A program made the position numbers and the translations under genes. Shown here piece by piece: positions 1-64,000 of a stretch of DNA of 64,000 nt (the first letter of the stretch is position 1; the number at the start of each line of letters is the position of its first letter). The DNA comes from Aquabacterium sp. A3 (lineage in GTDB: Bacteria; Pseudomonadota; Gammaproteobacteria; Burkholderiales; Burkholderiaceae_C): the NCBI RefSeq assembly GCF_038069945.1, contig NZ_JBBPEV010000001.1, positions 434,001-498,000 on the forward strand. The letters are read 5' to 3'. The notes beneath the pieces are model-generated. The model was not told the origin of the DNA. It ran no database searches and saw only the letters and a program-made list of their open reading frames with translations.

Positions 1-2726
<2,726 letters not shown>

Positions 2727-2796
2727 GTCATCTCCAGGGTTGAAAACGGCTCGAAACAAAGGGGACAAAAACCAAATCAGCAAACATGATGCCCAT

Positions 2797-3744
2797 TCAG
2801 GCACCAGGATGGAAGGGCTTGCCCAGCGATGCGGGCATGTTGATGCGGATCCACGTCGGATTGCGCGAGATCAGCACCAGCACCACGATGGTGGCCAGGT
2901 AAGGCAACATGGTCAGCCACTGGCTGGGAATCTGCACCCCCTGCCCTTGCAGGTGGAACTGCAGCATGGTCACGCCGCCAAACAGGTAGGCCCCCAGCAT
3001 CACCCGCATGGGGCGCCAGGTGGCAAAGGTGGTCAAGGCCAGTGCGATCCAGCCTTTGCCGGCCACCATGCCCTCAACCCACATCGGTGTGTAGGCCAGC
3101 GAGATGTAGGCCCCCGCCACGCCACACAGCGCACCGCCCAGCACCACGGCCAACATGCGGATCGGGCGCACGCGGTAGCCCAGGGCGTGGGCTGATTCCG
3201 GCGATTCGCCCACGGCGCGCAACACCAACCCGGCGCGCGAACGCAGCAGGAACCAGGTCAGGAACACCGCCAGGATGAACGCCAGGTAGACCAGGGGATG
3301 GTGTTTGAACAGGGCCGTGCCCACAAAGGGCAGGTCTGACAGACCCGGGATCGCAAAGTGGGGCCGCTCGGGCAGGCGCTGCTGGGTGTAAGAAATGCCC
3401 AGGAACGCACTGAGCCCCACCCCGAACAGGCTCAGGGCCAGGCCGGTGGCGTACTGGTTGGTGTTCAGCCAGATGACCAGCACACCAAACAAGGCGGCCA
3501 TGGCGGCACCGGCGGCGGCGCCAGCGGCAAAACCGAGCCAGTCGCTGCCCGTGTGCACGCCGGCGGCGTAACCCGCGATGGCGGCCACGAGCATGGTGCC
3601 TTCGGCGCCCAGATTAAGCACGCCAGCCCGCTCGTTGATCAACAGCCCCAGCGAGGCCAGGGCCACCACGGTGCCCGCGCTGAGCGTGGCGGCCACCAGC
3701 AGGGCCAGGGTCTCGGGGGTGAGGTTGGCAAACAGTTCGATCAT
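2797..3744 (-). CDS. ABC transporter permease, nucleoside/purine type (NupQ/YufQ-like)
   Basis: This 315-residue integral membrane protein has about eight to nine hydrophobic segments. It carries the BPD_transp_2-type hallmarks LINERAGVLNLGAEGTML near the N-terminus and LRAVGESPESAHALGY in the cytoplasmic loop that contacts the ATPase. It is the second permease of the BMP-linked importer. It overlaps the upstream permease by four bases (ATGA), so the two are translationally coupled. The pairing of two dissimilar permeases with one double-domain ATPase and a BMP lipoprotein is the standard layout for nucleoside importers of this class. The substrate is inferred from context. Confidence 0.87.
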   Translation of the reverse strand: MIELFANLTPETLALLVAATLSAGTVVALASLGLLINERAGVLNLGAEGTMLVAAIAGYAAGVHTGSDWLGFAAGAAAGAAMAALFGVLVIWLNTNQYATGLALSLFGVGLSAFLGISYTQQRLPERPHFAIPGLSDLPFVGTALFKHHPLVYLAFILAVFLTWFLLRSRAGLVLRAVGESPESAHALGYRVRPIRMLAVVLGGALCGVAGAYISLAYTPMWVEGMVAGKGWIALALTTFATWRPMRVMLGAYLFGGVTMLQFHLQGQGVQIPSQWLTMLPYLATIVVLVLISRNPTWIRINMPASLGKPFHPGA

Positions 3745-4814
3745 GCGGCGGCCCCCCGGGCAGACACCCAGCGCAGGCGCTGGTGAATGAAGGTGTCACA
3801 CGCCAGCAGCGCGAACAGCAACAGGCCCTGGAAGACGCCCGTCAGCGCTTTGGGCAGCCCCAGGCGAGACTGGGCCAGCTCGCCCCCGATGTAGAACATG
3901 CTCATCAGCACCGCCGAGAACACGATGCCCACCGGATGCAGGCGCCCCACAAAGGCCACGATGATGGCGGCAAAGCCGTAGCCCACCGGCACATAGGGCG
4001 TGAGCTGCCCTTGCGGGCCGGCCACATCCAGCGCACCGGCCAGGCCAGCCATGCCGCCCGACACCAGCAGCGCCGTCCACAAGGCGCTGCGCGACGAGAA
4101 ACCGGCATAACGGGCGGCCAAGGGCGCCACCCCGCCCACCTGCAGCTGAAAGCCCTGGTAGGTGCGAAACAGAAACACCACGAACACCGCCACGGTGCCC
4201 AGTGCCAGCATCACCCCCACGTTGGCGCGCAGGCCGTCCATCAGGCGCGGCACCCGCGTCATCTCCAGAAAGGTGATGGTTTGCGGAAAGTTGTAGCCCT
4301 GCGGGTCTTTCCAGGGGCCATAGACCAGGTAGCTGAGCATCATCTCGGCCACATACACCAGCATCAGGCTGACCAGGATCTCGCTGGCATTGAAGCGGTC
4401 GCGCAGGGCCGCCACGATGGCCGCCCAGAACATGCCGCCCAGCAGCCCTGCCAGCAACACCAGCACCACGTACACCGCCGGGCTCTCGGGCGTGGCGCGC
4501 AAGGCCACCCCACCGGCAAAGATGGCGCCCATGATGAACTGCCCCTCGGCGCCGATGTTCCAGATGTTGGCCCGAAAGCACACGGCCAGGCCCAGGGCGA
4601 TGAGGATGAGCGGTGTGGCCTTGAGCGTCAGCTCCGAGATGGCATAGGCGTTGCGCAGCGGCTCCACAAAGAACATGCGCAGCCCGGCCACCGGGTCTTT
4701 GCCCAGCACGGTGAACAAGGCGATGCCCACCAGCACGGTGATGGCCAGCGCGATCAGCGGCGAGGCCAGCATCAGCACCTTGGACGGTGCGGGACGGGGT
4801 TCAAGCCTGAACAT
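3741..4814 (-). CDS. ABC transporter permease, nucleoside/purine type (NupP/YufP-like)
   Basis: This 357-residue membrane protein is the first permease of the BMP-linked importer. Visible family features are the segment CFRANIWNIGAEGQFIMGAI, matching the corresponding motif of the partner permease, a long loop containing DPQGYNFPQT, and about nine hydrophobic helices. The start codon lies inside the 3' end of the upstream ATPase gene (14-base overlap), and the 3' end overlaps the next permease by four bases, so the three genes form one translational unit. Confidence 0.87.
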   Translation of the reverse strand: MFRLEPRPAPSKVLMLASPLIALAITVLVGIALFTVLGKDPVAGLRMFFVEPLRNAYAISELTLKATPLILIALGLAVCFRANIWNIGAEGQFIMGAIFAGGVALRATPESPAVYVVLVLLAGLLGGMFWAAIVAALRDRFNASEILVSLMLVYVAEMMLSYLVYGPWKDPQGYNFPQTITFLEMTRVPRLMDGLRANVGVMLALGTVAVFVVFLFRTYQGFQLQVGGVAPLAARYAGFSSRSALWTALLVSGGMAGLAGALDVAGPQGQLTPYVPVGYGFAAIIVAFVGRLHPVGIVFSAVLMSMFYIGGELAQSRLGLPKALTGVFQGLLLFALLACDTFIHQRLRWVSARGAAA

Positions 4815-6321
4815 GCGCTGCCTCCTGGCCGTGCCACAGGCCGCTCATCCAGGCCCCGATCTGTTCGACCGTGGCGTCCGCCACGGCCACGCTGGGCGAC
4901 AGGCGCCCCTGGGCCATCACCATCAGGCGATCTGAGACTTCAAACAATTCGTCCAACTCCTCGCTGACGACCAGCACGGCGCAGCCAGCGTCACGCAACT
5001 TCAACAACTCGCCCCGGATCTGCGCGGCCGCGCCCACGTCCACGCCCCAGGTGGGCTGGGACACCAGCAGCACGCGGGGCTCGGCATCAATCTCTCGGCC
5101 CATGATGAACTTCTGCAGGTTGCCGCCCGACAGGCTGCGCGCCAGCGCATCCGGCCCACCCGCCTTCACATGAAAGCGCGCGATCAGGTCGGCGGCCATG
5201 GCCTGCATGCCTGCAGTGCGCAGCCACCCGGTGGGCGCCACGGCATCGGTGCGCGTCAACAGGGTGTTTTGCGCCAACGACATGGTGGGCACGGCCCCGC
5301 GGCCCAGCCGCTCTTCGGGCACGCTGTGCAGGCCCAGCTTGCGGCGCTGGCGGGGCGTGGCCCGGCTCACGTCGTGGCCGAACAAATGCACCGTGCCGGG
5401 CGCAGCGCGGGGGTCTTCGCCACTGAGCACCGCCATCAGCGCCTGCTGCCCGTTGCCCGACACGCCGGCAATGCCCAGGATCTCGCCGCTGTGCAGGGAC
5501 AGGCTCACGTCGCTGAGGTCCACCCCGAACGGGTCGTTGCGGGGCACCGACAGCTGCTTGACCGACATGGCCACCTCGCCCAGCACGGGCTGGGCCCGGT
5601 GCAGCTCAGGCGGCTCCGAGCCAATCATCAGCCGCGACAGGCTGGCATTGGTTTCCTGGGCGGGCGTGACTTCGCCCGTCACGCGCCCGCCGCGCAGCAC
5701 CGTGCAGTGGTGGCACAGGGCGCGAATCTCGTCCAGCTTGTGGCTGATGTAGAGGATGGCGCAGCCCTGCTCCGCCAGTTGGCGCAAGGTGACGAACAAC
5801 TTCTCAACGGCCTGGGGCGTGAGCACCGAGGTGGGCTCGTCCAGGATCAGCAACTGCGGCTTGGTCAGCAGCGCACGCACGATCTCGACGCGCTGGCGCT
5901 CGCCCACCGTCAGCGAATGCACGGGGCGAGAGGGGTCCACCTCCAGCCCGTATTCGGCCGACACCTCGCGGATGCGGCGGGTCACGTCGGCCAGGCTCAG
6001 GCTTTTGTCCAGGCCCAGCCACACGTTCTCGGCCGCCGTCAGGGTGTCGAACAGCGAGAAGTGCTGGAACACCATGCTGATGCCCAGCGCCCTCGCCTCT
6101 TGCGGCGACTTGATGCGCACAGGCTGGCCGTTGAAGAACACCTCGCCCGCATCGGGTTTGACCGAGCCGTAGATGATCTTCATCAGGGTGGATTTGCCGG
6201 CACCGTTTTCGCCCAGCACGGCGTGGATCTCGCCGGGCCGCACTTTCAGGCTGACGGCGTCGTTGGCACGCACGCTGGGGTACTGCTTGGTGATGCCGCG
6301 CAGTTCAAGTCTGAGGGTCAT
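4801..6321 (-). CDS. ABC transporter ATP-binding protein, two-domain (NupO/YufO-like)
   Basis: A 506-residue protein with two ABC domains, as in sugar and nucleoside importers of this class. The first has Walker A GENGAGKST, signature LTVGERQRVEI and Walker B LLILDEPTSVLTP. The second is degenerate: its P-loop reads GVSGNGQQAL and its signature LSGGNLQKFIMGREI, while its Walker B-like segment VLLVSQPTWGVDVGA has Q where most homologues have the catalytic glutamate region. This asymmetry is normal in the family. The ATG at 6319-6321 starts right at the conserved MTLRLELRGITKQYP; an in-frame upstream extension of 31 residues looks non-coding. It heads the importer genes, 67 bases after guaD. 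Confidence 0.88.
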   Translation of the reverse strand: MTLRLELRGITKQYPSVRANDAVSLKVRPGEIHAVLGENGAGKSTLMKIIYGSVKPDAGEVFFNGQPVRIKSPQEARALGISMVFQHFSLFDTLTAAENVWLGLDKSLSLADVTRRIREVSAEYGLEVDPSRPVHSLTVGERQRVEIVRALLTKPQLLILDEPTSVLTPQAVEKLFVTLRQLAEQGCAILYISHKLDEIRALCHHCTVLRGGRVTGEVTPAQETNASLSRLMIGSEPPELHRAQPVLGEVAMSVKQLSVPRNDPFGVDLSDVSLSLHSGEILGIAGVSGNGQQALMAVLSGEDPRAAPGTVHLFGHDVSRATPRQRRKLGLHSVPEERLGRGAVPTMSLAQNTLLTRTDAVAPTGWLRTAGMQAMAADLIARFHVKAGGPDALARSLSGGNLQKFIMGREIDAEPRVLLVSQPTWGVDVGAAAQIRGELLKLRDAGCAVLVVSEELDELFEVSDRLMVMAQGRLSPSVAVADATVEQIGAWMSGLWHGQEAAHVQA

Positions 6322-6388
6322 GCTGTGAGGATGGGCTGTGGGGGGCTGTCGGTCTGTCAAAGATTGTGGGGCCGTCTCCGGGCGGGGC

Positions 6389-7741
6389 TCAGTGGGTATC
6401 ACCCAGGGCTTCAAACACCGTCTGGCCGGCCACCAGGGTGCTGACCAGATTGCGCTCGTCGCCCAGGGTCATCCACACAAAGGCGCGCTCGTGCAAACCG
6501 GCATGCGAGGCGCGTGCCAGGGCATCGCGGTGGCTGGCCACCGGCCCCCGCGCCCAGTCCCAGATGGCCACATCGGCAAAACGGCCGGGCTCGATCTGGC
6601 CCATCTCGTCTTGCAGGCCCAGGGCGCGTGCGGCCCCCAGCGTGGCGGTGTACAGCGCCTTCCAGGCGGTCAGGCGGGTGCCTTGCAGGGCCTGGATCTT
6701 GTAGGCATCGGCCATGTTGCGCAGCATCGACAGGCTGGTGCCGCCGCCCACATCGCTGGCCAGGCTCACGGCCAGGCCCTCGCGCTGGGCCTGGGCCCAA
6801 TCGAACAGGCCGCTGCCCAAAAACAGGTTCGAGCTGGGGCTGTGGGCAATCTGGGCGCCATGCTCGCGCAGCACGGCGCGGTCGCGCTCGTCCAGCCAGA
6901 TGCCGTGGGCCAGCACGGCGCGCGGGCCGATCAGGCCATCGCGGTCGTACACGTCCAGGTAGCTGCGCGCATCAGGGTAGAGCTCGGCCACCCAGCGCAC
7001 CTCGTCGCGGTTTTCGGCCACGTGGGTCTGCATGTAGGTGCCGGCATGGCGCTGGCACAGGCCACCGGCCATGCGCAACTGCTCGGGCGTGCTGGTGGGC
7101 GCAAAGCGCACGGTCACGGCAAAGGCCTGGCGGTGCTGCCCATGAAAGCGCGCGATCAGGTCTTCGCAATCGCGCTCGGCCTGCTCCACGTCGTCGCGCA
7201 GGCCATCGGGCGCGTGGCGGTTCATCAGCACCTTGCCCGTCACCAGCCGCATCTGGCGGGCCCCGGCCTGCTCAAACAGCGCTTCGGCGCTCACCTTGTG
7301 CACGGTCGGGAACACCACGGCCGAGGTGGTGCCATGCGCCCACAGGGCGTTCAAAAACCGCTCGGCCCCGGCGTGCGACACGGCCGGGTCGGCATAACGC
7401 CGCTCGGCCGGGAAGGTGTAGGTGTTGAGCCAGTCCAGCAGTTCGGTGCCAAAGCTGGCGATCACGTCCAGCTGCGGGCAATGCACATGGGTGTCGATGA
7501 AGCCAGGCATGATCAGCTGACCGGGGTAGGCCTCGACGGCCACGCCCTGCCAGCCTTCAGGCAGCGCCTCGCCCGGGGCCAGCACCTGCTGGATGCGGCC
7601 TTGATCGATCAGCACCCGGTGGTCGGGGCGCCAGCGCACACCAGCGGCCTCTTGCGGCGCCGCAAAGCCCGGGTCGGCCGTGAAGTCCAGCAGGTCGCCT
7701 TGCAGGATGCGGCGCTGGGGGGCGTGAGTGGGCACGGTCAT
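6389..7741 (-). CDS. guaD: guanine deaminase
   Basis: This 450-residue amidohydrolase converts guanine to xanthine with release of ammonia. The metal-binding motif PGFIDTHVHCPQ (H85, H87) and the HCPQ continuation are characteristic of GuaD. Further family segments are TYTFPAERRYAD, the histidine of TYMQTHVAEN, VLAHGIWLDE, and SDVGGGTSLSMLRNM near the substrate site. Length matches the family. Its start overlaps the LysR stop by four bases (ATGA), so both are co-translated. It sits between the LysR regulator and the purine importer and supplies xanthine to the divergent xdhABC genes. Confidence 0.93.
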   Translation of the reverse strand: MTVPTHAPQRRILQGDLLDFTADPGFAAPQEAAGVRWRPDHRVLIDQGRIQQVLAPGEALPEGWQGVAVEAYPGQLIMPGFIDTHVHCPQLDVIASFGTELLDWLNTYTFPAERRYADPAVSHAGAERFLNALWAHGTTSAVVFPTVHKVSAEALFEQAGARQMRLVTGKVLMNRHAPDGLRDDVEQAERDCEDLIARFHGQHRQAFAVTVRFAPTSTPEQLRMAGGLCQRHAGTYMQTHVAENRDEVRWVAELYPDARSYLDVYDRDGLIGPRAVLAHGIWLDERDRAVLREHGAQIAHSPSSNLFLGSGLFDWAQAQREGLAVSLASDVGGGTSLSMLRNMADAYKIQALQGTRLTAWKALYTATLGAARALGLQDEMGQIEPGRFADVAIWDWARGPVASHRDALARASHAGLHERAFVWMTLGDERNLVSTLVAGQTVFEALGDTH

Positions 7742-8727
7742 GGTTGGGGTCTCGGTGGGCGGGGCGGGTTCAACTGCGGCAGGTTGCGCACCACATCGCG
7801 CACCTGCTCACGCAGCCAGCGGTTGGCCGCCGAATGGTGGGTCAGGTCATGCCACAGCTGATAGTAGTTCATGGTGGGATACGCCACGGGGCATTTGAGG
7901 ATCTTGACCGGGTACTGCTGGGTGTAGCGCTCGCAAAAGCGGCGCCCGGTGGTCAGCACCAGCAGCGAGCCCGCCACCAGGTGCGGCAGTTGGGCAAAGT
8001 GCGGCGTGCGCACCACGATCTTGCGCTGCAGGCCGGCGGCCGACAGCCAGTCGTCCACCACGCCCTGCCCGCCCGGATGGAAGGGCGCGGGCGCCACGTG
8101 GTCGGCCGCCAGGTACTGCTCCACCGTCCAGGCGCGCTTGCCCTCGCGCGGCAAGCGGGCGGCGGGGTGGTCTTCAGACACCAGGCACACCACCTCGTCG
8201 CTGCGCAGGCGGCCCAGGTGCAAATCGCCCGGGGGCTCCAGCCAGTTGCCAATGACCAGGTCCAGATCACCGCGCGCCAGGCGCTGGCGGTAATCGAGGT
8301 CGGCATTCAAAGGCACGATTTCCACGCGCACATCGGGCGCCTGGCGGCGCACCGCCAGGATCAGCTCAGGCAAAAAGCACGGGTCCAGGTAATCGGTGGC
8401 CGCGATGCGAAAGGTGAGCGAGGACTTGGCCGGATCAAACCCCCGCCCATGGCGCTTGCCGCCAAACATGGTCTGGGCCTGATGCAGGATGATGGCGGCG
8501 GGCTCCAGCAGGCCCAGGGCCACATCCGTGGGGGCCATGCCCTGCCCGCAGCGCACCAGCAAGGGGTCGCCCGTCAGCTCGCGCAGGCGCTTGAGTTGCG
8601 CGCTGACGGCGGGCTGACTGGATTGCAGGCGGATGGCCGCCCGAGACACGCTGCGTTCAGTGATCACGGTGTGCAGAACACGGATGAGAGACAGGTCGAT
8701 CTTCTCGAAAAGCGAAGCCTTGCTCAT
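7738..8727 (-). CDS. LysR-family transcriptional regulator of the guanine deaminase operon
   Basis: A 329-residue LysR-type regulator. The N-terminal winged helix-turn-helix (about residues 10-68) includes LIRVLHTVITERSVSRAA and SQPAVSAQLKRLRELTGD. The rest is the effector-binding domain beginning around residue 95. The C-terminal tail is proline-rich. It is co-translated with guaD and diverges from xdhA, with a 117-base shared promoter region, the classical layout for a LysR protein regulating both sides. Its ligand is unknown; a purine such as xanthine or urate is a reasonable guess. A palindrome matching the putative GntR operator lies 28 bases before its start, so two regulators may act here. 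Confidence 0.88.
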   Translation of the reverse strand: MSKASLFEKIDLSLIRVLHTVITERSVSRAAIRLQSSQPAVSAQLKRLRELTGDPLLVRCGQGMAPTDVALGLLEPAAIILHQAQTMFGGKRHGRGFDPAKSSLTFRIAATDYLDPCFLPELILAVRRQAPDVRVEIVPLNADLDYRQRLARGDLDLVIGNWLEPPGDLHLGRLRSDEVVCLVSEDHPAARLPREGKRAWTVEQYLAADHVAPAPFHPGGQGVVDDWLSAAGLQRKIVVRTPHFAQLPHLVAGSLLVLTTGRRFCERYTQQYPVKILKCPVAYPTMNYYQLWHDLTHHSAANRWLREQVRDVVRNLPQLNPPRPPRPQP

Positions 8728-8755
8728 ACGCGCACCATGATGTCGGTCATCACTG

Positions 8756-8771
8756 AAATGGTATACCGTTT
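8756..8771. promoter_or_regulatory. candidate operator, AAAN-GGTATACC-NTTT palindrome
   Basis: The 16-mer AAATGGTATACCGTTT is symmetric except for one base pair. It has the same architecture, [A/G]AA-N-xGTATACx-N-TTT, as sites at 20664-20679 and 29182-29197. It lies between the divergent LysR-guaD and xdhABC genes. Symmetric sites around GTATAC are the kind bound by FCD-type GntR regulators, and one is encoded at 20687-21487 next to another copy. The site is directly visible; its binder is inferred. Confidence 0.6.
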
Positions 8772-8844
8772 GCTTGCCATGGCGCTACGCTCAAACGACA
8801 ATTGATCACGGCACCCGCCGCCCTCCGTCTTGCCGGACACCGCC

Positions 8845-10365
8845 ATGACCACGCCCGATACCCCTGCCAGCCCCACCCGCCCCATCCGCTTCGTACACCG
8901 GGCCCAAGTGCAGCAGGTTGACCACCTGCCGCCCACCACCACGGTGCTGCAGTGGCTGCGCGAACACGCCCACTGCACCGGCACCAAAGAGGGTTGCGCC
9001 GAGGGCGACTGTGGTGCGTGCACCGTGGTGGTGGGCGAGGCCGACCCCGTCACCGGGGCCTGGCAGCAGCGCACCGTCAACTCGTGCATCGCCTTTTTGC
9101 CCACGCTGGATGGCAAGGCCCTGCTGACGGTGGAAGACGTGGCCCCCTCGCCGCGCGAGCTGCACCCCTGCCAGCAGGCGATGGTGGCCTGCCATGGCTC
9201 GCAATGCGGCTTCTGCACCCCGGGCTTTGTGATGAGCCTGTGGAACCTGTATCAACAGCACGACACCGCCCCCACCCGCCCCGAGTTGGCCGATGCCCTG
9301 TCGGGCAATCTGTGCCGCTGCACCGGCTACCGGCCCATCCTGGACGCCGGGCAACAGATGTTTGACGCGCCCCGCGTGGCCTTTGACCCCCAGCCCTGGC
9401 TGCAGGCCCTCAACACCCTGGCGGGCGATGCGCCCCTGGTGTACGAAGGCCCCGATGCCGCCACACCGGGCCAGCGCGCTCGCTTCTGGGCCCCGCGCAG
9501 CCTGGACGAGCTGGCCCGCCTGCGTGCCGACATGCCCGCCGCCCGCCTGCTGGCCGGCAGCACCGACATCGGCCTGTGGGTGACGAAGCAGTTCCGCGCC
9601 CTGGGCGACATCATTTACCTGGGCCGCGTGGCCGAGCTGCAAACCATACAAACCGACGCCACGCAAGGGGTGCTCACCATCGGCGCTGGCGCCTCGCTGG
9701 AAGACGCCTGGCAGGCCCTGACCCATGCCGTGCCCAGCCTGCGCGAGATCTGGCTGCGCTTTGCCTCGCCCCCGGTGCGCCACGCCGGCACCCTGGGCGG
9801 CAACATCGCCAACGGCTCACCCATTGGCGACAGCGCCCCCATCCTGCTGGCGCTGGATGCCCAACTGGTGCTGCGCCACGGCGACACCGTGCGCGAGCTG
9901 CCCCTGAACGCCTTCTACCTGGACTACATGAAGAACGCGCTGCAGCCCGGCGAGTTGGTGCAGGCCCTGAAGGTGCCGCTGCCCGCTGCCCATCAGGTGG
10001 TGCGCGCCTACAAGATCTCCAAACGCCGCGACAGCGACATCTCGGCCGTGTGCGCCGGCCTGATGCTACAGATGGATGGCGACACCATCACCGAGGCCCG
10101 CCTGGGCTGGGGTGGCATGGCCGCCACCGCACGGCGCGCCACCCATGCCGAGGCCGCGCTGCGTGGCCAACCCTGGACCGAAGCCACCCTGCGCGCTGCC
10201 CAGGCTACGCTGGCTCAAGACTTCACCCCGCTGACCGATCTGCGCGCCAGCAACACCTACCGCCTGAAGGTGGCCGCCAACCTTCTGGAACGCCTGTGGC
10301 TGGAAACCCGCCCGAACGCACCCCTGGCGGCCGACCAGGTGCAGGTCTGGCCCGCCCAGGCCTGA
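8845..10365 (+). CDS. xdhA: xanthine dehydrogenase small subunit (2Fe-2S and FAD)
   Basis: This 506-residue subunit passes electrons from the molybdenum centre to NAD. The N-terminal [2Fe-2S] domain shows GTKEGCAEGDCGAC (C51, C56, C59) with C81. The second cluster domain has GSQCGFCTPGFVMS and LCRCTGYRPI. From about residue 210 the FAD domain includes LLAGSTDIGLWVTK and GGNIANGSPIGDSAP. The ATG at 8845 is preferred to a TTG 15 bases upstream; neither has a clear Shine-Dalgarno. It is followed by xdhB after 33 bases and diverges from the LysR-guaD operon. Together with XdhB it oxidises hypoxanthine and xanthine to urate. Confidence 0.93.
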   Translation: MTTPDTPASPTRPIRFVHRAQVQQVDHLPPTTTVLQWLREHAHCTGTKEGCAEGDCGACTVVVGEADPVTGAWQQRTVNSCIAFLPTLDGKALLTVEDVAPSPRELHPCQQAMVACHGSQCGFCTPGFVMSLWNLYQQHDTAPTRPELADALSGNLCRCTGYRPILDAGQQMFDAPRVAFDPQPWLQALNTLAGDAPLVYEGPDAATPGQRARFWAPRSLDELARLRADMPAARLLAGSTDIGLWVTKQFRALGDIIYLGRVAELQTIQTDATQGVLTIGAGASLEDAWQALTHAVPSLREIWLRFASPPVRHAGTLGGNIANGSPIGDSAPILLALDAQLVLRHGDTVRELPLNAFYLDYMKNALQPGELVQALKVPLPAAHQVVRAYKISKRRDSDISAVCAGLMLQMDGDTITEARLGWGGMAATARRATHAEAALRGQPWTEATLRAAQATLAQDFTPLTDLRASNTYRLKVAANLLERLWLETRPNAPLAADQVQVWPAQA

Positions 10366-10398
10366 CGCGTCTGAAGACACCGCCTCACGGAGAACCCC

Positions 10399-12756
10399 AT
10401 GAACCAGACGGTTGAAGCCTTCATGACCACCGCCGCCAGCCAATCCAACACCCAGCCCGCCTCGGCCGCCGGGCGCTCGCTGCCGCACGAATCGGCCATG
10501 ATGCACGTGGCCGGCCGCGCGCCCTACATCGACGACCTGCCCGAGCTGGCCGGCACCCTGCACGCCGCCCTGGGCCTGTCGCCCGTGGCACATGGCCGCC
10601 TGCTTCACATCGATGTGGCCGGCCTCAAGGCCCTGCCCGGCGTGGTGGATGTGCTCACCGCCGCCGACATCCCCGGCGTCAACGACTGTGGCGCCATCGT
10701 GCACGACGACCCCATCCTGGCCGATGACACGGTGATGTACCTGGGCCAGCCCATGTTCGCTGTTCTTTCGGATAACCGCGAGGCTGCTCGCCGCGCCGCC
10801 GCCCGCGCCAAAGACTTTGTGCGCATCGAGCCCCTGCCCGCCTTGCTCACGCCCGAGGCCGCCCACGCCGCCCAGCAGTACGTGGTGCCGCCCATGCGGC
10901 TGACCCGGGGCGATGTGCCCACCGCGCTCAGCCAGGCCCCGCACCGCCTCAAAGGGCGGTTTGACCAGGGCGGGCAAGAACAGTTTTACCTGGAAGGGCA
11001 GATCTCGTACGCCATTCCGCAAGAGCGCGGCGGCATCTGGCTGCACTGCTCTACCCAGCACCCCAGCGAGATGCAGCACGCCGTGGCCCATGCCCTGGGC
11101 CTGCACGCCCACGACGTGCAGGTGGAATGCCGCCGCATGGGTGGCGGCTTTGGCGGCAAAGAATCGCAGTCGGCCATTTTTGCGTGCATTGCCTCGGTGG
11201 CCGCGCAGCGCCTGCAGCGCCCCGTCAAGCTGCGCCCCGACCGCGATGACGACTTCATGATCACCGGCCGGCGGCACTGCTTTGTGCACCAGTTCGAGGT
11301 GGGCCACGACGACGAAGGCCGCCTGCTGGCCGCCGATGTGGAGATGATCTCGCGCGCGGGCTTCTCGGCCGATCTGTCGGCCCCGGTGATGGCCCGCGCC
11401 CTGTGCCACTTCGACAATGCCTACTGGCTGCCCGCGGTGGACATCAATGGCTACTGCGCACGCACCAACACGCAAAGCAACACCGCCTTCCGGGGCTTTG
11501 GTGGCCCGCAAGGCGCGCTGGCGGTGGAGGTGATCATGGACAGCGTGGCCCGCCGCCTGGGCAAAGACGCGCTGGACGTGCGCCTGGCCAACCTGTACGG
11601 CACCACCGAGCGCAACACCACGCCCTACGGCCAGGTGGTGGAAGACAACGTGCTGCACGAGCTGATCGCCGAGCTGGAAGCCACCAGCCAATACCGCCAG
11701 CGCCGCGCCAGCATCCAGGCCTACAACGCCAGCAGCCCCGTGCTCAAAAAAGGCCTGGCGCTGACGCCGCTGAAGTTTGGCATCTCGTTCAACGTGGTGC
11801 ACCTGAACCAGGCCGGCGCGCTGGTGCATGTGTACACCGATGGCAGCATCTTGGTGAACCACGGCGGCACCGAGATGGGCCAGGGCCTGAACACCAAGGT
11901 GGCCCAGATGGTGGCCCACACCCTGGGCGTCAGCCTGGAGCAGGTGCGCGTGACCGCCACCGACACCAGCAAGGTGGTCAACACCTCGGCCACGGCCGCC
12001 TCCACCGGCTCAGACCTGAACGGCAAGGCCGCCGCCGACGCGGCCCAGCAAATCCGCCGCCGGCTGGTCACGCACCTGTCCACCCTGCACGGGGCAGAGC
12101 CCGATGACATCCAGTTTGCCAACGGCCTGGTGCACGTGGGCGATGAAACGCTGACATTCCAGCAGGTGGTCATGAGCGCCTACATGGCCCGCGTGCAGCT
12201 GTGGTCAGACGGCTTTTACGCCACGCCCAAACTCAGCTGGGACCGCGAACGCATGCAGGGCCGGCCCTTCTACTACTACGCCTATGGCGCGGCCGTCAGC
12301 GAGGTGCTGGTGGACACCCTCACGGGTGAATGGAAGCTGCTGCAGGCCGATGTGCTGCACGACGTGGGCCAGTCCATCAACCCGGCGCTGGACATCGGCC
12401 AGGTCGAAGGCGCCTTCATCCAGGGCATGGGCTGGCTGACCAGCGAAGAGCTGGTGTGGCACCCGCAAACCGGCAAGCTGCTGACGCACGCGCCCAGCAC
12501 CTACAAGATCCCGACCGCCAGCGACTGCCCTGCCCACTTCAACGTGCGCCTGTTCAAAAACCAGAACGTGGAAGACACCATCTACCGGTCCAAGGCCGTG
12601 GGCGAGCCCCCGCTGCTGCTGCCGTTTTCGGTGTTCTTTGCCATCCGCGACGCCATTTCGGCCGTGGGCCAGCACCGGGTGGACCCACCCCTGCGCGCGC
12701 CCGCCACGCCCGAGGCCATCCTGGACGCGGTGGATGCGGTGAAGGCCGCCGCCTGA
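10399..12756 (+). CDS. xdhB: xanthine dehydrogenase molybdopterin-binding subunit
   Basis: A 785-residue catalytic subunit that binds the molybdopterin cofactor and oxidises hypoxanthine/xanthine. Visible family motifs are AGRAPYIDDLPEL near the N-terminus, QEQFYLEGQISYA, RMGGGFGGKESQ, NTAFRGFGGPQGAL (the arginine region that orients the substrate), NHGGTEMGQGLNTKV, and the C-terminal GVGEPPLLLP-like stretch, here AVGEPPLLLPFSVFFAIRDA, containing the catalytic glutamate. A Shine-Dalgarno (ACGGAGA) lies six to ten bases before the ATG. The stop overlaps the xdhC start (TGATG). Length is normal for XdhB. Confidence 0.93.
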   Translation: MNQTVEAFMTTAASQSNTQPASAAGRSLPHESAMMHVAGRAPYIDDLPELAGTLHAALGLSPVAHGRLLHIDVAGLKALPGVVDVLTAADIPGVNDCGAIVHDDPILADDTVMYLGQPMFAVLSDNREAARRAAARAKDFVRIEPLPALLTPEAAHAAQQYVVPPMRLTRGDVPTALSQAPHRLKGRFDQGGQEQFYLEGQISYAIPQERGGIWLHCSTQHPSEMQHAVAHALGLHAHDVQVECRRMGGGFGGKESQSAIFACIASVAAQRLQRPVKLRPDRDDDFMITGRRHCFVHQFEVGHDDEGRLLAADVEMISRAGFSADLSAPVMARALCHFDNAYWLPAVDINGYCARTNTQSNTAFRGFGGPQGALAVEVIMDSVARRLGKDALDVRLANLYGTTERNTTPYGQVVEDNVLHELIAELEATSQYRQRRASIQAYNASSPVLKKGLALTPLKFGISFNVVHLNQAGALVHVYTDGSILVNHGGTEMGQGLNTKVAQMVAHTLGVSLEQVRVTATDTSKVVNTSATAASTGSDLNGKAAADAAQQIRRRLVTHLSTLHGAEPDDIQFANGLVHVGDETLTFQQVVMSAYMARVQLWSDGFYATPKLSWDRERMQGRPFYYYAYGAAVSEVLVDTLTGEWKLLQADVLHDVGQSINPALDIGQVEGAFIQGMGWLTSEELVWHPQTGKLLTHAPSTYKIPTASDCPAHFNVRLFKNQNVEDTIYRSKAVGEPPLLLPFSVFFAIRDAISAVGQHRVDPPLRAPATPEAILDAVDAVKAAA

Positions 12757-13712
12757 TGAGCCTCAGCGGCAGAGCCCTGCGCCACACGGCCCGGCAGTGG
12801 CTGGCCGCCGGACGGCCAGCCATCGTGGTGCAGGTGGACGACATCAAGGGCTCCACCCCGCGCGAAACCGGCACGCGCATGCTGGTGGCGGCCGATGCCG
12901 TGCTGGGCACCATCGGCGGTGGCCACCTGGAATGGCAGGCCATCGACCTGGCGCGGCACCTGCTGGCCGAAGCCACACCCACCACACCCGCCACCGGGCC
13001 ACGCCTGCAAAAAACCTACCCCCTGGGCCCCACCCTGGGCCAATGCTGCGGTGGCGTGGTGGTACTGGGCTTTGAGCCCCTCAACCACACCAGCCTGGCC
13101 CAATGGCCTGACAGCCCCGCCCGCTTTCATCTGGAGCTGCATGGCGCCGGCCACGTGGGCCAGGCCATCGTGCGCCTGCTGTGCGATCTGGACTGCACCG
13201 TGCGCTGGATCGACGAACGGGGTGATGACGCACAGGCGACAGGCGATGCCTCTGGCCGCTCAATGGGCGATGCCCCCGGCCTGCCCGACCCCGCCTGGCT
13301 GGCCACCCTGCCGCCCCACATCCATTGGACCCCCACCGAGGCCGCCGACCACGAAGTGGCCCACGCCCCCGCGCACGCCTGCCACCTGGTGCTGACCCAC
13401 CGGCACGATCTGGACCTGCGCATCATCAGCGCCGTGCTGCAGCGCAGCCAGCAGCAGCACGATGTGCGCTTTGCCGGCCTGATCGGCTCGCAAACCAAGC
13501 GCGCCAAGTTCTTGCACCGGCTGGAGGCCATGGGGCTGTCCAGCCGCACCCTGGCGGGCCTCACCTGCCCCATCGGCCTGCCCGAGCTGTCGGGCAAAGA
13601 GCCCGCCGTGATCGCCGTGTCGGTCGTGGCGCAGTTGTTGCTGCAGTGCCCTGCGCCAGCCATGCCTACTGCGCCCACCGCACCCGCCATCGCCACCCAA
13701 GCCACCCCATGA
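12756..13712 (+). CDS. xdhC: xanthine dehydrogenase accessory protein
   Basis: A 318-residue XdhC, which sulfurates and delivers the molybdenum cofactor to XdhB. The N-terminal domain contains VDDIKGSTPRETGTRM and GTIGGGHLEWQAI. The C-terminal Rossmann-like half starts ELHGAGHVGQAIVRLL and contains LTHRHDLDLRI, FAGLIGSQTKRAKF and the tail LPELSGKEPAVIAVSVVAQ, all diagnostic for XdhC. The ATG overlaps the xdhB stop and its own stop overlaps the next start (ATGA), so all four genes are translationally coupled. Confidence 0.92.
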   Translation: MSLSGRALRHTARQWLAAGRPAIVVQVDDIKGSTPRETGTRMLVAADAVLGTIGGGHLEWQAIDLARHLLAEATPTTPATGPRLQKTYPLGPTLGQCCGGVVVLGFEPLNHTSLAQWPDSPARFHLELHGAGHVGQAIVRLLCDLDCTVRWIDERGDDAQATGDASGRSMGDAPGLPDPAWLATLPPHIHWTPTEAADHEVAHAPAHACHLVLTHRHDLDLRIISAVLQRSQQQHDVRFAGLIGSQTKRAKFLHRLEAMGLSSRTLAGLTCPIGLPELSGKEPAVIAVSVVAQLLLQCPAPAMPTAPTAPAIATQATP

Positions 13713-15115
13713 CCGAGCCCCTCCTGCTGATCAAAGACGCCGACTGTGTGGCCACCATGGACGACGCCGGCACCGAGTGGCGCCACGCCAGCGTGCTCAT
13801 CCAGGGCCCGCGCATCGTGGCCTGCGGCCCCACGGCCGACCTCGACCCCGCCCTGCTGGCACAGGCCACCGACGTGATCGACGCGCGTGGCCACGTCGTC
13901 ATCCCCGGCCTGGTCAACACCCACCACCACATGTTCCAAAGCCTGACGCGGGCCATCCCCGCCGCGCAGGATGCCGAGCTCTTCACCTGGCTGCGCACGC
14001 TCTACCCCATCTGGGCGGGCCTGACGCCCGAGATGGTGCGGGTATCGACCCAGGTGGCCATGGCCGAGCTGCTGGTGAGTGGCTGCACCACCAGCAGCGA
14101 CCACCTGTACCTGTACCCCAACGGCTGCCGGCTGGACGACAGCATCGAAGCGGCGCTCGAAATCGGCATGCGCTTTCATGCCAGCCGCGGCAGCATGAGC
14201 GTGGGCGAATCGAATGGCGGCCTGCCGCCCGACCGCCTGGTCGAGCGCGAAGCCGACATCCTGAAAGACTCGCAACGCCTGATCGAGGCCTGGCACGACG
14301 AGCGCGACTTCAGCATGACGCGCATCGCGCTGGCGCCGTGCTCACCGTTTTCAGTCAGCCCGGATTTGATGCGCGAATCGGCCAGCCTGGCGCGCAGCTA
14401 CCGGCGCGGCGTGCGCCTGCACACCCACCTGGCCGAGAACGACCACGACATCGCCTACAGCCGCGAGAAGTTCAAGCAAACGCCCACCGAATACGCCGAA
14501 AGCCTGGGCTGGCTGAGCGACGACGTGTGGCACGCCCACTGCGTGAAGCTGGACGACCACGGCATCGGCCGCTTTGCCGCCACCCGCACGGGCGTGGCGC
14601 ACTGCCCCTGCAGCAACATGCGCCTGGCCTCGGGCATCGCGCCCGTGCGCCGCATGCTCAACGCCGGCGTGCCCGTGGGCCTGGGCGTGGACGGCTCAGC
14701 CAGCAACGACGCCGGCCACATGCTGGCCGAAGCGCGGCAAGCGATGCTGCTGGCGCGCGTGGGTCGCAGCCTGGAGCCCTTCGGGTGCGACCACGGGCCG
14801 GCTGACATGAGCGCGCGCGCGGCCTTGCGCGTGGCCACCCGCGGTGGCGCCGAAGTGCTGGGGCGCACGGACATCGGGCAGATTGCGCCCGGCTATGCGG
14901 CTGACTTGGCCATCTTTGACACGCGCACCCTAGGCGTGGCTGGGGCGGCGGTGCATGACCCGGTGGCGGCTTTGCTGATGTGCCATGGCGAGCCCACCGC
15001 CTGGACGATCGTGAATGGGCGCGTGGTGGCTGACCACGGGCGCGTCACCACGGTGGAGATGGGGGTGGTAGTGGAGAGGCACAACCAGTTGGCGAGGGTG
15101 CTGGCGGTGGGGTGA
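13709..15115 (+). CDS. amidohydrolase, probable 8-oxoguanine deaminase
   Basis: This 468-residue amidohydrolase of the COG0402 group has the metal motif NTHHHMFQS (H72-H74), VRLHTHLAEN, HAHCVKLDD and VGLGVDGSASNDAGHM. The segments SMSVGESNGGLPPDR and LAPCSPFSVSP are, as I recall, shared with the characterised Pseudomonas 8-oxoguanine deaminase, which converts 8-oxoguanine to urate. It is the fourth gene of the xdhABC operon with an ATGA overlap, so its product, if urate, would enter the same pathway. The exact substrate needs assay; related enzymes act on isocytosine or other guanine analogues. Confidence 0.8.
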   Translation: MTEPLLLIKDADCVATMDDAGTEWRHASVLIQGPRIVACGPTADLDPALLAQATDVIDARGHVVIPGLVNTHHHMFQSLTRAIPAAQDAELFTWLRTLYPIWAGLTPEMVRVSTQVAMAELLVSGCTTSSDHLYLYPNGCRLDDSIEAALEIGMRFHASRGSMSVGESNGGLPPDRLVEREADILKDSQRLIEAWHDERDFSMTRIALAPCSPFSVSPDLMRESASLARSYRRGVRLHTHLAENDHDIAYSREKFKQTPTEYAESLGWLSDDVWHAHCVKLDDHGIGRFAATRTGVAHCPCSNMRLASGIAPVRRMLNAGVPVGLGVDGSASNDAGHMLAEARQAMLLARVGRSLEPFGCDHGPADMSARAALRVATRGGAEVLGRTDIGQIAPGYAADLAIFDTRTLGVAGAAVHDPVAALLMCHGEPTAWTIVNGRVVADHGRVTTVEMGVVVERHNQLARVLAVG

Positions 15116-15166
15116 CCAGCTACTGTGGGGCAAGACCACACCCGACAGTGCCGCCTGAAACCGACA

Positions 15167-17167
15167 TCAACCCGGAGGGGTTTTGTTCGACCCGACCAGC
15201 CGGTCCAGCCATGCTACGTAGGCAGGATGCGTATCATGCGGCAGAGACTGAACATGCGCCTGCAAATCATCTGACATGCCAAACGCTTTCCAAACAATTG
15301 GCGCTAATCGAGCCGCCGGACTTTGGACGGCTGATGCATCACGCAACAGCTGAAGACTACGTTCCTTGTACTCTGGGAGCACGTCGGATTGGTAGCCCAC
15401 GGCCTTGCCCAGGCCAGAGATGTACATCACTTTGAGCACATCAACGCCCGGCCACTGCAGGGCCATGTTGAGTGGCCAGTCGAGCATGGCGCGCTCGCCC
15501 CACATCCTATCCTTGGGAACCATGTTGTTTGCAAGCAAGGTCAACATGAAGGCCTGCCCCAGTTCGGTCAGATACAAGCCGATGACTTCGGGTGTAGGCC
15601 GCAGATAGAACTCGTCAAAAGCTTGCTCGCGCGCCAGGCCCACCATCAACAGCAGACGCTCTTCCAGTGAAAGCACCAAGGCGCCAAGCTCTGACTGCTT
15701 CGCAGCGCCGCTTTCAGTGGCCTGTTTTGTGCGGGTACTGCAGTTCCACAGATGCAGAGAGACACGCCATTCGGCATCAGCACCCTCAGCAGTGCCACTG
15801 ATCTCGCCGGTGACAAAGTACTTCATCTCGCTCGGCACGATGTCAAACAGAGGGTTACCGTCAACCGCTGCCCCAGACACAACAGGCCCACCACCCTCCA
15901 CGATCTGGAAATAGCAGCTTGAGGTGTAGTCGCTCCAATAGTGCGCGGCCTCCGCCAAGTAGAGCGGAATAGCACGCGTCAAGCGCCCCACATCGTCTTC
16001 ACGTTGCTCCTCTGCGGTTGATGCAGCGTCCACAATTTTGGACAACGCAAAGAAGCCAATGCCTGGTGCTGATTCATCTTTCTGGGCGAAAAACCAATCT
16101 GGATTGCTCAGACCGTATTGCCATATCGGCTGATTCAACGCAATCGTGTCTATCTTCAACTCAGCCTCATTGATGGGCGTGCCGTGCACCTCCCCTTTAC
16201 GCATCTCTTGAAAGTGGTGCGTAAACTGGTCCAGGTGCTGCTTGAGGGGCGCCAAAGAAAGCCCATACATGCGCGCCAGCAAGGCCTCCCCCTCATCCAG
16301 CTTGCCGAGTTGCTGACATGCGCGCAACAAATTGAGTCCCGCCATGGGGTCGTGCTTGCGCTCATCGTAGGCGGGGGCAATGAGTTCCAGAATCAGCTGA
16401 ATTTGACCGCTGTTACCCAGGTCGCCTGACATCATCATCAGCGCCCCACCGTCATACAGCCCGCTGGCCAGCACCTCCTGGTACAAGGCGCGGGCAGCAC
16501 TGACGTCTTGCTCACCCAGGCAATGCCGGGCCAACCAGAGCTGAGCCCGCCAGCTGCCCGGCAGAGCCGCCGCTGTTCGCAGGGCCTGAAGATACCCAGC
16601 GTCACCGTCGCGCTCACGCTGCACGGACGCCCACCACAGCAAGCCGTTTTCCTGATTGGGATCGGCCTGCACCGCCTGCCAGAGAGTTTCATCAGCACGC
16701 AACTGATCCCCTCGCTCAGCGAAAACCTTGGCCAGATTGGTCAGCAAAGTCCCTGTCTCACCCACTTTCGCCATACCCGCGCGCAGCGTGGCCTCTGCCT
16801 TATCCAGATCATTGGACTTCATCAACACGATGCTCAGAACCGTGTGGCTGCGCTCTTCGTTGCCGTCAATCTCCAACAAGCGTTGCGCTGCAGGCAGCAG
16901 GTCGCTTCCGAAACCATCGTTCAGCCCCGAGACAATCAGGCTGTAGAGCTGGTCAGCGTTATTCCAGTTCTTTTCGAGGTTCGGCATGAAGACTTTGTCG
17001 CGCCAATCACTGCGTGTGATCTGCACCTCGCGTCCATACGCGTCAAAGACCGTGATCAGCTCTTCGCCACCCGACGAAGGGATTACCGCGGGAGGGGAAC
17101 CATTGCCACCAGCGGCAGCGGGTTCCTGATTGCGACCAAAAAGAGCCTTGATGAATTGCTTGAACAT
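15167..17167 (-). CDS. TPR-like hypothetical protein
   Basis: A 666-residue soluble protein with no signal peptide or membrane helix. From about residue 75 to 320 it consists of helical repeats resembling tetratricopeptide repeats (for example AAQRLLEIDGNEERSHTVLS and NLAKVFAERGDQLRADETLW). The C-terminal ~330 residues are a separate domain I do not recognise, rich in Trp and Tyr (QPIWQYGLSNPDWFF). The ATG at 17165-17167 is preferred to a GTG 33 bases upstream; neither has a good ribosome-binding site. It converges on the xdh operon with a 51-base gap and shows no functional link to purines. A scaffold or stress-related role is possible, but the function is unknown. Confidence 0.75.
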   Translation of the reverse strand: MFKQFIKALFGRNQEPAAAGGNGSPPAVIPSSGGEELITVFDAYGREVQITRSDWRDKVFMPNLEKNWNNADQLYSLIVSGLNDGFGSDLLPAAQRLLEIDGNEERSHTVLSIVLMKSNDLDKAEATLRAGMAKVGETGTLLTNLAKVFAERGDQLRADETLWQAVQADPNQENGLLWWASVQRERDGDAGYLQALRTAAALPGSWRAQLWLARHCLGEQDVSAARALYQEVLASGLYDGGALMMMSGDLGNSGQIQLILELIAPAYDERKHDPMAGLNLLRACQQLGKLDEGEALLARMYGLSLAPLKQHLDQFTHHFQEMRKGEVHGTPINEAELKIDTIALNQPIWQYGLSNPDWFFAQKDESAPGIGFFALSKIVDAASTAEEQREDDVGRLTRAIPLYLAEAAHYWSDYTSSCYFQIVEGGGPVVSGAAVDGNPLFDIVPSEMKYFVTGEISGTAEGADAEWRVSLHLWNCSTRTKQATESGAAKQSELGALVLSLEERLLLMVGLAREQAFDEFYLRPTPEVIGLYLTELGQAFMLTLLANNMVPKDRMWGERAMLDWPLNMALQWPGVDVLKVMYISGLGKAVGYQSDVLPEYKERSLQLLRDASAVQSPAARLAPIVWKAFGMSDDLQAHVQSLPHDTHPAYVAWLDRLVGSNKTPPG

Positions 17168-17610
17168 GAGAGAGCGCTGGGGTGTGGTCGCAGTGGTCAC
17201 AAATTATGACGACACGACACTCAATGAACCGCCCAAAATCGTTAACGGTTGTTCATGCCACATGGATGCAATCCAACACGGGCTTGTGGCTAAGCAAGTA
17301 TGAATGTCTGATTAGCAGCGGGAGCGGTCGGTCCGAGTTGCGTGTCTAGCAAACGGTCCTTGCAGCCTCCCGGTTATCCAGGCTACAGCCGGATCGCCCC
17401 CAACGACCGGTCTAGCGCGCAGAGCAGTTGTTTGATGATGCTGCCTGTGCGGGTGACGTCCGGGTGAACGCTATCGCAACTACCATAGATGACGCGCCGA
17501 TCAAGCTGCGACTGATCGACGTCAATCAATCGGCCTCTGCGATCCCGGGGCCGGTTCACAACGAGGTGTTTGGCAACGAGCTGGATGAAGCCGCTTGAGT
17601 AAAGATGGCT
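17168..17610. other. 443-base intergenic stretch with an orphan open frame
   Basis: This is one of the two longest gaps in the window without an assignable gene. It contains the palindrome CGTTAACG near 17239 and looks more mixed in base composition than its surroundings. A plus-strand frame without ATG runs about 57 codons after a TAG and ends at TGA 17596-17598, with the readable tail PGPVHNEVFGNELDEAA. It could be a gene remnant. I see no inverted-repeat ends, tRNA or transposase motif. It must also hold the promoter of the TPR gene. Confidence 0.4.
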
Positions 17611-18795
17611 TTAATGGGGCGCGGACTTGTTCAAATGCGCCCCCAGCGCCCTGAATGCCGCAATCGCCTCTTCGTTGTGGGCGCCTTCTTCGTAGTCATC
17701 ACTCAGGCGCACCACCACCAATTGCTGGCGGGGCGACACGTAAACCATCTGCCCATGGATGCCCAGGGCGGTGAAGTCGCCCTGCCCGCCTTCCAGCGGC
17801 CACCAGTGGTAGGCAAAGCCAAACAGCTCTTGGGTTTTGGCGGGGCGTGGCACGGCGGTGGATCGCCAGGCCAGGGGGTCGTCAAAGCCAGCTGAGCGGC
17901 CCATCCAGCCCTCGGGCAGCAAACGCTGCCCTTGCCACACGCCGTCTTGCATCACCCACTGGCCCCACAGCGCGTAGGTGTGCGGCGTGGCATACAGGCA
18001 GCACAGGGCCAGGCTCTGGCCGTCGCCATCCACCAGCAGCCGCCCTTCGTCGGGCACGCCCAGGGCCTGCCACACGTCGCGCTGCACCAGCGCCCGCACC
18101 GATTGGCCTGTGGCCGCCTCCAGCGCCATGCCCACGGCCTGCGACACGATGCTGGCGTATTCGTAGCGGCTGCCCGGCTGGTAAGCCTGATCCAGCTTGG
18201 GCGATGCCACCTGCTGGGCCAGTGATTCGCCCACCAGGCCACCACTGAGGCGGCGCAGGATGGTGGACTGAAACAGGCGCACGCGGTCCACGTCTTCCAC
18301 GTAGCGCACGCCCGCTGTCATCAGCAAGGCCTGCCGAAAACTCACGCCCGCGAAGCCATTGGTGGCCAGGGTGGGCAGGTAGCGGTCCATGGGCTCGTCC
18401 AGCGAGCGGATGTCGCCGCGCATCACCGCCTGGCCCACCAGGGTGGACAGCACCTGCTTCATGACCGACCACGACTGGTGCCGGCTTTGTGGGCCGTAGG
18501 GCCAGCGGTGGTGTTCATAGACCACGTGGCCACGGTGCACCACCAGCAGGGCTTTGACACGGGCACGTTGCTGAAAGTCTTGCAGGCTCAGGCCGCGGTC
18601 TTGGGCCACGTAGCGCACGGCCGACACGTCCACCGGCGCCTGTGGCAGCACCACGCGCGCGCCATCGGCTGGCGACAACCGCGCCAGCGGCAAAAACCAC
18701 TCGGGCTTGAACAGTTGCGGGGGCATGGCCGCCGCCACGCCCAGCCACGCACACAAAACCAGGGCCAGCAGCCCCTTCAGGTGAACCATTCGCAT
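17611..18795 (-). CDS. serine hydrolase, beta-lactamase class C family, exported
   Basis: A 394-residue predicted periplasmic protein with a clear signal peptide (HLKGLLALVLCAWLGVAAA). The catalytic SxxK is SVMK within HQSWSVMKQVL. The second motif, normally YxN, appears as YAS in GSRYEYASIVSQ, and the third is HGQ in GIHGQMVYVSP. The family includes beta-lactamases, D-amino-acid peptidases and esterases; the YAS replacement and the context argue against a classic AmpC. The ATG at 18793-18795 is preferred over a GTG two codons upstream and another ATG two codons downstream. It follows puuD at 74 bases on the same strand but is probably unrelated to urate breakdown. Confidence 0.82.
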   Translation of the reverse strand: MRMVHLKGLLALVLCAWLGVAAAMPPQLFKPEWFLPLARLSPADGARVVLPQAPVDVSAVRYVAQDRGLSLQDFQQRARVKALLVVHRGHVVYEHHRWPYGPQSRHQSWSVMKQVLSTLVGQAVMRGDIRSLDEPMDRYLPTLATNGFAGVSFRQALLMTAGVRYVEDVDRVRLFQSTILRRLSGGLVGESLAQQVASPKLDQAYQPGSRYEYASIVSQAVGMALEAATGQSVRALVQRDVWQALGVPDEGRLLVDGDGQSLALCCLYATPHTYALWGQWVMQDGVWQGQRLLPEGWMGRSAGFDDPLAWRSTAVPRPAKTQELFGFAYHWWPLEGGQGDFTALGIHGQMVYVSPRQQLVVVRLSDDYEEGAHNEEAIAAFRALGAHLNKSAPH

Positions 18796-18869
18796 GAGCA
18801 CCGGCCCTTCAGGCCTTTTGAAGCAGACAAACCACCACTGTAGCGGCTTGGCTCAGGTTCTGGGCAGGC

Positions 18870-20114
18870 TCACGGGTTGTTTCGCAACTCAAACCAGCGG
18901 CCCAGCACCGCGCGCTCTGCGTCGGTGATCTGGGTGGCGTTGTTCATGGGCATGGCCTTGAGCACCACCGCCTGCTGGTAGATCTGCTGCGCATGCTGCT
19001 CGATGAGCGGCAAGGTGTGCAGGGCCACGCCCTTTTGGGCCAGGGCCGCGTTGTGGCACATGGCACAACGCTGGGCCACGATGGCCTCCACCTGAGGCAG
19101 CAGGGACGCGGCGGTTTCTGGCGCGCTGATGGCACCCGAATCAGCCGTGGCCGCAGGGCGCATGACAGGCGCTGGCGCCAGCCAGATGGCCACGCCCAGC
19201 AACACGGCCACCGAGGCCACGGCCCAGCCCCAAGGGGCACGCTGGCCAGCCACCTCGGTTTTGTGGCGCGCCACAAAAAACTGCCGAATCAGCGCACCGG
19301 CCAGCATGATCAGCACCAGCACCAGCCAGTTGTGCGCGTGCCCATACGCCCAGCCGTAGTGGTTGCTCAACATGGCAAACAACACCGGCAGCGTGAAGTA
19401 GGTGTTGTGCACGCTGCGCTGCTTGCCGCGCAGGCCATGCACCGGGTCCACCGGCTCACCGGCCTTCATGGCGGCCACCACCTTGCGCTGCCCCGGAATG
19501 ATCCAGAAGAACACGTTGGCGCTCATGGCCGTGGCCATCATCGCGCCCACCAGCAAAAAGGCCGCGCGGCCGGCAAACAACTGGCAGGCCAGCCAGGTGG
19601 CCGCCACCACCACCACGGCAATCAGCGCGCCCAAGAGGCCGTCACGCCCGGGCATGCGCCCCACGGTGCGGCACAACACGTCATAGATCAACCAAAAGCC
19701 CACCAGAAAACCCAGCGCCGCATGGATGGCGGCCACCGGCGGCCAGTCGTACACCGTCTTGTCGATGAGGAAGGTGCCGGCGTTGAACAGGTACAGCACC
19801 GTGAACAGGGCAAAGCCCGTCAGCCAGGTGGAATAGCTCTCCCAGTAAAACCAGTGCAGGTGCGCGGGCAGGCGCGGTGGCGCGCCCAGGTACTTCTGGG
19901 GGTTGTAAAAGCCCCCGCCGTGCACGGCCCACAACTCGCCGCCCACACCCTGCGCCTTCAGCTTGGGGTCTTCAGGCGGGGTGAGGGTGTTGTCCAGCCA
20001 CACAAAGTAAAACGACGAGCCGATCCAGGCGATGGCCACGATCACGTGGGCCCAGCGCAGCAGCAGGTTCAGCCAGTCCAGGGCGTAATGCCCCCAGGGT
20101 GCCAGGTCGATCAT
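18870..20114 (-). CDS. puuD: membrane urate hydroxylase with cytochrome c domain
   Basis: This 414-residue protein is a PuuD-type urate oxidase, the membrane-bound, cytochrome-linked alternative to uricase, producing 5-hydroxyisourate. About eight transmembrane helices carry family segments LRWAHVIVAIAWIGSSFYF, LHWFYWESYSTWLTGF and VFFWIIPGQRKVV. A C-terminal periplasmic cytochrome c domain has CAMCH near residue 350 and a distal methionine in KAMPMNNATQIT. It is 10 bases downstream of uraH on the same strand, so product and next enzyme are co-expressed. No soluble uricase is visible, so PuuD is the probable urate-oxidising step. Confidence 0.93.
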   Translation of the reverse strand: MIDLAPWGHYALDWLNLLLRWAHVIVAIAWIGSSFYFVWLDNTLTPPEDPKLKAQGVGGELWAVHGGGFYNPQKYLGAPPRLPAHLHWFYWESYSTWLTGFALFTVLYLFNAGTFLIDKTVYDWPPVAAIHAALGFLVGFWLIYDVLCRTVGRMPGRDGLLGALIAVVVVAATWLACQLFAGRAAFLLVGAMMATAMSANVFFWIIPGQRKVVAAMKAGEPVDPVHGLRGKQRSVHNTYFTLPVLFAMLSNHYGWAYGHAHNWLVLVLIMLAGALIRQFFVARHKTEVAGQRAPWGWAVASVAVLLGVAIWLAPAPVMRPAATADSGAISAPETAASLLPQVEAIVAQRCAMCHNAALAQKGVALHTLPLIEQHAQQIYQQAVVLKAMPMNNATQITDAERAVLGRWFELRNNP

Positions 20115-20124
20115 GGGTGGGTAC

Positions 20125-20547
20125 TCAACTGCCGCGGTAGGTGGAATAAGACCAGGGGCTCACCAGCAGCGGCACGTGGTAATGCGACGACGCATCGGCG
20201 ATGCCAAAATCCAGCGGCACCTTGCCCAGAAAAGCAGGCTGCGGCAGGCTCACGCCCCTGGCCAGAAAATAAGCCTCGACGTCAAAGACCAAGCGGTAAC
20301 AACCGGGCTTGAAATCATCGCCCGCCAGCAGGGGGCCATCCACCCGGCCATCGGCGTTGGTGATCACGCTGCGCAACAGCAGCCAGCGCCCGTCGGCGCA
20401 TCCGTCGGGCGAGGCCTGGCGTACGTAGAGGGCCACCGCCATGCCGGCGGCGGGGGTGCCGTGCACGGTGTCCAGCACATGGGTGGTGAGCCGGCCCGAA
20501 GTGGGCGCGGAGGTGGCCGAAGAAGTGGGCTGAGATGGCGCTGTCAT
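20125..20547 (-). CDS. uraH: 5-hydroxyisourate hydrolase
   Basis: A 140-residue transthyretin-like hydrolase converting 5-hydroxyisourate to OHCU. The N-terminal motif [15 protein letters not shown] with the catalytic histidine, the central GRVDGPLL region, the histidine pair in SSHYHVPLL, and the C-terminal YRGS tetrapeptide are diagnostic. The ATG at 20545-20547 follows the longer GTG-started frame by five residues; the low-complexity Ser/Thr stretch before the core is not conserved in the family. It is the first gene of the uraH-puuD operon and diverges from the GntR gene across a palindromic operator. Confidence 0.93.
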
Positions 20548-20663
20548 GGTGTGGGCTGGCACGGCTTGTGCCTGAGAGGTCTAGCAAATGGCGGGCCCGC
20601 GTCATGCCCACCTGAGGCGAATCGAGACGAACTGAGACGAAGATTGCTTGCGATCAGGCAATG

Positions 20664-20679
20664 AAACTGTATACACTTT
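20664..20679. promoter_or_regulatory. candidate operator, AAAN-TGTATACA-NTTT palindrome
   Basis: AAACTGTATACACTTT lies only eight bases before the GntR start codon and 117 bases before the divergent uraH start. Its 8-base core TGTATACA is a perfect palindrome flanked by AAA and TTT at equal distance. The position suggests that the GntR protein represses its own gene and uraH-puuD. The core is identical to the one at 29182-29197 and similar to the one at 8756-8771. Confidence 0.65.
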
Positions 20680-20686
20680 AACCACG

Positions 20687-21487
20687 ATGAGCGAGACACG
20701 CAAGACGCCCCCAGCCTTGCCAGAGGACACCGATGGGCCTCGGCGCAACACCACGCCCCGGCAACCGCGGCTGCGCAAGGCAGACCCCCTGGCGATCACC
20801 ATGGACGGTGCAGACACCAGCGGCGACAACGAAGCCTCCAGCACCGAGCACATCGTCAATGCGGTCACGCGGGCCATTGTTGAGCACCGCCTGCTGCCTG
20901 GCGACAAGCTGGTCGAGCAAAAACTGGCCGATCGCTTTGGTGTGTCGCGCACGCTGGTGCGGCAAGCCTTGTTTCGCCTCAGCGAGCTCAAGCTGGTCAA
21001 GCTCGAGCCCGCCCGGGGGGCCTTCGTCTCGGCCCCCTCGGTGAAAGAAGCGCGCGAGGTGTTTGCCGTGCGCCGCATGGTCGAAGCCCAGATGCTGCGC
21101 GAGCTGATTGCCCGCGTGACGCCGGCCAATTTGCGCACCCTGCGCGCCCACATCAAGGCCGAACGCGAAGCGGTCAAGCGCATTGACGTGCCCACGCGCA
21201 CCAAGCTGCTGTTTGACTTTCACGTGCGCATGGCCGAGGTCTTGGGCAACCAGGTGTTGATCGACCTCATGCAAGAGCTGGTGTCGCGGTGCTCGCTGAT
21301 CACGCTGATGTACCAGTCGGCCGACGATGCGGAAGTGTCGAACGCCGAACACGTCGACATCCTGCAGGCCATTGAAGACCGCGATGCCGACCGTGCGGTG
21401 GCCGCCCTCAATGATCACCTGCTGGCGGTTGAACGCCAGTTGACCGAGAGACCTCGGGCACCGGGCTTGCCCTTTGTACCCAGTTGA
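20687..21487 (+). CDS. GntR-family transcriptional regulator, FCD type, probable purine-pathway repressor
   Basis: A 266-residue regulator. A poorly conserved basic N-terminal tail of ~55 residues precedes the winged helix (about 60-125), containing LLPGDKLVEQKLADRFGVSR and TLVRQALFRLSELKLV. The FCD ligand-binding domain follows, with acidic/histidine metal ligands in LLFDFHVRMAEV and the C-terminal NAEHVDILQAIEDRD and ALNDHLLAVE. The ATG at 20687 is chosen because the palindromic operator lies just upstream. Its stop lies 11 bases before the puuE start, so it leads the puuE operon. Ligands of such proteins in purine clusters may be allantoin, urate or glyoxylate; unknown here. Confidence 0.88.
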   Translation: MSETRKTPPALPEDTDGPRRNTTPRQPRLRKADPLAITMDGADTSGDNEASSTEHIVNAVTRAIVEHRLLPGDKLVEQKLADRFGVSRTLVRQALFRLSELKLVKLEPARGAFVSAPSVKEAREVFAVRRMVEAQMLRELIARVTPANLRTLRAHIKAEREAVKRIDVPTRTKLLFDFHVRMAEVLGNQVLIDLMQELVSRCSLITLMYQSADDAEVSNAEHVDILQAIEDRDADRAVAALNDHLLAVERQLTERPRAPGLPFVPS

Positions 21488-21498
21488 CAGTGCACACC

Positions 21499-22464
21499 AT
21501 GGCCTCCATTCCGCTTGACTACCCCCGCGACCTGATCGGCTACGGCCCCGACGTGCCCCATGCGCAATGGCCATCGGGCGCGCGCATTGCCGTGCAGTTT
21601 GTGCTGAACTACGAAGAAGGCGGCGAAAACAGCGTGCTGCATGGCGATGCCGGCAGCGAGCAGTTCTTGAGCGAGCTGTTCAACCCGGCCAGCTACCCTG
21701 ACCGGCACCTGAGCATGGAGACGATCTATGAATACGGATCGCGCGCCGGGGTGTGGCGCATCCTGCGCGAGTTCGAGCAGCGCGGCTGGCCGCTCACCAT
21801 CTTTGGCGTGAGCATGGCGCTGGAGCGCCACCCCGAGCTGACGCGCGCTTTCGTCAAGCTGGGCCACGAGATCGCCTGCCATGGCTGGCGCTGGATTCAT
21901 TACCAGAACATGGACGAAGCCACCGAGCGCGAGCACCTGCGCATCGGCATGGAAATCATCGAGCGCCTGACCGGCGAGCGGGCTCTGGGCTGGTACACCG
22001 GCCGCGACAGCCCCAACACCCGGCGCCTGGTGGTGGACCACGGCGGCTTCGAGTACGACAGCGACCACTACGGCGACGACCTGCCCTTCTGGACGGAAGT
22101 GCAGCGCACCGATGGGCAGACCGTGCCCCACCTGGTGGTGCCCTACACCCTGGACGTGAACGACATGCGATTTGCGCTGCCCCAGGGCTACTCGCAGGGG
22201 CACGACTTTTTCACCTACCTGCGCGACACCTTTGACCAGCTGTACGAAGAAGGCGACCCGCAGGGGCTGGACCGCCCCAAGATGATGAGCGTGGGCATGC
22301 ACTGCCGCCTGCTGGGGCGCCCTGGCCGCTTCAAGGCCTTCCGCCAGTTTCTGGACCACGTGGCCGCGCACGAGCATGTGTGGGTATGCCGTCGCATCGA
22401 CATCGCCCGGCACTGGAAGCAGGTGCACCCCTACAGCGGCCCCGTGGCCACCCCCACCGTTTGA
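21499..22464 (+). CDS. puuE: allantoinase, polysaccharide-deacetylase type
   Basis: A 321-residue metal-independent PuuE allantoinase hydrolysing allantoin to allantoate. The opening DYPRDLIGYGPDVPHAQWP, IAVQFVLNYEEGGENSV, SMETIYEYGSRAGVWR, the HGWRWIHYQNM loop and GWYTGRDSPNTRRLV are all characteristic of the family. The chosen ATG at 21499 places the DYPRDL motif at residue 7; a TTG 15 bases upstream is less likely. The gene lies between gntR and the uraD-allC fusion, 16 bases before the latter. Confidence 0.93.
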   Translation: MASIPLDYPRDLIGYGPDVPHAQWPSGARIAVQFVLNYEEGGENSVLHGDAGSEQFLSELFNPASYPDRHLSMETIYEYGSRAGVWRILREFEQRGWPLTIFGVSMALERHPELTRAFVKLGHEIACHGWRWIHYQNMDEATEREHLRIGMEIIERLTGERALGWYTGRDSPNTRRLVVDHGGFEYDSDHYGDDLPFWTEVQRTDGQTVPHLVVPYTLDVNDMRFALPQGYSQGHDFFTYLRDTFDQLYEEGDPQGLDRPKMMSVGMHCRLLGRPGRFKAFRQFLDHVAAHEHVWVCRRIDIARHWKQVHPYSGPVATPTV

Positions 22465-22480
22465 GCAGGCCTGCGCCACC

Positions 22481-24259
22481 ATGAGCACCCTCACCCTGCA
22501 CCAACTCAACGCGGCCGACGAAGCGGGCTTTGTGGCCCTGCTGGATGGCGTGTATGAGCATTCGCCCTGGATTGCCCAGACCGCCTTTGCACAGCGGCCC
22601 TTTCGCAGCCTGCCCCACCTCAAACATGCCCTGGCGCAGGTGGTGCGCCAGGCCACGCTGGATCAGCAACTGGGCCTGATTCGCGCCCACCCCGAATTGG
22701 CAGGCAAAGCCGCCGTGGCCGGCGAGCTGACGGCCGAATCGACCAACGAGCAAAGCAAGGCCGGCCTGACGCACTGCACCGCCGACGAGTTTGCGCGGCT
22801 GCAGCAGCTGAATGCCGATTACAACGCGCGTTTTGGCTTTCCGTTCATCCTGGCCGTGCGCGGGCCGCGTGGCGAGGGCCTGAGCCGCCAGCAGATCATC
22901 GACACCTTTGCCCGCCGCCTGCAGCAGCCGGCCGAGATCGAGCGCGCCGAGTGCCTGCGCAACATCCACCGCATTGCCGAGATTCGCCTGAACGACAAGT
23001 TTGGCGTGACGCCCACCGAGGGCAACCTGGTGTGGGACTGGGCCGAAACCCTGGCACAGCACACCGAGGCCGACACGCCCGGCGTGCTCACCGTGACCTA
23101 CGGCACGCAGGCGCACCAGGCCTGCGCGCGGTGGCTGCAAGACACCATGCTGGCCTGCGGATTCGACCAGGTTCACATCGATGCGGTGGGCAATGTGGTG
23201 GGCCTGTACCTGGGCACCGACCCCAGCGCGCCCAGGCTGTTGACGGGCTCGCACTACGACACGGTGCGCAACGGCGGCAAGTACGACGGGCGGCTGGGCA
23301 TCCTGGTGCCCATGGCCTGCGTGCAACGCCTGCGCCAGCAAGGCCAGCGCCTGCCCTACACCCTGGAGGTGGTGGGCTTTGCCGAAGAAGAAGGCCAGCG
23401 CTACAAGGCCACCTTCCTGGGCTCGGGCGCGCTGGTGGGGCAGTTCGACCCCGCCTGGCTGGACCAGACCGACGCTCACGGCATCCGCTTGCAAGAGGCC
23501 ATGACCGCCGCCGGACTGCCGGGTGATCTGGCCTCCATCCAGGCCTTGAAGCGAGACGCCACGCAGTACCGCGCCTTTGTCGAGGTGCACATCGAACAAG
23601 GCCCGGTGCTGGATGCGCTGGACCAGCCCCTGGGCGTGGTCAGCTCGATCAACGGCAGTGCCCGCTACACGGGCGAGTTCATCGGCCAGGCCAGCCACGC
23701 AGGCACCACGCCCATGGGCCAGCGCCTGGACGCCGCCGCCGCTGCCGCCGAGCTGGTGCTGGCGGTAGAACAACGCGCCGCGCAAGATGCGGCATCGCCC
23801 CATGGCCCCTCGGTGGGCACGGTGGGTGTGCTGCAGGTGCCGCAGGGCTCGGTGAACGTGGTGCCTGGGCGCTGCAGCTTCACGCTGGACTTGCGTGCGC
23901 CCACCAACGCGCAACGCGACGCGCTGGTGAACGATGTGCTGGCGCTGGCCCAAGGCATTGCCGAGCGGCGCGGCGTGGTGCTGAAACTGGAGCGCAGCCT
24001 GCTGGCCTCGGCCGCACCGTCGCACCCTGACTGGCAGGGCCGTTGGGCTCAGGCGGTTCAGGCCCTGGGCCTGCCCGTGTTCACGCTGCCCAGCGGAGCC
24101 GGCCACGACGCCATGAAGCTACACGAGGCCATGCCCCAGGCCATGCTGTTTGTGCGCGGCGGCAACCAGGGCATCAGCCACAACCCGCTGGAAACCATCA
24201 CCAACGACGATGCGCAGTTGTGCGTCGACGCCTTCATGCACCTGCTGCAACAACCATGA
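22481..24259 (+). CDS. bifunctional OHCU decarboxylase - allantoate amidohydrolase fusion (UraD-AllC)
   Basis: A 592-residue fusion of two purine-pathway enzymes. Residues 1 to ~175 form the OHCU decarboxylase, with catalytic AHPELAGKA (H70), the STNEQ segment (S87, E90) and NARFGFPFILAV. Residues ~176-592 form an M20/amidase-family allantoate amidohydrolase with metal ligands in GSHYDTVRNGGKYDGRLG, EEEGQRY and VEVHIEQGP, then GAGHDAM and ISHNPLE near the end. The frame is continuous and both halves have full family length and intact key residues. The two activities are not consecutive: allantoinase (PuuE, the preceding gene) acts between them. The stop overlaps the next start (ATGA). Confidence 0.92.
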   Translation: MSTLTLHQLNAADEAGFVALLDGVYEHSPWIAQTAFAQRPFRSLPHLKHALAQVVRQATLDQQLGLIRAHPELAGKAAVAGELTAESTNEQSKAGLTHCTADEFARLQQLNADYNARFGFPFILAVRGPRGEGLSRQQIIDTFARRLQQPAEIERAECLRNIHRIAEIRLNDKFGVTPTEGNLVWDWAETLAQHTEADTPGVLTVTYGTQAHQACARWLQDTMLACGFDQVHIDAVGNVVGLYLGTDPSAPRLLTGSHYDTVRNGGKYDGRLGILVPMACVQRLRQQGQRLPYTLEVVGFAEEEGQRYKATFLGSGALVGQFDPAWLDQTDAHGIRLQEAMTAAGLPGDLASIQALKRDATQYRAFVEVHIEQGPVLDALDQPLGVVSSINGSARYTGEFIGQASHAGTTPMGQRLDAAAAAAELVLAVEQRAAQDAASPHGPSVGTVGVLQVPQGSVNVVPGRCSFTLDLRAPTNAQRDALVNDVLALAQGIAERRGVVLKLERSLLASAAPSHPDWQGRWAQAVQALGLPVFTLPSGAGHDAMKLHEAMPQAMLFVRGGNQGISHNPLETITNDDAQLCVDAFMHLLQQP

Positions 24260-25518
24260 CTGCCTTGCCCACCGATTCGCTGTACGCCCAGCTGGACACC
24301 TGGATCGATGCCCACTTCGATGACGAAGTGCGCTACCTGCAGGCCCTGGTGCAGGTGCCCACCGACACGCCCCCTGGCAACAACGCACCCCACGCTGAAC
24401 GCACGGCCGAGCTGCTGAGCCAGTGGGGCTATGTGGCCGAAAAGCACCCCGTGCCCGCCGCCGAGGTGCAGGCCTATGGGCTCCAAAGCCTGACCAACCT
24501 GATCGTGCGGCGGCGGTTTTCCGAGCAGGGCCGCACCGTGGCCCTCAACGCCCATGGCGATGTGGTGCCCCCGGGCGAAGGCTGGACGCACCCGCCCTAT
24601 GGCGGCGAGGTGGTCGATGGCAAGCTGTATGGCCGGGCGGCGGCCGTGTCCAAAAGCGACTTTGCCACCTTCACCTTTGCGCTGCGGGCACTGGACGCGC
24701 TGGTGGCCCAGCAGGCCGTGACCCTGCAAGGCGGGGTGGAGCTTCACTTCACGTACGACGAAGAGTTTGGTGGCGAGCTGGGCCCCGGCTACCTGCTGCG
24801 CGAAGGGCTGACCCGCCCCGACCTGCTGATCGCGGCGGGCTTCAGCTACGAGGTGGTCACTGCGCACAACGGCTGCCTGCAGATGGAAGTGACGGTGCAC
24901 GGCGAGATGGCCCATGCGGCCATTCCGCACACGGGCGTGGATGCCCTGCAAGGCGCCGTGAGCATCCTCAACGCGCTGTACCAGCAAAACACGCTGTACC
25001 AGCAGGTCACCTCACAGGTGCCCGGCATCACCCACCCCTACCTGAACGTGGGCCGCATCGAAGGCGGCACCAACACCAACGTCGTGCCCGGCAAGGTGGT
25101 CTTCAAGCTGGACCGCCGCATGATCCCTGAAGAAGACCCTGTGGCGGTGGAGGCCAGCATCCGCCAGGTGATTGCCGATGCGGCCGCCAGCTTCCCTGGC
25201 ATCCGGGTTGAGATCAAGCGCCTGCTGCTGGCCCATTCGCTCAAGCCGCTGGCGGGCAACGCGCCTCTGGTGGACGCGCTGCAACGCCATGGCCAGGCCA
25301 TCTTTGGCGAGCCCATCCCCACCAGCGGCACGCCGCTGTACACCGATGTGCGCTTGTATTGCGCCCAGGGCATCCCGGCCGTGATTTATGGCGCCGGGCC
25401 CCGCACCGTGCGCGAATCCAATGCCAAGCGCGCCGACGAACACCTGGTGCTGGACGACCTGCGCCGGGCCACCAAGGTGGTGGCGCGCACGCTGCTGGAT
25501 TTGCTGTCATCGCCTTGA
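24256..25518 (+). CDS. M20-family metallopeptidase/deacylase in the purine operon
   Basis: A 420-residue zinc hydrolase of the ArgE/DapE M20 family. The metal motifs are NAHGDVVPPGEGW, YGRAAAVSKSDFA, the catalytic acid in TYDEEFGGELGPGY, and TSGTPLYTDVRLY near the C-terminus. The dimerisation domain includes VTVHGEMAHAAIPHTGVDAL. It is translationally coupled to the UraD-AllC fusion, implying a role in the same pathway. No ureidoglycolate lyase (AllA) gene is visible, so this enzyme is a candidate for a late step such as ureidoglycolate or carbamoyl compound hydrolysis. That is inference; the family alone does not predict the substrate. Confidence 0.85.
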   Translation: MTALPTDSLYAQLDTWIDAHFDDEVRYLQALVQVPTDTPPGNNAPHAERTAELLSQWGYVAEKHPVPAAEVQAYGLQSLTNLIVRRRFSEQGRTVALNAHGDVVPPGEGWTHPPYGGEVVDGKLYGRAAAVSKSDFATFTFALRALDALVAQQAVTLQGGVELHFTYDEEFGGELGPGYLLREGLTRPDLLIAAGFSYEVVTAHNGCLQMEVTVHGEMAHAAIPHTGVDALQGAVSILNALYQQNTLYQQVTSQVPGITHPYLNVGRIEGGTNTNVVPGKVVFKLDRRMIPEEDPVAVEASIRQVIADAAASFPGIRVEIKRLLLAHSLKPLAGNAPLVDALQRHGQAIFGEPIPTSGTPLYTDVRLYCAQGIPAVIYGAGPRTVRESNAKRADEHLVLDDLRRATKVVARTLLDLLSSP

Positions 25519-25547
25519 CGCGATCTTGAGGCACGCTGGACGGCCTC

Positions 25548-26405
25548 ATGGTTGCACATTCACATCACCGACAACGCCTGCGCAGCGACGCCGATCACGA
25601 CCTGCGCACCTGGGTGAGCACCTGCCTTGAGCGCCTGGACCCGGCGCTGGCGCTGATTGCCTCAGGCTCCATGGACCCCGAGGCCGTGCATCAGGCCCGC
25701 GTGGCGCTGCGGCGGATCCGGGTGGCGTTCAGCCTCGTTGAAGGCTGCCCGCACACGGCGCCCATCCAGACGCAAGACCCGCTGGTGGCCCTGTTCAGAG
25801 GCCTTGGGACGCACCGCGACAACGACATGCAGCAAAGCCTGCTGAGCGGCATGCTGGGCCAGCGATGGTCTGACTGGGCCATGACGCAAATCGCGGCCAC
25901 ACCCAAGGCCCACCCCGCAGACCGCCAGACGCTGGTGCATGACACCCGCCACCGCATGGCCCTCAACGCCTTGAGGGCCTGGACGGCGCTGCCTCAGTCC
26001 CAGACCGCTCCAAGGGGCAAGCCATGGCGACAACACCTGCAAAAACGGCTGCAGCAGTGGCACCGGCGTGTGCAATCGGACGCGCTCGGCTTCGACCAGA
26101 TGGAGGTTGAGGCCGTGCACCGCTTGCGCAAACGCCTGAAGCGACTGCGCTACGCGTTGAATTTTCTGTACCAGCAGCACGCCCGCCCCGACGTCAAGGC
26201 CTACCTGCGCCAGTTGGCGCCCCTGCAAGAGGCGCTGGGTGATTTCAACGACGCCCACACGGCCATGCACCACTGCGCGCGATGGCGCCCTTCGGCAGAC
26301 CAGGCCACCTGCCTGGCATGGCTTGATTTTCAGCAGGCGCAGGCACGCGCCAGGGCCAAAACCCTGCTGGGCTGCCTGTACACCGACCTGCCCAGCCTTT
26401 GGTAG
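25548..26405 (+). CDS. CHAD domain protein
   Basis: A 285-residue helical protein built of two CHAD half-domains. Conserved histidine/arginine patches are MDPEAVHQARVALRRIRVAF (about 42-61) and VEAVHRLRKRLKRLRYALNF (about 185-204), the basic surfaces thought to bind polyphosphate. A third patch is EALGDFNDAHTA. It has no signal peptide or membrane helix. It lies 29 bases after the M20 gene on the same strand, possibly by read-through, but it has no evident link to purines. CHAD proteins often accompany polyphosphate metabolism. Confidence 0.85.
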   Translation: MVAHSHHRQRLRSDADHDLRTWVSTCLERLDPALALIASGSMDPEAVHQARVALRRIRVAFSLVEGCPHTAPIQTQDPLVALFRGLGTHRDNDMQQSLLSGMLGQRWSDWAMTQIAATPKAHPADRQTLVHDTRHRMALNALRAWTALPQSQTAPRGKPWRQHLQKRLQQWHRRVQSDALGFDQMEVEAVHRLRKRLKRLRYALNFLYQQHARPDVKAYLRQLAPLQEALGDFNDAHTAMHHCARWRPSADQATCLAWLDFQQAQARARAKTLLGCLYTDLPSLW

Positions 26406-26445
26406 CCCTGCCCATGTCCGGGCCAGCATGGGACAATCCAGGGCG

Positions 26446-27363
26446 ATGTTGCCCACCCGAAACGGCGTCAGCCCCAGTTGCGTTGCTTTGCCCAGTGGCC
26501 CATGGCCCCTGGTGATTGACTTTCTGGTCCAGCGCATCCCGGCGGTCAGCCGCGACGACTGGGCCGAACGCATGGCCGCTGGTGGCTTGGTGCAGGCCGA
26601 CGGCACGCCGGTTGGGCCCGATGCGCCCTACATGCCCCAGACCAAGCTTTATTACTGGCGGCAACTGCCCAGCGAGCAGCCCATTCCTTTTGAAGAGCAG
26701 GTGGTGTTTCAGGATGAATGGCTGGTGGTGGCCGACAAACCCCACTTTTTACCGGTCACGCCCAAGGGGCGCTACCTGCACGAAACGCTGCTGGTGCGGC
26801 TGAAGAAAAAACTGGGCATCGACACCTTGGTGCCCATGCACCGCATCGATCGCGAAACCGCTGGCCTGGTGGTCTTCACGGTGCAAGCACACACGCGCCA
26901 TGCCTATCAAAGCCTGCTGCGAGACCGCCTGGTCAACAAGGTGTACGAAGCCATTGCGCCCCACCGGCCCGGGCTGACTTGGCCCATGTGGCGACGCACG
27001 CGCCTGCAAGAAAGCCCCAGCTTCATGGCCATGCACGAGGTAGAGGGCGAACCCAACGCGCACACATGGATGTGCCTGCAAGAGACCGCAGGGGCATGGG
27101 GGCGCTACGAACTCAAGCCCCTGACCGGACAGAAACACCAGCTGCGGGCCCACATGAACGCCCTGGGGCTGCCGATCCATGGGGATCGGATTTACCCCGT
27201 TTTGCAGCCCGCAGAGCCCCTGAATGCCGCGCTTGATTTCAGCAAGCCCTTGAAGCTGCTGGCACGCGAGTTGAGCTTCACCGACCCGATCACCGGGGCA
27301 GCACGGCGGTTTTGCAGCCGGCGCCATCTGGACTGGCCAGACGACGCACCGCCCGACGCCTGA
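26446..27363 (+). CDS. RluA-family pseudouridine synthase
   Basis: A 305-residue RNA pseudouridine synthase of the RluA family. The catalytic aspartate is in VPMHRIDRETAGLVVF; other motifs are VVADKPHFLPVTPKG, VNKVYEAIAP and LTGQKHQLRAHMNALGLPI. The ATG at 26446 is preferred to one 18 bases upstream because the MLPTRNGVSPS beginning is, as I recall, typical in related bacteria. Its stop TGA directly abuts the stop of the convergent DUF3365 gene, the two stops sharing the palindrome TGATCA. The target RNA position is not predictable. Confidence 0.87.
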   Translation: MLPTRNGVSPSCVALPSGPWPLVIDFLVQRIPAVSRDDWAERMAAGGLVQADGTPVGPDAPYMPQTKLYYWRQLPSEQPIPFEEQVVFQDEWLVVADKPHFLPVTPKGRYLHETLLVRLKKKLGIDTLVPMHRIDRETAGLVVFTVQAHTRHAYQSLLRDRLVNKVYEAIAPHRPGLTWPMWRRTRLQESPSFMAMHEVEGEPNAHTWMCLQETAGAWGRYELKPLTGQKHQLRAHMNALGLPIHGDRIYPVLQPAEPLNAALDFSKPLKLLARELSFTDPITGAARRFCSRRHLDWPDDAPPDA

Positions 27364-28230
27364 TCAGCCGGCCCGACCCGAGCGCAGGGCAGACCACACG
27401 CCCAGGGCCCCGAGCACCAGCAAACCAACACCTGCGCCTGCGGCCAGCAACAGCCAACCCCAGGCTTGCTGAGGCAGCGTTTCGCTGAGCACGGCCTGGG
27501 GGCCCGGCATGGGCAACCTCACGCTGATCAGGCCCACAGGCTCACCCACCTTGTAGCCAAAACCACCACCGCCATTGAACTGCTGGTTGGTGCGCAAGAA
27601 CTCGGGCGCCTTGTCGGCACTGTCGTGGCAGGCCATGCAGCTTTTCTGACCAATCACCGCACGCGCATACAGCATGCGGTTGCCATCCACGCGCCAGTAC
27701 TCCAGGGCTTTGTTGGCGGCACCATCGGTTTTGCTCTGGGCCTGGATGGCGTCCAGTGCCTCGATCTCGAAAGGGGTGGGGGCGTTGTTCGGGTTCAGCA
27801 CGGTGCGTGCGGTGAGCCGGTACTGCGCCCGATTGCCGCCGGCCAGCAGCACATCGGCCACCTCGCGCTGGATCAGGGCGGGGTTCTTCCAGTGGTACAC
27901 CTCCAGCCGGGCCAGCGCCTCAAGCTCTGCCGCGCGCTGCCCGGTGGCGTTGCCCTGCAAGACCGCGCTGTCGCTGGCTTCACCGGCATACACCGACCGC
28001 GTCAGGAAAGAGCCTGGAATGGCAGCACCAGCCCCCACGGTGCGCGCATGCACCCCGCCATACTGAGACGCCCAGCGACCCACGGTGTCGGCCATGTCGG
28101 CCACCGTGCGGCTCTCGCTGACCGTGTGCGCCACGACGGCCGACTCCAGCAGCGACTTGCCGCCCAGGACGGCTGCGCCCCCCATTGCCATGGTCAATAC
28201 CACCACCGACCACGCCCATACTTGCTTCAC
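27364..28230 (-). CDS. DUF3365 haem-binding (Tll0287-like) membrane-anchored protein
   Basis: A 288-residue protein with an N-terminal membrane anchor, a long periplasmic domain and a second membrane helix at the C-terminus (residues ~255-280, LLLAAGAGVGLLVLGALGVW) followed by a short basic tail. The periplasmic domain contains one c-type haem motif, SCMACHDSADKAPEF. This matches DUF3365/Tll0287-like sensor domains, here without a kinase or cyclase output domain. It could be a redox sensor or electron carrier. It reads towards the RluA gene and has psd 41 bases upstream on the same strand. Confidence 0.82.
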   Translation of the reverse strand: MKQVWAWSVVVLTMAMGGAAVLGGKSLLESAVVAHTVSESRTVADMADTVGRWASQYGGVHARTVGAGAAIPGSFLTRSVYAGEASDSAVLQGNATGQRAAELEALARLEVYHWKNPALIQREVADVLLAGGNRAQYRLTARTVLNPNNAPTPFEIEALDAIQAQSKTDGAANKALEYWRVDGNRMLYARAVIGQKSCMACHDSADKAPEFLRTNQQFNGGGGFGYKVGEPVGLISVRLPMPGPQAVLSETLPQQAWGWLLLAAGAGVGLLVLGALGVWSALRSGRAG

Positions 28231-28271
28231 TGCCTGACCTCTTCAACGACTGCGATTCACACCATGTGAAA

Positions 28272-29117
28272 TCACGCGGATCTTGCCATGGGCTCGCCCA
28301 GACGAACCGGCGAAGACTCCCCCCATTCAGGGTTAAATTGCAGACGTTGTTGAGGCCATAACAACACCACGGTCGAGCCCAGCAGGAAACGGCCCATTTC
28401 ATCGCCCTGTCGCAGGGTGATGGTCTGGTCGTCATAACGCCACTCGCGCACCGTGCCGGGGCGAGGCGGGTTGACCACACCATGCCATACCGTGGCCATG
28501 CTGCCCACGATCGTGGCGCCCACCAGGGTCAGCACCATCGGTCCGTGTGCCGTGTCGAACACGCACACGACACGCTCATTGCGGGCGAACAGCCCCGGCA
28601 CGCCGCGCGCGGTGGCGGGGTTCACGGAAAACAGATCGCCCGGCACGTGGATCATGCGGCGCAAACGCCCATCACAGGGCATGTGGATGCGGTGGTAGTC
28701 CTTGGGGCTGAGGTAGATGGTGGCGAAATGCCCCCCCTCGAACTGGCGCGCCAAGGCGGCATCACCACCCACCAGGGCCGTGGTGCTGTAGTGGTGGCCC
28801 TTGGCCTGAAAGATCTGGTCTTTCTGAATGGGGCCACAGGCACTGACGGCGCCATCCACCGGGCACACCCAGTCCGCATCCGACAAGGGGCGTGCACCGG
28901 CCTTGAGCGGACGCGTGAAAAACTCGTTGAAGGTGGGGTACACGGCCGGGTCAGGGTTGGCCGCCTCGGCCATGTTGACCTGGTACTTGCCAATGAACCA
29001 GCGGATGAAGGCCGTCGTCAAGACGCCGCCACGGGCGGAGGCACCCCACCCTGCCAGCGAGGTCAGCGCCTGCTTGGGCAGCACGTATTGAAGCCAGACA
29101 AACAATCGATCGGACAC
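28272..29117 (-). CDS. psd: phosphatidylserine decarboxylase proenzyme
   Basis: This 281-residue inner-membrane enzyme makes phosphatidylethanolamine. The self-cleavage site LLGST has the pyruvoyl-forming serine at position 248. Other family features are PTFNEFFTRPLKAGARP, VCPVDGAVSACG, YLSPKDYHRIHMPCDG and VNPATARGVPGLFARNER. The start is placed at a GTG at 29115-29117 (SDRLFVWLQYVLP follows), because upstream in-frame residues look non-coding and the length then fits the family. It is transcribed away from the first NMT1-type importer. Confidence 0.93.
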   Translation of the reverse strand: MSDRLFVWLQYVLPKQALTSLAGWGASARGGVLTTAFIRWFIGKYQVNMAEAANPDPAVYPTFNEFFTRPLKAGARPLSDADWVCPVDGAVSACGPIQKDQIFQAKGHHYSTTALVGGDAALARQFEGGHFATIYLSPKDYHRIHMPCDGRLRRMIHVPGDLFSVNPATARGVPGLFARNERVVCVFDTAHGPMVLTLVGATIVGSMATVWHGVVNPPRPGTVREWRYDDQTITLRQGDEMGRFLLGSTVVLLWPQQRLQFNPEWGESSPVRLGEPMARSA

Positions 29118-29181
29118 AGCGGCCCCCGTCAAACACGAAAGGCCCGAATTGTAGGTGGCGCTGGCACGCTTCTCGCAAATG

Positions 29182-29197
29182 GAACTGTATACAGTTT
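29182..29197. promoter_or_regulatory. candidate operator, GAAC-TGTATACA-GTTT palindrome
   Basis: The inner 14 bases AACTGTATACAGTT (29183-29196) are a perfect palindrome, the best of the three related sites in the window. The site lies 24 bases before the start of the first NMT1-type binding protein gene and would overlap its promoter or leader. The core TGTATACA is identical to the one before gntR. This links the importer to the purine regulator. Confidence 0.65.
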
Positions 29198-29221
29198 CAA
29201 CAGCCGATGGAGCCCACTCAC

Positions 29222-30274
29222 ATGCCTTCGATCCTGCGCGCACGCCGTTCAATTCTGACCAGCCTCATCGCCTCATCCGCACTCATTTGGGGCGCAACAC
29301 TCCCCACTGCGGTGCACGCCGAAACCTCGATCAAGTTCCAGCTGGACTGGCGCTTTGAAGGCCCGTCCGCGCTGTTTCTGCACCCCGAGGCCAAAGGCTA
29401 CTTCAAGCAGGCTGGCCTGGACGTGAGCATCGACGCCGGCAGCGGCTCGGGCGGCACCATCACCCGGGTGGCCTCGGGCACCTACGACATGGGCTTTGCC
29501 GACATGGCCGCGCTGATGGAGTTTCACGCCAACAACCCCGACGCCCCCAACAAGCCGGTGGCCGTGATGATGGTCTACAACAACACCCCGGCCGCCGCCT
29601 TTGCCCTGAAGAAGTCGGGCATCAAGACCCCGGCCGATCTGGTGGGCAAGAAGCTGGGCGCACCCGTGTTCGATTCGGGCCGCAAGTCGTGGCCCATCTT
29701 TGCCAAGGCCAACAAGCTGGGGGCCGTGACCTGGACCAGCATGGACCCGCCCCTGCGCGAAACCATGCTGGTGCGCGGCGATGTGGACGCGATCACCGGG
29801 TTCTCGTTCACCTCCATCCTGAACCTGGAAGCCCGTGGCGCCAAACCGGATGAGATCGTGATGTTTCCCTATGCCCAGTACGGCGTGAAGCTGTACGGCA
29901 ACGCCATCATCGCCTCGCCCAAGATGATCAAGGAAAATCCAGAGGCCATCAAAGCCTTCCTGAAGGCCTTTGCCAAGGGGGCGAAAGAGGTCATCGCCGC
30001 ACCCGAGGTGGCCATCGCCTCGGTCAAGGCGCGCGACGGCATCATCAATGTGCCGCTGGAAACCCGCCGCCTGAAGATGGCCATCGACCAGGTGGTCAAC
30101 AGCCCGGATGCGCGCGCTGAAGGCTTCGGCCAGGTGAAGGCGCCGCGCCTGGCGCTGATGGCCTCTCAGGTGGGTGACGCCTTCAACACCAAGACCCGCG
30201 TGAACCCGGATGCCGTGTGGAACCCCGGCTTCCTACCCACGGCGGCCGAGTTGAACGTGTTGCCACGCAAGTGA
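29222..30274 (+). CDS. NMT1/SsuA-type ABC transporter substrate-binding protein (importer 1)
   Basis: A 350-residue periplasmic binding protein of the NMT1/THI5 family. A twin-arginine-like basic start and hydrophobic run end in a signal peptidase I site near AVHAE. The mature part begins SIKFQLDWRFEGPSALFL and includes AKGYFKQAGLDVSI and FADMAALMEF. ATG 29222 is chosen because GGAG at 29209-29212 serves as its ribosome-binding site; an ATG at 29207 is the alternative. An ATPase and a permease follow. The family carries thiamine precursors, sulfonates, nitrate, riboflavin and purine-like compounds. The operator upstream and the location suggest a purine or its breakdown product. Confidence 0.88.
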   Translation: MPSILRARRSILTSLIASSALIWGATLPTAVHAETSIKFQLDWRFEGPSALFLHPEAKGYFKQAGLDVSIDAGSGSGGTITRVASGTYDMGFADMAALMEFHANNPDAPNKPVAVMMVYNNTPAAAFALKKSGIKTPADLVGKKLGAPVFDSGRKSWPIFAKANKLGAVTWTSMDPPLRETMLVRGDVDAITGFSFTSILNLEARGAKPDEIVMFPYAQYGVKLYGNAIIASPKMIKENPEAIKAFLKAFAKGAKEVIAAPEVAIASVKARDGIINVPLETRRLKMAIDQVVNSPDARAEGFGQVKAPRLALMASQVGDAFNTKTRVNPDAVWNPGFLPTAAELNVLPRK

Positions 30275-30341
30275 CACCCATGCGCCTGAATGCCTCTGCG
30301 CCCGACTTCATGCATCACGACTTCCAGCAGGACACCCGGTC

Positions 30342-31169
30342 ATGAGCGCCTTTGTTGATTTCAAGAACGTCTGGCTGGCCTACAACGAAGAGTTGTTGGC
30401 CAAGGGCCAGTTCGCGGTGGAAGACATTTCACTGCAAATCCGCGAAGGCGAGTTCGTGGCCATCGTGGGCCCTTCGGGCTGTGGCAAGTCCACCTTCATG
30501 AAGCTCACGACGGGGCTGCGCATGCCATCAAAAGGCAGCGTCACCATCGGCGGCGAGTCCGTCACCGGGCCGCTGAAGATCACCGGCATGGCGTTTCAGG
30601 CGCCGTCCTTGCTGCCTTGGCGCACCACGGTGGACAACGTGCTGTTGCCGCTGGAGATCGTGGAGCCTTACCGCTCCACGTTCAAGGCCAAGCGCAAGCA
30701 GTACGAAGAAAAAGCGCGGGCACTGCTGCAAAGCGTGGGCCTGGGCGGCTATGAAGACAAATTCCCCTGGCAGCTGTCAGGCGGCATGCAGCAGCGCGCC
30801 AGCATCTGCCGGGCACTCATCCACGAGCCCAAAATGCTCTTGCTGGACGAGCCCTTTGGTGCGCTGGACGCCTTCACCCGCGAAGAGCTCTGGTGCGCGC
30901 TGCGCGACCTGCAGGCACAACAGAAGTTCAACGTCATTTTGGTCACACACGACTTGCGCGAGGCGGTCTTTCTGGCCGATACCGTGTACGTGATGAGCAA
31001 GAGCCCGGGCCGCATCCTGGCCAAGCGGGACATCGAGCTGCCCAGGCCCCGTGACCTGGAAGTGACCTACAGCGCGCACTTCACCGACATCGTGCACGAG
31101 CTGCGTGCGCACATTGGTGCCATGCGCAAACCCACCACCATCGTCGCCTCTGCGGACACCGCCCAATGA
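30342..31169 (+). CDS. ABC transporter ATP-binding protein (importer 1)
   Basis: A 275-residue ATPase of the nitrate/sulfonate/taurine class. Walker A is GPSGCGKST, the Q-loop is MAFQAPSLLPWRTT, the signature is LSGGMQQRASICRAL, Walker B is MLLLDEPFGALDAFT, and the switch histidine is in LVTHDLREAVFLAD. An insertion around EPYRSTFKAKRKQYEEKAR is charged. It starts 67 bases after the binding protein gene and overlaps the permease start by four bases. Confidence 0.9.
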   Translation: MSAFVDFKNVWLAYNEELLAKGQFAVEDISLQIREGEFVAIVGPSGCGKSTFMKLTTGLRMPSKGSVTIGGESVTGPLKITGMAFQAPSLLPWRTTVDNVLLPLEIVEPYRSTFKAKRKQYEEKARALLQSVGLGGYEDKFPWQLSGGMQQRASICRALIHEPKMLLLDEPFGALDAFTREELWCALRDLQAQQKFNVILVTHDLREAVFLADTVYVMSKSPGRILAKRDIELPRPRDLEVTYSAHFTDIVHELRAHIGAMRKPTTIVASADTAQ

Positions 31170-31939
31170 AGCTCTCTGATAAAAAGCTGGAAACCATCGC
31201 GCCCTGGGGCCTGCTGGTGCTGATCATCTTGCTGTGGCAGTTGATCTGCAGCGCGCTGGATGTGTCTGAATTCATCTTTCCCAGCCCCTGGCGCATTGCC
31301 GAACAACTGGTGGAGTTTCACACCGAAATCTTCAAGCACGCCTGGCGCACGCTGTGGGTGACGATGGTGGGCTTTGGCATCGCCATCGTGGTGGGGGTGA
31401 TGCTGGGCTTCCTGATCGGCAGCTCGCGCCTGGCCTACGCCGCCATCTACCCGCTGATGACCGCCTTCAATGCCTTGCCCAAGGCCGCGTTCATCCCCAT
31501 CCTGGTGGTGTGGTTCGGCATCGGCGTGGGCCCGGCGGTGCTCACGGCCTTCCTAATCAGCTTCTTCCCGATCATGGTCAACATCGCCACCGGCCTGGCC
31601 ACACTCGAGCCCGAGCTGGAAGACGTGCTGCGGGTGCTGGGTGCCCGCCGATGGGACGTGCTGATCAAGGTGGGCCTGCCCCGCTCCATGCCCTACTTCT
31701 ATGGCTCGCTGAAGGTGGCCATCACCCTGGCGTTTGTGGGCACCACCGTGTCCGAGATGACCGCCGCCAACGAAGGCATTGGCTACCTGCTGATCAGTGC
31801 CGGCTCGGCCATGCAGATGGGCCTGGCCTTCGGCGGCCTGGTGGTGGTAGGCGCCATGGCCATGGTCATGTACGAGCTGTTTTCTTACATTGAAGGCCAC
31901 ACCACCGCCTGGGCGCATCGAGGCAGCCAGAACCACTGA
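31166..31939 (+). CDS. ABC transporter permease (importer 1)
   Basis: A 257-residue inner-membrane permease with about six helices, of the SsuC/TauC family. The ATPase-contact (EAA-like) loop reads EPELEDVLRVLGARRWDVL followed by KVGLPRSMPYF. VISAGSAMQ-like sequences at the end match the family. It is translationally coupled to the ATPase (ATGA) and ends the three-gene importer. Confidence 0.9.
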   Translation: MKLSDKKLETIAPWGLLVLIILLWQLICSALDVSEFIFPSPWRIAEQLVEFHTEIFKHAWRTLWVTMVGFGIAIVVGVMLGFLIGSSRLAYAAIYPLMTAFNALPKAAFIPILVVWFGIGVGPAVLTAFLISFFPIMVNIATGLATLEPELEDVLRVLGARRWDVLIKVGLPRSMPYFYGSLKVAITLAFVGTTVSEMTAANEGIGYLLISAGSAMQMGLAFGGLVVVGAMAMVMYELFSYIEGHTTAWAHRGSQNH

Positions 31940-32127
31940 CACCTGATTCAACGTTTGACGCAAGAGTAGAAGCGTTCACCTGGGCTGCCGTTGGGTGGTC
32001 ATGGCGGGAAATTGCTCTTGAGACCGATGTGTTCCCTGCGGCGCACACCTTGCTCAAGCCATGCCATGACCTGCTTCAACCATGAACCCGCCCCTGCCGA
32101 AGGGGTGATCGCCAGCAGAGGCCTCTC

Positions 32128-32724
32128 ATGAGGTGCCTGCTGCTCACCTGCCACCCCTTGCCCGACAGCTATGGTGCGGCCCTGACGCGCACGGCCTTGC
32201 AAGGCCTGGCCGCCGGCGGGCACGAGGTGCGCCATCTTGACCTGTATGCCATGGGCTTCGACCCCGTGCTGAGCCTGGCCGAGCGCCGAAGCTACCTGAG
32301 CAACACCCAGCACAACATCGACGGCCTGCAAGCGCACGTGGACGCCCTGCGCTGGGCCGAGGCCCTGGTGTGCATCTACCCCACCTGGATGTACGGCCCC
32401 CCGGCCATGCTCAAGGGTTGGCTGGACCGGGTGATGCTGCCCGGCGTGGCGTTTGAGCTCAGCGGTCATCCGCTCATTCCCATCCGCGGCGCACTGCAGA
32501 ACATCCACCGCTTCGTGGGGGTGACCACCTCGGGTGCGCCCTGGTGGTGGCTGCGGGTGGTGGGCGACCCGGGCCGCAGTCTGTTCATGAAGGGCTTGCG
32601 CCCGCTGTTTGCGCGCCGGTGCCGAGCGCGGTGGCTGCAACTGCATTCGATGAACTACCAGTCGGATGAGGCTCGCCAGCGCTTTCTGGCTCGGGTACAA
32701 CAGCAGTTGACCCGCCTGGACTGA
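32128..32724 (+). CDS. NAD(P)H quinone oxidoreductase, flavodoxin-like fold
   Basis: A 198-residue soluble flavoprotein. The beginning RCLLLTCHPLPDSYGAAL is the FMN/FAD-binding opening of the NQO1/MdaB flavodoxin_2 family. VCIYPTWMYGPPAMLKGWLD carries the signature that contacts the isoalloxazine ring. It precedes the second NMT1-type importer by 34 bases on the same strand, so it may be its first gene. It could supply reducing power to the dioxygenase or other redox steps, but this is only suggested by position. The ribosome-binding site is weak (GAGGCC). Confidence 0.82.
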   Translation: MRCLLLTCHPLPDSYGAALTRTALQGLAAGGHEVRHLDLYAMGFDPVLSLAERRSYLSNTQHNIDGLQAHVDALRWAEALVCIYPTWMYGPPAMLKGWLDRVMLPGVAFELSGHPLIPIRGALQNIHRFVGVTTSGAPWWWLRVVGDPGRSLFMKGLRPLFARRCRARWLQLHSMNYQSDEARQRFLARVQQQLTRLD

Positions 32725-32758
32725 ATCAGGTGATCGTGCCCCCACACCGGAGGATCTG

Positions 32759-33775
32759 ATGACGGCTTTCACCCTGCACCAACACCTTCACCGACGTTTG
32801 AGCATCACCGTGGCCGCGAGCCTGCTAGGTCTGCTGAGCGGGCCCGTGCAGGCCCAGGCCCTGGAAAAGTTCACCTACCTGACCAACTGGTATGCCCAGG
32901 CCGAGCACGGTGGCTTCTATCAGGCCCAGGCCACGGGCCTGTACCGGCAAGCCGGGCTGGAGGTGAGCCTCCGCATGGGCGGGCCGCAGGTCAACCTGAT
33001 GCAACTCATGCTGGCCGGTCAGGCCGATTGCATCATGGGCTACGACGTGCAAACCATGAAGGCCTGGGAGCAAGGCATCCCGGCCGTGACGGTGGCCGCC
33101 GCCTTCCAGAAAGACCCGGCCGTCATCATTGCCCGCCCTGACGTCAAGCGCTTTGAAGACCTCAAGCGCAAGACCATCCTGGTGGGCAGCGCAGGCATGG
33201 TCACCTACTGGCCCTGGCTGAAAGACCGCTACGGCTTCACCGATGCGCAGATGCGGCCCTACACCTTCAACATCCAGCCCTTCCTGGCCGACAAGAACGT
33301 GGCTCAGCAAGGCTACCTCTCGTCCGAGCCCTATGCCATCGAGCAGGAAAGCGGCATCAAGCCCACCGTGCTGCTGATGGCCGATCACGGCTGGCCGCCC
33401 TACGCCACCACCATCGTCTGCACCCAGCAGACGATCGAGCGTCGGCCCCAGGCCGTGGCCGCCTTTGTGAAGGCCTCCATGCAGGGCTGGAAGAGCTACC
33501 TGAGCGGCAACCCGGCACCGGCCAATGCGCTGATCAAAAAAGACAACCCCAACATGACGGATGACAAGATCGCCCATGCCATCCAGAAGATGAAGGACGT
33601 GGGCCTGGTGACAGGTGGTGATGCCGCGAGCCAGGGCATCGGCATCATCACCGATGACCGCATGAAGCAGACCTTCGACATGCTGGTCAAGCACGAGCTG
33701 ATCGACCCGAAGAAGGTGGATGTGCGCAAGACCTACACCACGCGGTTCGTCAGCGGCCTGAAGGTCATGCCATGA
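32759..33775 (+). CDS. NMT1/SsuA-type ABC transporter substrate-binding protein (importer 2)
   Basis: A 338-residue periplasmic binding protein. The basic start and hydrophobic run end near GPVQAQA, a signal peptidase I site. The mature part shows EKFTYLTNWYAQAEHGGFYQ, GLYRQAGLEVSLRMGG and the substrate-loop MAGQADCIMG-like LAGQADCIMGYDVQTM. A good Shine-Dalgarno (GGAGG) lies eight bases before the ATG. It is only distantly similar to the binding protein of importer 1, so the two importers probably carry different compounds. It overlaps the dioxygenase gene by four bases (ATGA). Confidence 0.88.
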   Translation: MTAFTLHQHLHRRLSITVAASLLGLLSGPVQAQALEKFTYLTNWYAQAEHGGFYQAQATGLYRQAGLEVSLRMGGPQVNLMQLMLAGQADCIMGYDVQTMKAWEQGIPAVTVAAAFQKDPAVIIARPDVKRFEDLKRKTILVGSAGMVTYWPWLKDRYGFTDAQMRPYTFNIQPFLADKNVAQQGYLSSEPYAIEQESGIKPTVLLMADHGWPPYATTIVCTQQTIERRPQAVAAFVKASMQGWKSYLSGNPAPANALIKKDNPNMTDDKIAHAIQKMKDVGLVTGGDAASQGIGIITDDRMKQTFDMLVKHELIDPKKVDVRKTYTTRFVSGLKVMP

Positions 33776-34719
33776 GCACGCCACGCCAATTGCCCGTGAT
33801 CGACCTGTCGGTGTCTGAGGGCCTGCCGCAGATGATCGACGAGGCCTGCCGCACCCATGGCTTTTTTTATGTGGTGGGCCATGGCGTGCCGTCGGCCTTG
33901 CGGTCTGCGGCCTTCGATGCGGCCCAGCGCTTCTTCGCGCTGGACGAGGCCACCAAAGCCCGTTGGCACATCGAGCGCAGTGGCATCCACCGGGGGTTCG
34001 ATCCCATCGGCTGGCAGGCGCTGGAGCCCGGCCAACCCGCCGACCTGAAAGAGAGCTTTTACCTGGGGGTGGACCGCCAGGCCGATGACCCGCTGGTGCG
34101 GGCCGGCACGCCCAACCATGGCCCCAATCAATGGCCCGACGAAGCCCTGGTGCCCGGGTTCAGGGCCACGGTGGAGGCCTATCAACAGGCGATGGCCGGC
34201 TTGTCGGCCCGGCTGTTGGGCTTGATGGCCGAAGGGCTGGGTCTGCCACGCACGTACTTTGAGTCGTTCCTGAACGACCCCATGCCCGTGTTGCGCCTGC
34301 TGCATTACCCGCCCCAGCCCCCCGCCGAGGCGGTGCAGCCCGGCCAGATCGGCTGTGGTGCCCACACCGATTGGGGCACGGTCACCCTGCTGGCCCAGGA
34401 CGAGGCCGGTGGCCTGCAAGTGCAAGCCGCCGATGGCCACTGGTTTGACGCCCCGCCCCTGCCCGACAGCCATGTGGTCAACCTGGGCGACATGATGGCC
34501 CGCTGGACCAACGACCGCTACCGCTCGACGCCACACCGGGTGCTCAACCCGCATGGGCGCGAACGCTACTCGCTGGCGTACTTCTTCGACATCCATTACC
34601 ACGCCGTCGTCAGCGCCCTGCCCGGCTGCTTTGACGATGCCAATCCACCCCGCTACCCGCCGGTGACGGCGGGACAGCACATCATCGAGATGTATGAACG
34701 AACCCGTGCCAGCCATTGA
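33772..34719 (+). CDS. 2-oxoglutarate/Fe(II)-dependent dioxygenase (isopenicillin N synthase-like)
   Basis: A 315-residue oxygenase of the DIOX/IPNS-like family. The N-terminal LPVIDLSVSEG and THGFFYVVGHGVP are typical. The iron triad is H198 and D200 in GAHTDWGTVTLLAQ and H255 in RSTPHRVLNP, and the oxoglutarate-binding RYS is in ERYSLAYFFDIHY. Such enzymes hydroxylate or demethylate small molecules; xanthine dioxygenases belong to another family. Its place inside an ABC importer operon, between binding protein and ATPase, suggests that it acts on the imported compound. The 3' end overlaps the ATPase gene by 26 bases. Confidence 0.88.
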   Translation: MSTPRQLPVIDLSVSEGLPQMIDEACRTHGFFYVVGHGVPSALRSAAFDAAQRFFALDEATKARWHIERSGIHRGFDPIGWQALEPGQPADLKESFYLGVDRQADDPLVRAGTPNHGPNQWPDEALVPGFRATVEAYQQAMAGLSARLLGLMAEGLGLPRTYFESFLNDPMPVLRLLHYPPQPPAEAVQPGQIGCGAHTDWGTVTLLAQDEAGGLQVQAADGHWFDAPPLPDSHVVNLGDMMARWTNDRYRSTPHRVLNPHGRERYSLAYFFDIHYHAVVSALPGCFDDANPPRYPPVTAGQHIIEMYERTRASH

Positions 34720-35524
34720 AGTCCTGTCGGCCGAACAGGTCTATCCCAACGGTACCCGCGCCCTGCTGCCGGTCAACCTCAGCATCCAGCCCGGCGAGTT
34801 CGTGACCCTGCTGGGCCCCTCGGGCTGCGGCAAGAGCACGCTGCTCAAGATGATTGCGGGGCTGCTGGAGCCCAGCGATGGGCGACTGCTGTTGTCGCGC
34901 AAGCCGGTGCACGCGCCCGATGCCGACCACGGCCTGTCGTTCGTGTTCCAGGAGGCCACGCTCATGCCCTGGGCCACGGTGCAGTCCAATGTGCGCTTGC
35001 CGCTGGACCTGGCCGGGGTGCCCCGCGCCGAAGCCGACGCCCGCGTCCAAGAAGCCTTGGCCCTGGTGGGCCTGGACAAGTTTGGCCAGAGCCTGCCGCG
35101 CGAGCTGTCAGGCGGCATGCAGATGCGCGTGTCCATCGCCAGGGGTTTGGTGACCCGCCCCAAACTCTTGCTGATGGACGAGCCCTTTGGCGCGCTGGAC
35201 GAGATCACCCGCAACAAGCTGGACGCCGACCTGCTGGAACTGTGGAAGCGGCAAGGCCTGACCGTCGTGTTCGTGACCCACAGCATCACCGAAGCCGCCT
35301 TCCTGTCTTCGCGGGTGATCGTGATGGCCGCACGCCCGGGGCGCGTGGTGGACGACATCGCGGTGTCATCGCCCTACCCGCGTGACGACCTGTACCGCAC
35401 CACGCCCGAGTTCAACGCCCTGGTGCGCCGGCTGCACGAGGCCCTGACCAGCGCCAGCCAGCAAGGGCAGCCCAGCCACGACCTCACCTCGACCGCTCAA
35501 CCCACCCCGAAGGCCGCCGCATGA
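34694..35524 (+). CDS. ABC transporter ATP-binding protein (importer 2)
   Basis: A 276-residue ATPase of the nitrate/sulfonate/taurine class. It shows Walker A GPSGCGKST, Q-loop FVFQEATLMPWATV, signature LSGGMQMRVSIARGL, Walker B LLLMDEPFGALDEIT and the switch histidine in FVTHSITEAAFLSS. The start lies inside the dioxygenase gene and the stop overlaps the permease start by four bases. The C-terminal tail is Ser/Gln/Pro-rich and unconserved. Confidence 0.9.
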   Translation: MNEPVPAIEVLSAEQVYPNGTRALLPVNLSIQPGEFVTLLGPSGCGKSTLLKMIAGLLEPSDGRLLLSRKPVHAPDADHGLSFVFQEATLMPWATVQSNVRLPLDLAGVPRAEADARVQEALALVGLDKFGQSLPRELSGGMQMRVSIARGLVTRPKLLLMDEPFGALDEITRNKLDADLLELWKRQGLTVVFVTHSITEAAFLSSRVIVMAARPGRVVDDIAVSSPYPRDDLYRTTPEFNALVRRLHEALTSASQQGQPSHDLTSTAQPTPKAAA

Positions 35525-36330
35525 GCACCCCGCAACAACGTCGACAAGCGCGCACCGAGCGAGCGCGTCAATGGTTTCTGCCGCTGCTGGTCACCACCGT
35601 GCTGCTGGGCCTGTGGCAGGCCTGGACGGTGATCCAGCAAGTACCCACGTACCTGGTGCCCTCGCCCTGGGCCATCGCGCAAACGCTGGTGGAAGACTGG
35701 GCCTTGCTGATCGGCTCGCTGTGGGTCACGGTCAAAATCACCGTGCTGTCGTTCATCGCGGCCACGGTGATCGGCGCCCTGATCGCCTTCGCCTTCGTGC
35801 AAAGCCGCTGGATCGAGGCGGCGTTCTTCCCGTATGCCGTGCTGCTGCAGGTCACACCCATCGTGGCCATCGCACCGCTGATCATCATCTGGGTGAAAGA
35901 CCCCACCCTGTCGCTGGTGGTGTGTGCCACCCTGGTGGCGCTGTTTCCCATCATCAGCAACACCACGGTGGGCCTGCGCAGCGTCAACCCCGGGCTGGCC
36001 GCGTACTTTCAGCTGCAGCGCGCCACGCGCTGGCAAACGCTGGTGCGCCTGCGCATCCCTTCGGCCCTGCCTTACTTCTTTGCGGGCCTGCGCATCTCGG
36101 GCGGCCTGGCCCTGATCGGCGCCGTGGTGGCCGAGTTCGTCGCGGGCACCGGCGGCACGGGCACGGGCCTGGCCTACCAGATCCTGCAGGCAGGCTACCA
36201 ACTCAACATTCCCCGGCTGTTTGCCGCACTGGTGCTGATCTCGGTGACGGGTGTGGCCGTGTTTGCCTTCCTGTCGGCCCTATCACGCTGGGCCCTGAGC
36301 GGCTGGCACGAAAGCGAGATGAACCCATGA
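35521..36330 (+). CDS. ABC transporter permease (importer 2)
   Basis: A 269-residue SsuC/TauC-type permease with a basic N-terminal tail (QQRRQARTERARQW) and about six membrane helices. The cytoplasmic loop SVNPGLAAYFQLQRATRWQT followed by LVRLRIPSALPYFFAGL is the ATPase-contact motif. The start and stop each overlap the neighbouring genes by four bases. Confidence 0.9.
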   Translation: MSTPQQRRQARTERARQWFLPLLVTTVLLGLWQAWTVIQQVPTYLVPSPWAIAQTLVEDWALLIGSLWVTVKITVLSFIAATVIGALIAFAFVQSRWIEAAFFPYAVLLQVTPIVAIAPLIIIWVKDPTLSLVVCATLVALFPIISNTTVGLRSVNPGLAAYFQLQRATRWQTLVRLRIPSALPYFFAGLRISGGLALIGAVVAEFVAGTGGTGTGLAYQILQAGYQLNIPRLFAALVLISVTGVAVFAFLSALSRWALSGWHESEMNP

Positions 36331-37709
36331 GTACCTCCTTGCTGATCAAGAACGCCCGCACCATCCTCACCGGCCTGCCCGGTGAGCAAGCCCGCATCGA
36401 CCCCGCCCAAGGGCAAGACCTGCGCGTGCAAGGCCCGCTGATCCACGAGATCGGCACGCTCACACCGCGCGACGGCGAGCGTGTCATCGACGCCAGCGAC
36501 TGCGTGCTCATGCCCGGCTGGGTCAACACCCACCACCACCTGTTCCAGAGCCTGCTCAAGGGCATCCCGGCCGGCATCGACGCCGGGCTGATGGCCTGGT
36601 TGTCGGCCGTGCCCGTGGCCTACCGCCGCCACTTCGACCACGAAGCCGTGTTGCGGCTGGCGGCCCGCCTGGGCATGGTCGAATTGCTGCTGTCAGGCTG
36701 CACCACGGTGGCCGACCACCAATACCACTACTACCCGGGCATGCCGTTTGACGCGTCGGCGGCCGTGTTTGACGAAGCAGCCGCCTTGGGCCTGCGCTTT
36801 GTGCTGTGCCGGGGTGGCCAGACCATCACCCGCGCCATCGACGTGAACCCACCACCCCAGGTGCGCCCCGAAACGCTGGACCAGTTCATGGCCGCCATCG
36901 AGCGCGATGTGCGGCGCTGGCATGACCCCTCGCCCACCAGCATGCGCCGGGTCGTCAGCGCCCCCACCACGCCCACCTGGTCGGTGGAGGTGGGCCACCT
37001 GCGCCCCATCGCCGAGCACGCGCGCAGCCTGGGCATCCGCCTGCACAGCCACCTGAGCGAAACGGCCGACTACGTGCACTACTGCCGCGAGGTGCATGGC
37101 TGCAGCCCGGTTGATTTTGTGGGCGAGCATGGCTGGCTGGGCGAGGACGTCTGGTATGCCCACCTGGTGCACCTGAGCCCGGCCGAGATCGACACCCTGG
37201 TGCGTACGGGCACGGGCATGTCGCATTGCCCGCAAAGCAACGGGCGCCTGGGCTCGGGCGTGGCGCCTGCGCCGGCGATGATGCGCGCCGGGGGCGCCGT
37301 GTCATTGGCGGTGGACGGTGCCGCCTCGAACGAAGCCGCCGACATGGCCCACGAGGCCCACATGGCCTGGTTGGTGCACCGCGCTGTTGGCGGGGCCTCG
37401 GCGCTCACCACCGACGAGGTGGTGCACATGGGCACGGCCGGTGGCGCCCGCGTGCTGGGCCTGCCGGGCGTGGGCACCGTGCAGGTGGGCCAGGCCGCCG
37501 ACCTGGTGCTGGTGCCGCTGAACGAAGCCCGCCACTGGGGCCTGCACGACCCGGGCGTGGCACCCGTGGCCAGCGGCGCTTACCGCGCGCGCACCGTGTT
37601 GTGCCACGGCCGTGTGGTGGTGGACGACGGCCAGATTCCGGGCCTGGACATGGCCCAGTTGCAGGCCGATGCCGCAGCGGCAGTGCGTGTGATGATGGCC
37701 TCGCGTTGA
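36327..37709 (+). CDS. amidohydrolase resembling isoxanthopterin deaminase
   Basis: A 460-residue amidohydrolase of COG0402, paralogous to the 8-oxoguanine deaminase-like protein at 13709 but clearly different. Metal motifs are NTHHHLFQSLLKG (H69-H71), IRLHSHLSET, YAHLVHLSP and AVDGAASNEAADM. The YYPGMPFDASAAVFDEA, RRVVSAPTT and MSHCPQSNGRLGSG segments agree, from memory, with the environmental isoxanthopterin deaminase rather than with 8-oxoguanine deaminase. Coupling to an importer and a dioxygenase by ATGA overlap suggests catabolism of a pterin or pterin-like purine analogue. The substrate is inferred. Confidence 0.8.
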   Translation: MSTSLLIKNARTILTGLPGEQARIDPAQGQDLRVQGPLIHEIGTLTPRDGERVIDASDCVLMPGWVNTHHHLFQSLLKGIPAGIDAGLMAWLSAVPVAYRRHFDHEAVLRLAARLGMVELLLSGCTTVADHQYHYYPGMPFDASAAVFDEAAALGLRFVLCRGGQTITRAIDVNPPPQVRPETLDQFMAAIERDVRRWHDPSPTSMRRVVSAPTTPTWSVEVGHLRPIAEHARSLGIRLHSHLSETADYVHYCREVHGCSPVDFVGEHGWLGEDVWYAHLVHLSPAEIDTLVRTGTGMSHCPQSNGRLGSGVAPAPAMMRAGGAVSLAVDGAASNEAADMAHEAHMAWLVHRAVGGASALTTDEVVHMGTAGGARVLGLPGVGTVQVGQAADLVLVPLNEARHWGLHDPGVAPVASGAYRARTVLCHGRVVVDDGQIPGLDMAQLQADAAAAVRVMMASR

Positions 37710-37743
37710 TGCCGGTGGCCCAACGACGCTTCAGGAGTTGACG

Positions 37744-38253
37744 ATGAGCTTTGCCCCCCACACCCCTTTGTCGCAAGACCAGATCATCGCCCTGCTGCGC
37801 CGCGCCAACGAAGTGGCTCAGCGCGCCCGCACCCTGGGCCGCCACCCGTTTGGCGCGCTGCTGGTGGCCCCCGACGGCCACACGGTGCTGGCCGAACAAG
37901 GCAATGTGGACACGGTCAACCACGCCGAATCGGTGCTGGCCCGCACGGCGGTGCTCAACTATCCGCCCGATTACCTCTGGCAGTGCACGCTGGTGACAAC
38001 CGCCGAGCCCTGCGCCATGTGCGCGGGCACCCAGTACTGGGCCCACATCGGCCGCGTGGTGTATGGCATCACCGAAGAACGCTTGCTGAGCCTGACAGGC
38101 GACCACGCCGAGAACCCGACCATGAACCTGCCCTGCCGCGAGGTGTTTGCGCGCGGACAAAAACCCGTCGAGGTCATCGGCCCGGTGCCCGAGGTGGAAG
38201 ACGAGATCGTGGCCCTGCACCGCGACATGTGGTCTGGCTCAGGACACCCCTGA
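37744..38253 (+). CDS. cytidine-deaminase-fold nucleobase deaminase
   Basis: A 169-residue zinc deaminase of the CMP/dCMP-guanine deaminase fold. The zinc site is NHAESVLAR (HAE) and TTAEPCAMCAGTQYW (PCxxC), with GRHPFGALLV at the N-terminus. A strong Shine-Dalgarno (AGGAG) lies seven bases before ATG 37744; a TTG two codons upstream overlaps it. It ends the importer-2 operon, 34 bases after the amidohydrolase. Relatives deaminate guanine, cytosine or related ring systems. A second deamination of the compound handled by the operon is plausible. The last 15 bases overlap the convergent prenyltransferase gene. Confidence 0.85.
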   Translation: MSFAPHTPLSQDQIIALLRRANEVAQRARTLGRHPFGALLVAPDGHTVLAEQGNVDTVNHAESVLARTAVLNYPPDYLWQCTLVTTAEPCAMCAGTQYWAHIGRVVYGITEERLLSLTGDHAENPTMNLPCREVFARGQKPVEVIGPVPEVEDEIVALHRDMWSGSGHP

Positions 38254-39189
38254 ACCCACGGCCATCAAGCCGGGCACCAGCACGCATTGCGCCACGTTCA
38301 GGGCCATGGCGGGCTGCAGGGCACCGAGATCGTCGCGGGCCTGCCAGGCCCGCTGCAGCACCCACATCGACAGGGGCAAAGCCAGCACGGCCAGGGCCAC
38401 ACCAGGCGGCCACCAACCTTGCCAGGCGCCCACGCCCAGCCACAGCCAGGCGGCCATCTGCTGCACGCCCATCACCACCACCGCGGGCCCACGCCCGATC
38501 ACCATGGGCAGCGTGCGCCGCCCCACACGGCGATCCGCATCCACATCCGGAAACTGATTGAGCAACAAGAGGTTGTTGACCAAGGCAAACGGCAAGACCG
38601 ACAAGGCCAGGCCCTGCCACGACCACTGTCCAGTCAGCACCACCTCCGTGCCCAGCAGCATCAAGGGCCCGAACCCCAAGCCCGGCGCAACCAGGCACCA
38701 CCACGGGTGACGGGTGATCCAGGGGGTGTACGCCACCACCAGCAACAGGCCCAACCCACCCAGCGCCATCAGGGGGCCGTGGGCCGCAGGGCGCCACCAC
38801 CACAGGCCCAGCCCGATCGCTGCGGTCAGCACCACGCAAGTCCAGCCCAGTGTGGCTGCCGTCTTCACTTTGTCGGGATGCGACAACAAGGCCCCGCTGC
38901 CGCCGCTGAATGGCGTGCGCCAGGTGTGCTGGTCAAGCCCGCTGCGAAAATCGTGCACCTCGTTGAGCACGTTCACCCCGGCGTGTGCCAGCAAGGCACC
39001 CAGCACGCACAGCAAAGCAGGCACCGCCGCCAGAGACTGCCCCTCCATGCGCAGCCACCATGCGCTCCAGGCCACAGCCAGCGCCATGCAACTGATGGTG
39101 AGCAGCAAAAAGGGCGGGCGCAACACGCCCCACCAGGGCACCGCCACCACCGGGCGGCCCATGCCCATGCCTGTCCTGCCAGAGGTCAT
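38239..39189 (-). CDS. UbiA-family prenyltransferase (MenA-like)
   Basis: A 316-residue membrane protein with about eight helices. The two aspartate-rich motifs of UbiA enzymes are present: NVLNEVHDFRSGLDQ in the first half and NQFPDVDADRRVGRRT in the second, the latter closest to MenA-type enzymes. The organism's main quinone pathway cannot be judged here, so the prenyl acceptor is unknown. The ATG at 39187-39189 overlaps the DUF1415 stop (ATGA), so the two are co-translated. Confidence 0.83.
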   Translation of the reverse strand: MTSGRTGMGMGRPVVAVPWWGVLRPPFLLLTISCMALAVAWSAWWLRMEGQSLAAVPALLCVLGALLAHAGVNVLNEVHDFRSGLDQHTWRTPFSGGSGALLSHPDKVKTAATLGWTCVVLTAAIGLGLWWWRPAAHGPLMALGGLGLLLVVAYTPWITRHPWWCLVAPGLGFGPLMLLGTEVVLTGQWSWQGLALSVLPFALVNNLLLLNQFPDVDADRRVGRRTLPMVIGRGPAVVVMGVQQMAAWLWLGVGAWQGWWPPGVALAVLALPLSMWVLQRAWQARDDLGALQPAMALNVAQCVLVPGLMAVGSGVS

Positions 39190-39731
39190 TCTTTCCACAG
39201 GGCCTGCCAGCCCTCGTCACCCAGGCGGCGCATCGTTTCCTTGTTGGTCTCGAAGATATCGGCCGCATCTGGAATGGCGTCGATCGCCTGTTCCAGGCTG
39301 GCTTCGCGCAGCAGGTGCAGGGTCGGATACGGTGAGCGGTTGGTGTAGTGGGTGATGTCGCCCGGCTCCTCATCCCCAAACTCATAGTCGGGATGGAAGC
39401 TGGCCACCTGGATCACGCCCTCCAGGTCCAGCTCGTCGATGGCCGCGTCCACGACATCCAGGAAATCATTGAAATCCAGAAAATCATTCAGGACGTCCGG
39501 GTGCACCAGCAACGTCGTCTCGATCTCTTGCGGGTCGGCGTCACGCAGGCGAATCAACTCCTGCACCAGGTCCTCCAGCAAGGCTTCGGCGCTGGTGGCC
39601 TGCGAGACGTGATATCGGATCTGGTTCTTCACATGCACCGCCTTGGCAAAGGGGCACAAATTCAGGCCGATGACGGCCTGGGTCAACCAGCGCTGGGTGT
39701 CTTGAACGATGGAGTCGTGATCAGGGTGCAT
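39186..39731 (-). CDS. DUF1415 protein
   Basis: A 181-residue soluble protein of family DUF1415, recognised by the opening TQRWLTQAVIGLNLCPFAK, the acidic middle (LNDFLDFNDFLDVVDAAI) and the conserved IQVASFHPDYEFGDEEPGD followed by NRSPYPTLHLLRE. The function is unknown; the conserved Cys and His suggest a possible metal or redox role. It is transcribed with the prenyltransferase gene. Confidence 0.85.
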   Translation of the reverse strand: MHPDHDSIVQDTQRWLTQAVIGLNLCPFAKAVHVKNQIRYHVSQATSAEALLEDLVQELIRLRDADPQEIETTLLVHPDVLNDFLDFNDFLDVVDAAIDELDLEGVIQVASFHPDYEFGDEEPGDITHYTNRSPYPTLHLLREASLEQAIDAIPDAADIFETNKETMRRLGDEGWQALWKE

Positions 39732-39795
39732 GGCCTCATTGTGCTTGAACTCATGCCCCCCATCGCGGCAAGGCCCCCTTCGCCCCGCGCGTGAA

Positions 39796-40857
39796 TCAGC
39801 CCTCGACAGGCACCAGCCGGATGCTCACGCCAGGCAAGCCCCGATGCACTTCCTCTTCACCGTGGGCCTGCAAGATGGCCATCAGTCGCTTGCGGATCAG
39901 CATGCCAGGCTTGTCACTGTCCATGGAGTACTCCACCCCGCGCCGCCGCGTGTCCAGCCAGGCGTCCGGGTCGGTCGACTCCAGAATCTCCTTGTCTTCG
40001 CGGGTGATCTCTGCGTCGAAGTCGATCAGCAGCTGCGCCGGGCAATCGGCCTCGGTGTCATTGCGGAACAACCACTGGCACAACTGCATGCTGCCATCGT
40101 CAATGGGCGTGAAGCAATTGATGATCACATGCCGCACACCGCCGGGGTACTCGATGTCCAGCCGACGTGAGAAGGGCTGGAAGTAGGCGTTGCGCATGTG
40201 CCGGGTGGTCACCGGATCGCTGACTCCACTGACCTGCTGGAACGCGGGTGGATTGACCGCCTCGATCACCGTTTCGGCGTAAAAGCCGTCTTCGTTTTCC
40301 ACCAGTTCGTACTTGCTGGGGCGGGGTCGATCGGCCACACCAAAGGTGGCTCGGTGCACGAAGCTGAAGTGCGAGTTGTCAAACGAGTTCTCAAGCGCGC
40401 GCATGGGGCTGGTTTCCCAACGCTCATAGAACTGGAAGATGGTGCGCCAACCTGGCATGTCGAACTCAGGCACCTCGGGGATGTCGGCCACCGGGTCTTC
40501 CAAGGCCACCCAGGCATAGCCATAGCGGGCCTGGCAATGGTACGCGGTGGTTTTGAAATCCGCCGGGATGGGGCGCCCCTCTTCGTACTGCGGCACGTGG
40601 GTGACCCGGCCACTGCGGTCATACACCCATCCGTGATAGCCACACTGAAGCCCCCCCTTGGCACACCAGCCCTTGGACAGTCTGGCCGTGCGATGGCAAC
40701 ACCGATCGCGCAGTGCAGCGGGCTGCCCATGCTCGTCCAGAAAGACAACGATGGACTCACCCAGCAGGGTGAACGGGCGGGGTCCGTCTTGCAGATCGGA
40801 CAAAGGCATGACGGCATGCCAGAAACGGCGAAACACAGGCTGCTGCGTGGTCAGCAT
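39796..40857 (-). CDS. Rieske non-haem iron oxygenase, alpha subunit
   Basis: A 353-residue oxygenase. The Rieske cluster ligands are C53 and H55 (RCCHRTA) and C72 and H75 (QCGYHGW). The mononuclear iron site shows the D-x2-H-x4-H pattern with D160, H163 and H168 in ENSFDNSHFSFVHR. The start is set at ATG 40855-40857 because GAGGAG lies six bases upstream; a longer frame to 40881 is possible. The layout recalls single-component oxygenases such as purine or methylxanthine oxygenases (HpxD, NdmA) and vanillate demethylase, but no reductase is visible nearby. It diverges from ureD. Confidence 0.87.
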   Translation of the reverse strand: MLTTQQPVFRRFWHAVMPLSDLQDGPRPFTLLGESIVVFLDEHGQPAALRDRCCHRTARLSKGWCAKGGLQCGYHGWVYDRSGRVTHVPQYEEGRPIPADFKTTAYHCQARYGYAWVALEDPVADIPEVPEFDMPGWRTIFQFYERWETSPMRALENSFDNSHFSFVHRATFGVADRPRPSKYELVENEDGFYAETVIEAVNPPAFQQVSGVSDPVTTRHMRNAYFQPFSRRLDIEYPGGVRHVIINCFTPIDDGSMQLCQWLFRNDTEADCPAQLLIDFDAEITREDKEILESTDPDAWLDTRRRGVEYSMDSDKPGMLIRKRLMAILQAHGEEEVHRGLPGVSIRLVPVEG

Positions 40858-41096
40858 GGACAGCTCCTCAAGGTCGAACATGGCGGCACGCAGGCCGCAA
40901 GGGTTGAACAAGAGGGAGCAATGACCCGCCGCGCACCAGGCTGGCACAGAAAGTGCACCAACTGGCGGCATGCGACTGAACGCTTCTACTCCGCCTCTAC
41001 AGTGTATGCAATCTGCATGCCTTTATGTGCACGCCTTGGTGTGCTGCCATGCATCGCTGCGCGATACTGCCCTTCTGCCCACGTGACGACACGCCC

Positions 41097-41942
41097 ATGA
41101 GCTGGCAAGGCCAACTGACCCTGCGCTACCAACGCGATGGCGAGCGCACCATCGCACACGACCGCCACCACGGCCCCTTGCGGGTGCTGCAGCGGCTCTA
41201 TCCCGAAGGCCCTGGCATTTGCCACCATGTGCTGGTGCACCCCCCCGGCGGCATCGTGGGTGGCGACACGCTGCACATCGACGCCGAACTCGCGCCAGAC
41301 AGCCATGCACTGATCACCACACCTGGCGCCACGCGCTTTTACAAAAGCACGGGCGAACGGGCCGAACAACATGCCCTGGTCAAGCTGGCGGCCAACAGCC
41401 GGCTGGAATGGCTGCCCCTGGAAACGCTGGCCTACCGTGGGTGTGCCGCGCACAACCGGATGCGTTTTGAGCTGGCCCCAGGCGCCGAGATGATCGGTTG
41501 GGACGTGCTGGCCCTGGGCCTGCCGGCCGCCAACGAACACTTCGACGATCCGCAGTGGGTGCACGGGCACTACACGCAAGAAATCGAGCTGCCCGGCGTG
41601 TGGCTGGAGCGCGGCACCGTGCAAGCCAACGACCGACGCCTGCTGGACAGCCCCCTGGGCTGGGCCGGGCGCCGCGTGATGGGCACGCTGTGGCTCAGCA
41701 GTGGCCAGGCCATGGGCGGCGCGGATCGAGAACAACTGAAGGAGCTGGCGCGCCAGTGCGTTCAATCCAGCACCTTGCGGGCCACCGCGGGGGTGACCAG
41801 TCCGGACGATCGCGTGGTGGTGCTCAGGGTGCTGGCAGACCGGGTTGAGCCGGCCATCCAGCTGCTGACCGAGGTCTGGCAGCAGTGGCGTCAGCAACGC
41901 TGGCAGTTGCCTCCGCACACACCCCGCATCTGGCGCATGTAG
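41097..41942 (+). CDS. ureD: urease accessory protein UreD
   Basis: A 281-residue urease maturation protein that helps to deliver nickel to urease. Typical segments are WQGQLTLRYQ, HHGPLRVLQRLYPEGPGICH, VHPPGGIVGGDTL, TPGATRFYKS, WLPLETLAYRG and the C-terminal PPHTPRIWRM. ATG 41097 is preferred to one at 41049 because the family begins near WQ. It stands alone: a response regulator follows after 172 bases, and no ureABC, ureE, ureF or ureG is visible in the window. Urea is the end product of the purine pathway encoded to the left. Confidence 0.9.
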   Translation: MSWQGQLTLRYQRDGERTIAHDRHHGPLRVLQRLYPEGPGICHHVLVHPPGGIVGGDTLHIDAELAPDSHALITTPGATRFYKSTGERAEQHALVKLAANSRLEWLPLETLAYRGCAAHNRMRFELAPGAEMIGWDVLALGLPAANEHFDDPQWVHGHYTQEIELPGVWLERGTVQANDRRLLDSPLGWAGRRVMGTLWLSSGQAMGGADREQLKELARQCVQSSTLRATAGVTSPDDRVVVLRVLADRVEPAIQLLTEVWQQWRQQRWQLPPHTPRIWRM

Positions 41943-42114
41943 TGCCCGCCAGGCGCTGCTCGCAACGGACACATCTGATACCTTTTCTGACACATCGCGC
42001 TGCAGAGGGGGCGAACTGTGTCAAGCCGTGACAGTATCATGGCGGCCGCGTCATCCCCCCTTGGTGGGTGATCCTGGCGCACGTTCCTGACAATAAACGC
42101 GGCGAGGAGGCCCC

Positions 42115-42822
42115 ATGAAAGTCCTGTTGATTGATGACCATCCGCTGATCCTGGCGGCACTGCAATCCGTCATCCAGGGCTTGGGCGACCATGTGAAGGT
42201 GACCGCTGCCGACAGCGGGCGGACCGCCCGCGAGGCCTTGGTCAATGACCCGCAACACCAACTGGTGCTGCTGGACCTGCAGCTGGGCGACGCGGACGGC
42301 TTTGACCTGCTGGTCGAGTTCCGGACACGCTACCCGGCCTTGCCGATCGTGGTCATCTCGGCCTCAGACCGCCCCAGCGACGTCATCCGCGCCATCGACC
42401 TGGGTGCCATGGGCTTTGTGCCCAAACGCGCCAGCAACGAAACGCTGTTCGAAGCCCTTCAGCAGGTGCTGTCTGGCGGGGTGTACGTGCCCCCCATGAA
42501 CATGGGCGAAGCAGGCTTTGGGGCCGACGGCATGTCCGGCGTGCAAGGACAGGCGGTGCAGGCGGGCTACCAGACGGCGCCCTCACTGGCCGACCTCAGC
42601 CTCACCCCGCGACAAACCGATGTGCTGAATCTGCTGCTCAAGGGGCAGCCCAACAAACTGATCGCCCGCGAACTGGGCCTGTCGGTGGAAACCGTCAAGG
42701 ACCACGTGGCGGCCGTGCTGCGCGCGCTGGGCGTCAATTCCCGCACGCAAGCGGTGATTGCCGTCAGCCAGATCCTGCGCCGTCAGGGCGGCGTGGTAGA
42801 CCCGATGATGGCGCTTCGCTGA
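42115..42822 (+). CDS. response regulator, LuxR-type output
   Basis: A 235-residue two-component regulator. The receiver domain (1-120) has acidic residues D7 and D8, the phosphorylation site D54 in VLLDLQLGD, and the switch lysine in FVPKRAS. A linker of ~40 residues rich in Gly/Gln leads to a LuxR helix-turn-helix (about 160-222) with LTPRQTDVLNLLLKGQPNKL and LSVETVKDHVAAVLRALG. A strong Shine-Dalgarno (GAGGAGG) precedes the ATG. No histidine kinase gene is adjacent, so its partner is encoded elsewhere. Confidence 0.9.
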   Translation: MKVLLIDDHPLILAALQSVIQGLGDHVKVTAADSGRTAREALVNDPQHQLVLLDLQLGDADGFDLLVEFRTRYPALPIVVISASDRPSDVIRAIDLGAMGFVPKRASNETLFEALQQVLSGGVYVPPMNMGEAGFGADGMSGVQGQAVQAGYQTAPSLADLSLTPRQTDVLNLLLKGQPNKLIARELGLSVETVKDHVAAVLRALGVNSRTQAVIAVSQILRRQGGVVDPMMALR

Positions 42823-42852
42823 AGCGCCCTGCCCCCACGGCCTACCGTGGGG
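42810..42852. terminator. two tandem hairpins between convergent genes
   Basis: The first is a perfect 8-bp stem, GGCGCTTC at 42810-42817 with GAAGCGCC at 42821-42828, which includes the response-regulator stop codon. The second is CCCCACGG at 42833-42840 with CCGTGGGG at 42845-42852, ending two bases before the stop of the convergent gene. Neither has a T tract, so bidirectional termination is likely but not proven. Confidence 0.5.
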
Positions 42853-42853
42853 C

Positions 42854-43807
42854 TCACAGCGCCGCCCTGGCCTGCGCGTATTCGGCTTTCAGCCGGGCCA
42901 CCAGTGCCGCCGTCGAGTCCACGGACTTGACCGCACCGATGCCCTGGCCACACCCCCAGATGTCGCGCCAGGCCTTGGCCTCACCAGCGTTCTTGCTGCC
43001 AAAACTCATCTGGCTGGGGTCACCGTCGCCCAGATGGTCAGGGTCCAGTCCTGCCGCGACGATGGAGGGGCGCAGGTAATTGCCATGCACCCCCGTGAAC
43101 TTGCTGGAATAGACAATGTCGACGCTGCTGCTGTCCACCACCATCTGCTTGTAGGCATCCACGGCGCGGGCCTCTTGCGTGGCGATGAAGGCTGAGCCGA
43201 TGTAGGCGAAGTCGGCGCCCATCGCCCGCGCCGCCAGAATCGAGCGGCCATGGGCAATGGCGCCGGACAGCGCCAAGGGCCCATCAAACCATTCACGGAT
43301 TTCCTGGACCAAGGCAAACGGGCTGAGCGTGCCGGCATGCCCACCAGCGCCGGCCGCCACCGCGATCAAGCCGTCGGCGCCCTTCTCGACCGCCTTGTGG
43401 GCAAAGCGGTTGTTGATCACGTCATGCAGCACCACGCCGCCATAGGCATGCACGCTGTGGTTGACGTCCTCACGCGCGCCCAGTGACGTGATGATGATGG
43501 GCACCTTGTACTTGGCGCACACCTCCATGTCGTGCTCCAGACGGTCATTGCTCTTGTGCACGATCTGGTTGATCGCAAAAGGCGCCGACGGGGCCTCTGG
43601 ATGGGCGCGGTCATGGGCCGCCAGCGTCTCGGTGATCTCGGCCAACCACTCATCCAGCTGTGAAGCAGGACGCGCGTTGAGGGCGGGCATCGAGCCCACC
43701 ACCCCTGCCTTGCACTGAGCGATCACCAGCTTGGGCGTGCTGATGATGAACATCGGCGACGCGATGACAGGAAACGCAACGCGTTGCAGCGCGCCAGGCA
43801 GTGCCAT
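42854..43807 (-). CDS. nitronate monooxygenase-like flavoprotein
   Basis: A 317-residue FMN-dependent TIM-barrel protein of the NMO/2-nitropropane dioxygenase family. Diagnostic pieces are FPVIASPMFIISTPKLVIAQ at the N-terminus, the FMN-binding AVAAGAGGHAGTLSPFALV, the catalytic-region GADFAYIGSAFIATQEA, and WGCGQGIGAVKSV near the end. It lies two bases downstream of the acyl-CoA dehydrogenase gene on the same strand, so it is co-transcribed with fatty-acid oxidation functions. In related bacteria members are also annotated as enoyl reductase-like; the physiological substrate is unknown. Confidence 0.87.
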   Translation of the reverse strand: MALPGALQRVAFPVIASPMFIISTPKLVIAQCKAGVVGSMPALNARPASQLDEWLAEITETLAAHDRAHPEAPSAPFAINQIVHKSNDRLEHDMEVCAKYKVPIIITSLGAREDVNHSVHAYGGVVLHDVINNRFAHKAVEKGADGLIAVAAGAGGHAGTLSPFALVQEIREWFDGPLALSGAIAHGRSILAARAMGADFAYIGSAFIATQEARAVDAYKQMVVDSSSVDIVYSSKFTGVHGNYLRPSIVAAGLDPDHLGDGDPSQMSFGSKNAGEAKAWRDIWGCGQGIGAVKSVDSTAALVARLKAEYAQARAAL

Positions 43808-43809
43808 GA

Positions 43810-45615
43810 TCAGAACGCATCCAACGGCATGGCCGTGACGCTGTCGCCACCTTCCAGGATGGTGTCGCGCAGCGATGCAATGCGAGCCAGGATGTGGTCG
43901 CCATAAAAGCGTGCCGTGGCGATCTTGGCGGTCATGAACTCGGCGTCTTCACCCGCTGCCAACCGGTCTTCTGCGGCCATCAGGGCACGGGCCATCTGCC
44001 AGCCGGCCACCAGGTTGCCCGTCAGCATCAGGTAAGGCACCGATCCGGCAAACACGGCATTCGGATTGGCCTTGACGTTGGCAACCACAAAATCCACGAC
44101 CTGCAGGAAGGACTCGCGGGCGGCCTTCAGTTGCTTGGCCAGCTTCTTGCCGGCTTCGCTGCTGCGGGCGGTGAGCTGACCTTCGGTGTCGGCGATTTGA
44201 GCGGCGACGGCCTTGGCCGTGGCGCCACCATCACGGGCGGTCTTGCGGCCCACCAGGTCGTTGGCCTGAATGGCGGTCGTGCCTTCGTAGATCGGCAGGA
44301 TGCGCGAGTCGCGGTAGTACTGGGCCGCACCGGTTTCTTCGATGAAGCCCATGCCACCGTGCACTTGCACGCCCAGCGAGGTCACTTCCACCGAGTTCTC
44401 GGTGCTGAAGCCCTTGATCAGGGGCACCAGGAATTCGTAGAAGGCCTGGGCCTGCTTGGCCACCGCGGCATCGGGGTGGTTGTGGGCCGTGTCATACGCA
44501 GCGGCACCGACCATGGCCATGGCGCGCTCGCCCTCGATCAGGGCACGCATGGTCATGAGCATGCGCTTCACATCGGGGTGATGGATGATGGCCACAGACT
44601 CTTTGGCCGAACCATCCACCGGACGCGATTGCACGCGGTCCTTGGCGTAGGCCACCGCGTGCTGGTAGGCGCGCTCGGACACGGCGATGCCCTGCACACC
44701 CACGTCGTAGCGAGCCGCGTTCATCATGATGAACATGTACTCCAGGCCACGGTTTTCTTCGCCCACCAGGTAGCCGATGGCGCCCGGGCCCACTTCGCCC
44801 TTGTCGTCGCCATACACCAGCACGGCGGTGGGCGAGGCCTTGATGCCCAGCTTTTCTTCGATCGAGGCGCAGTACACGTCGTTGCGTTGGCCCAGCGAGC
44901 CGTCGGCATTGACCATGAACTTCGGCACCACGAACAGCGAGATGCCCTTGACGCCTTCGGGCGCGTCGGGGGTGCGGGCCAGCACGAGGTGAACGATGTT
45001 CTCGGTCATGTCGTGCTCACCGTAGGTGATGTAGATCTTCTGGCCGCTGATGCGGTAGGTGCCATCAGCCTGCTTGACCGCCTTGGAGCGCACCAGGGCC
45101 AGGTCCGAGCCGGCCTGAGGCTCGGTCAGGTTCATGGTGCCCGTCCACTTGCCGGACACCATGTTGGGGATGTAGCGGGTTTTGAGTTCGTCGCTGCCAG
45201 CGGTCAGCAAGGCCTCGATGGCGCCGGCCGTCAGGATGGAGCACAGCGAGAAGCTCAGGTTGGCAGCCATGGTTTGCTCAACGCAGGCGGCACCGATGAT
45301 CTTGGGCAGGCCTTGACCGCCGTACTCAACGGGTTGACCCAGGCCTTGCCAGCCACCTTCGGCCAGCGCAGCGTAGGCTTCCTTGAAGCCCTTGGAGGCG
45401 CGCACCACACCGTTGTCCCACGAACCGTGGTCCTGGTCACCCGACCAGTTCAGGGGGGCGACCACGCCTTCGTTGAACTTGGCCGACTCTTCCAGCACGG
45501 CCTGGGCGGTCTCGAAACCGGCTTCTTCGAAACCGGGGATTTGGGCGATCTTGTCGATGCCAGCCAGCTCCTTCATGCAGAACAGCTGGTCCTTGACGGG
45601 GGCCTTGAATGCCAT
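43810..45615 (-). CDS. acyl-CoA dehydrogenase, ~600-residue type with C-terminal extension
   Basis: A 601-residue flavoprotein dehydrogenase for fatty acyl-CoA or related thioesters, delivering electrons to the EtfAB encoded upstream. The FAD-binding segments TMNLTEPQAGSDLA and YITYGEHDMTENIV, and the C-terminal VQVHGGMGFIEETGAAQYYRD with RILPIYEGTTAIQANDLVGRK, are typical. The extra ~120-residue C-terminal domain places it in the long acyl-CoA dehydrogenase branch (DmdC/AidB-like length). GGAG lies eight bases before the ATG at 45613-45615. A terminator separates it from etfA. Confidence 0.9.
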   Translation of the reverse strand: MAFKAPVKDQLFCMKELAGIDKIAQIPGFEEAGFETAQAVLEESAKFNEGVVAPLNWSGDQDHGSWDNGVVRASKGFKEAYAALAEGGWQGLGQPVEYGGQGLPKIIGAACVEQTMAANLSFSLCSILTAGAIEALLTAGSDELKTRYIPNMVSGKWTGTMNLTEPQAGSDLALVRSKAVKQADGTYRISGQKIYITYGEHDMTENIVHLVLARTPDAPEGVKGISLFVVPKFMVNADGSLGQRNDVYCASIEEKLGIKASPTAVLVYGDDKGEVGPGAIGYLVGEENRGLEYMFIMMNAARYDVGVQGIAVSERAYQHAVAYAKDRVQSRPVDGSAKESVAIIHHPDVKRMLMTMRALIEGERAMAMVGAAAYDTAHNHPDAAVAKQAQAFYEFLVPLIKGFSTENSVEVTSLGVQVHGGMGFIEETGAAQYYRDSRILPIYEGTTAIQANDLVGRKTARDGGATAKAVAAQIADTEGQLTARSSEAGKKLAKQLKAARESFLQVVDFVVANVKANPNAVFAGSVPYLMLTGNLVAGWQMARALMAAEDRLAAGEDAEFMTAKIATARFYGDHILARIASLRDTILEGGDSVTAMPLDAF

Positions 45616-45664
45616 GGTGTGTGCTCCAGGGGGAACGGCGTTTAAAACGCAGGAATTCGCAAGG

Positions 45665-45692
45665 AAAAAAGGGGCGTCTCGCAAGACGCCCC
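45665..45692 (-). terminator. rho-independent terminator of etfBA
   Basis: A perfect 9-bp stem, GGGGCGTCT at 45671-45679 with AGACGCCCC at 45684-45692, has a 4-base loop. Read on the minus strand it is followed by six T residues (45665-45670 are A on the plus strand). It lies 55 bases after the etfA stop and before the acyl-CoA dehydrogenase start, so the latter likely has its own promoter. Confidence 0.85.
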
Positions 45693-45746
45693 GTTTGATG
45701 AGGGGCTGTCGACGCTCAAGTTCGACAGGCCATCCTCAGACCATCA

Positions 45747-46679
45747 TCACAGGGCCTTGATCAGCTCAGGCACTGCATTGAAGAGGTCGGCTTCCAGACC
45801 GAAATCGGCCACCTGGAAGATCGGGGCTTCGGGATCCTTGTTGATGGCCACGATGACCTTCGAATCCTTCATGCCGGCCAAATGCTGGATGGCGCCGGAG
45901 ATGCCGACGGCCACGTACAGCTGAGGCGCCACGATCTTGCCGGTTTGACCCACTTGCAGGTCGTTGGGGGCGTAGCCAGCATCCACGGCAGCGCGTGAGG
46001 CACCCAGCGCGGCACCCAGCTTGTCGGCCAGGGGCGACATCACTTCGTTGAACTTCTCGGCCGAGCCCAGGGCGCGACCACCCGAGACCACGATCTTGGC
46101 AGCGGTCAGTTCAGGACGCTCGGACTTGGTGACCTCGCGGCCCACGAAGCTCGAGGAGCCCGAATCGCCCACGGCGGCCACGGTTTCCACGGCGGCCGAA
46201 CCACCGGTGGTGGCAGCGGCGTCGAAGGCGGTACCGCGAACGGTCAGCACCTTCACCGAATCAGCCGATTGCACGGTGGCGATGGCGTTGCCGGCGTAGA
46301 TGGGACGCTCGAAGGTGTCGGCAGAGATCACCTTGGTGATTTCCGACACTTGGGCCACGTCCAGCTTGGCTGCGACGCGGGGGGCCACGTTCTTGCCAGC
46401 GGCGGTGGCGGGGAACACCAGGTGGCTGTAGCCCGAAGCCACGGCCAGCACCTGGGCTGCCACGTTCTCGGCCAGACCGTCGGCGAACTGGGCGCCATCG
46501 GCGTGCAGCACCTTGGCCACGCCAGCGATCTGGGCGGCAGCGGCAGCGGCGGCACCGGCGTTCGAGCCAGCGATCAGCACGTGTACGTCGCCACCACAGG
46601 CCTTGGCAGCCGTGATGGTGTTCAACGTGGCGCTCTTGATGGAGGCGTTGTCGTGTTCAGCAATGACGAGTGCGGTCAT
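45747..46679 (-). CDS. etfA: electron transfer flavoprotein, alpha subunit
   Basis: A 310-residue FAD-binding subunit. The N-terminal domain begins [20 protein letters not shown]. The C-terminal FAD domain includes [54 protein letters not shown] and the end [20 protein letters not shown], all diagnostic for EtfA. GAGGAG precedes the ATG. It starts 13 bases after etfB. With EtfB it carries electrons from acyl-CoA dehydrogenases to the quinone pool. Confidence 0.95.
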
Positions 46680-46692
46680 GTTGTCAGTCTCC

Positions 46693-47442
46693 TCAGATCA
46701 CCTTGGCGTCGTTCTTCAGCTTGGAAACCAGGGTGGCCACGTCGGGCACCTTGATACCAGCAGAACGCTTGGGCGGCTCGGCCACGCTCAGGGTCTTGAT
46801 ACGGGGGGCCACGTCCACACCCAGGTCAGCCGGCTTCACGGTGTCCAGGGGCTTCTTCTTGGCCTTCATGATGTTGGGCAGCGTCACGTAGCGGGGCTCG
46901 TTCAGACGCAGGTCGGTGGTCACCACGGCGGGCAACTTCAGCGACACGGTTTCCAGACCACCGTCAACTTCACGGGTCACGTTGACCTTGTCGCCAGCGA
47001 CTTCCACCTTGGAGGCGAAGGTGCCTTGGGGCAGGTTGGCCAGGGCAGCCAGCATTTGACCGGTCTGGTTGCTGTCGTCATCGATGGCTTGTTTGCCCAG
47101 GATGATCAGCTGGGGCTGTTCCTTGTCGACCAGGGCCTTGAGCACCTTGGCCACGGCCAGGGGCTGCACTTCGTCCGTGGTTTCGACCAGGATGCCGCGG
47201 TCGGCGCCAATGGCCATGGCGGTGCGCAGGGTTTCCTGACACTGCGACGGGCCGATGGAGACGGCGATGATTTCAGTGACCACGCCCTTTTCCTTCAGGC
47301 GGGTGGCCTCTTCGACGGCGATTTCGTCGAAGGGGTTCATGCTCATTTTGACGTTGGCAATGTCGACACCAGAGCCGTCGGACTTCACGCGAACCTTCAC
47401 GTTGTAGTCCACAACCCGCTTGACCGGAACCAGAACCTTCAT
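46693..47442 (-). CDS. etfB: electron transfer flavoprotein, beta subunit
   Basis: A 249-residue EtfB. Segments [59 protein letters not shown] and the C-terminal [20 protein letters not shown] are standard. The ATG at 47440-47442 has AGGAG eight bases upstream, which excludes a 17-residue longer frame. It heads the etfBA operon and diverges from murI. Confidence 0.95.
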
Positions 47443-47499
47443 GCGATGTTCTCCTGCGTCATGAGGAAGAGTTGAATGAATAAGACGCGCCAAAAAAGC

Positions 47500-47507
47500 A
47501 CGATCGT
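47500..47507. promoter_or_regulatory. ACGATCGT palindrome in the etfB promoter region
   Basis: The 8-bp palindrome ACGATCGT lies 58 bases before etfB and 83 bases before the divergent murI, next to a run of A residues on the plus strand. TetR-type regulators of acyl-CoA metabolism often bind palindromes of this look in betaproteobacteria, so it may be an operator. It is short enough to arise by chance. Confidence 0.25.
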
Positions 47508-47589
47508 TCGATTCTAACGCAATGTGGGGCGCCTCAGGGCAATCCCGGCGTGAGAAAGGAAGAAAATACGCGGTTTATACCGTGCATCC

Positions 47590-48435
47590 ATGACAGCCCA
47601 CGACTCCAGCACCAGCCAGGACCTCGAACTGACGTCGTTTGACGGCCTCAGGGTGGGGGTGTTCGACTCCGGTCTGGGTGGCCTGTCCATGGTCGAAGCC
47701 CTGCGTCACCAACTGCCGGGGGCAGGCATGGATTACGTGGCGGACTCGGGGCACGCACCGTACGGCGAACGCGACGACCGCTACATCCTGGGCCGCTGCC
47801 ATCAGATCACTCAGCGCCTGCTGGACCGGGGCGCCGACCTGATCGTCGTGGCCTGCAACACCGCCACCGCGGTGGCCATACGAGATTTGCGGCAAACCTG
47901 GCCGGGGGTGCCGTTCATTGGCGTGGAGCCCGGCATCAAACCCGCGATCACGGTATCGCCGCAAGGTCGCATCGGCGTGCTGGCCACGCCCATGACCCTG
48001 TCGAGTCAGAAATTTCGCGATCTGATAGACGCTCATGCGCAAGGGGTGCACCTCGTCTTGCAGCCCTGCCCTGGTCTGGCCGCAGAAATTGAGAAAGGTG
48101 CTTTGGACACGCCGGCGTTGCGCACGCTGGTCGACCGCTTTTGCGCCCCCATGACCGTGGACCAGGTCGACACGGTGGTGCTGGGCTGCACGCACTACCC
48201 GTTGGTTCGCCCCTTGTTCGAAGACGCCTTGCCGGCCAGCGTGCAGATACTGGACACGTCAGGCGCCGTGGCCCGTCATGCGCGACGCCTGGCCCAAGTC
48301 ATCCATGCCCATGGGGTGAATGCGCGTGACACCAGCGATTCGTTGCGACTTTGGACCACGGGCGACCCCCTGCATCTGCAAGAGGTCGCCCGCCGCTGGC
48401 TGTCTCAGCCCTCGTTGACGGCCCAGCCTCTTTGA
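47590..48435 (+). CDS. murI: glutamate racemase
   Basis: A 281-residue enzyme making D-glutamate for peptidoglycan. The two catalytic cysteines are in VVACNTATAVAI and VVLGCTHYPLVRP. The opening RVGVFDSGLGGLSM and DSGHAPYGERDDRYI are conserved. The first ~18 residues are a non-conserved hydrophilic tail. The ATG at 47590 has no clear Shine-Dalgarno. It converges on the giant repeat gene with a 20-base gap. Confidence 0.93.
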   Translation: MTAHDSSTSQDLELTSFDGLRVGVFDSGLGGLSMVEALRHQLPGAGMDYVADSGHAPYGERDDRYILGRCHQITQRLLDRGADLIVVACNTATAVAIRDLRQTWPGVPFIGVEPGIKPAITVSPQGRIGVLATPMTLSSQKFRDLIDAHAQGVHLVLQPCPGLAAEIEKGALDTPALRTLVDRFCAPMTVDQVDTVVLGCTHYPLVRPLFEDALPASVQILDTSGAVARHARRLAQVIHAHGVNARDTSDSLRLWTTGDPLHLQEVARRWLSQPSLTAQPL

Positions 48436-48444
48436 CAGAGGCTG
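48424..48444. terminator. hairpin at the murI stop, candidate terminator
   Basis: CAGCCTC (48424-48430) pairs with GAGGCTG (48438-48444) around a seven-base loop containing the murI stop codon. It lies just 12 bases from the end of the convergent repeat gene. There is no T tract, so its activity as a terminator is uncertain. Confidence 0.35.
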
Positions 48445-48455
48445 GAGCGCATGCC

Positions 48456-51400
48456 TCAGATCAGCAAATTGCCATTCTGATCGTCCACCAGGCCCTTGAG
48501 CGGATCGCTGACCACTGAGACCGCAGCGCCACCATCGGACGTTGCCGGGACAGCGGCCGAAGCATCTGCGCCCTCGCCCTCGGCGGCCGCACTGTCAGGG
48601 GTGTTGTCCAGCGCCGCCAGGGCTTCGCTTTCCGGACCAGCGGCCAGGACATCGCCCATGGCCAACTCCTCCAGACTGGTGGCTTCACCCGGTGCCTTCT
48701 GGAACCAGACGTCGGCCATGTCGCGGGTCTCGCCTTCGGTGGTGGTGTAGCTGGAGACCAGGCCCAACAGGTTGCCGTTGTCCGTCTCGGTGCCCTGCTG
48801 TGCCCCGAGGTCCATCGACAGGATGCCCAGGTCGGCCAAAGACTTGAGCTCACCGGCGCCGGTCACCCCATCGCTGTTGGCATCTACCCAGACCTTCAGT
48901 TCATTGAACTTGGCGTCTGAGGCATCGATGACGCCGTTGCCGTCACTGTCGAGTTGGGCGAGCGCAGCATAACCATGCCCGGCACGCTGGCCGTTTTCCA
49001 GCTCCATCGCACCACCGAACAGCTCCTTGCCGTCGTTGATGATGCCGTCGCCGTTGCGATCCCAGACCAACAGGCCGTCGTCCTTGCCCACCCAGCCCAC
49101 CTGGCTGGCATTGCCCGTGGCATTGAGGTCAAAGTTGACGCCGTCCGACAGCGAGCGTGTTTCCACACCGTCTCCGTCCAGGTCAAGCACGATCGGTGTG
49201 GCACCAATCATGGCGTCGAGCTGCACCCCGCTCATCACCGCGACATCATCGGTCTCAAAGGCAGAGACCTGGGTCATGGACATGGCGGCGATGTCGGAGG
49301 TCTGCAGCACCGTGATCTGATCGGTGGTGAAGGCCACGATCTGGTCGGTGGTCAATGCCGCAGCCTGTGCCGTGGTCAGGGCCACGATCTGGTCGGTCGT
49401 CAGTGACTCGAACTGATCCGTGGTCAATGCCGCGATCTGGCTGGTGGTGAAGGCAGCGATTTGCGCCGTCCCCAGGGCCTGCAGGTCATCGGTCTCGATG
49501 GCCGCCACTTGCGCGGTGGTCATCGCAGCCACCTGAGCGGTGCTCAGCGCAGCGACCTGGTCGGTGCTCAAGGCCTCGACGGCATCGGTGGTCAGGCCAC
49601 GAATGGCCGCCGTGGTCAGGGCTTTGATGTCATCGGTCTCGATCGCAGCCACCTGATCGGTGGTCAACGCTGCGGCCTGGGCCGAGGTCAGCGCCTTGAT
49701 CTGGTTGGTGCCCATCGCGGCGATGTCGTCGGTCTCGATGGCTGCGATCTGGTCGGTCGTCATGGACGCCACCTGCGCCGAGGTCAGCGCACCGGCCTGG
49801 TCGGTGGTCAGCGCCTCGATCTGGTCGGTCGTCAGCGAGCGAACCTGGGCGGTGGTCAGGGCGGCGGTCTGGCTGGTGCTCAGCGCCTGCAGGTCATCGG
49901 TCTCGATGGCCGCCACCTGCGTGGTGGTCAGCGCCTTGATCTGCGCTGTGCCCAGCGCACCCACCTGGTCGGTGGTGAGTGCGGCGATACCGTCGGTGGT
50001 CAGGCCACGGATGGCCGCCGTCGTCAGTGCACCGATGTCGTCGGTCTCGATCGCGGCGACTTGATCCGTCGTCAAGGCGGCGGCCTGGGCCGAGCTCAGG
50101 GCCTTGACCTGCGTGCTGTTGAGCGCGGCGATGTCGTCGGTCTCGATGGCCGCCACTTGCGTGGTGGTCAAGGCTGCGACCTGGGCCGAGGTCAGCGCAC
50201 CCACCTGGTCGGTGGTCAGCGCGGCGATGCCGTCGGTGGTCAGGCCACGCACGGCCGCCGTGGTCAGGGCTTTGATGTCATCGGTTTCGATCGCGGCCAC
50301 CTGATCGGTGGTCAGCGCTGCAGCCTGGGCCGAGGTCAGCGCCTTGATCTGGTTGGTGCCCATCGCCGCAATGTCGTCGGTCTCGATGGCAGCGATCTGG
50401 TCGGTCGTCATGGACGCCACCTGCGCCGAGGTCAGCGCACCGGCCTGGTCGGTGGTCAGCGCCTCGATCTGGTCGGTGGTCAGCGAGCGAACCTGGGCGG
50501 TGGTCAGGGCAGCTGTCTGGCTGGTGCTCAGCGCCTGCAGGTCATCGGTCTCGATGGCCGCCACCTGCGTGGTGGTCAGCGCCTTGATCTGCGCTGTGCC
50601 CAGCGCACCCACCTGGTCGGTGGTGAGTGCGGCGATACCGTCGGTGGTCAGGCCACGGATGGCCGCCGTCGTCAGTGCACCGATGTCGTCGGTCTCGATC
50701 GCGGCGACTTGATCCGTCGTCAAGGCGGCGGCCTGGGCCGAGCTCAGGGCCTTGACCTGCGTGCTGTTGAGCGCGGCGATGTCGTCGGTCTCGATGGCCG
50801 CCACTTGCGTGGTGGTCAAGGCTGCGACCTGGGCCGAGGTCAGCGCACCCACCTGGTCGGTGGTCAGCGCGGCGATGCCGTCGGTGGTCAGGCCGCGCAC
50901 GGCCGCCGTGGTCAGGGCTTTGATGTCATCGGTTTCGATCGCGGCCACCTGATCGGTGGTCAACGCTGCGGCCTGGGCCGAGGTCAGCGCCTTGATCTGG
51001 TTGGTGCCCATCGCGGCGATGTCGTCGGTCTCGATGGCCGCCACTTGCGTGGTGGTCAGCGAGGCCACCTGCGCCGAGGTCAGTGCGCCCATTTGATCGG
51101 TGGTCAGCGCCTCGATCTGATCAGTTGACAAGGCCTTGATTTGCGCCGTTGTGAATGCCTTGATCTGGTTGGTGGTCATCGCCGCGAGACCGTCGGTGTT
51201 GATGGCCAGCACCTGACTGGTGGTCAACGCAGCAACCTGAGCGGTGGTGAACGCGGCCACCTGATCGGTGGACATCTCGTAGATGCCGACGGTATTCAGG
51301 CCACGCACTGCGGCGGTGGTCAAGGCCGCCAGATCATCGGTTTCAATCGCCGTGATCTGGTCGGTGGTGAGTGCAGCGGTTTGGGCCGAGCTCAGGGCTT

Positions 51401-54400
51401 TGACCTGGGTGGTGTTGAGTGCAGCGATGTCGTCGGTCTCGATGGCCGCCACTTGCGTGGTGGTCAAGGCTGCCACCTGGGCCGAGGTCAGCGCACCCAC
51501 CTGGTCGGTGGTCAGTGCGGTGATGCCGTCGGTGGTCAAGCCACGCACGGCCGCCGTGGTCAGGGCTTTGATGTCATCGGTCTCGATCGCGGCCACCTGA
51601 TCGGTGGTCAGCGCTGCGGCCTGGGCCGAGGTCAGCGCCTTGATCTGGTTGGTGCCCATCGCGGCGATGTCGTCGGTCTCGATGGCCGCCACTTGCGTGG
51701 TGGTCAGCGAAGCCACTTGCGCAGAGGTCAGTGCGCCCATCTGGTCGGTGGTCAGCGCCTCGATCTGGTCGGTCGTCAGCGAGCGAACCTGGGCTGTGGT
51801 CAGGGCAGCGGTCTGGCTGGTGCTCAGCGCCTGCAGGTCATCGGTCTCGATGGCCGCCACCTGGGTGGTGGTCAGCGCCTTGATCTGCGCTGTGCCCAGC
51901 GCACCCACCTGGTCGGTGGTGAGTGCGGCGATACCGTCGGTGGTCAGGCCACGGATGGCCGCCGTCGTCAGTGCACCGATGTCGTCGGTCTCGATCGCGG
52001 CGACTTGATCCGTCGTCAAGGCTGCGGCCTGGGCCGAGCTCAGGGCCTTGACCTGCGTGCTGTTGAGCGCGGCGATGTCGTCGGTCTCCACCGCAGCGAT
52101 CTGCGTGGTGGTCAGCGCCGCCACCTGGGCCGAGGTCAGCGCACCCACCTGGTCGGTGGTCAGTGCGGCGATGCCGTCGGTGGTCAGGCCACGCACGGCC
52201 GCCGTGGTCAGGGCCTTGATGTCATCGGTTTCGATCGCAGCAACCTGATCCGTCGTGAGCGCGGCCGCCTGGGCCGAGGTCAGCGCCTTGATCTGGTTCG
52301 TGCCCATCGCGGCGATGTCGTCGGTCTCGATGGCTGCGATCTGGTCGGTCGTCATGGACGCAACCTGGGCCGAGGTCAGCGCGCCCATTTGATCGGTGGT
52401 CAGGGCCTCGATCTGATGCGTGAACAATGCCTTGACTTGAGCTGTTGTGAGCGCCTTGACCTGGTCGGTGGTCAGCGCTGCGATGCCATCAGTGCTGAGG
52501 ACATTCACCTGGGTGGTGAGCAAGGCTGCCACTTGGGCCGTGGTGAGCGCCGCCACCTGATCGGTGGACATTTCAGAAATTCCGAGCGAACTGAGCCCTC
52601 GCACCGCGGCAGTGGTCAGCGCCGCCAGGTCATCGGTCTCGATGGCCACAATCTGGTCTGTGGTCAAAGCAGCCGTCTGAGCACTGCTCAGTGCACGGAA
52701 CTGCACGGTGGTCATGGCAGCGATGTCGTCGGTCTCGATGGCCGCCACTTGCGTGGTGGTCAGCGCCGCCACCTGGGCCGAGGTCAGCGCACCCACCTGG
52801 TCGGTGGTCAGTGCGGTGATGCCGTCGGTGGTCAGGCCACGCACGGCCGCCGTGGTCAGGGCCTTGATGTCATCGGTTTCGATCGCGGCCACCTGATCGG
52901 TGGTCAGCGCTGCGGCCTGGGCCGAGGTCAGCGCCTTGATCTGGTTCGTGCCCATCGCGGCGATGTCGTCGGTCTCGATGGCCGCCACTTGCGTGGTGGT
53001 CAGCGAAGCCACTTGCGCAGAGGTCAGTGCGCCCATCTGGTCGGTGGTCAGCGCCTCGATCTGGTCGGTGGTCAGCGAGCGAACCTGGGCGGTGGTCAGG
53101 GCCGCTGTCTGGCTGGTGCTCAGGGCCTGCAGGTCATCGGTTTCAATCGCCGCAACCTGGGTGGTGGTCAGCGCCTTGATCTGCGCCGTGCCCAGCGCAC
53201 CCACCTGGTCGGTGGTCAGTGCGGCGATGCCGTCGGTGGTCAGGCCACGGATGGCCGCCGTCGTCAGTGCACCGATGTCGTCGGTCTCGATGGCGGCGAC
53301 TTGATCCGTCGTCAAGGCTGCGGCCTGGGCCGAGCTCAGGGCCTTGACCTGCGTGCTGTTGAGCGCGGCGATGTCGTCGGTCTCGATGGCCGCCACTTGC
53401 GTGGTGGTCAAGGCTGCCACCTGGGCCGAGGTCAGCGCACCCACCTGGTCGGTGGTCAGCGCGGCGATGCCGTCGGTGGTCAGGCCACGCACGGCCGCCG
53501 TGGTCAGGGCCTTGATGTCATCGGTTTCGATCGCGGCCACCTGATCGGTGGTCAACGCTGCGGCTTGGGCCGAGGTCAGCGCCTTGATCTGGTTGGTGCC
53601 CATCGCGGCGATGTCGTCGGTCTCGATGGCTGCGATCTGGTCGGTCGTCATGGACGCCACCTGGGCCGAGGTCAGCGCACCGGCCTGGTCGGTGGTCAGG
53701 GCTTCGATCTGGTCGGTCGTCAGCGAGCGAACCTGGGCTGTGGTCAGGGCAGCTGTCTGGCTGGTGCTCAGGGCTTGCAGGTCATCGGTTTCGATGGCCG
53801 CCACCTGCGTGGTGGTCAGCGCCTTGATCTGCGCTGTGCCCAGCGCACCCACCTGGTCGGTGGTCAGTGCGGCGATGCCGTCGGTGGTCAGGCCACGGAT
53901 GGCCGCCGTCGTCAGTGCACCGATGTCGTCGGTCTCGATGGCGGCGACTTGATCCGTCGTCAAGGCTGCGGCCTGGGCCGAGCTCAGGGCCTTGACCTGC
54001 GTGCTGTTGAGCGCGGCGATGTCGTCGGTCTCGATGGCCGCCACTTGCGTGGTGGTCAAGGCTGCCACCTGGGCCGAGGTCAGCGCACCCACCTGGTCGG
54101 TGGTCAGCGCGGCGATGCCGTCGGTGGTCAGGCCACGCACGGCCGCCGTGGTCAGGGCCTTGATGTCATCGGTTTCGATCGCGGCCACCTGATCGGTGGT
54201 CAACGCTGCGGCTTGGGCCGAGGTCAGCGCCTTGATCTGGTTGGTGCCCATCGCGGCGATGTCGTCGGTCTCGATGGCTGCGATCTGGTCGGTCGTCATG
54301 GACGCCACCTGGGCCGAGGTCAGCGCACCGGCCTGGTCGGTGGTCAGGGCTTCGATCTGGTCGGTCGTCAGCGAGCGAACCTGGGCTGTGGTCAGGGCAG

Positions 54401-57368
54401 CTGTCTGGCTGGTGCTCAGGGCTTGCAGGTCATCGGTTTCGATGGCCGCCACCTGCGTGGTGGTCAGCGCCTTGATCTGCGCTGTGCCCAGCGCACCCAC
54501 CTGGTCGGTGGTCAGTGCGGCGATGCCGTCGGTGGTCAGGCCACGGATGGCCGCCGTCGTCAGTGCACCGATGTCGTCGGTCTCGATCGCGGCGACTTGA
54601 TCCGTCGTCAAGGCTGCGGCCTGGGCCGAGCTCAGCGCCTTGACCTGCGTGCTGTTGAGCGCGGCAATGTCGTCGGTCTCGATGGCCGCCACTTGCGTGG
54701 TGGTCAAGGCTGCCACCTGGGCCGAGGTCAGCGCACCCACCTGGTCGGTGGTCAGTGCGGCGATGCCGTCGGTGGTCAGGCCACGCACGGCCGCCGTGGT
54801 CAGGGCTTTGATGTCATCGGTTTCGATCGCGGCCACCTGATCAGTGGTCAGCGCTGCAGCCTGGGCCGAGGTCAGCGCCTTGATCTGGTTGGTGCCCATC
54901 GCGGCGATGTCGTCGGTCTCGATCGCAGCGATCTGGTCGGTCGTCATGGACGCCACCTGGGCCGAGGTCAGCGCACCGGCCTGGTCGGTGGTCAGCGCCT
55001 CGATCTGGTCGGTCGTCAGCGAGCGAACCTGGGCGGTGGTCAGGGCAGCGGTCTGGCTGGTGCTCAGCGCCTGCAGGTCATCGGTTTCGATGGCCGCCAC
55101 CTGCGTGGTGGTCAGCGCCTTGATCTGCGCTGTGCCCAGCGCACCCACCTGGTCGGTGGTCAGTGCTGCGATGCCGTCGGTGGTCAGGCCACGGATGGCC
55201 GCCGTCGTCAGTGCACCGATGTCGTCGGTCTCGATCGCGGCGACTTGATCCGTCGTCAAGGCTGCGGCCTGGGCCGAGCTCAGGGCCTTGACCTGCGTGC
55301 TGTTGAGCGCGGCGATGTCGTCGGTCTCCACCGCAGCGATCTGCGTGGTGGTCAGCGCCGCCACCTGGGCCGAGGTCAGCGCACCCACCTGGTCGGTGGT
55401 CAGTGCGGCGATGCCGTCGGTGGTCAGGCCGCGCACGGCCGCCGTGGTCAGGGCTTTGATGTCATCGGTCTCGATCGCGGCCACCTGATCGGTGGTCAGC
55501 GCTGCGGCCTGGGCCGAAGTCAGCGCCTTGATCTGGTTCGTGCCCATCGCGGCGATGTCGTCGGTTTCGATGGCCGCCACTTGCGTGGTGGTCAGCGCGG
55601 CCACTTGCGCAGAGGTCAGTGCGCCCATCTGGTCGGTGGTCAGCGCCTCGATCTGGTCGGTGGTCAGCGAGCGAACCTGGGCGGTGGTCAGGGCAGCTGT
55701 CTGGCTGGTGCTCAGCGCCTGCAGGTCATCGGTCTCGATGGCCGCCACCTGCGTGGTGGTCAGCGCCTTGATCTGCGCCGTGCCCAGCGCACCCACCTGG
55801 TCGGTGGTGAGTGCGGCGATGCCGTCGGTGGTCAGGCCACGGATGGCCGCCGTCGTCAGTGCACCGATGTCGTCGGTCTCGATGGCAGCGACTTGATCCG
55901 TCGTCAAGGCAGCCACCTGGGCTGAATTCATGCCACGCAACTGAACGCTGGTAAACGCAGCGACGTCATCGGTTTCAATGGCGCTCACTTGGGTGGTGGT
56001 GAACGCACCCGCCTGGGCACTGACCAAAGACCCCACCTGCTCGGTCGTCAGCGCAACGACCTGGTCGGTGGTCAGGGCACGGATCTGGGCCGTGGTCACT
56101 GCCTTGATCTGGTCGGTGGTCAGGGCTTGAATGTCATCAGTCTCGATCGCTGCGACCTGAGTGGTGCTGAGCGACTTCACCTGCGTCGTTGTCAAGGCGG
56201 CGGCCTGATCAGTGGTCAGCGCAGCCACGCCGTCGGTGCTCAGCCCTTTGAGCGCAGCGGTGGTCAGCACGCGCAGGTCATCGGTTTCGACCGCCTGAAC
56301 CTGGTCTGTGTTGAAGGCTGCAACCTGAGCACTGCTGAGGACCGCAAACTGGCTCGTCCCCAAGGCTGCCACGTCATCTGTCTCGATCGCAGCCACCTGC
56401 GTGGTGCTCAACGCTTTGACCTGCGCCGTACCCAACGCGGCCACCTGGTCAGTGGTCAGCGACACCACCCCATCTGTGGTCAAGCCGCGAACCGCTGCGG
56501 TGCTCAACGCCCCGATGTCATCGGTTTCAATGGCCTGGACTTGATCCGTGCTCAATGCAGCGGCCTGGGATGACGTCAACGCCTTGATCTGGGTGGTACC
56601 CATGGCGGCGATGTCATCGGTCTCGATCGCGCCGATCTGCGTGGTCGTGAATGCTGCGGTCTGCGCGCTCGTCAGGCTGCTGATCTGATCGGTGGTCAGG
56701 GCCTCTACCTGATCCGTCACCAGGGCCTTGATCTGCGCCGAGGTCATGGACTTGATCTGATCAGTGCTCATGGCCTGCAGATCGTCGGTCTCGACCGCCG
56801 CGACCTGTGCCGTCGACAACGACTTGACCTGCGTGGTACTGAGTGCCGCGACCTGATCCGTGCTCAAGGCCACCACCCCATCAGTGGTCAGGCCTTTGAG
56901 TGCTGCGGTCGTGATGACAGAAATCTCGTCCGTTCCGATGGCGCCGATCTGGTCCGTCGACAGGGCCTTGACCTGAACACTGGTCAAGGCCTTGACTTGC
57001 TCGGTTCCCATGGCCGCGATGTCATCGGTTTCGATGGCAGCGATCTGGGTTGTCGTGAAGGCGCCCACCTGGCGCGATGTCAGTGCAGTGACCTGATCGG
57101 TCGTCAGGGCCTCGACCGCATCGGTGCTCAGCGCACGAACCTGGATGGTCGACAGCGTCCGGATCTGATCGGTTCCAAAGGCCTGAATCTGCGATGAATT
57201 CAGCGTCGCAATGTCGGCGGTTTCGATCACCTTGACCTGAGTGGTGGTGAGTGCCGCAATCTGATCGGTCGTGAACGCCGCCCAGTCTTCCGTGGTGAGT
57301 TTGATGATCGACGTGGTCGACAGTGCTGCAATCTGGTCGGTGCTCAACGACTCGATGATGGACGCCAT
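48456..57368 (-). CDS. giant threonine-rich octad-repeat protein, probable type I-secreted surface protein
   Basis: A 2970-residue protein. Six residues precede 339 uninterrupted octads (residues 7-2718) of the type A-L-T-T-x-Q-V-A, with a recurring acidic variant AIETDDIA and a variant GLTTDGIA. The remaining ~250 residues begin TPIVLDLDGDGVETRSL (T2724) and carry four calcium-loop-like motifs: LDLDGDGVE, DRNGDGIINDG, DSDGNGVIDASD and DANSDGVTGAG. An Ala/acidic tail ends in hydrophobic GNLLI. There is no N-terminal signal peptide and I see no cysteine in the repeats. The DGDG cassette is common near the C-terminus of RTX-type proteins exported by type I systems, and a TolC-family gene lies at the right edge. 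AGGGGGAA precedes the ATG. Divergent glycosyltransferase genes suggest that the Thr-rich array is O-glycosylated. Adhesin, filament or sheath roles are all possible. Confidence 0.85.
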   Translation of the reverse strand: MASIIESLSTDQIAALSTTSIIKLTTEDWAAFTTDQIAALTTTQVKVIETADIATLNSSQIQAFGTDQIRTLSTIQVRALSTDAVEALTTDQVTALTSRQVGAFTTTQIAAIETDDIAAMGTEQVKALTSVQVKALSTDQIGAIGTDEISVITTAALKGLTTDGVVALSTDQVAALSTTQVKSLSTAQVAAVETDDLQAMSTDQIKSMTSAQIKALVTDQVEALTTDQISSLTSAQTAAFTTTQIGAIETDDIAAMGTTQIKALTSSQAAALSTDQVQAIETDDIGALSTAAVRGLTTDGVVSLTTDQVAALGTAQVKALSTTQVAAIETDDVAALGTSQFAVLSSAQVAAFNTDQVQAVETDDLRVLTTAALKGLSTDGVAALTTDQAAALTTTQVKSLSTTQVAAIETDDIQALTTDQIKAVTTAQIRALTTDQVVALTTEQVGSLVSAQAGAFTTTQVSAIETDDVAAFTSVQLRGMNSAQVAALTTDQVAAIETDDIGALTTAAIRGLTTDGIAALTTDQVGALGTAQIKALTTTQVAAIETDDLQALSTSQTAALTTAQVRSLTTDQIEALTTDQMGALTSAQVAALTTTQVAAIETDDIAAMGTNQIKALTSAQAAALTTDQVAAIETDDIKALTTAAVRGLTTDGIAALTTDQVGALTSAQVAALTTTQIAAVETDDIAALNSTQVKALSSAQAAALTTDQVAAIETDDIGALTTAAIRGLTTDGIAALTTDQVGALGTAQIKALTTTQVAAIETDDLQALSTSQTAALTTAQVRSLTTDQIEALTTDQAGALTSAQVASMTTDQIAAIETDDIAAMGTNQIKALTSAQAAALTTDQVAAIETDDIKALTTAAVRGLTTDGIAALTTDQVGALTSAQVAALTTTQVAAIETDDIAALNSTQVKALSSAQAAALTTDQVAAIETDDIGALTTAAIRGLTTDGIAALTTDQVGALGTAQIKALTTTQVAAIETDDLQALSTSQTAALTTAQVRSLTTDQIEALTTDQAGALTSAQVASMTTDQIAAIETDDIAAMGTNQIKALTSAQAAALTTDQVAAIETDDIKALTTAAVRGLTTDGIAALTTDQVGALTSAQVAALTTTQVAAIETDDIAALNSTQVKALSSAQAAALTTDQVAAIETDDIGALTTAAIRGLTTDGIAALTTDQVGALGTAQIKALTTTQVAAIETDDLQALSTSQTAALTTAQVRSLTTDQIEALTTDQAGALTSAQVASMTTDQIAAIETDDIAAMGTNQIKALTSAQAAALTTDQVAAIETDDIKALTTAAVRGLTTDGIAALTTDQVGALTSAQVAALTTTQVAAIETDDIAALNSTQVKALSSAQAAALTTDQVAAIETDDIGALTTAAIRGLTTDGIAALTTDQVGALGTAQIKALTTTQVAAIETDDLQALSTSQTAALTTAQVRSLTTDQIEALTTDQMGALTSAQVASLTTTQVAAIETDDIAAMGTNQIKALTSAQAAALTTDQVAAIETDDIKALTTAAVRGLTTDGITALTTDQVGALTSAQVAALTTTQVAAIETDDIAAMTTVQFRALSSAQTAALTTDQIVAIETDDLAALTTAAVRGLSSLGISEMSTDQVAALTTAQVAALLTTQVNVLSTDGIAALTTDQVKALTTAQVKALFTHQIEALTTDQMGALTSAQVASMTTDQIAAIETDDIAAMGTNQIKALTSAQAAALTTDQVAAIETDDIKALTTAAVRGLTTDGIAALTTDQVGALTSAQVAALTTTQIAAVETDDIAALNSTQVKALSSAQAAALTTDQVAAIETDDIGALTTAAIRGLTTDGIAALTTDQVGALGTAQIKALTTTQVAAIETDDLQALSTSQTAALTTAQVRSLTTDQIEALTTDQMGALTSAQVASLTTTQVAAIETDDIAAMGTNQIKALTSAQAAALTTDQVAAIETDDIKALTTAAVRGLTTDGITALTTDQVGALTSAQVAALTTTQVAAIETDDIAALNTTQVKALSSAQTAALTTDQITAIETDDLAALTTAAVRGLNTVGIYEMSTDQVAAFTTAQVAALTTSQVLAINTDGLAAMTTNQIKAFTTAQIKALSTDQIEALTTDQMGALTSAQVASLTTTQVAAIETDDIAAMGTNQIKALTSAQAAALTTDQVAAIETDDIKALTTAAVRGLTTDGIAALTTDQVGALTSAQVAALTTTQVAAIETDDIAALNSTQVKALSSAQAAALTTDQVAAIETDDIGALTTAAIRGLTTDGIAALTTDQVGALGTAQIKALTTTQVAAIETDDLQALSTSQTAALTTAQVRSLTTDQIEALTTDQAGALTSAQVASMTTDQIAAIETDDIAAMGTNQIKALTSAQAAALTTDQVAAIETDDIKALTTAAVRGLTTDGIAALTTDQVGALTSAQVAALTTTQVAAIETDDIAALNSTQVKALSSAQAAALTTDQVAAIETDDIGALTTAAIRGLTTDGIAALTTDQVGALGTAQIKALTTTQVAAIETDDLQALSTSQTAALTTAQVRSLTTDQIEALTTDQAGALTSAQVASMTTDQIAAIETDDIAAMGTNQIKALTSAQAAALTTDQVAAIETDDIKALTTAAIRGLTTDAVEALSTDQVAALSTAQVAAMTTAQVAAIETDDLQALGTAQIAAFTTSQIAALTTDQFESLTTDQIVALTTAQAAALTTDQIVAFTTDQITVLQTSDIAAMSMTQVSAFETDDVAVMSGVQLDAMIGATPIVLDLDGDGVETRSLSDGVNFDLNATGNASQVGWVGKDDGLLVWDRNGDGIINDGKELFGGAMELENGQRAGHGYAALAQLDSDGNGVIDASDAKFNELKVWVDANSDGVTGAGELKSLADLGILSMDLGAQQGTETDNGNLLGLVSSYTTTEGETRDMADVWFQKAPGEATSLEELAMGDVLAAGPESEALAALDNTPDSAAAEGEGADASAAVPATSDGGAAVSVVSDPLKGLVDDQNGNLLI
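49215..57350 (-). repeat. 339 tandem 24-bp units encoding octads
   Basis: The 8136 bases divide exactly into 339 units of 24 bases without a single frame-breaking insertion or deletion. Position 2 of the octad is hydrophobic (L, M, F or I), position 4 is usually T, position 6 is mostly Q (D in the ETDD type), and position 7 is V, I or L. Thr-x-x-Gln could cap a short helix, or the units could form strands of a solenoid; sequence alone does not settle this. The N-terminal ~60 units are the most diverged from one another, the central units the most alike. Confidence 0.9.
49600..55910 (-). repeat. 648-bp higher-order repeat (27 octads per unit)
   Basis: Within the octad array the sequence repeats with a period of 648 bases, 216 residues. 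Equivalent positions fall at 49660, 50308, 50956, 51604, 52252, 52900, 53548, 54196, 54844 and 55492. Each unit holds five ETDD octads spaced 6, 4, 6, 7 and 4 octads apart and two AA[VI]R-GLTTDG pairs. The units in phases 50956 and 52252 carry a diverged stretch of about nine and thirteen octads, but keep the exact length. The ends of the array given here are approximate. Confidence 0.85.
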
Positions 57369-57681
57369 GATTCCCCCTGATGGGCCGATGGAAACTCAAA
57401 ATCCAGTCAAACAAGCATGACTGGGTCAACGATCTGTGGCAGCGTACGAACAGATGACCTGCTGGCATCGCGGAATAAGCTGGGCCAATGCCGCGCTATC
57501 CCGTATGGCGATCTGTCAACTTCGACACTCCTGTCGGCTTATCGACGCCGTGGCGGGGCACTTGAGGCGAGATGAAAAAAACTTGGCCCCAAAAGTTCAT
57601 GCCGAGGTGCAAAAAAGTGCACGAATCAAACGGGGCATCGGGGGCTTTTTCAGCGTTTCACGACGCGGGGGCCGTCACAAG
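57369..57681. promoter_or_regulatory. 313-base divergent region between the repeat gene and the glycosyltransferase operon
   Basis: It separates two divergently transcribed genes, so it should hold both promoters. The first eight or so bases contain the Shine-Dalgarno of the repeat gene. The right half (about 57570-57640) is richer in A, with runs such as GATGAAAAAAAC and GCAAAAAAGTGCAC, unlike the GC-rich surroundings. A plus-strand frame stays open here back to 57436 and could extend the glycosyltransferase, but its residues look non-coding. I see no clear sigma-70 boxes or operator. Confidence 0.5.
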
Positions 57682-59637
57682 ATGTCGGAAGTACCTCCAG
57701 AACGCCTTCGCACCATGTCCGACACCGTGATCAGCCCGCGCATGAAAACCAATCCGGAACAGCCCGCCGCCCCGACCGATCTGGTGATGCAGGGCATTCA
57801 GCTGCAAAGCCAGGGGCAAGACGTTGCCGCCGAAGCCAAGTTCAGGCAAAAACTGGCGCTCACGCCGCTGGACCCGCTGGCGGTGTATTCCCTTTGCGTG
57901 ATCCTCATGAAGCGAGGCGCCATTGACGAGGCGCTGGCCCTGTTGAATCCATGTGCGGCACAGAACCCCTCCTTTGCGCCGGTGTGGGTGGCCTACGGCT
58001 CGGCCCTTCAGGCCAAAGGAGACCGACACCGTGCCATCAGCGCGTATGAACACGCCCTGAGCATCAAACCCGACTACATCGAGGCGCTGATCAACAGCGG
58101 CGCCTTGCTGCGTGAAACGCACCAACACGCCAAGGCACTGGAGCGCTTCCAGAAAGCCTTGGAGATCAAGCCAGACCACCAAAACGCCATCGGCAACTGC
58201 GCCATCTTGCTGACCGAGTTCAAGCGCGCAGAAGAATCCATCGCGATGTTCCAGCGTCTGCTGAGCATCAATCCGGATTACGACTATGGCCTGGGCATGT
58301 TGTGCTACGAGCGCATGCACGTATGCGACTGGACCGATTTCGATGAAACACGTTCGCAGATCATGGCGGGCGTCAAAGCAGGGCACCGCACATGCAAGTC
58401 GCTGGGTTTCATGGCCTTGTCTGACGAGGCACAGGACCACCAGACCTGCGCACGCACGTTCGCGCAGCGATTTCCCGCCATGGACACGCCGTTGTGGCAA
58501 GGTCAGCGCTATCGCCACGACCGGATACGCATCGCCTACGTCTCGGCAGACTTGCGCGAGCACCCGGTTGGCCACCTCATGGCGGGCATCTTCGAGCATC
58601 ACGATCGTGAGCGCTTCGAAACCGTCGCCATCTCGATCGGCATCAATGACCAGTCCCGTTTGCGTCACCGCATGGAAAACGCCTTCGAACACTTCATCGA
58701 CGCCCGGGGCATGAACACACGCGACATCGCCCAGAAGATGCGAGACATGGAGGTCGACATCGCGATCGATCTGGGCGGCTACACCTCCGACTCGCGCTCG
58801 GACATTTTCGCGTGGCGACCTGCACCCGCCCAGGTGAACTACCTCGGCTACCCAGGCACCATGGGTCTGCCGTACATGGACTACATCATTGCCGACCGCC
58901 AGGTGATCCCGCCAGAACATCAGCAGTTTTATGACGAAAAGGTGGTGTACCTGCCTGACGCCTACCTGCCGACGGATGTCAGCATTCAAATTGCCGAAGA
59001 CACGCCCAGCAGGGCCGCATGCGGACTGCCTGACGACGCCGTGGTGTTCTGCTCGTTCAACCACGACTACAAAATCGCACCCCATGTTTTTGCGGTGTGG
59101 ATGAACATCCTCAAACAGGTGCCCCACAGCGTGTTGTGGCTCATGTCGCGCAACGACACTTCTCAGCGCAACCTGCGTCAACACGCACAGTCCCACGGTG
59201 TCGATCCAGAACGTCTGGTGTTTGCCAAGCGCGTGCCAAGGGTGGAAGACCACCTGGCCCGCTACCGTCAAGCCGACCTCTTCCTGGACACCCACCCCTA
59301 CAACGCACACACCACGGCCGCCGACGCATTGATGGCCGGGCTGCCCGTGCTGACCTACATGGGCGAAGCGTTCCCTGCCCGGGTGGCCGGCAGCCTGTTG
59401 CACACCATCGGGCTGCCCGAGCTCATCACCCACAGCCTGGACGACTATCAACGCCGTGCGGTGGAACTGGCCCTGGACGCGAACCAGCGCCAAGCGCTGC
59501 GGGCCAAGCTGGCCCAGAACAAGCAGCACAGCCCGCTGTTCGACACTCGGCAGTTCTGCCGCCACCTCGAAGCCATTTACACCAGCATGTGGCGTCAGCA
59601 ACAACTGGGTAGGCTGGGCGATCAACTGGGTGCTTGA
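57682..59637 (+). CDS. TPR-containing GT41 (OGT/SPINDLY-like) O-glycosyltransferase
   Basis: A 651-residue predicted cytoplasmic protein glycosyltransferase. About five tetratricopeptide repeats occupy residues ~35-205 (for example ISAYEHALSIKPDYIEALIN and ALERFQKALEIKPDHQNAIG). The catalytic half begins near residue 285 with RIRIAYVSADLREHPVGHL and includes VNYLGYPGTMGLPYMDYIIA, VVFCSFNHDYKIAPHVFAVW and DLFLDTHPYNAHTTAADALM followed by AGLPVLTYMGEAFPARVAGS, all typical of GT41. Such enzymes transfer sugars to Ser/Thr of proteins. The start could instead be ATG 57715 or 57742. It leads the operon that diverges from the Thr-rich repeat protein, its likely acceptor. Confidence 0.87.
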   Translation: MSEVPPERLRTMSDTVISPRMKTNPEQPAAPTDLVMQGIQLQSQGQDVAAEAKFRQKLALTPLDPLAVYSLCVILMKRGAIDEALALLNPCAAQNPSFAPVWVAYGSALQAKGDRHRAISAYEHALSIKPDYIEALINSGALLRETHQHAKALERFQKALEIKPDHQNAIGNCAILLTEFKRAEESIAMFQRLLSINPDYDYGLGMLCYERMHVCDWTDFDETRSQIMAGVKAGHRTCKSLGFMALSDEAQDHQTCARTFAQRFPAMDTPLWQGQRYRHDRIRIAYVSADLREHPVGHLMAGIFEHHDRERFETVAISIGINDQSRLRHRMENAFEHFIDARGMNTRDIAQKMRDMEVDIAIDLGGYTSDSRSDIFAWRPAPAQVNYLGYPGTMGLPYMDYIIADRQVIPPEHQQFYDEKVVYLPDAYLPTDVSIQIAEDTPSRAACGLPDDAVVFCSFNHDYKIAPHVFAVWMNILKQVPHSVLWLMSRNDTSQRNLRQHAQSHGVDPERLVFAKRVPRVEDHLARYRQADLFLDTHPYNAHTTAADALMAGLPVLTYMGEAFPARVAGSLLHTIGLPELITHSLDDYQRRAVELALDANQRQALRAKLAQNKQHSPLFDTRQFCRHLEAIYTSMWRQQQLGRLGDQLGA

Positions 59638-59640
59638 GCC

Positions 59641-60759
59641 ATGAGCATCAACAAGGCACAACATGCGCTGCTCAAGGGCAACCTGCAGCTGACCGATCTG
59701 ATCACGCGCCAAATATTGATGCAAGAACCTGAGCACCCTCAGGCCCTGCAAGTGCGCAAGGCACTGGTCGCCGCGGTGGGTCAACCGCAGTGGCACGCGG
59801 ACGACCAACACTTCTTGTTGATCAAGGCCTGGGGCTTCGGTTTCTGGTCAGATCTTGATCACGTGCTGGGCAGCCTGTTGCTGGCCGAGCTGACCGGGCG
59901 GACACCGGTGGTTCACTGGGGGCGCAACAGCCTGTTTCGCGACCCCGATACCCCCAACGCCTTCGAGCACTACTTTCAACCGGTATCGTCCACCACGCTG
60001 GCCAACCTGATGGCACCAGGCACCAGCTACTACCCCCCTAAGTGGAATGCGGGCAACCTGCACGTTGAGGAGCTCGACAAGTGGTCCGGCCCGGGTTCTC
60101 GGATGACGGGCCTGTACTTCCTGCGTCGGCCCGAGCATGTGGTGGTCTCGGACTTTCACATCAAAGTCAACGACCTCATGCCCTGGATTCCTGAAGGCTC
60201 CGAATGGCATGGCATGAGTCGCCAGGCCATCTACCGGCGGCTGGTCAGCCGATACATTCGGCTTCAACCTGCACGACAACAGGCGATCGACGCCGTGTGG
60301 CAGCGTCTGTTTGAAGGACATCAGTGGCTGGCCGTGCACGTCAGGGGTACCGACAAGGCACTGGAGCTCACGCAACTGAGCGAGGTCAACCGGGCCTACC
60401 ACCGCTCCATCGACCGCATCCTGTCGGTCAACCCCGATCTGAAGATATTCCTGCTCACCGACAGCACCGAAACGGTCAGCGAATTTCAGGGCCTCTGGGG
60501 TGACCGGATCACCTGCCTGGATGCCCTGCGCGGACAGGGCCTGCAGGGCGTTCACTTATCAGGCCATCCCGGACTACTGATGGGCGAACAGGTCCTCACG
60601 GATGCGTTCCTGGCCGCGCGGTGTGACATGTTCCTGGGCAACGGCGCCTCCAACGTCTCTACCGGCATCCGACACCTCAAGGACTGGCCTGCCGGCAGCT
60701 TCTTCTTGCTGGGGGCCGACTTTCTCGACCAGCTCGACACCTCACTGCACGACTGGTGA
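59641..60759 (+). CDS. fucosyltransferase-like protein (GT23/NodZ-like)
   Basis: A 372-residue soluble protein, three bases after the GT41 stop. HVRGTDK at residues 233-239 matches the GDP-fucose-binding HxRxTDK motif of alpha-1,6-fucosyltransferases and NodZ. FLLTDSTETVSEFQ and the late MFLGNGASNVSTGIRHL correspond to the other two motifs of that fold. The N-terminal ~50 residues look helical, perhaps a half TPR. The nucleotide sugar need not be GDP-fucose. Operon position suggests that it extends or modifies the glycan started by the GT41 enzyme. Confidence 0.72.
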   Translation: MSINKAQHALLKGNLQLTDLITRQILMQEPEHPQALQVRKALVAAVGQPQWHADDQHFLLIKAWGFGFWSDLDHVLGSLLLAELTGRTPVVHWGRNSLFRDPDTPNAFEHYFQPVSSTTLANLMAPGTSYYPPKWNAGNLHVEELDKWSGPGSRMTGLYFLRRPEHVVVSDFHIKVNDLMPWIPEGSEWHGMSRQAIYRRLVSRYIRLQPARQQAIDAVWQRLFEGHQWLAVHVRGTDKALELTQLSEVNRAYHRSIDRILSVNPDLKIFLLTDSTETVSEFQGLWGDRITCLDALRGQGLQGVHLSGHPGLLMGEQVLTDAFLAARCDMFLGNGASNVSTGIRHLKDWPAGSFFLLGADFLDQLDTSLHDW

Positions 60760-60764
60760 CACAC

Positions 60765-62678
60765 ATGAGTCAGAAACAGGCACTCAGGTTGGTGATCGAT
60801 GGCGTGTTCTTCCAGATCGGGCGATCCGGTATCGCGCGCGTATGGCAAAAGATCTTCGAGCACTGGATCCGAACGGGCTTCAGCGAGCACGTGGTGGTGC
60901 TGGACCGGGCCGGCACCCTGCCCAGGATGCCGGGCCTGATCACGATGTCGCTGCCTGGGTTTGACTATGCCCACCAGGCGCGTGATCGACTACTGCTGCA
61001 ACAAGCCTGTGATGCGGCGGGCGCCACCGTGTTCATGTCCACCTATTACACGATGCCGGTGTACACCCCGTCGTTGATGATGGTGCACGACATGATTCCA
61101 GAAGTGCTGCAATGGAATCTTGACGAGCCCATGTGGCGCCAAAAGCAGGAGGCCCTGCAATACGCCAGCGGCTACCTGGCGGTGTCACACAACACGGCCT
61201 CCGATCTGCAAAGCCATCTGGCCGGCTGCCTGAACCGAACGAACCCGGACATTCAGGTGGCCAGAGCAGGTTGCGACTTCCGCCCTGCCCCACTGGAGCA
61301 CGTCGAAGAGCTGCGGCATCGTCTTGGACTGGAGCGCCCCTACTTCATGTTGTCGGGCACCCGCACCGACTACAAGAACGCCGCCCTGTTCTTCGAGGCG
61401 TTTGCCAACCTGGGAGACGAACGCGCCAAGCTGAGCGTGCTGTGCACCGGAGGGGGCGACATCGATCCCGCCTTCATCCAGTTGGCCGGGCCGGCAGAGG
61501 TGCGCGGCACCATCTTGAACGATTACGACATGATGGCCGCCTACAGCGGCGCCTTGGCACTGGTCTACCCGTCTCGGTACGAGGGCTTTGGCCTGCCGGT
61601 GCTGGAGGCGATGGCCTGTGGCGCACCGGTGATTTGCTCCAATGCGGCCTCCTTGCCTGAAGTCGGTGGGCCAGCGCCCCTGTACATCGACCTCGAAGAC
61701 CAGGCCATTGAGCAGTTGACCGAACAGCTGCGCGCCGTTCAGCACGCCCAGGTTCGCGAAGAACGCATCGCACTGGGGTTGATCCAGGCTGCCAGCTTCT
61801 CATGGGCCAGCATGGCTGAACATGTCATGCGCCGCGCCCAACACCTCCACGACGAACTGCACCCGGATGCCGCCACCCAACAGCGTGGGCACCTCACCCG
61901 GGTGGGGCGTTTTGCTCAGTGGCTGCCTCGCACGCACGACATCGAATCGGCACGGCGAGAGCACCCGCTCTTCACGGGCATGTGGCGCCACCTTGCACGC
62001 AGCTTGCCAGCGCACAGCGAAGTCTGGGACCTGGAAGCCGGGCATGGCGAGTTGTTGGCCCTGATCAGCTCCGAACGGTCAGACATTCACCTCACATGCC
62101 ACGAGCTGGATGCACGGGCCATGTCCTTCCTGGACATCAACCTTCATCGGATGGCGCACGAGTTGCAGCAAGCCCCCGTGGTGCTGTCGCGCCACCAGGT
62201 ACTGGACCCTGCCCTGACGCTGCGTGATCGGTCGCCCACACCGGCGGGCTGTACCTGGCTGCGTGTGTGCGGAGAATCAGGTGCCCTGGAGTTTGAGCTC
62301 ACTGCAGCATGGCTGCAGGCGCTGCAGCCAGACATTGTTCAAACCGCCTACCGCGGTGGCGCCGCCAGCGCGCCGCAGCGTGCCGTGATTTCGCAGCTGC
62401 CCGAGTGGCACATGGCGCAGCATTGGGTGTTCGACAACTACGGCAACCTCATGCTGCAGACCGCATCGATCGAGGCCGTGCTGGCCTTGTGCGACTACCT
62501 GGACCGGCAGGCCAACGGCCACGCCAGCCGCAGCATCTACCAACTGGACATCCTGTCGTGCCGGGACGCGGCCTGCGCGGTGTGCCATCAGGCCGCCACG
62601 CAGCACCTGTCGCGCGAACACGTCCTCGTCCCAGAATCGAGCTCACACGTCGATCTGACAGAAAGACTGGCTGCATGA
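60765..62678 (+). CDS. GT4 glycosyltransferase with C-terminal methyltransferase-like domain
   Basis: A 637-residue protein. Residues 1 to ~370 form a GT4 (GT-B) glycosyltransferase: [41 protein letters not shown] and the nucleotide-sugar site [20 protein letters not shown]. From about residue 400 a second domain starts [20 protein letters not shown], resembling the SAM-binding opening of FkbM-type methyltransferases. It ends with a Cys-rich tail ([11 protein letters not shown]). ATG 60765 is used; an in-frame GTG at 60756 overlaps the preceding stop. The fusion could add and methylate a sugar. The methyltransferase call is the weaker half. Confidence 0.78.
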
Positions 62679-63469
62679 AAACACCCTACTTCACCATCAT
62701 CATGCCCACGCACCGGCGCGCTGCGCTCTTGCGACGCTCACTGGGCAGTCTGCGATCCAACGACTTCAAAGACTTCCAGATCATCCTGGTGGCCGATGAG
62801 ACGGACGCAGCCACCATGCAGGTGGCGGCCGAGTTGCTGGGCGATGACGATCTGTTCATCAAACGCAGTGGACCCAAAGGCCCCGCCGGCAGCCGCAACC
62901 TTGGCATGGACCTGGCTCAAGGTCAGCGCATCATCTTTCTGGACGACGACGACGCGTTTCTGCCTCACTACCTGGGGCAGATGCACACGCTGTGCGAGCG
63001 CCATCCCCATGAGATCTTGTACGGCGACTTTCGCGTCATCGAGGAAGACCGCGAACAACCCCAGGCTCCAGCGCTGTCCGTTCAAGACTACAGCGTCGAA
63101 GGAATGAATCCGGAGACCATCTATGTCAAGAACTTCATACACAACCACACGGCCGTGTTTCCCCGGCACATGCTGCAGGGCAAACGGCAGGACGTGTACC
63201 TGTCGAGCCTGGAGGACTGGGACTTCCTGCTGTCGGTGAAGCACGAGTTTCCGGTGCGCCACTGCCCGGTACTGGGTGCAGTGATCTACAAGGATCGCGT
63301 CAACCCCGGCAATCGGCGCAGCACCACGCAACAAGCCAAAGATGCCACCGTCATTTCGGATTACCTCAGCATCTACAAGAAGTGGCGCGCCCCGACCGAA
63401 GCACTGAAGCTGGAGCGTCAAAAGTTGCTCACCAGCGTGGGCTTCACGCCGCCACTGGAATGGCTCTGA
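62675..63469 (+). CDS. GT2-family glycosyltransferase
   Basis: A 264-residue GT-A glycosyltransferase. PYFTIIMPTHRRAALLRRSL opens the fold, GPAGSRNLGMDLAQGQRIIF leads to the metal-binding IFLDDDDAFLPHYL, and LEDWDFLLSVKHEF carries the catalytic-region acidic pair. The ATG overlaps the preceding stop (ATGA), so it is the fourth and last gene of the glycosylation operon. A weak hairpin follows it. Donor and acceptor are unknown. Confidence 0.88.
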   Translation: MKTPYFTIIMPTHRRAALLRRSLGSLRSNDFKDFQIILVADETDAATMQVAAELLGDDDLFIKRSGPKGPAGSRNLGMDLAQGQRIIFLDDDDAFLPHYLGQMHTLCERHPHEILYGDFRVIEEDREQPQAPALSVQDYSVEGMNPETIYVKNFIHNHTAVFPRHMLQGKRQDVYLSSLEDWDFLLSVKHEFPVRHCPVLGAVIYKDRVNPGNRRSTTQQAKDATVISDYLSIYKKWRAPTEALKLERQKLLTSVGFTPPLEWL

Positions 63470-63484
63470 TCCGTGCGTGACGAC

Positions 63485-63504
63485 AGGGCGCCAACCGGCG
63501 CCCT
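63485..63504. terminator. hairpin between convergent GT2 and TolC-family genes
   Basis: AGGGCGCC (63485-63492) pairs perfectly with GGCGCCCT (63497-63504) across an AACC loop. It lies between two convergent stop codons and so could terminate both. No T tract follows on either strand. Confidence 0.5.
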
Positions 63505-63507
63505 GGT

Positions 63508-64000
63508 TCATTGGGGCCGCAACCAGCCCAGCACACCACCACCCAGCGACCGCATCTGCGAATTGGCCAGGTAGCCGTCATACAGCGCATTGACGTAGGC
63601 CACCCGAAGGTTGAAGTGATCGCTTTCAGAAGACATCACATCGAACAGCGAGCGGCGACCCAGTTGGGCCCATTGTTGAAACGTGGCCTGGCGCACCCTG
63701 TCGCTTTCGCGAAGCACGTCCACCAGGCGCCGTGCACGGTCGAAGGCCGACGTGGCAGCCTCATGCAGCTCGCCCACCCGGGCCACCCTCATATTGGTGA
63801 ACTCTTCATACTGAAAGCGCGCAGCCTCTGCCCGACGCACCGCGGCCAGTGACGCCGACTCGGTGGCGCCGCCGTCAAACAGGTTGTAGCTCAAGGAGAC
63901 GCCGGCCTGCACACTGGCTGCCTTGTCTTCGCCGCGCCAACTGCCCGAGCCGGTGACCACCCAGTTCAGCTGTGGCCGCTGCGCTGCCGAGGTCACCGCC
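63508..64000 (-). CDS. TolC-family outer membrane channel, C-terminal part
   Basis: About 163 residues of a TolC-like outer-membrane efflux protein are visible; the 5' part lies beyond the right edge. The piece VQAGVSLSYNLFDGGATES is the typical beta-strand/turn of the second TolC half. FTNMRVARVGELHEAATSAFD and the QWAQLGRRSLFDVMSSESD region correspond to its long helices, and the end is WLRPQ. Its place beside the repeat protein suggests a type I secretion channel for it. The matching ABC exporter and membrane-fusion protein would be expected just outside the window. Confidence 0.82.
   Translation of the reverse strand, partial: AVTSAAQRPQLNWVVTGSGSWRGEDKAASVQAGVSLSYNLFDGGATESASLAAVRRAEAARFQYEEFTNMRVARVGELHEAATSAFDRARRLVDVLRESDRVRQATFQQWAQLGRRSLFDVMSSESDHFNLRVAYVNALYDGYLANSQMRSLGGGVLGWLRPQ

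Follow-up and report, generated by a model that had tools for sequence, protein, structure and literature searches.

Introduction

Serine-rich-repeat glycoproteins of Gram-positive bacteria are giant repeat proteins that come with linked glycosyltransferases and an export machinery of their own, the accessory Sec system. To our knowledge, the substrates of bacterial OGT-like GT41 enzymes are poorly known. The nearest analogue of the locus described here is the HMW1A/B/C system of Haemophilus influenzae. There, as described in PMC3983070, the cytosolic GT41-family enzyme HMW1C modifies a very large protein that is secreted by an exporter specific to it. HMW1C forms N-linkages with Asn and has an AAD in place of a TPR domain, and its substrate leaves the cell through Sec and a TPS pore. 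In Caulobacter, FlmG, a cytosolic enzyme with TPR and GT-B domains, O-glycosylates the exported flagellin before export, as described in part of PMC7591256. TtOGT showed no activity on the peptides tried, as far as the excerpted text of PMC4683255 reports.

The stretch analyzed here, which we call the window, comprises 64,000 nucleotides of Aquabacterium sp. A3 (assembly GCF_038069945.1, contig NZ_JBBPEV010000001.1, positions 434,001 to 498,000 of the forward strand). Like HMW1ABC, its locus joins a GT41-family enzyme to a giant, predicted secreted protein and an exporter, whereas its GT41 is of the TPR/OGT type, the predicted substrate is a solenoid of Ser/Thr octads and the linked exporter is of type I. 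The window GT41 can be likened to FlmG by description, which differs in its flagellin substrate, in its sugar (pseudaminic acid) and in the use of flagellar export. Among bacterial relatives of the window GT41 with a solved structure, XcOGT scores highest (337 bits), and, in contrast to XcOGT and TtOGT, the window GT41 has a candidate substrate encoded next door. Compared with the serine-rich-repeat glycoproteins, the repeat, the fold and the enzymes are all different, and the linked exporter is of type I instead of accessory Sec. A search of the open-licence literature found no paper on ALTTAQ (PF20080), on glyco-adhesins of type I secretion systems, or on an OGT-type GT41 joined to type I secretion. 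We regard the locus as a variant of dedicated adhesin-type glycosylation, and there is a fair chance that it represents a new class.

Structure of the giant octad protein

The giant gene occupies 48456..57368 on the minus strand (ORF and Pfam match), and its product is a predicted O-glycoprotein and type I secretion substrate. The original prediction had described a protein of 2970 residues with 339 Thr-rich octads, and the ORF, the count and the strict register were all reproduced, the octads running in a single unbroken register through residues 8-2719 (49212..57347, minus strand). Position 1 of the octad is L, I, M, F or V; position 2 is T, S, G or N in 276 of the 339 octads and E in 58; position 5 is Q or D in 288. 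Position 3, the predicted acceptor site, is Thr in 281 octads and Ser in 56, that is, Ser/Thr in 337 of 339. The protein matches the Pfam family PF20080 (ALTTAQ_rpt) in 92 stretches with E=0 and 2663.6 bits against a cut-off of 26.4. The middle of the octad region is built of super-repeats of 216 aa, equal to 27 octads or 648 bp. Antisense ORFs of 134 aa recur on the plus strand at 49660-55896, spaced by multiples of 648 bp, and these seem to arise from the 216-aa super-repeat and not to be genes. A genome of the same genus carries two giant ALTTAQ genes in tandem (L006-L008, G159:C1:637374-661300), with ORFs of 3672 and 4243 aa.

The C-terminal region (48459..49199, minus strand) consists of an FrpC-SPM-like module and a low-confidence tail ending in NLLI, probably a region for Ca2+-folding and export. 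The DGDG cassette originally noticed here proved to be a homologue of the self-processing module (SPM) of Neisseria FrpC, by sequence (E=3.9e-41; about 49% identity over about 170 residues) as well as by fold (E=1.8e-15 against 6sjw, the FrpC self-processing module). FrpC has the cleavage Asp, and its side chain is the attacking group of the clip-and-link reaction, as stated in an excerpt of PMC7078468, whereas the window module has Thr there. None of the 22 aligned rows has the scissile Asp-Pro bond where the module begins, the residue preceding the key Pro being Thr or Ser in 22 of 22. Because the scissile Asp is replaced, clip-and-link of the FrpC type is not expected and a Ca2+-folding role is likelier. 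EF-hand matches occur in 11 of the 22 aligned relatives and not in the window protein, for which we infer a Ca2+-driven folding of the module. Modules with Thr/Ser for the scissile Asp, present at 48459-49199(-) of the window and in 21 other rows, apparently form a non-cleaving branch of FrpC-SPM, judging from the alignment. The SPM-like module and the hydrophobic end only suggest, from sequence, a type I export signal of the window protein.

AlphaFold (22 sequences) places one short helix in each octad, with block pLDDT values of 82-98 over the repeat region. The helix starts at octad position 3 in 21 of 21 helices, so that in the AF2 prediction position 3 is the helix N1 residue and position 2 the N-cap. 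A fold search for a known relative of this octad solenoid gave weak matches only (mesothelin, E=2e-3; TM under 0.45), and no known fold was assigned.

Glycosyltransferase operon and type I exporter

Divergently from the giant gene, the original prediction had read an operon of GT41, a fucosyltransferase-like gene, GT4 with a methyltransferase-like domain, and GT2; the four genes stand, and only the methyltransferase-like part of the GT4 protein was not confirmed, its match (E=0.007) falling below the Pfam cut-off. The GT41 gene (57715..59637, plus strand) encodes an OGT-like protein with TPR and GT-B parts, the predicted initiating O-glycosyltransferase. Its program-called start, GTG 57436, is probably too early, and ATG 57682 or 57715 is likelier, which leaves about 310-350 bp between the divergent genes; with the start at 57715, the intergenic region 57369..57714 would probably contain the promoters of both units. 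GT41 is followed on the same strand by a NodZ-like (fucosyltransferase-like) enzyme predicted to act in glycan extension (59641..60759; PF05830, E=3.3e-7, 29.9 bits against a cut-off of 28.3), the GT4 glycosyltransferase, whose C-terminal extension has an unproven likeness to methyltransferases (60756..62678), and the GT2 glycosyltransferase (62675..63469; Pfam E=1.8e-21), which starts at about 62675 rather than at 62309.

The GT41 protein, the sole GT41 locus found by the search of its own genome, matches PF13844 with E=1.1e-93 and 314.8 bits (cut-off 25), together with several TPR models over their cut-offs. The HMW1C/NGT subfamily was not indicated, the score for the N-glucosyltransferase model NF049992 being 40.1 bits against a cut-off of 1000. 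The catalytic Lys (human K842) is kept, FNHDYK aligning with FNQLYK of human OGT, and so is the His-Thr-Thr motif (human H920-T922), where NAHTT aligns with NGHTT; the human residue numbers are from an excerpt of PMC4683255. Operon-type relatives of this GT41 have Gly in place of the His of that motif. Opposite human C917 the window GT41 has Tyr, as do the fucosyltransferase SPY and XcOGT according to PMC9715652, and it is therefore unsure whether UDP-GlcNAc or another sugar nucleotide is its donor.

A TolC-family outer-membrane gene had been noted beside the operon, and it is present on the minus strand at 63508..64000, running on to window-equivalent 64893 (PF02321 OEP, 58.2 bits against a cut-off of 22), although it scores under the cut-off of the TolC subfamily model TIGR01844 (52.5 against 225.15 bits). 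The ABC exporter and membrane-fusion gene sought to the right of the window are both there and over cut-off, also on the minus strand: HlyD follows the TolC-family gene at window-equivalent 64883-66112 (TIGR01843, 328.3 bits against 208.65), and an LssB-type ABC exporter comes next at 66116-68503 (TIGR03375, 797.1 bits against 693.1). The type I system at the window locus is thus complete, with ABC, HlyD and TolC-family genes encoded together.

Linkage of ALTTAQ and GT41 genes

In a sample of 250 genomes of the same family, ALTTAQ was found in 66 (the window's own included) and GT41 in 151. The expected co-occurrence of the octad family with GT41 was borne out: 65 of the 66 ALTTAQ genomes have GT41, compared with 86 of the 184 genomes without ALTTAQ (Fisher p=2e-16), the exception being G024, in which ALTTAQ is present and GT41 was not found. 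Linkage was counted in the 49 of 66 ALTTAQ genomes that had coordinates of both, and six of these (G241, G028, G127, G195, G173, G101) were excluded because they were contig ends or fragments. In 36 of the 43 judged genomes, from 26 genera, GT41 and ALTTAQ are no more than 32 kb apart, where about 1.4 would be expected under uniform placement; two others have GT41 at 54 and 64 kb, and five are unlinked on long contigs. In 16 genomes, a methylmalonyl-CoA mutase gene adjoins the ALTTAQ locus (L023:13033-15252 and relatives in 15 others), which indicates one inherited chromosomal site, so that the 36 linkages are not fully independent; five of these mutase-site genomes (G154, G218, G236, G149, G233) are not linked within 32 kb. 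Other recurrent neighbors are a methyltransferase-domain protein in 7 genomes and a 361-aa protein without Pfam match in 12, the neighbor clustering being cluttered by antisense frames.

At many loci of the family, GT41 is located inside the exporter operon, in the order GT41-ABC-HlyD-TolC. The order GT41-ABC-HlyD was found in 15 of 15 genomes in which we read around GT41 genes that were distant from ALTTAQ or not covered by the first stretches read, with a TolC match in 11; these figures refer to chosen GT41s rather than to every one, and at five other GT41 loci of the same genomes (L088, L089, L091, L093, L101) no HlyD was found beside GT41.

A tree of 43 GT41 proteins, from which two GT41 ORFs of over 1000 aa were left out, gathered 28 exporter-operon GT41s in one clade (support 100/99). 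A second clade (100/100) holds six window-type GT41s, none of them more than 5 kb away from ALTTAQ. Of eight further GT41s, seven belong to neither clade, and the same is true of that of G056, whose row is labelled exporter-linked; the eighth, the GT41 of G151, which lies beside ALTTAQ, is sister to the operon-type clade. Single ORFs of 2022 to 3781 aa with several GT41 modules in a row were also observed (G162:C1:1039187-1045675; G243:C13:33885-38843; G214:C84:1212-5918; L188, G352:C92:25253-36595), and that of L188 (3781 aa) adjoins an ALTTAQ giant.

In named genomes, window-type GT41 (at least 58% identity) has ALTTAQ in the flank read at 28 of 39 loci, and ALTTAQ and/or type I genes at 35 of 39; neither was found at four loci (L118, L127, L129, L141), and for two of these the contig is shorter than 5 kb. 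Below 50% identity, ALTTAQ was found at 2 of 40 loci (L140, L147). The nearest named relatives of the window locus are from Aquabacterium. At L105 and L107, ALTTAQ is followed divergently by GT41, NodZ-like and GT4 genes, and then by TolC, HlyD and ABC; L149 has the same order with no GT4 detected, and GT2 was not detected at any of these three loci.

Other families of the phylum show the coupling too. Among 398 genomes drawn from the whole phylum, ALTTAQ was found in 24 in addition to the window's own, and 18 of the 24 have GT41, which directly follows ALTTAQ in G592 and G612. Five genomes of one distant family carry repeat giants (ORFs of 1968-6436 aa) near GT41, in three of them also beside HlyD and ABC; the multi-module GT41 ORF of 3781 aa comes from this group. 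The six ALTTAQ genomes without GT41 comprise five with one ALTTAQ match and G630 with 18. The Caulobacter vibrioides control genome has matches to both ALTTAQ (PF20080) and GT41 (PF13844).

Octad position 3 tracks the adjacent GT41 in a second family

The coupling has exceptions: genomes with ALTTAQ and without GT41 number one (G024) in the window's family, 6 of 24 phylum-wide and 8 of 29 in a second family, where 29 of 218 genomes have ALTTAQ, 21 with GT41 and 8 without (G630 is in both this and the phylum draw). In this second family, the octad register was set without the use of positions 2-4, and the Ser/Thr fraction was computed per position over the best PF20080-matching segment. At position 3, it averages 0.74 (0.57-0.86) at 14 GT41-adjacent loci vs 0.29 (0.11-0.52) in the 8 GT41-less genomes, without overlap (p=6e-6). 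By genus means (10 vs 6), with phylogeny handled by genus averaging alone, the difference persists (p=2.5e-4). Outside this main comparison are five segments at contig edges or from second copies (0.70-0.94) and three genomes with GT41 elsewhere (0.19-0.39). In longer stretches of 17 second-family loci the order is kept and the gap is narrow, the lowest linked value being 0.61 and the highest GT41-less value 0.59.

The other positions behave differently from position 3 in this family: the Ser/Thr fraction at position 2 is 0.75 vs 0.68 (p=0.04; p=0.21 at the genus level), and positions 4-8 do not differ with and without GT41 (p 0.11 or more). Position 3 is often Ala or Pro in the GT41-less proteins, and the Pro and Ala there suggest that a hydroxyl at position 3 is not needed for the repeat. 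None of the 17 second-family loci read has an SPM-like tail, nor was an HlyD match found alongside, and the position-3 test thus rests on proteins with a presumably different export route. The ALTTAQ proteins of this family mostly end alike with and without GT41; an AAY-like tail is usual (L194-L195, L231-L248).

In the window's own family, the median position-3 Ser/Thr fraction is 0.95 (0.61-1.00; 58 ORFs, 35 genomes). In G024, where GT41 was not found, the fraction is 0.64, measured on 22 octads beside a contig edge; this value counts against the glycosylation reading. In the phylum draw, GT41-less G441 has 0.00 over 20 octads.

Proposed mechanism and alternative explanations

The gene content, the complete exporter, the recurrent linkage, the covariation of position 3 in the second family and the predicted fold make it quite probable that the locus is dedicated to glycosylation and secretion. 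After synthesis of the giant protein in the cytosol, the linked GT41 would place sugars on hundreds of octads, in each case on the position-3 Ser/Thr with which the short helix begins, a chemistry and a sugar that we infer, and the NodZ-like, GT4 and GT2 enzymes would extend the glycan. The neighboring LssB-type ABC/HlyD/TolC channel would then export the protein, guided by the C-terminal FrpC-SPM-like module of the protein, and this module would fold on extracellular Ca2+. Outside the cell, the product would form an extended alpha-solenoid coated with sugars, probably with adhesion, matrix or surface-layer roles. The original proposal of a repeat protein modified by glycosyltransferases and then exported is supported by the complete exporter, by the GT41 linkage and by the tracking of adjacent GT41 by position-3 Ser/Thr, although the mutase site common to 16 genomes slightly lowers our confidence in it. 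We also lean towards a broader reading, in which OGT-type GT41s in type I operons would decorate octad position 3 of giant alpha-solenoids hundreds of times before export, as a widespread class of O-glycosylation.

An ordinary type I-secreted giant, in which the Thr octads are structural helix caps and the glycosyltransferases make a surface polysaccharide or modify another protein such as flagellin, is an unlikely explanation. Polysaccharide loci commonly contain GT4, GT2 and NodZ-like enzymes, the operon glycosyltransferases do have weak matches of this kind, and Ser/Thr at position 2 persists whether or not GT41 is present, as expected of a helix N-cap. Capping does not, however, predict that position-3 Ser/Thr follows the adjacent GT41. 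It also counts against this explanation that, in various genera and families, GT41 is found next to ALTTAQ or within the exporter operon. For flagellin, FlmG offers a precedent, a cytosolic TPR and GT-B enzyme that glycosylates the Caulobacter protein (excerpt of PMC7591256). That the proximity of GT41 and ALTTAQ reflects only inherited synteny or a common surface-variation island is highly improbable: the mutase neighbor shared by 16 genomes and the variation of gene order between lineages would fit it, but two GT41 clades are involved, the operon-type GT41 remains with the exporter even where ALTTAQ is distant, and linkage by itself would not alter octad position 3.

A further possibility, which we regard as doubtful and which is a variant of the glycosylation-and-secretion reading with overlapping odds, is that GT41 modifies the octads mainly as an intracellular aid to solubility or folding, with little function of the glycan outside. 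Excerpts of PMC3983070 discuss stability and chaperone roles of HMW1C, and note that processed HMW1 reaches the supernatant without HMW1C; in line with such a role, many ALTTAQ loci gave no match to NodZ-like or GT4 genes. Against it, the window and Aquabacterium loci L105-L108 retain the NodZ-like and GT4 genes after GT41 in the same order.

Significance

The locus brings together, in a single cluster, a candidate substrate with its candidate acceptor residue and an exporter, and several families contain related loci. If the broader reading is true, a major substrate of bacterial OGT homologues would be encoded in genetic linkage with them, and glycosylation would have left an evolutionary record at octad position 3. 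If the glycosylation-and-secretion reading of the locus is true, type I secretion would join the export routes that are coupled to dedicated cytosolic glycosylation, and a regular scaffold with a glycan every eight residues would be of interest to glycobiology and biomaterials.
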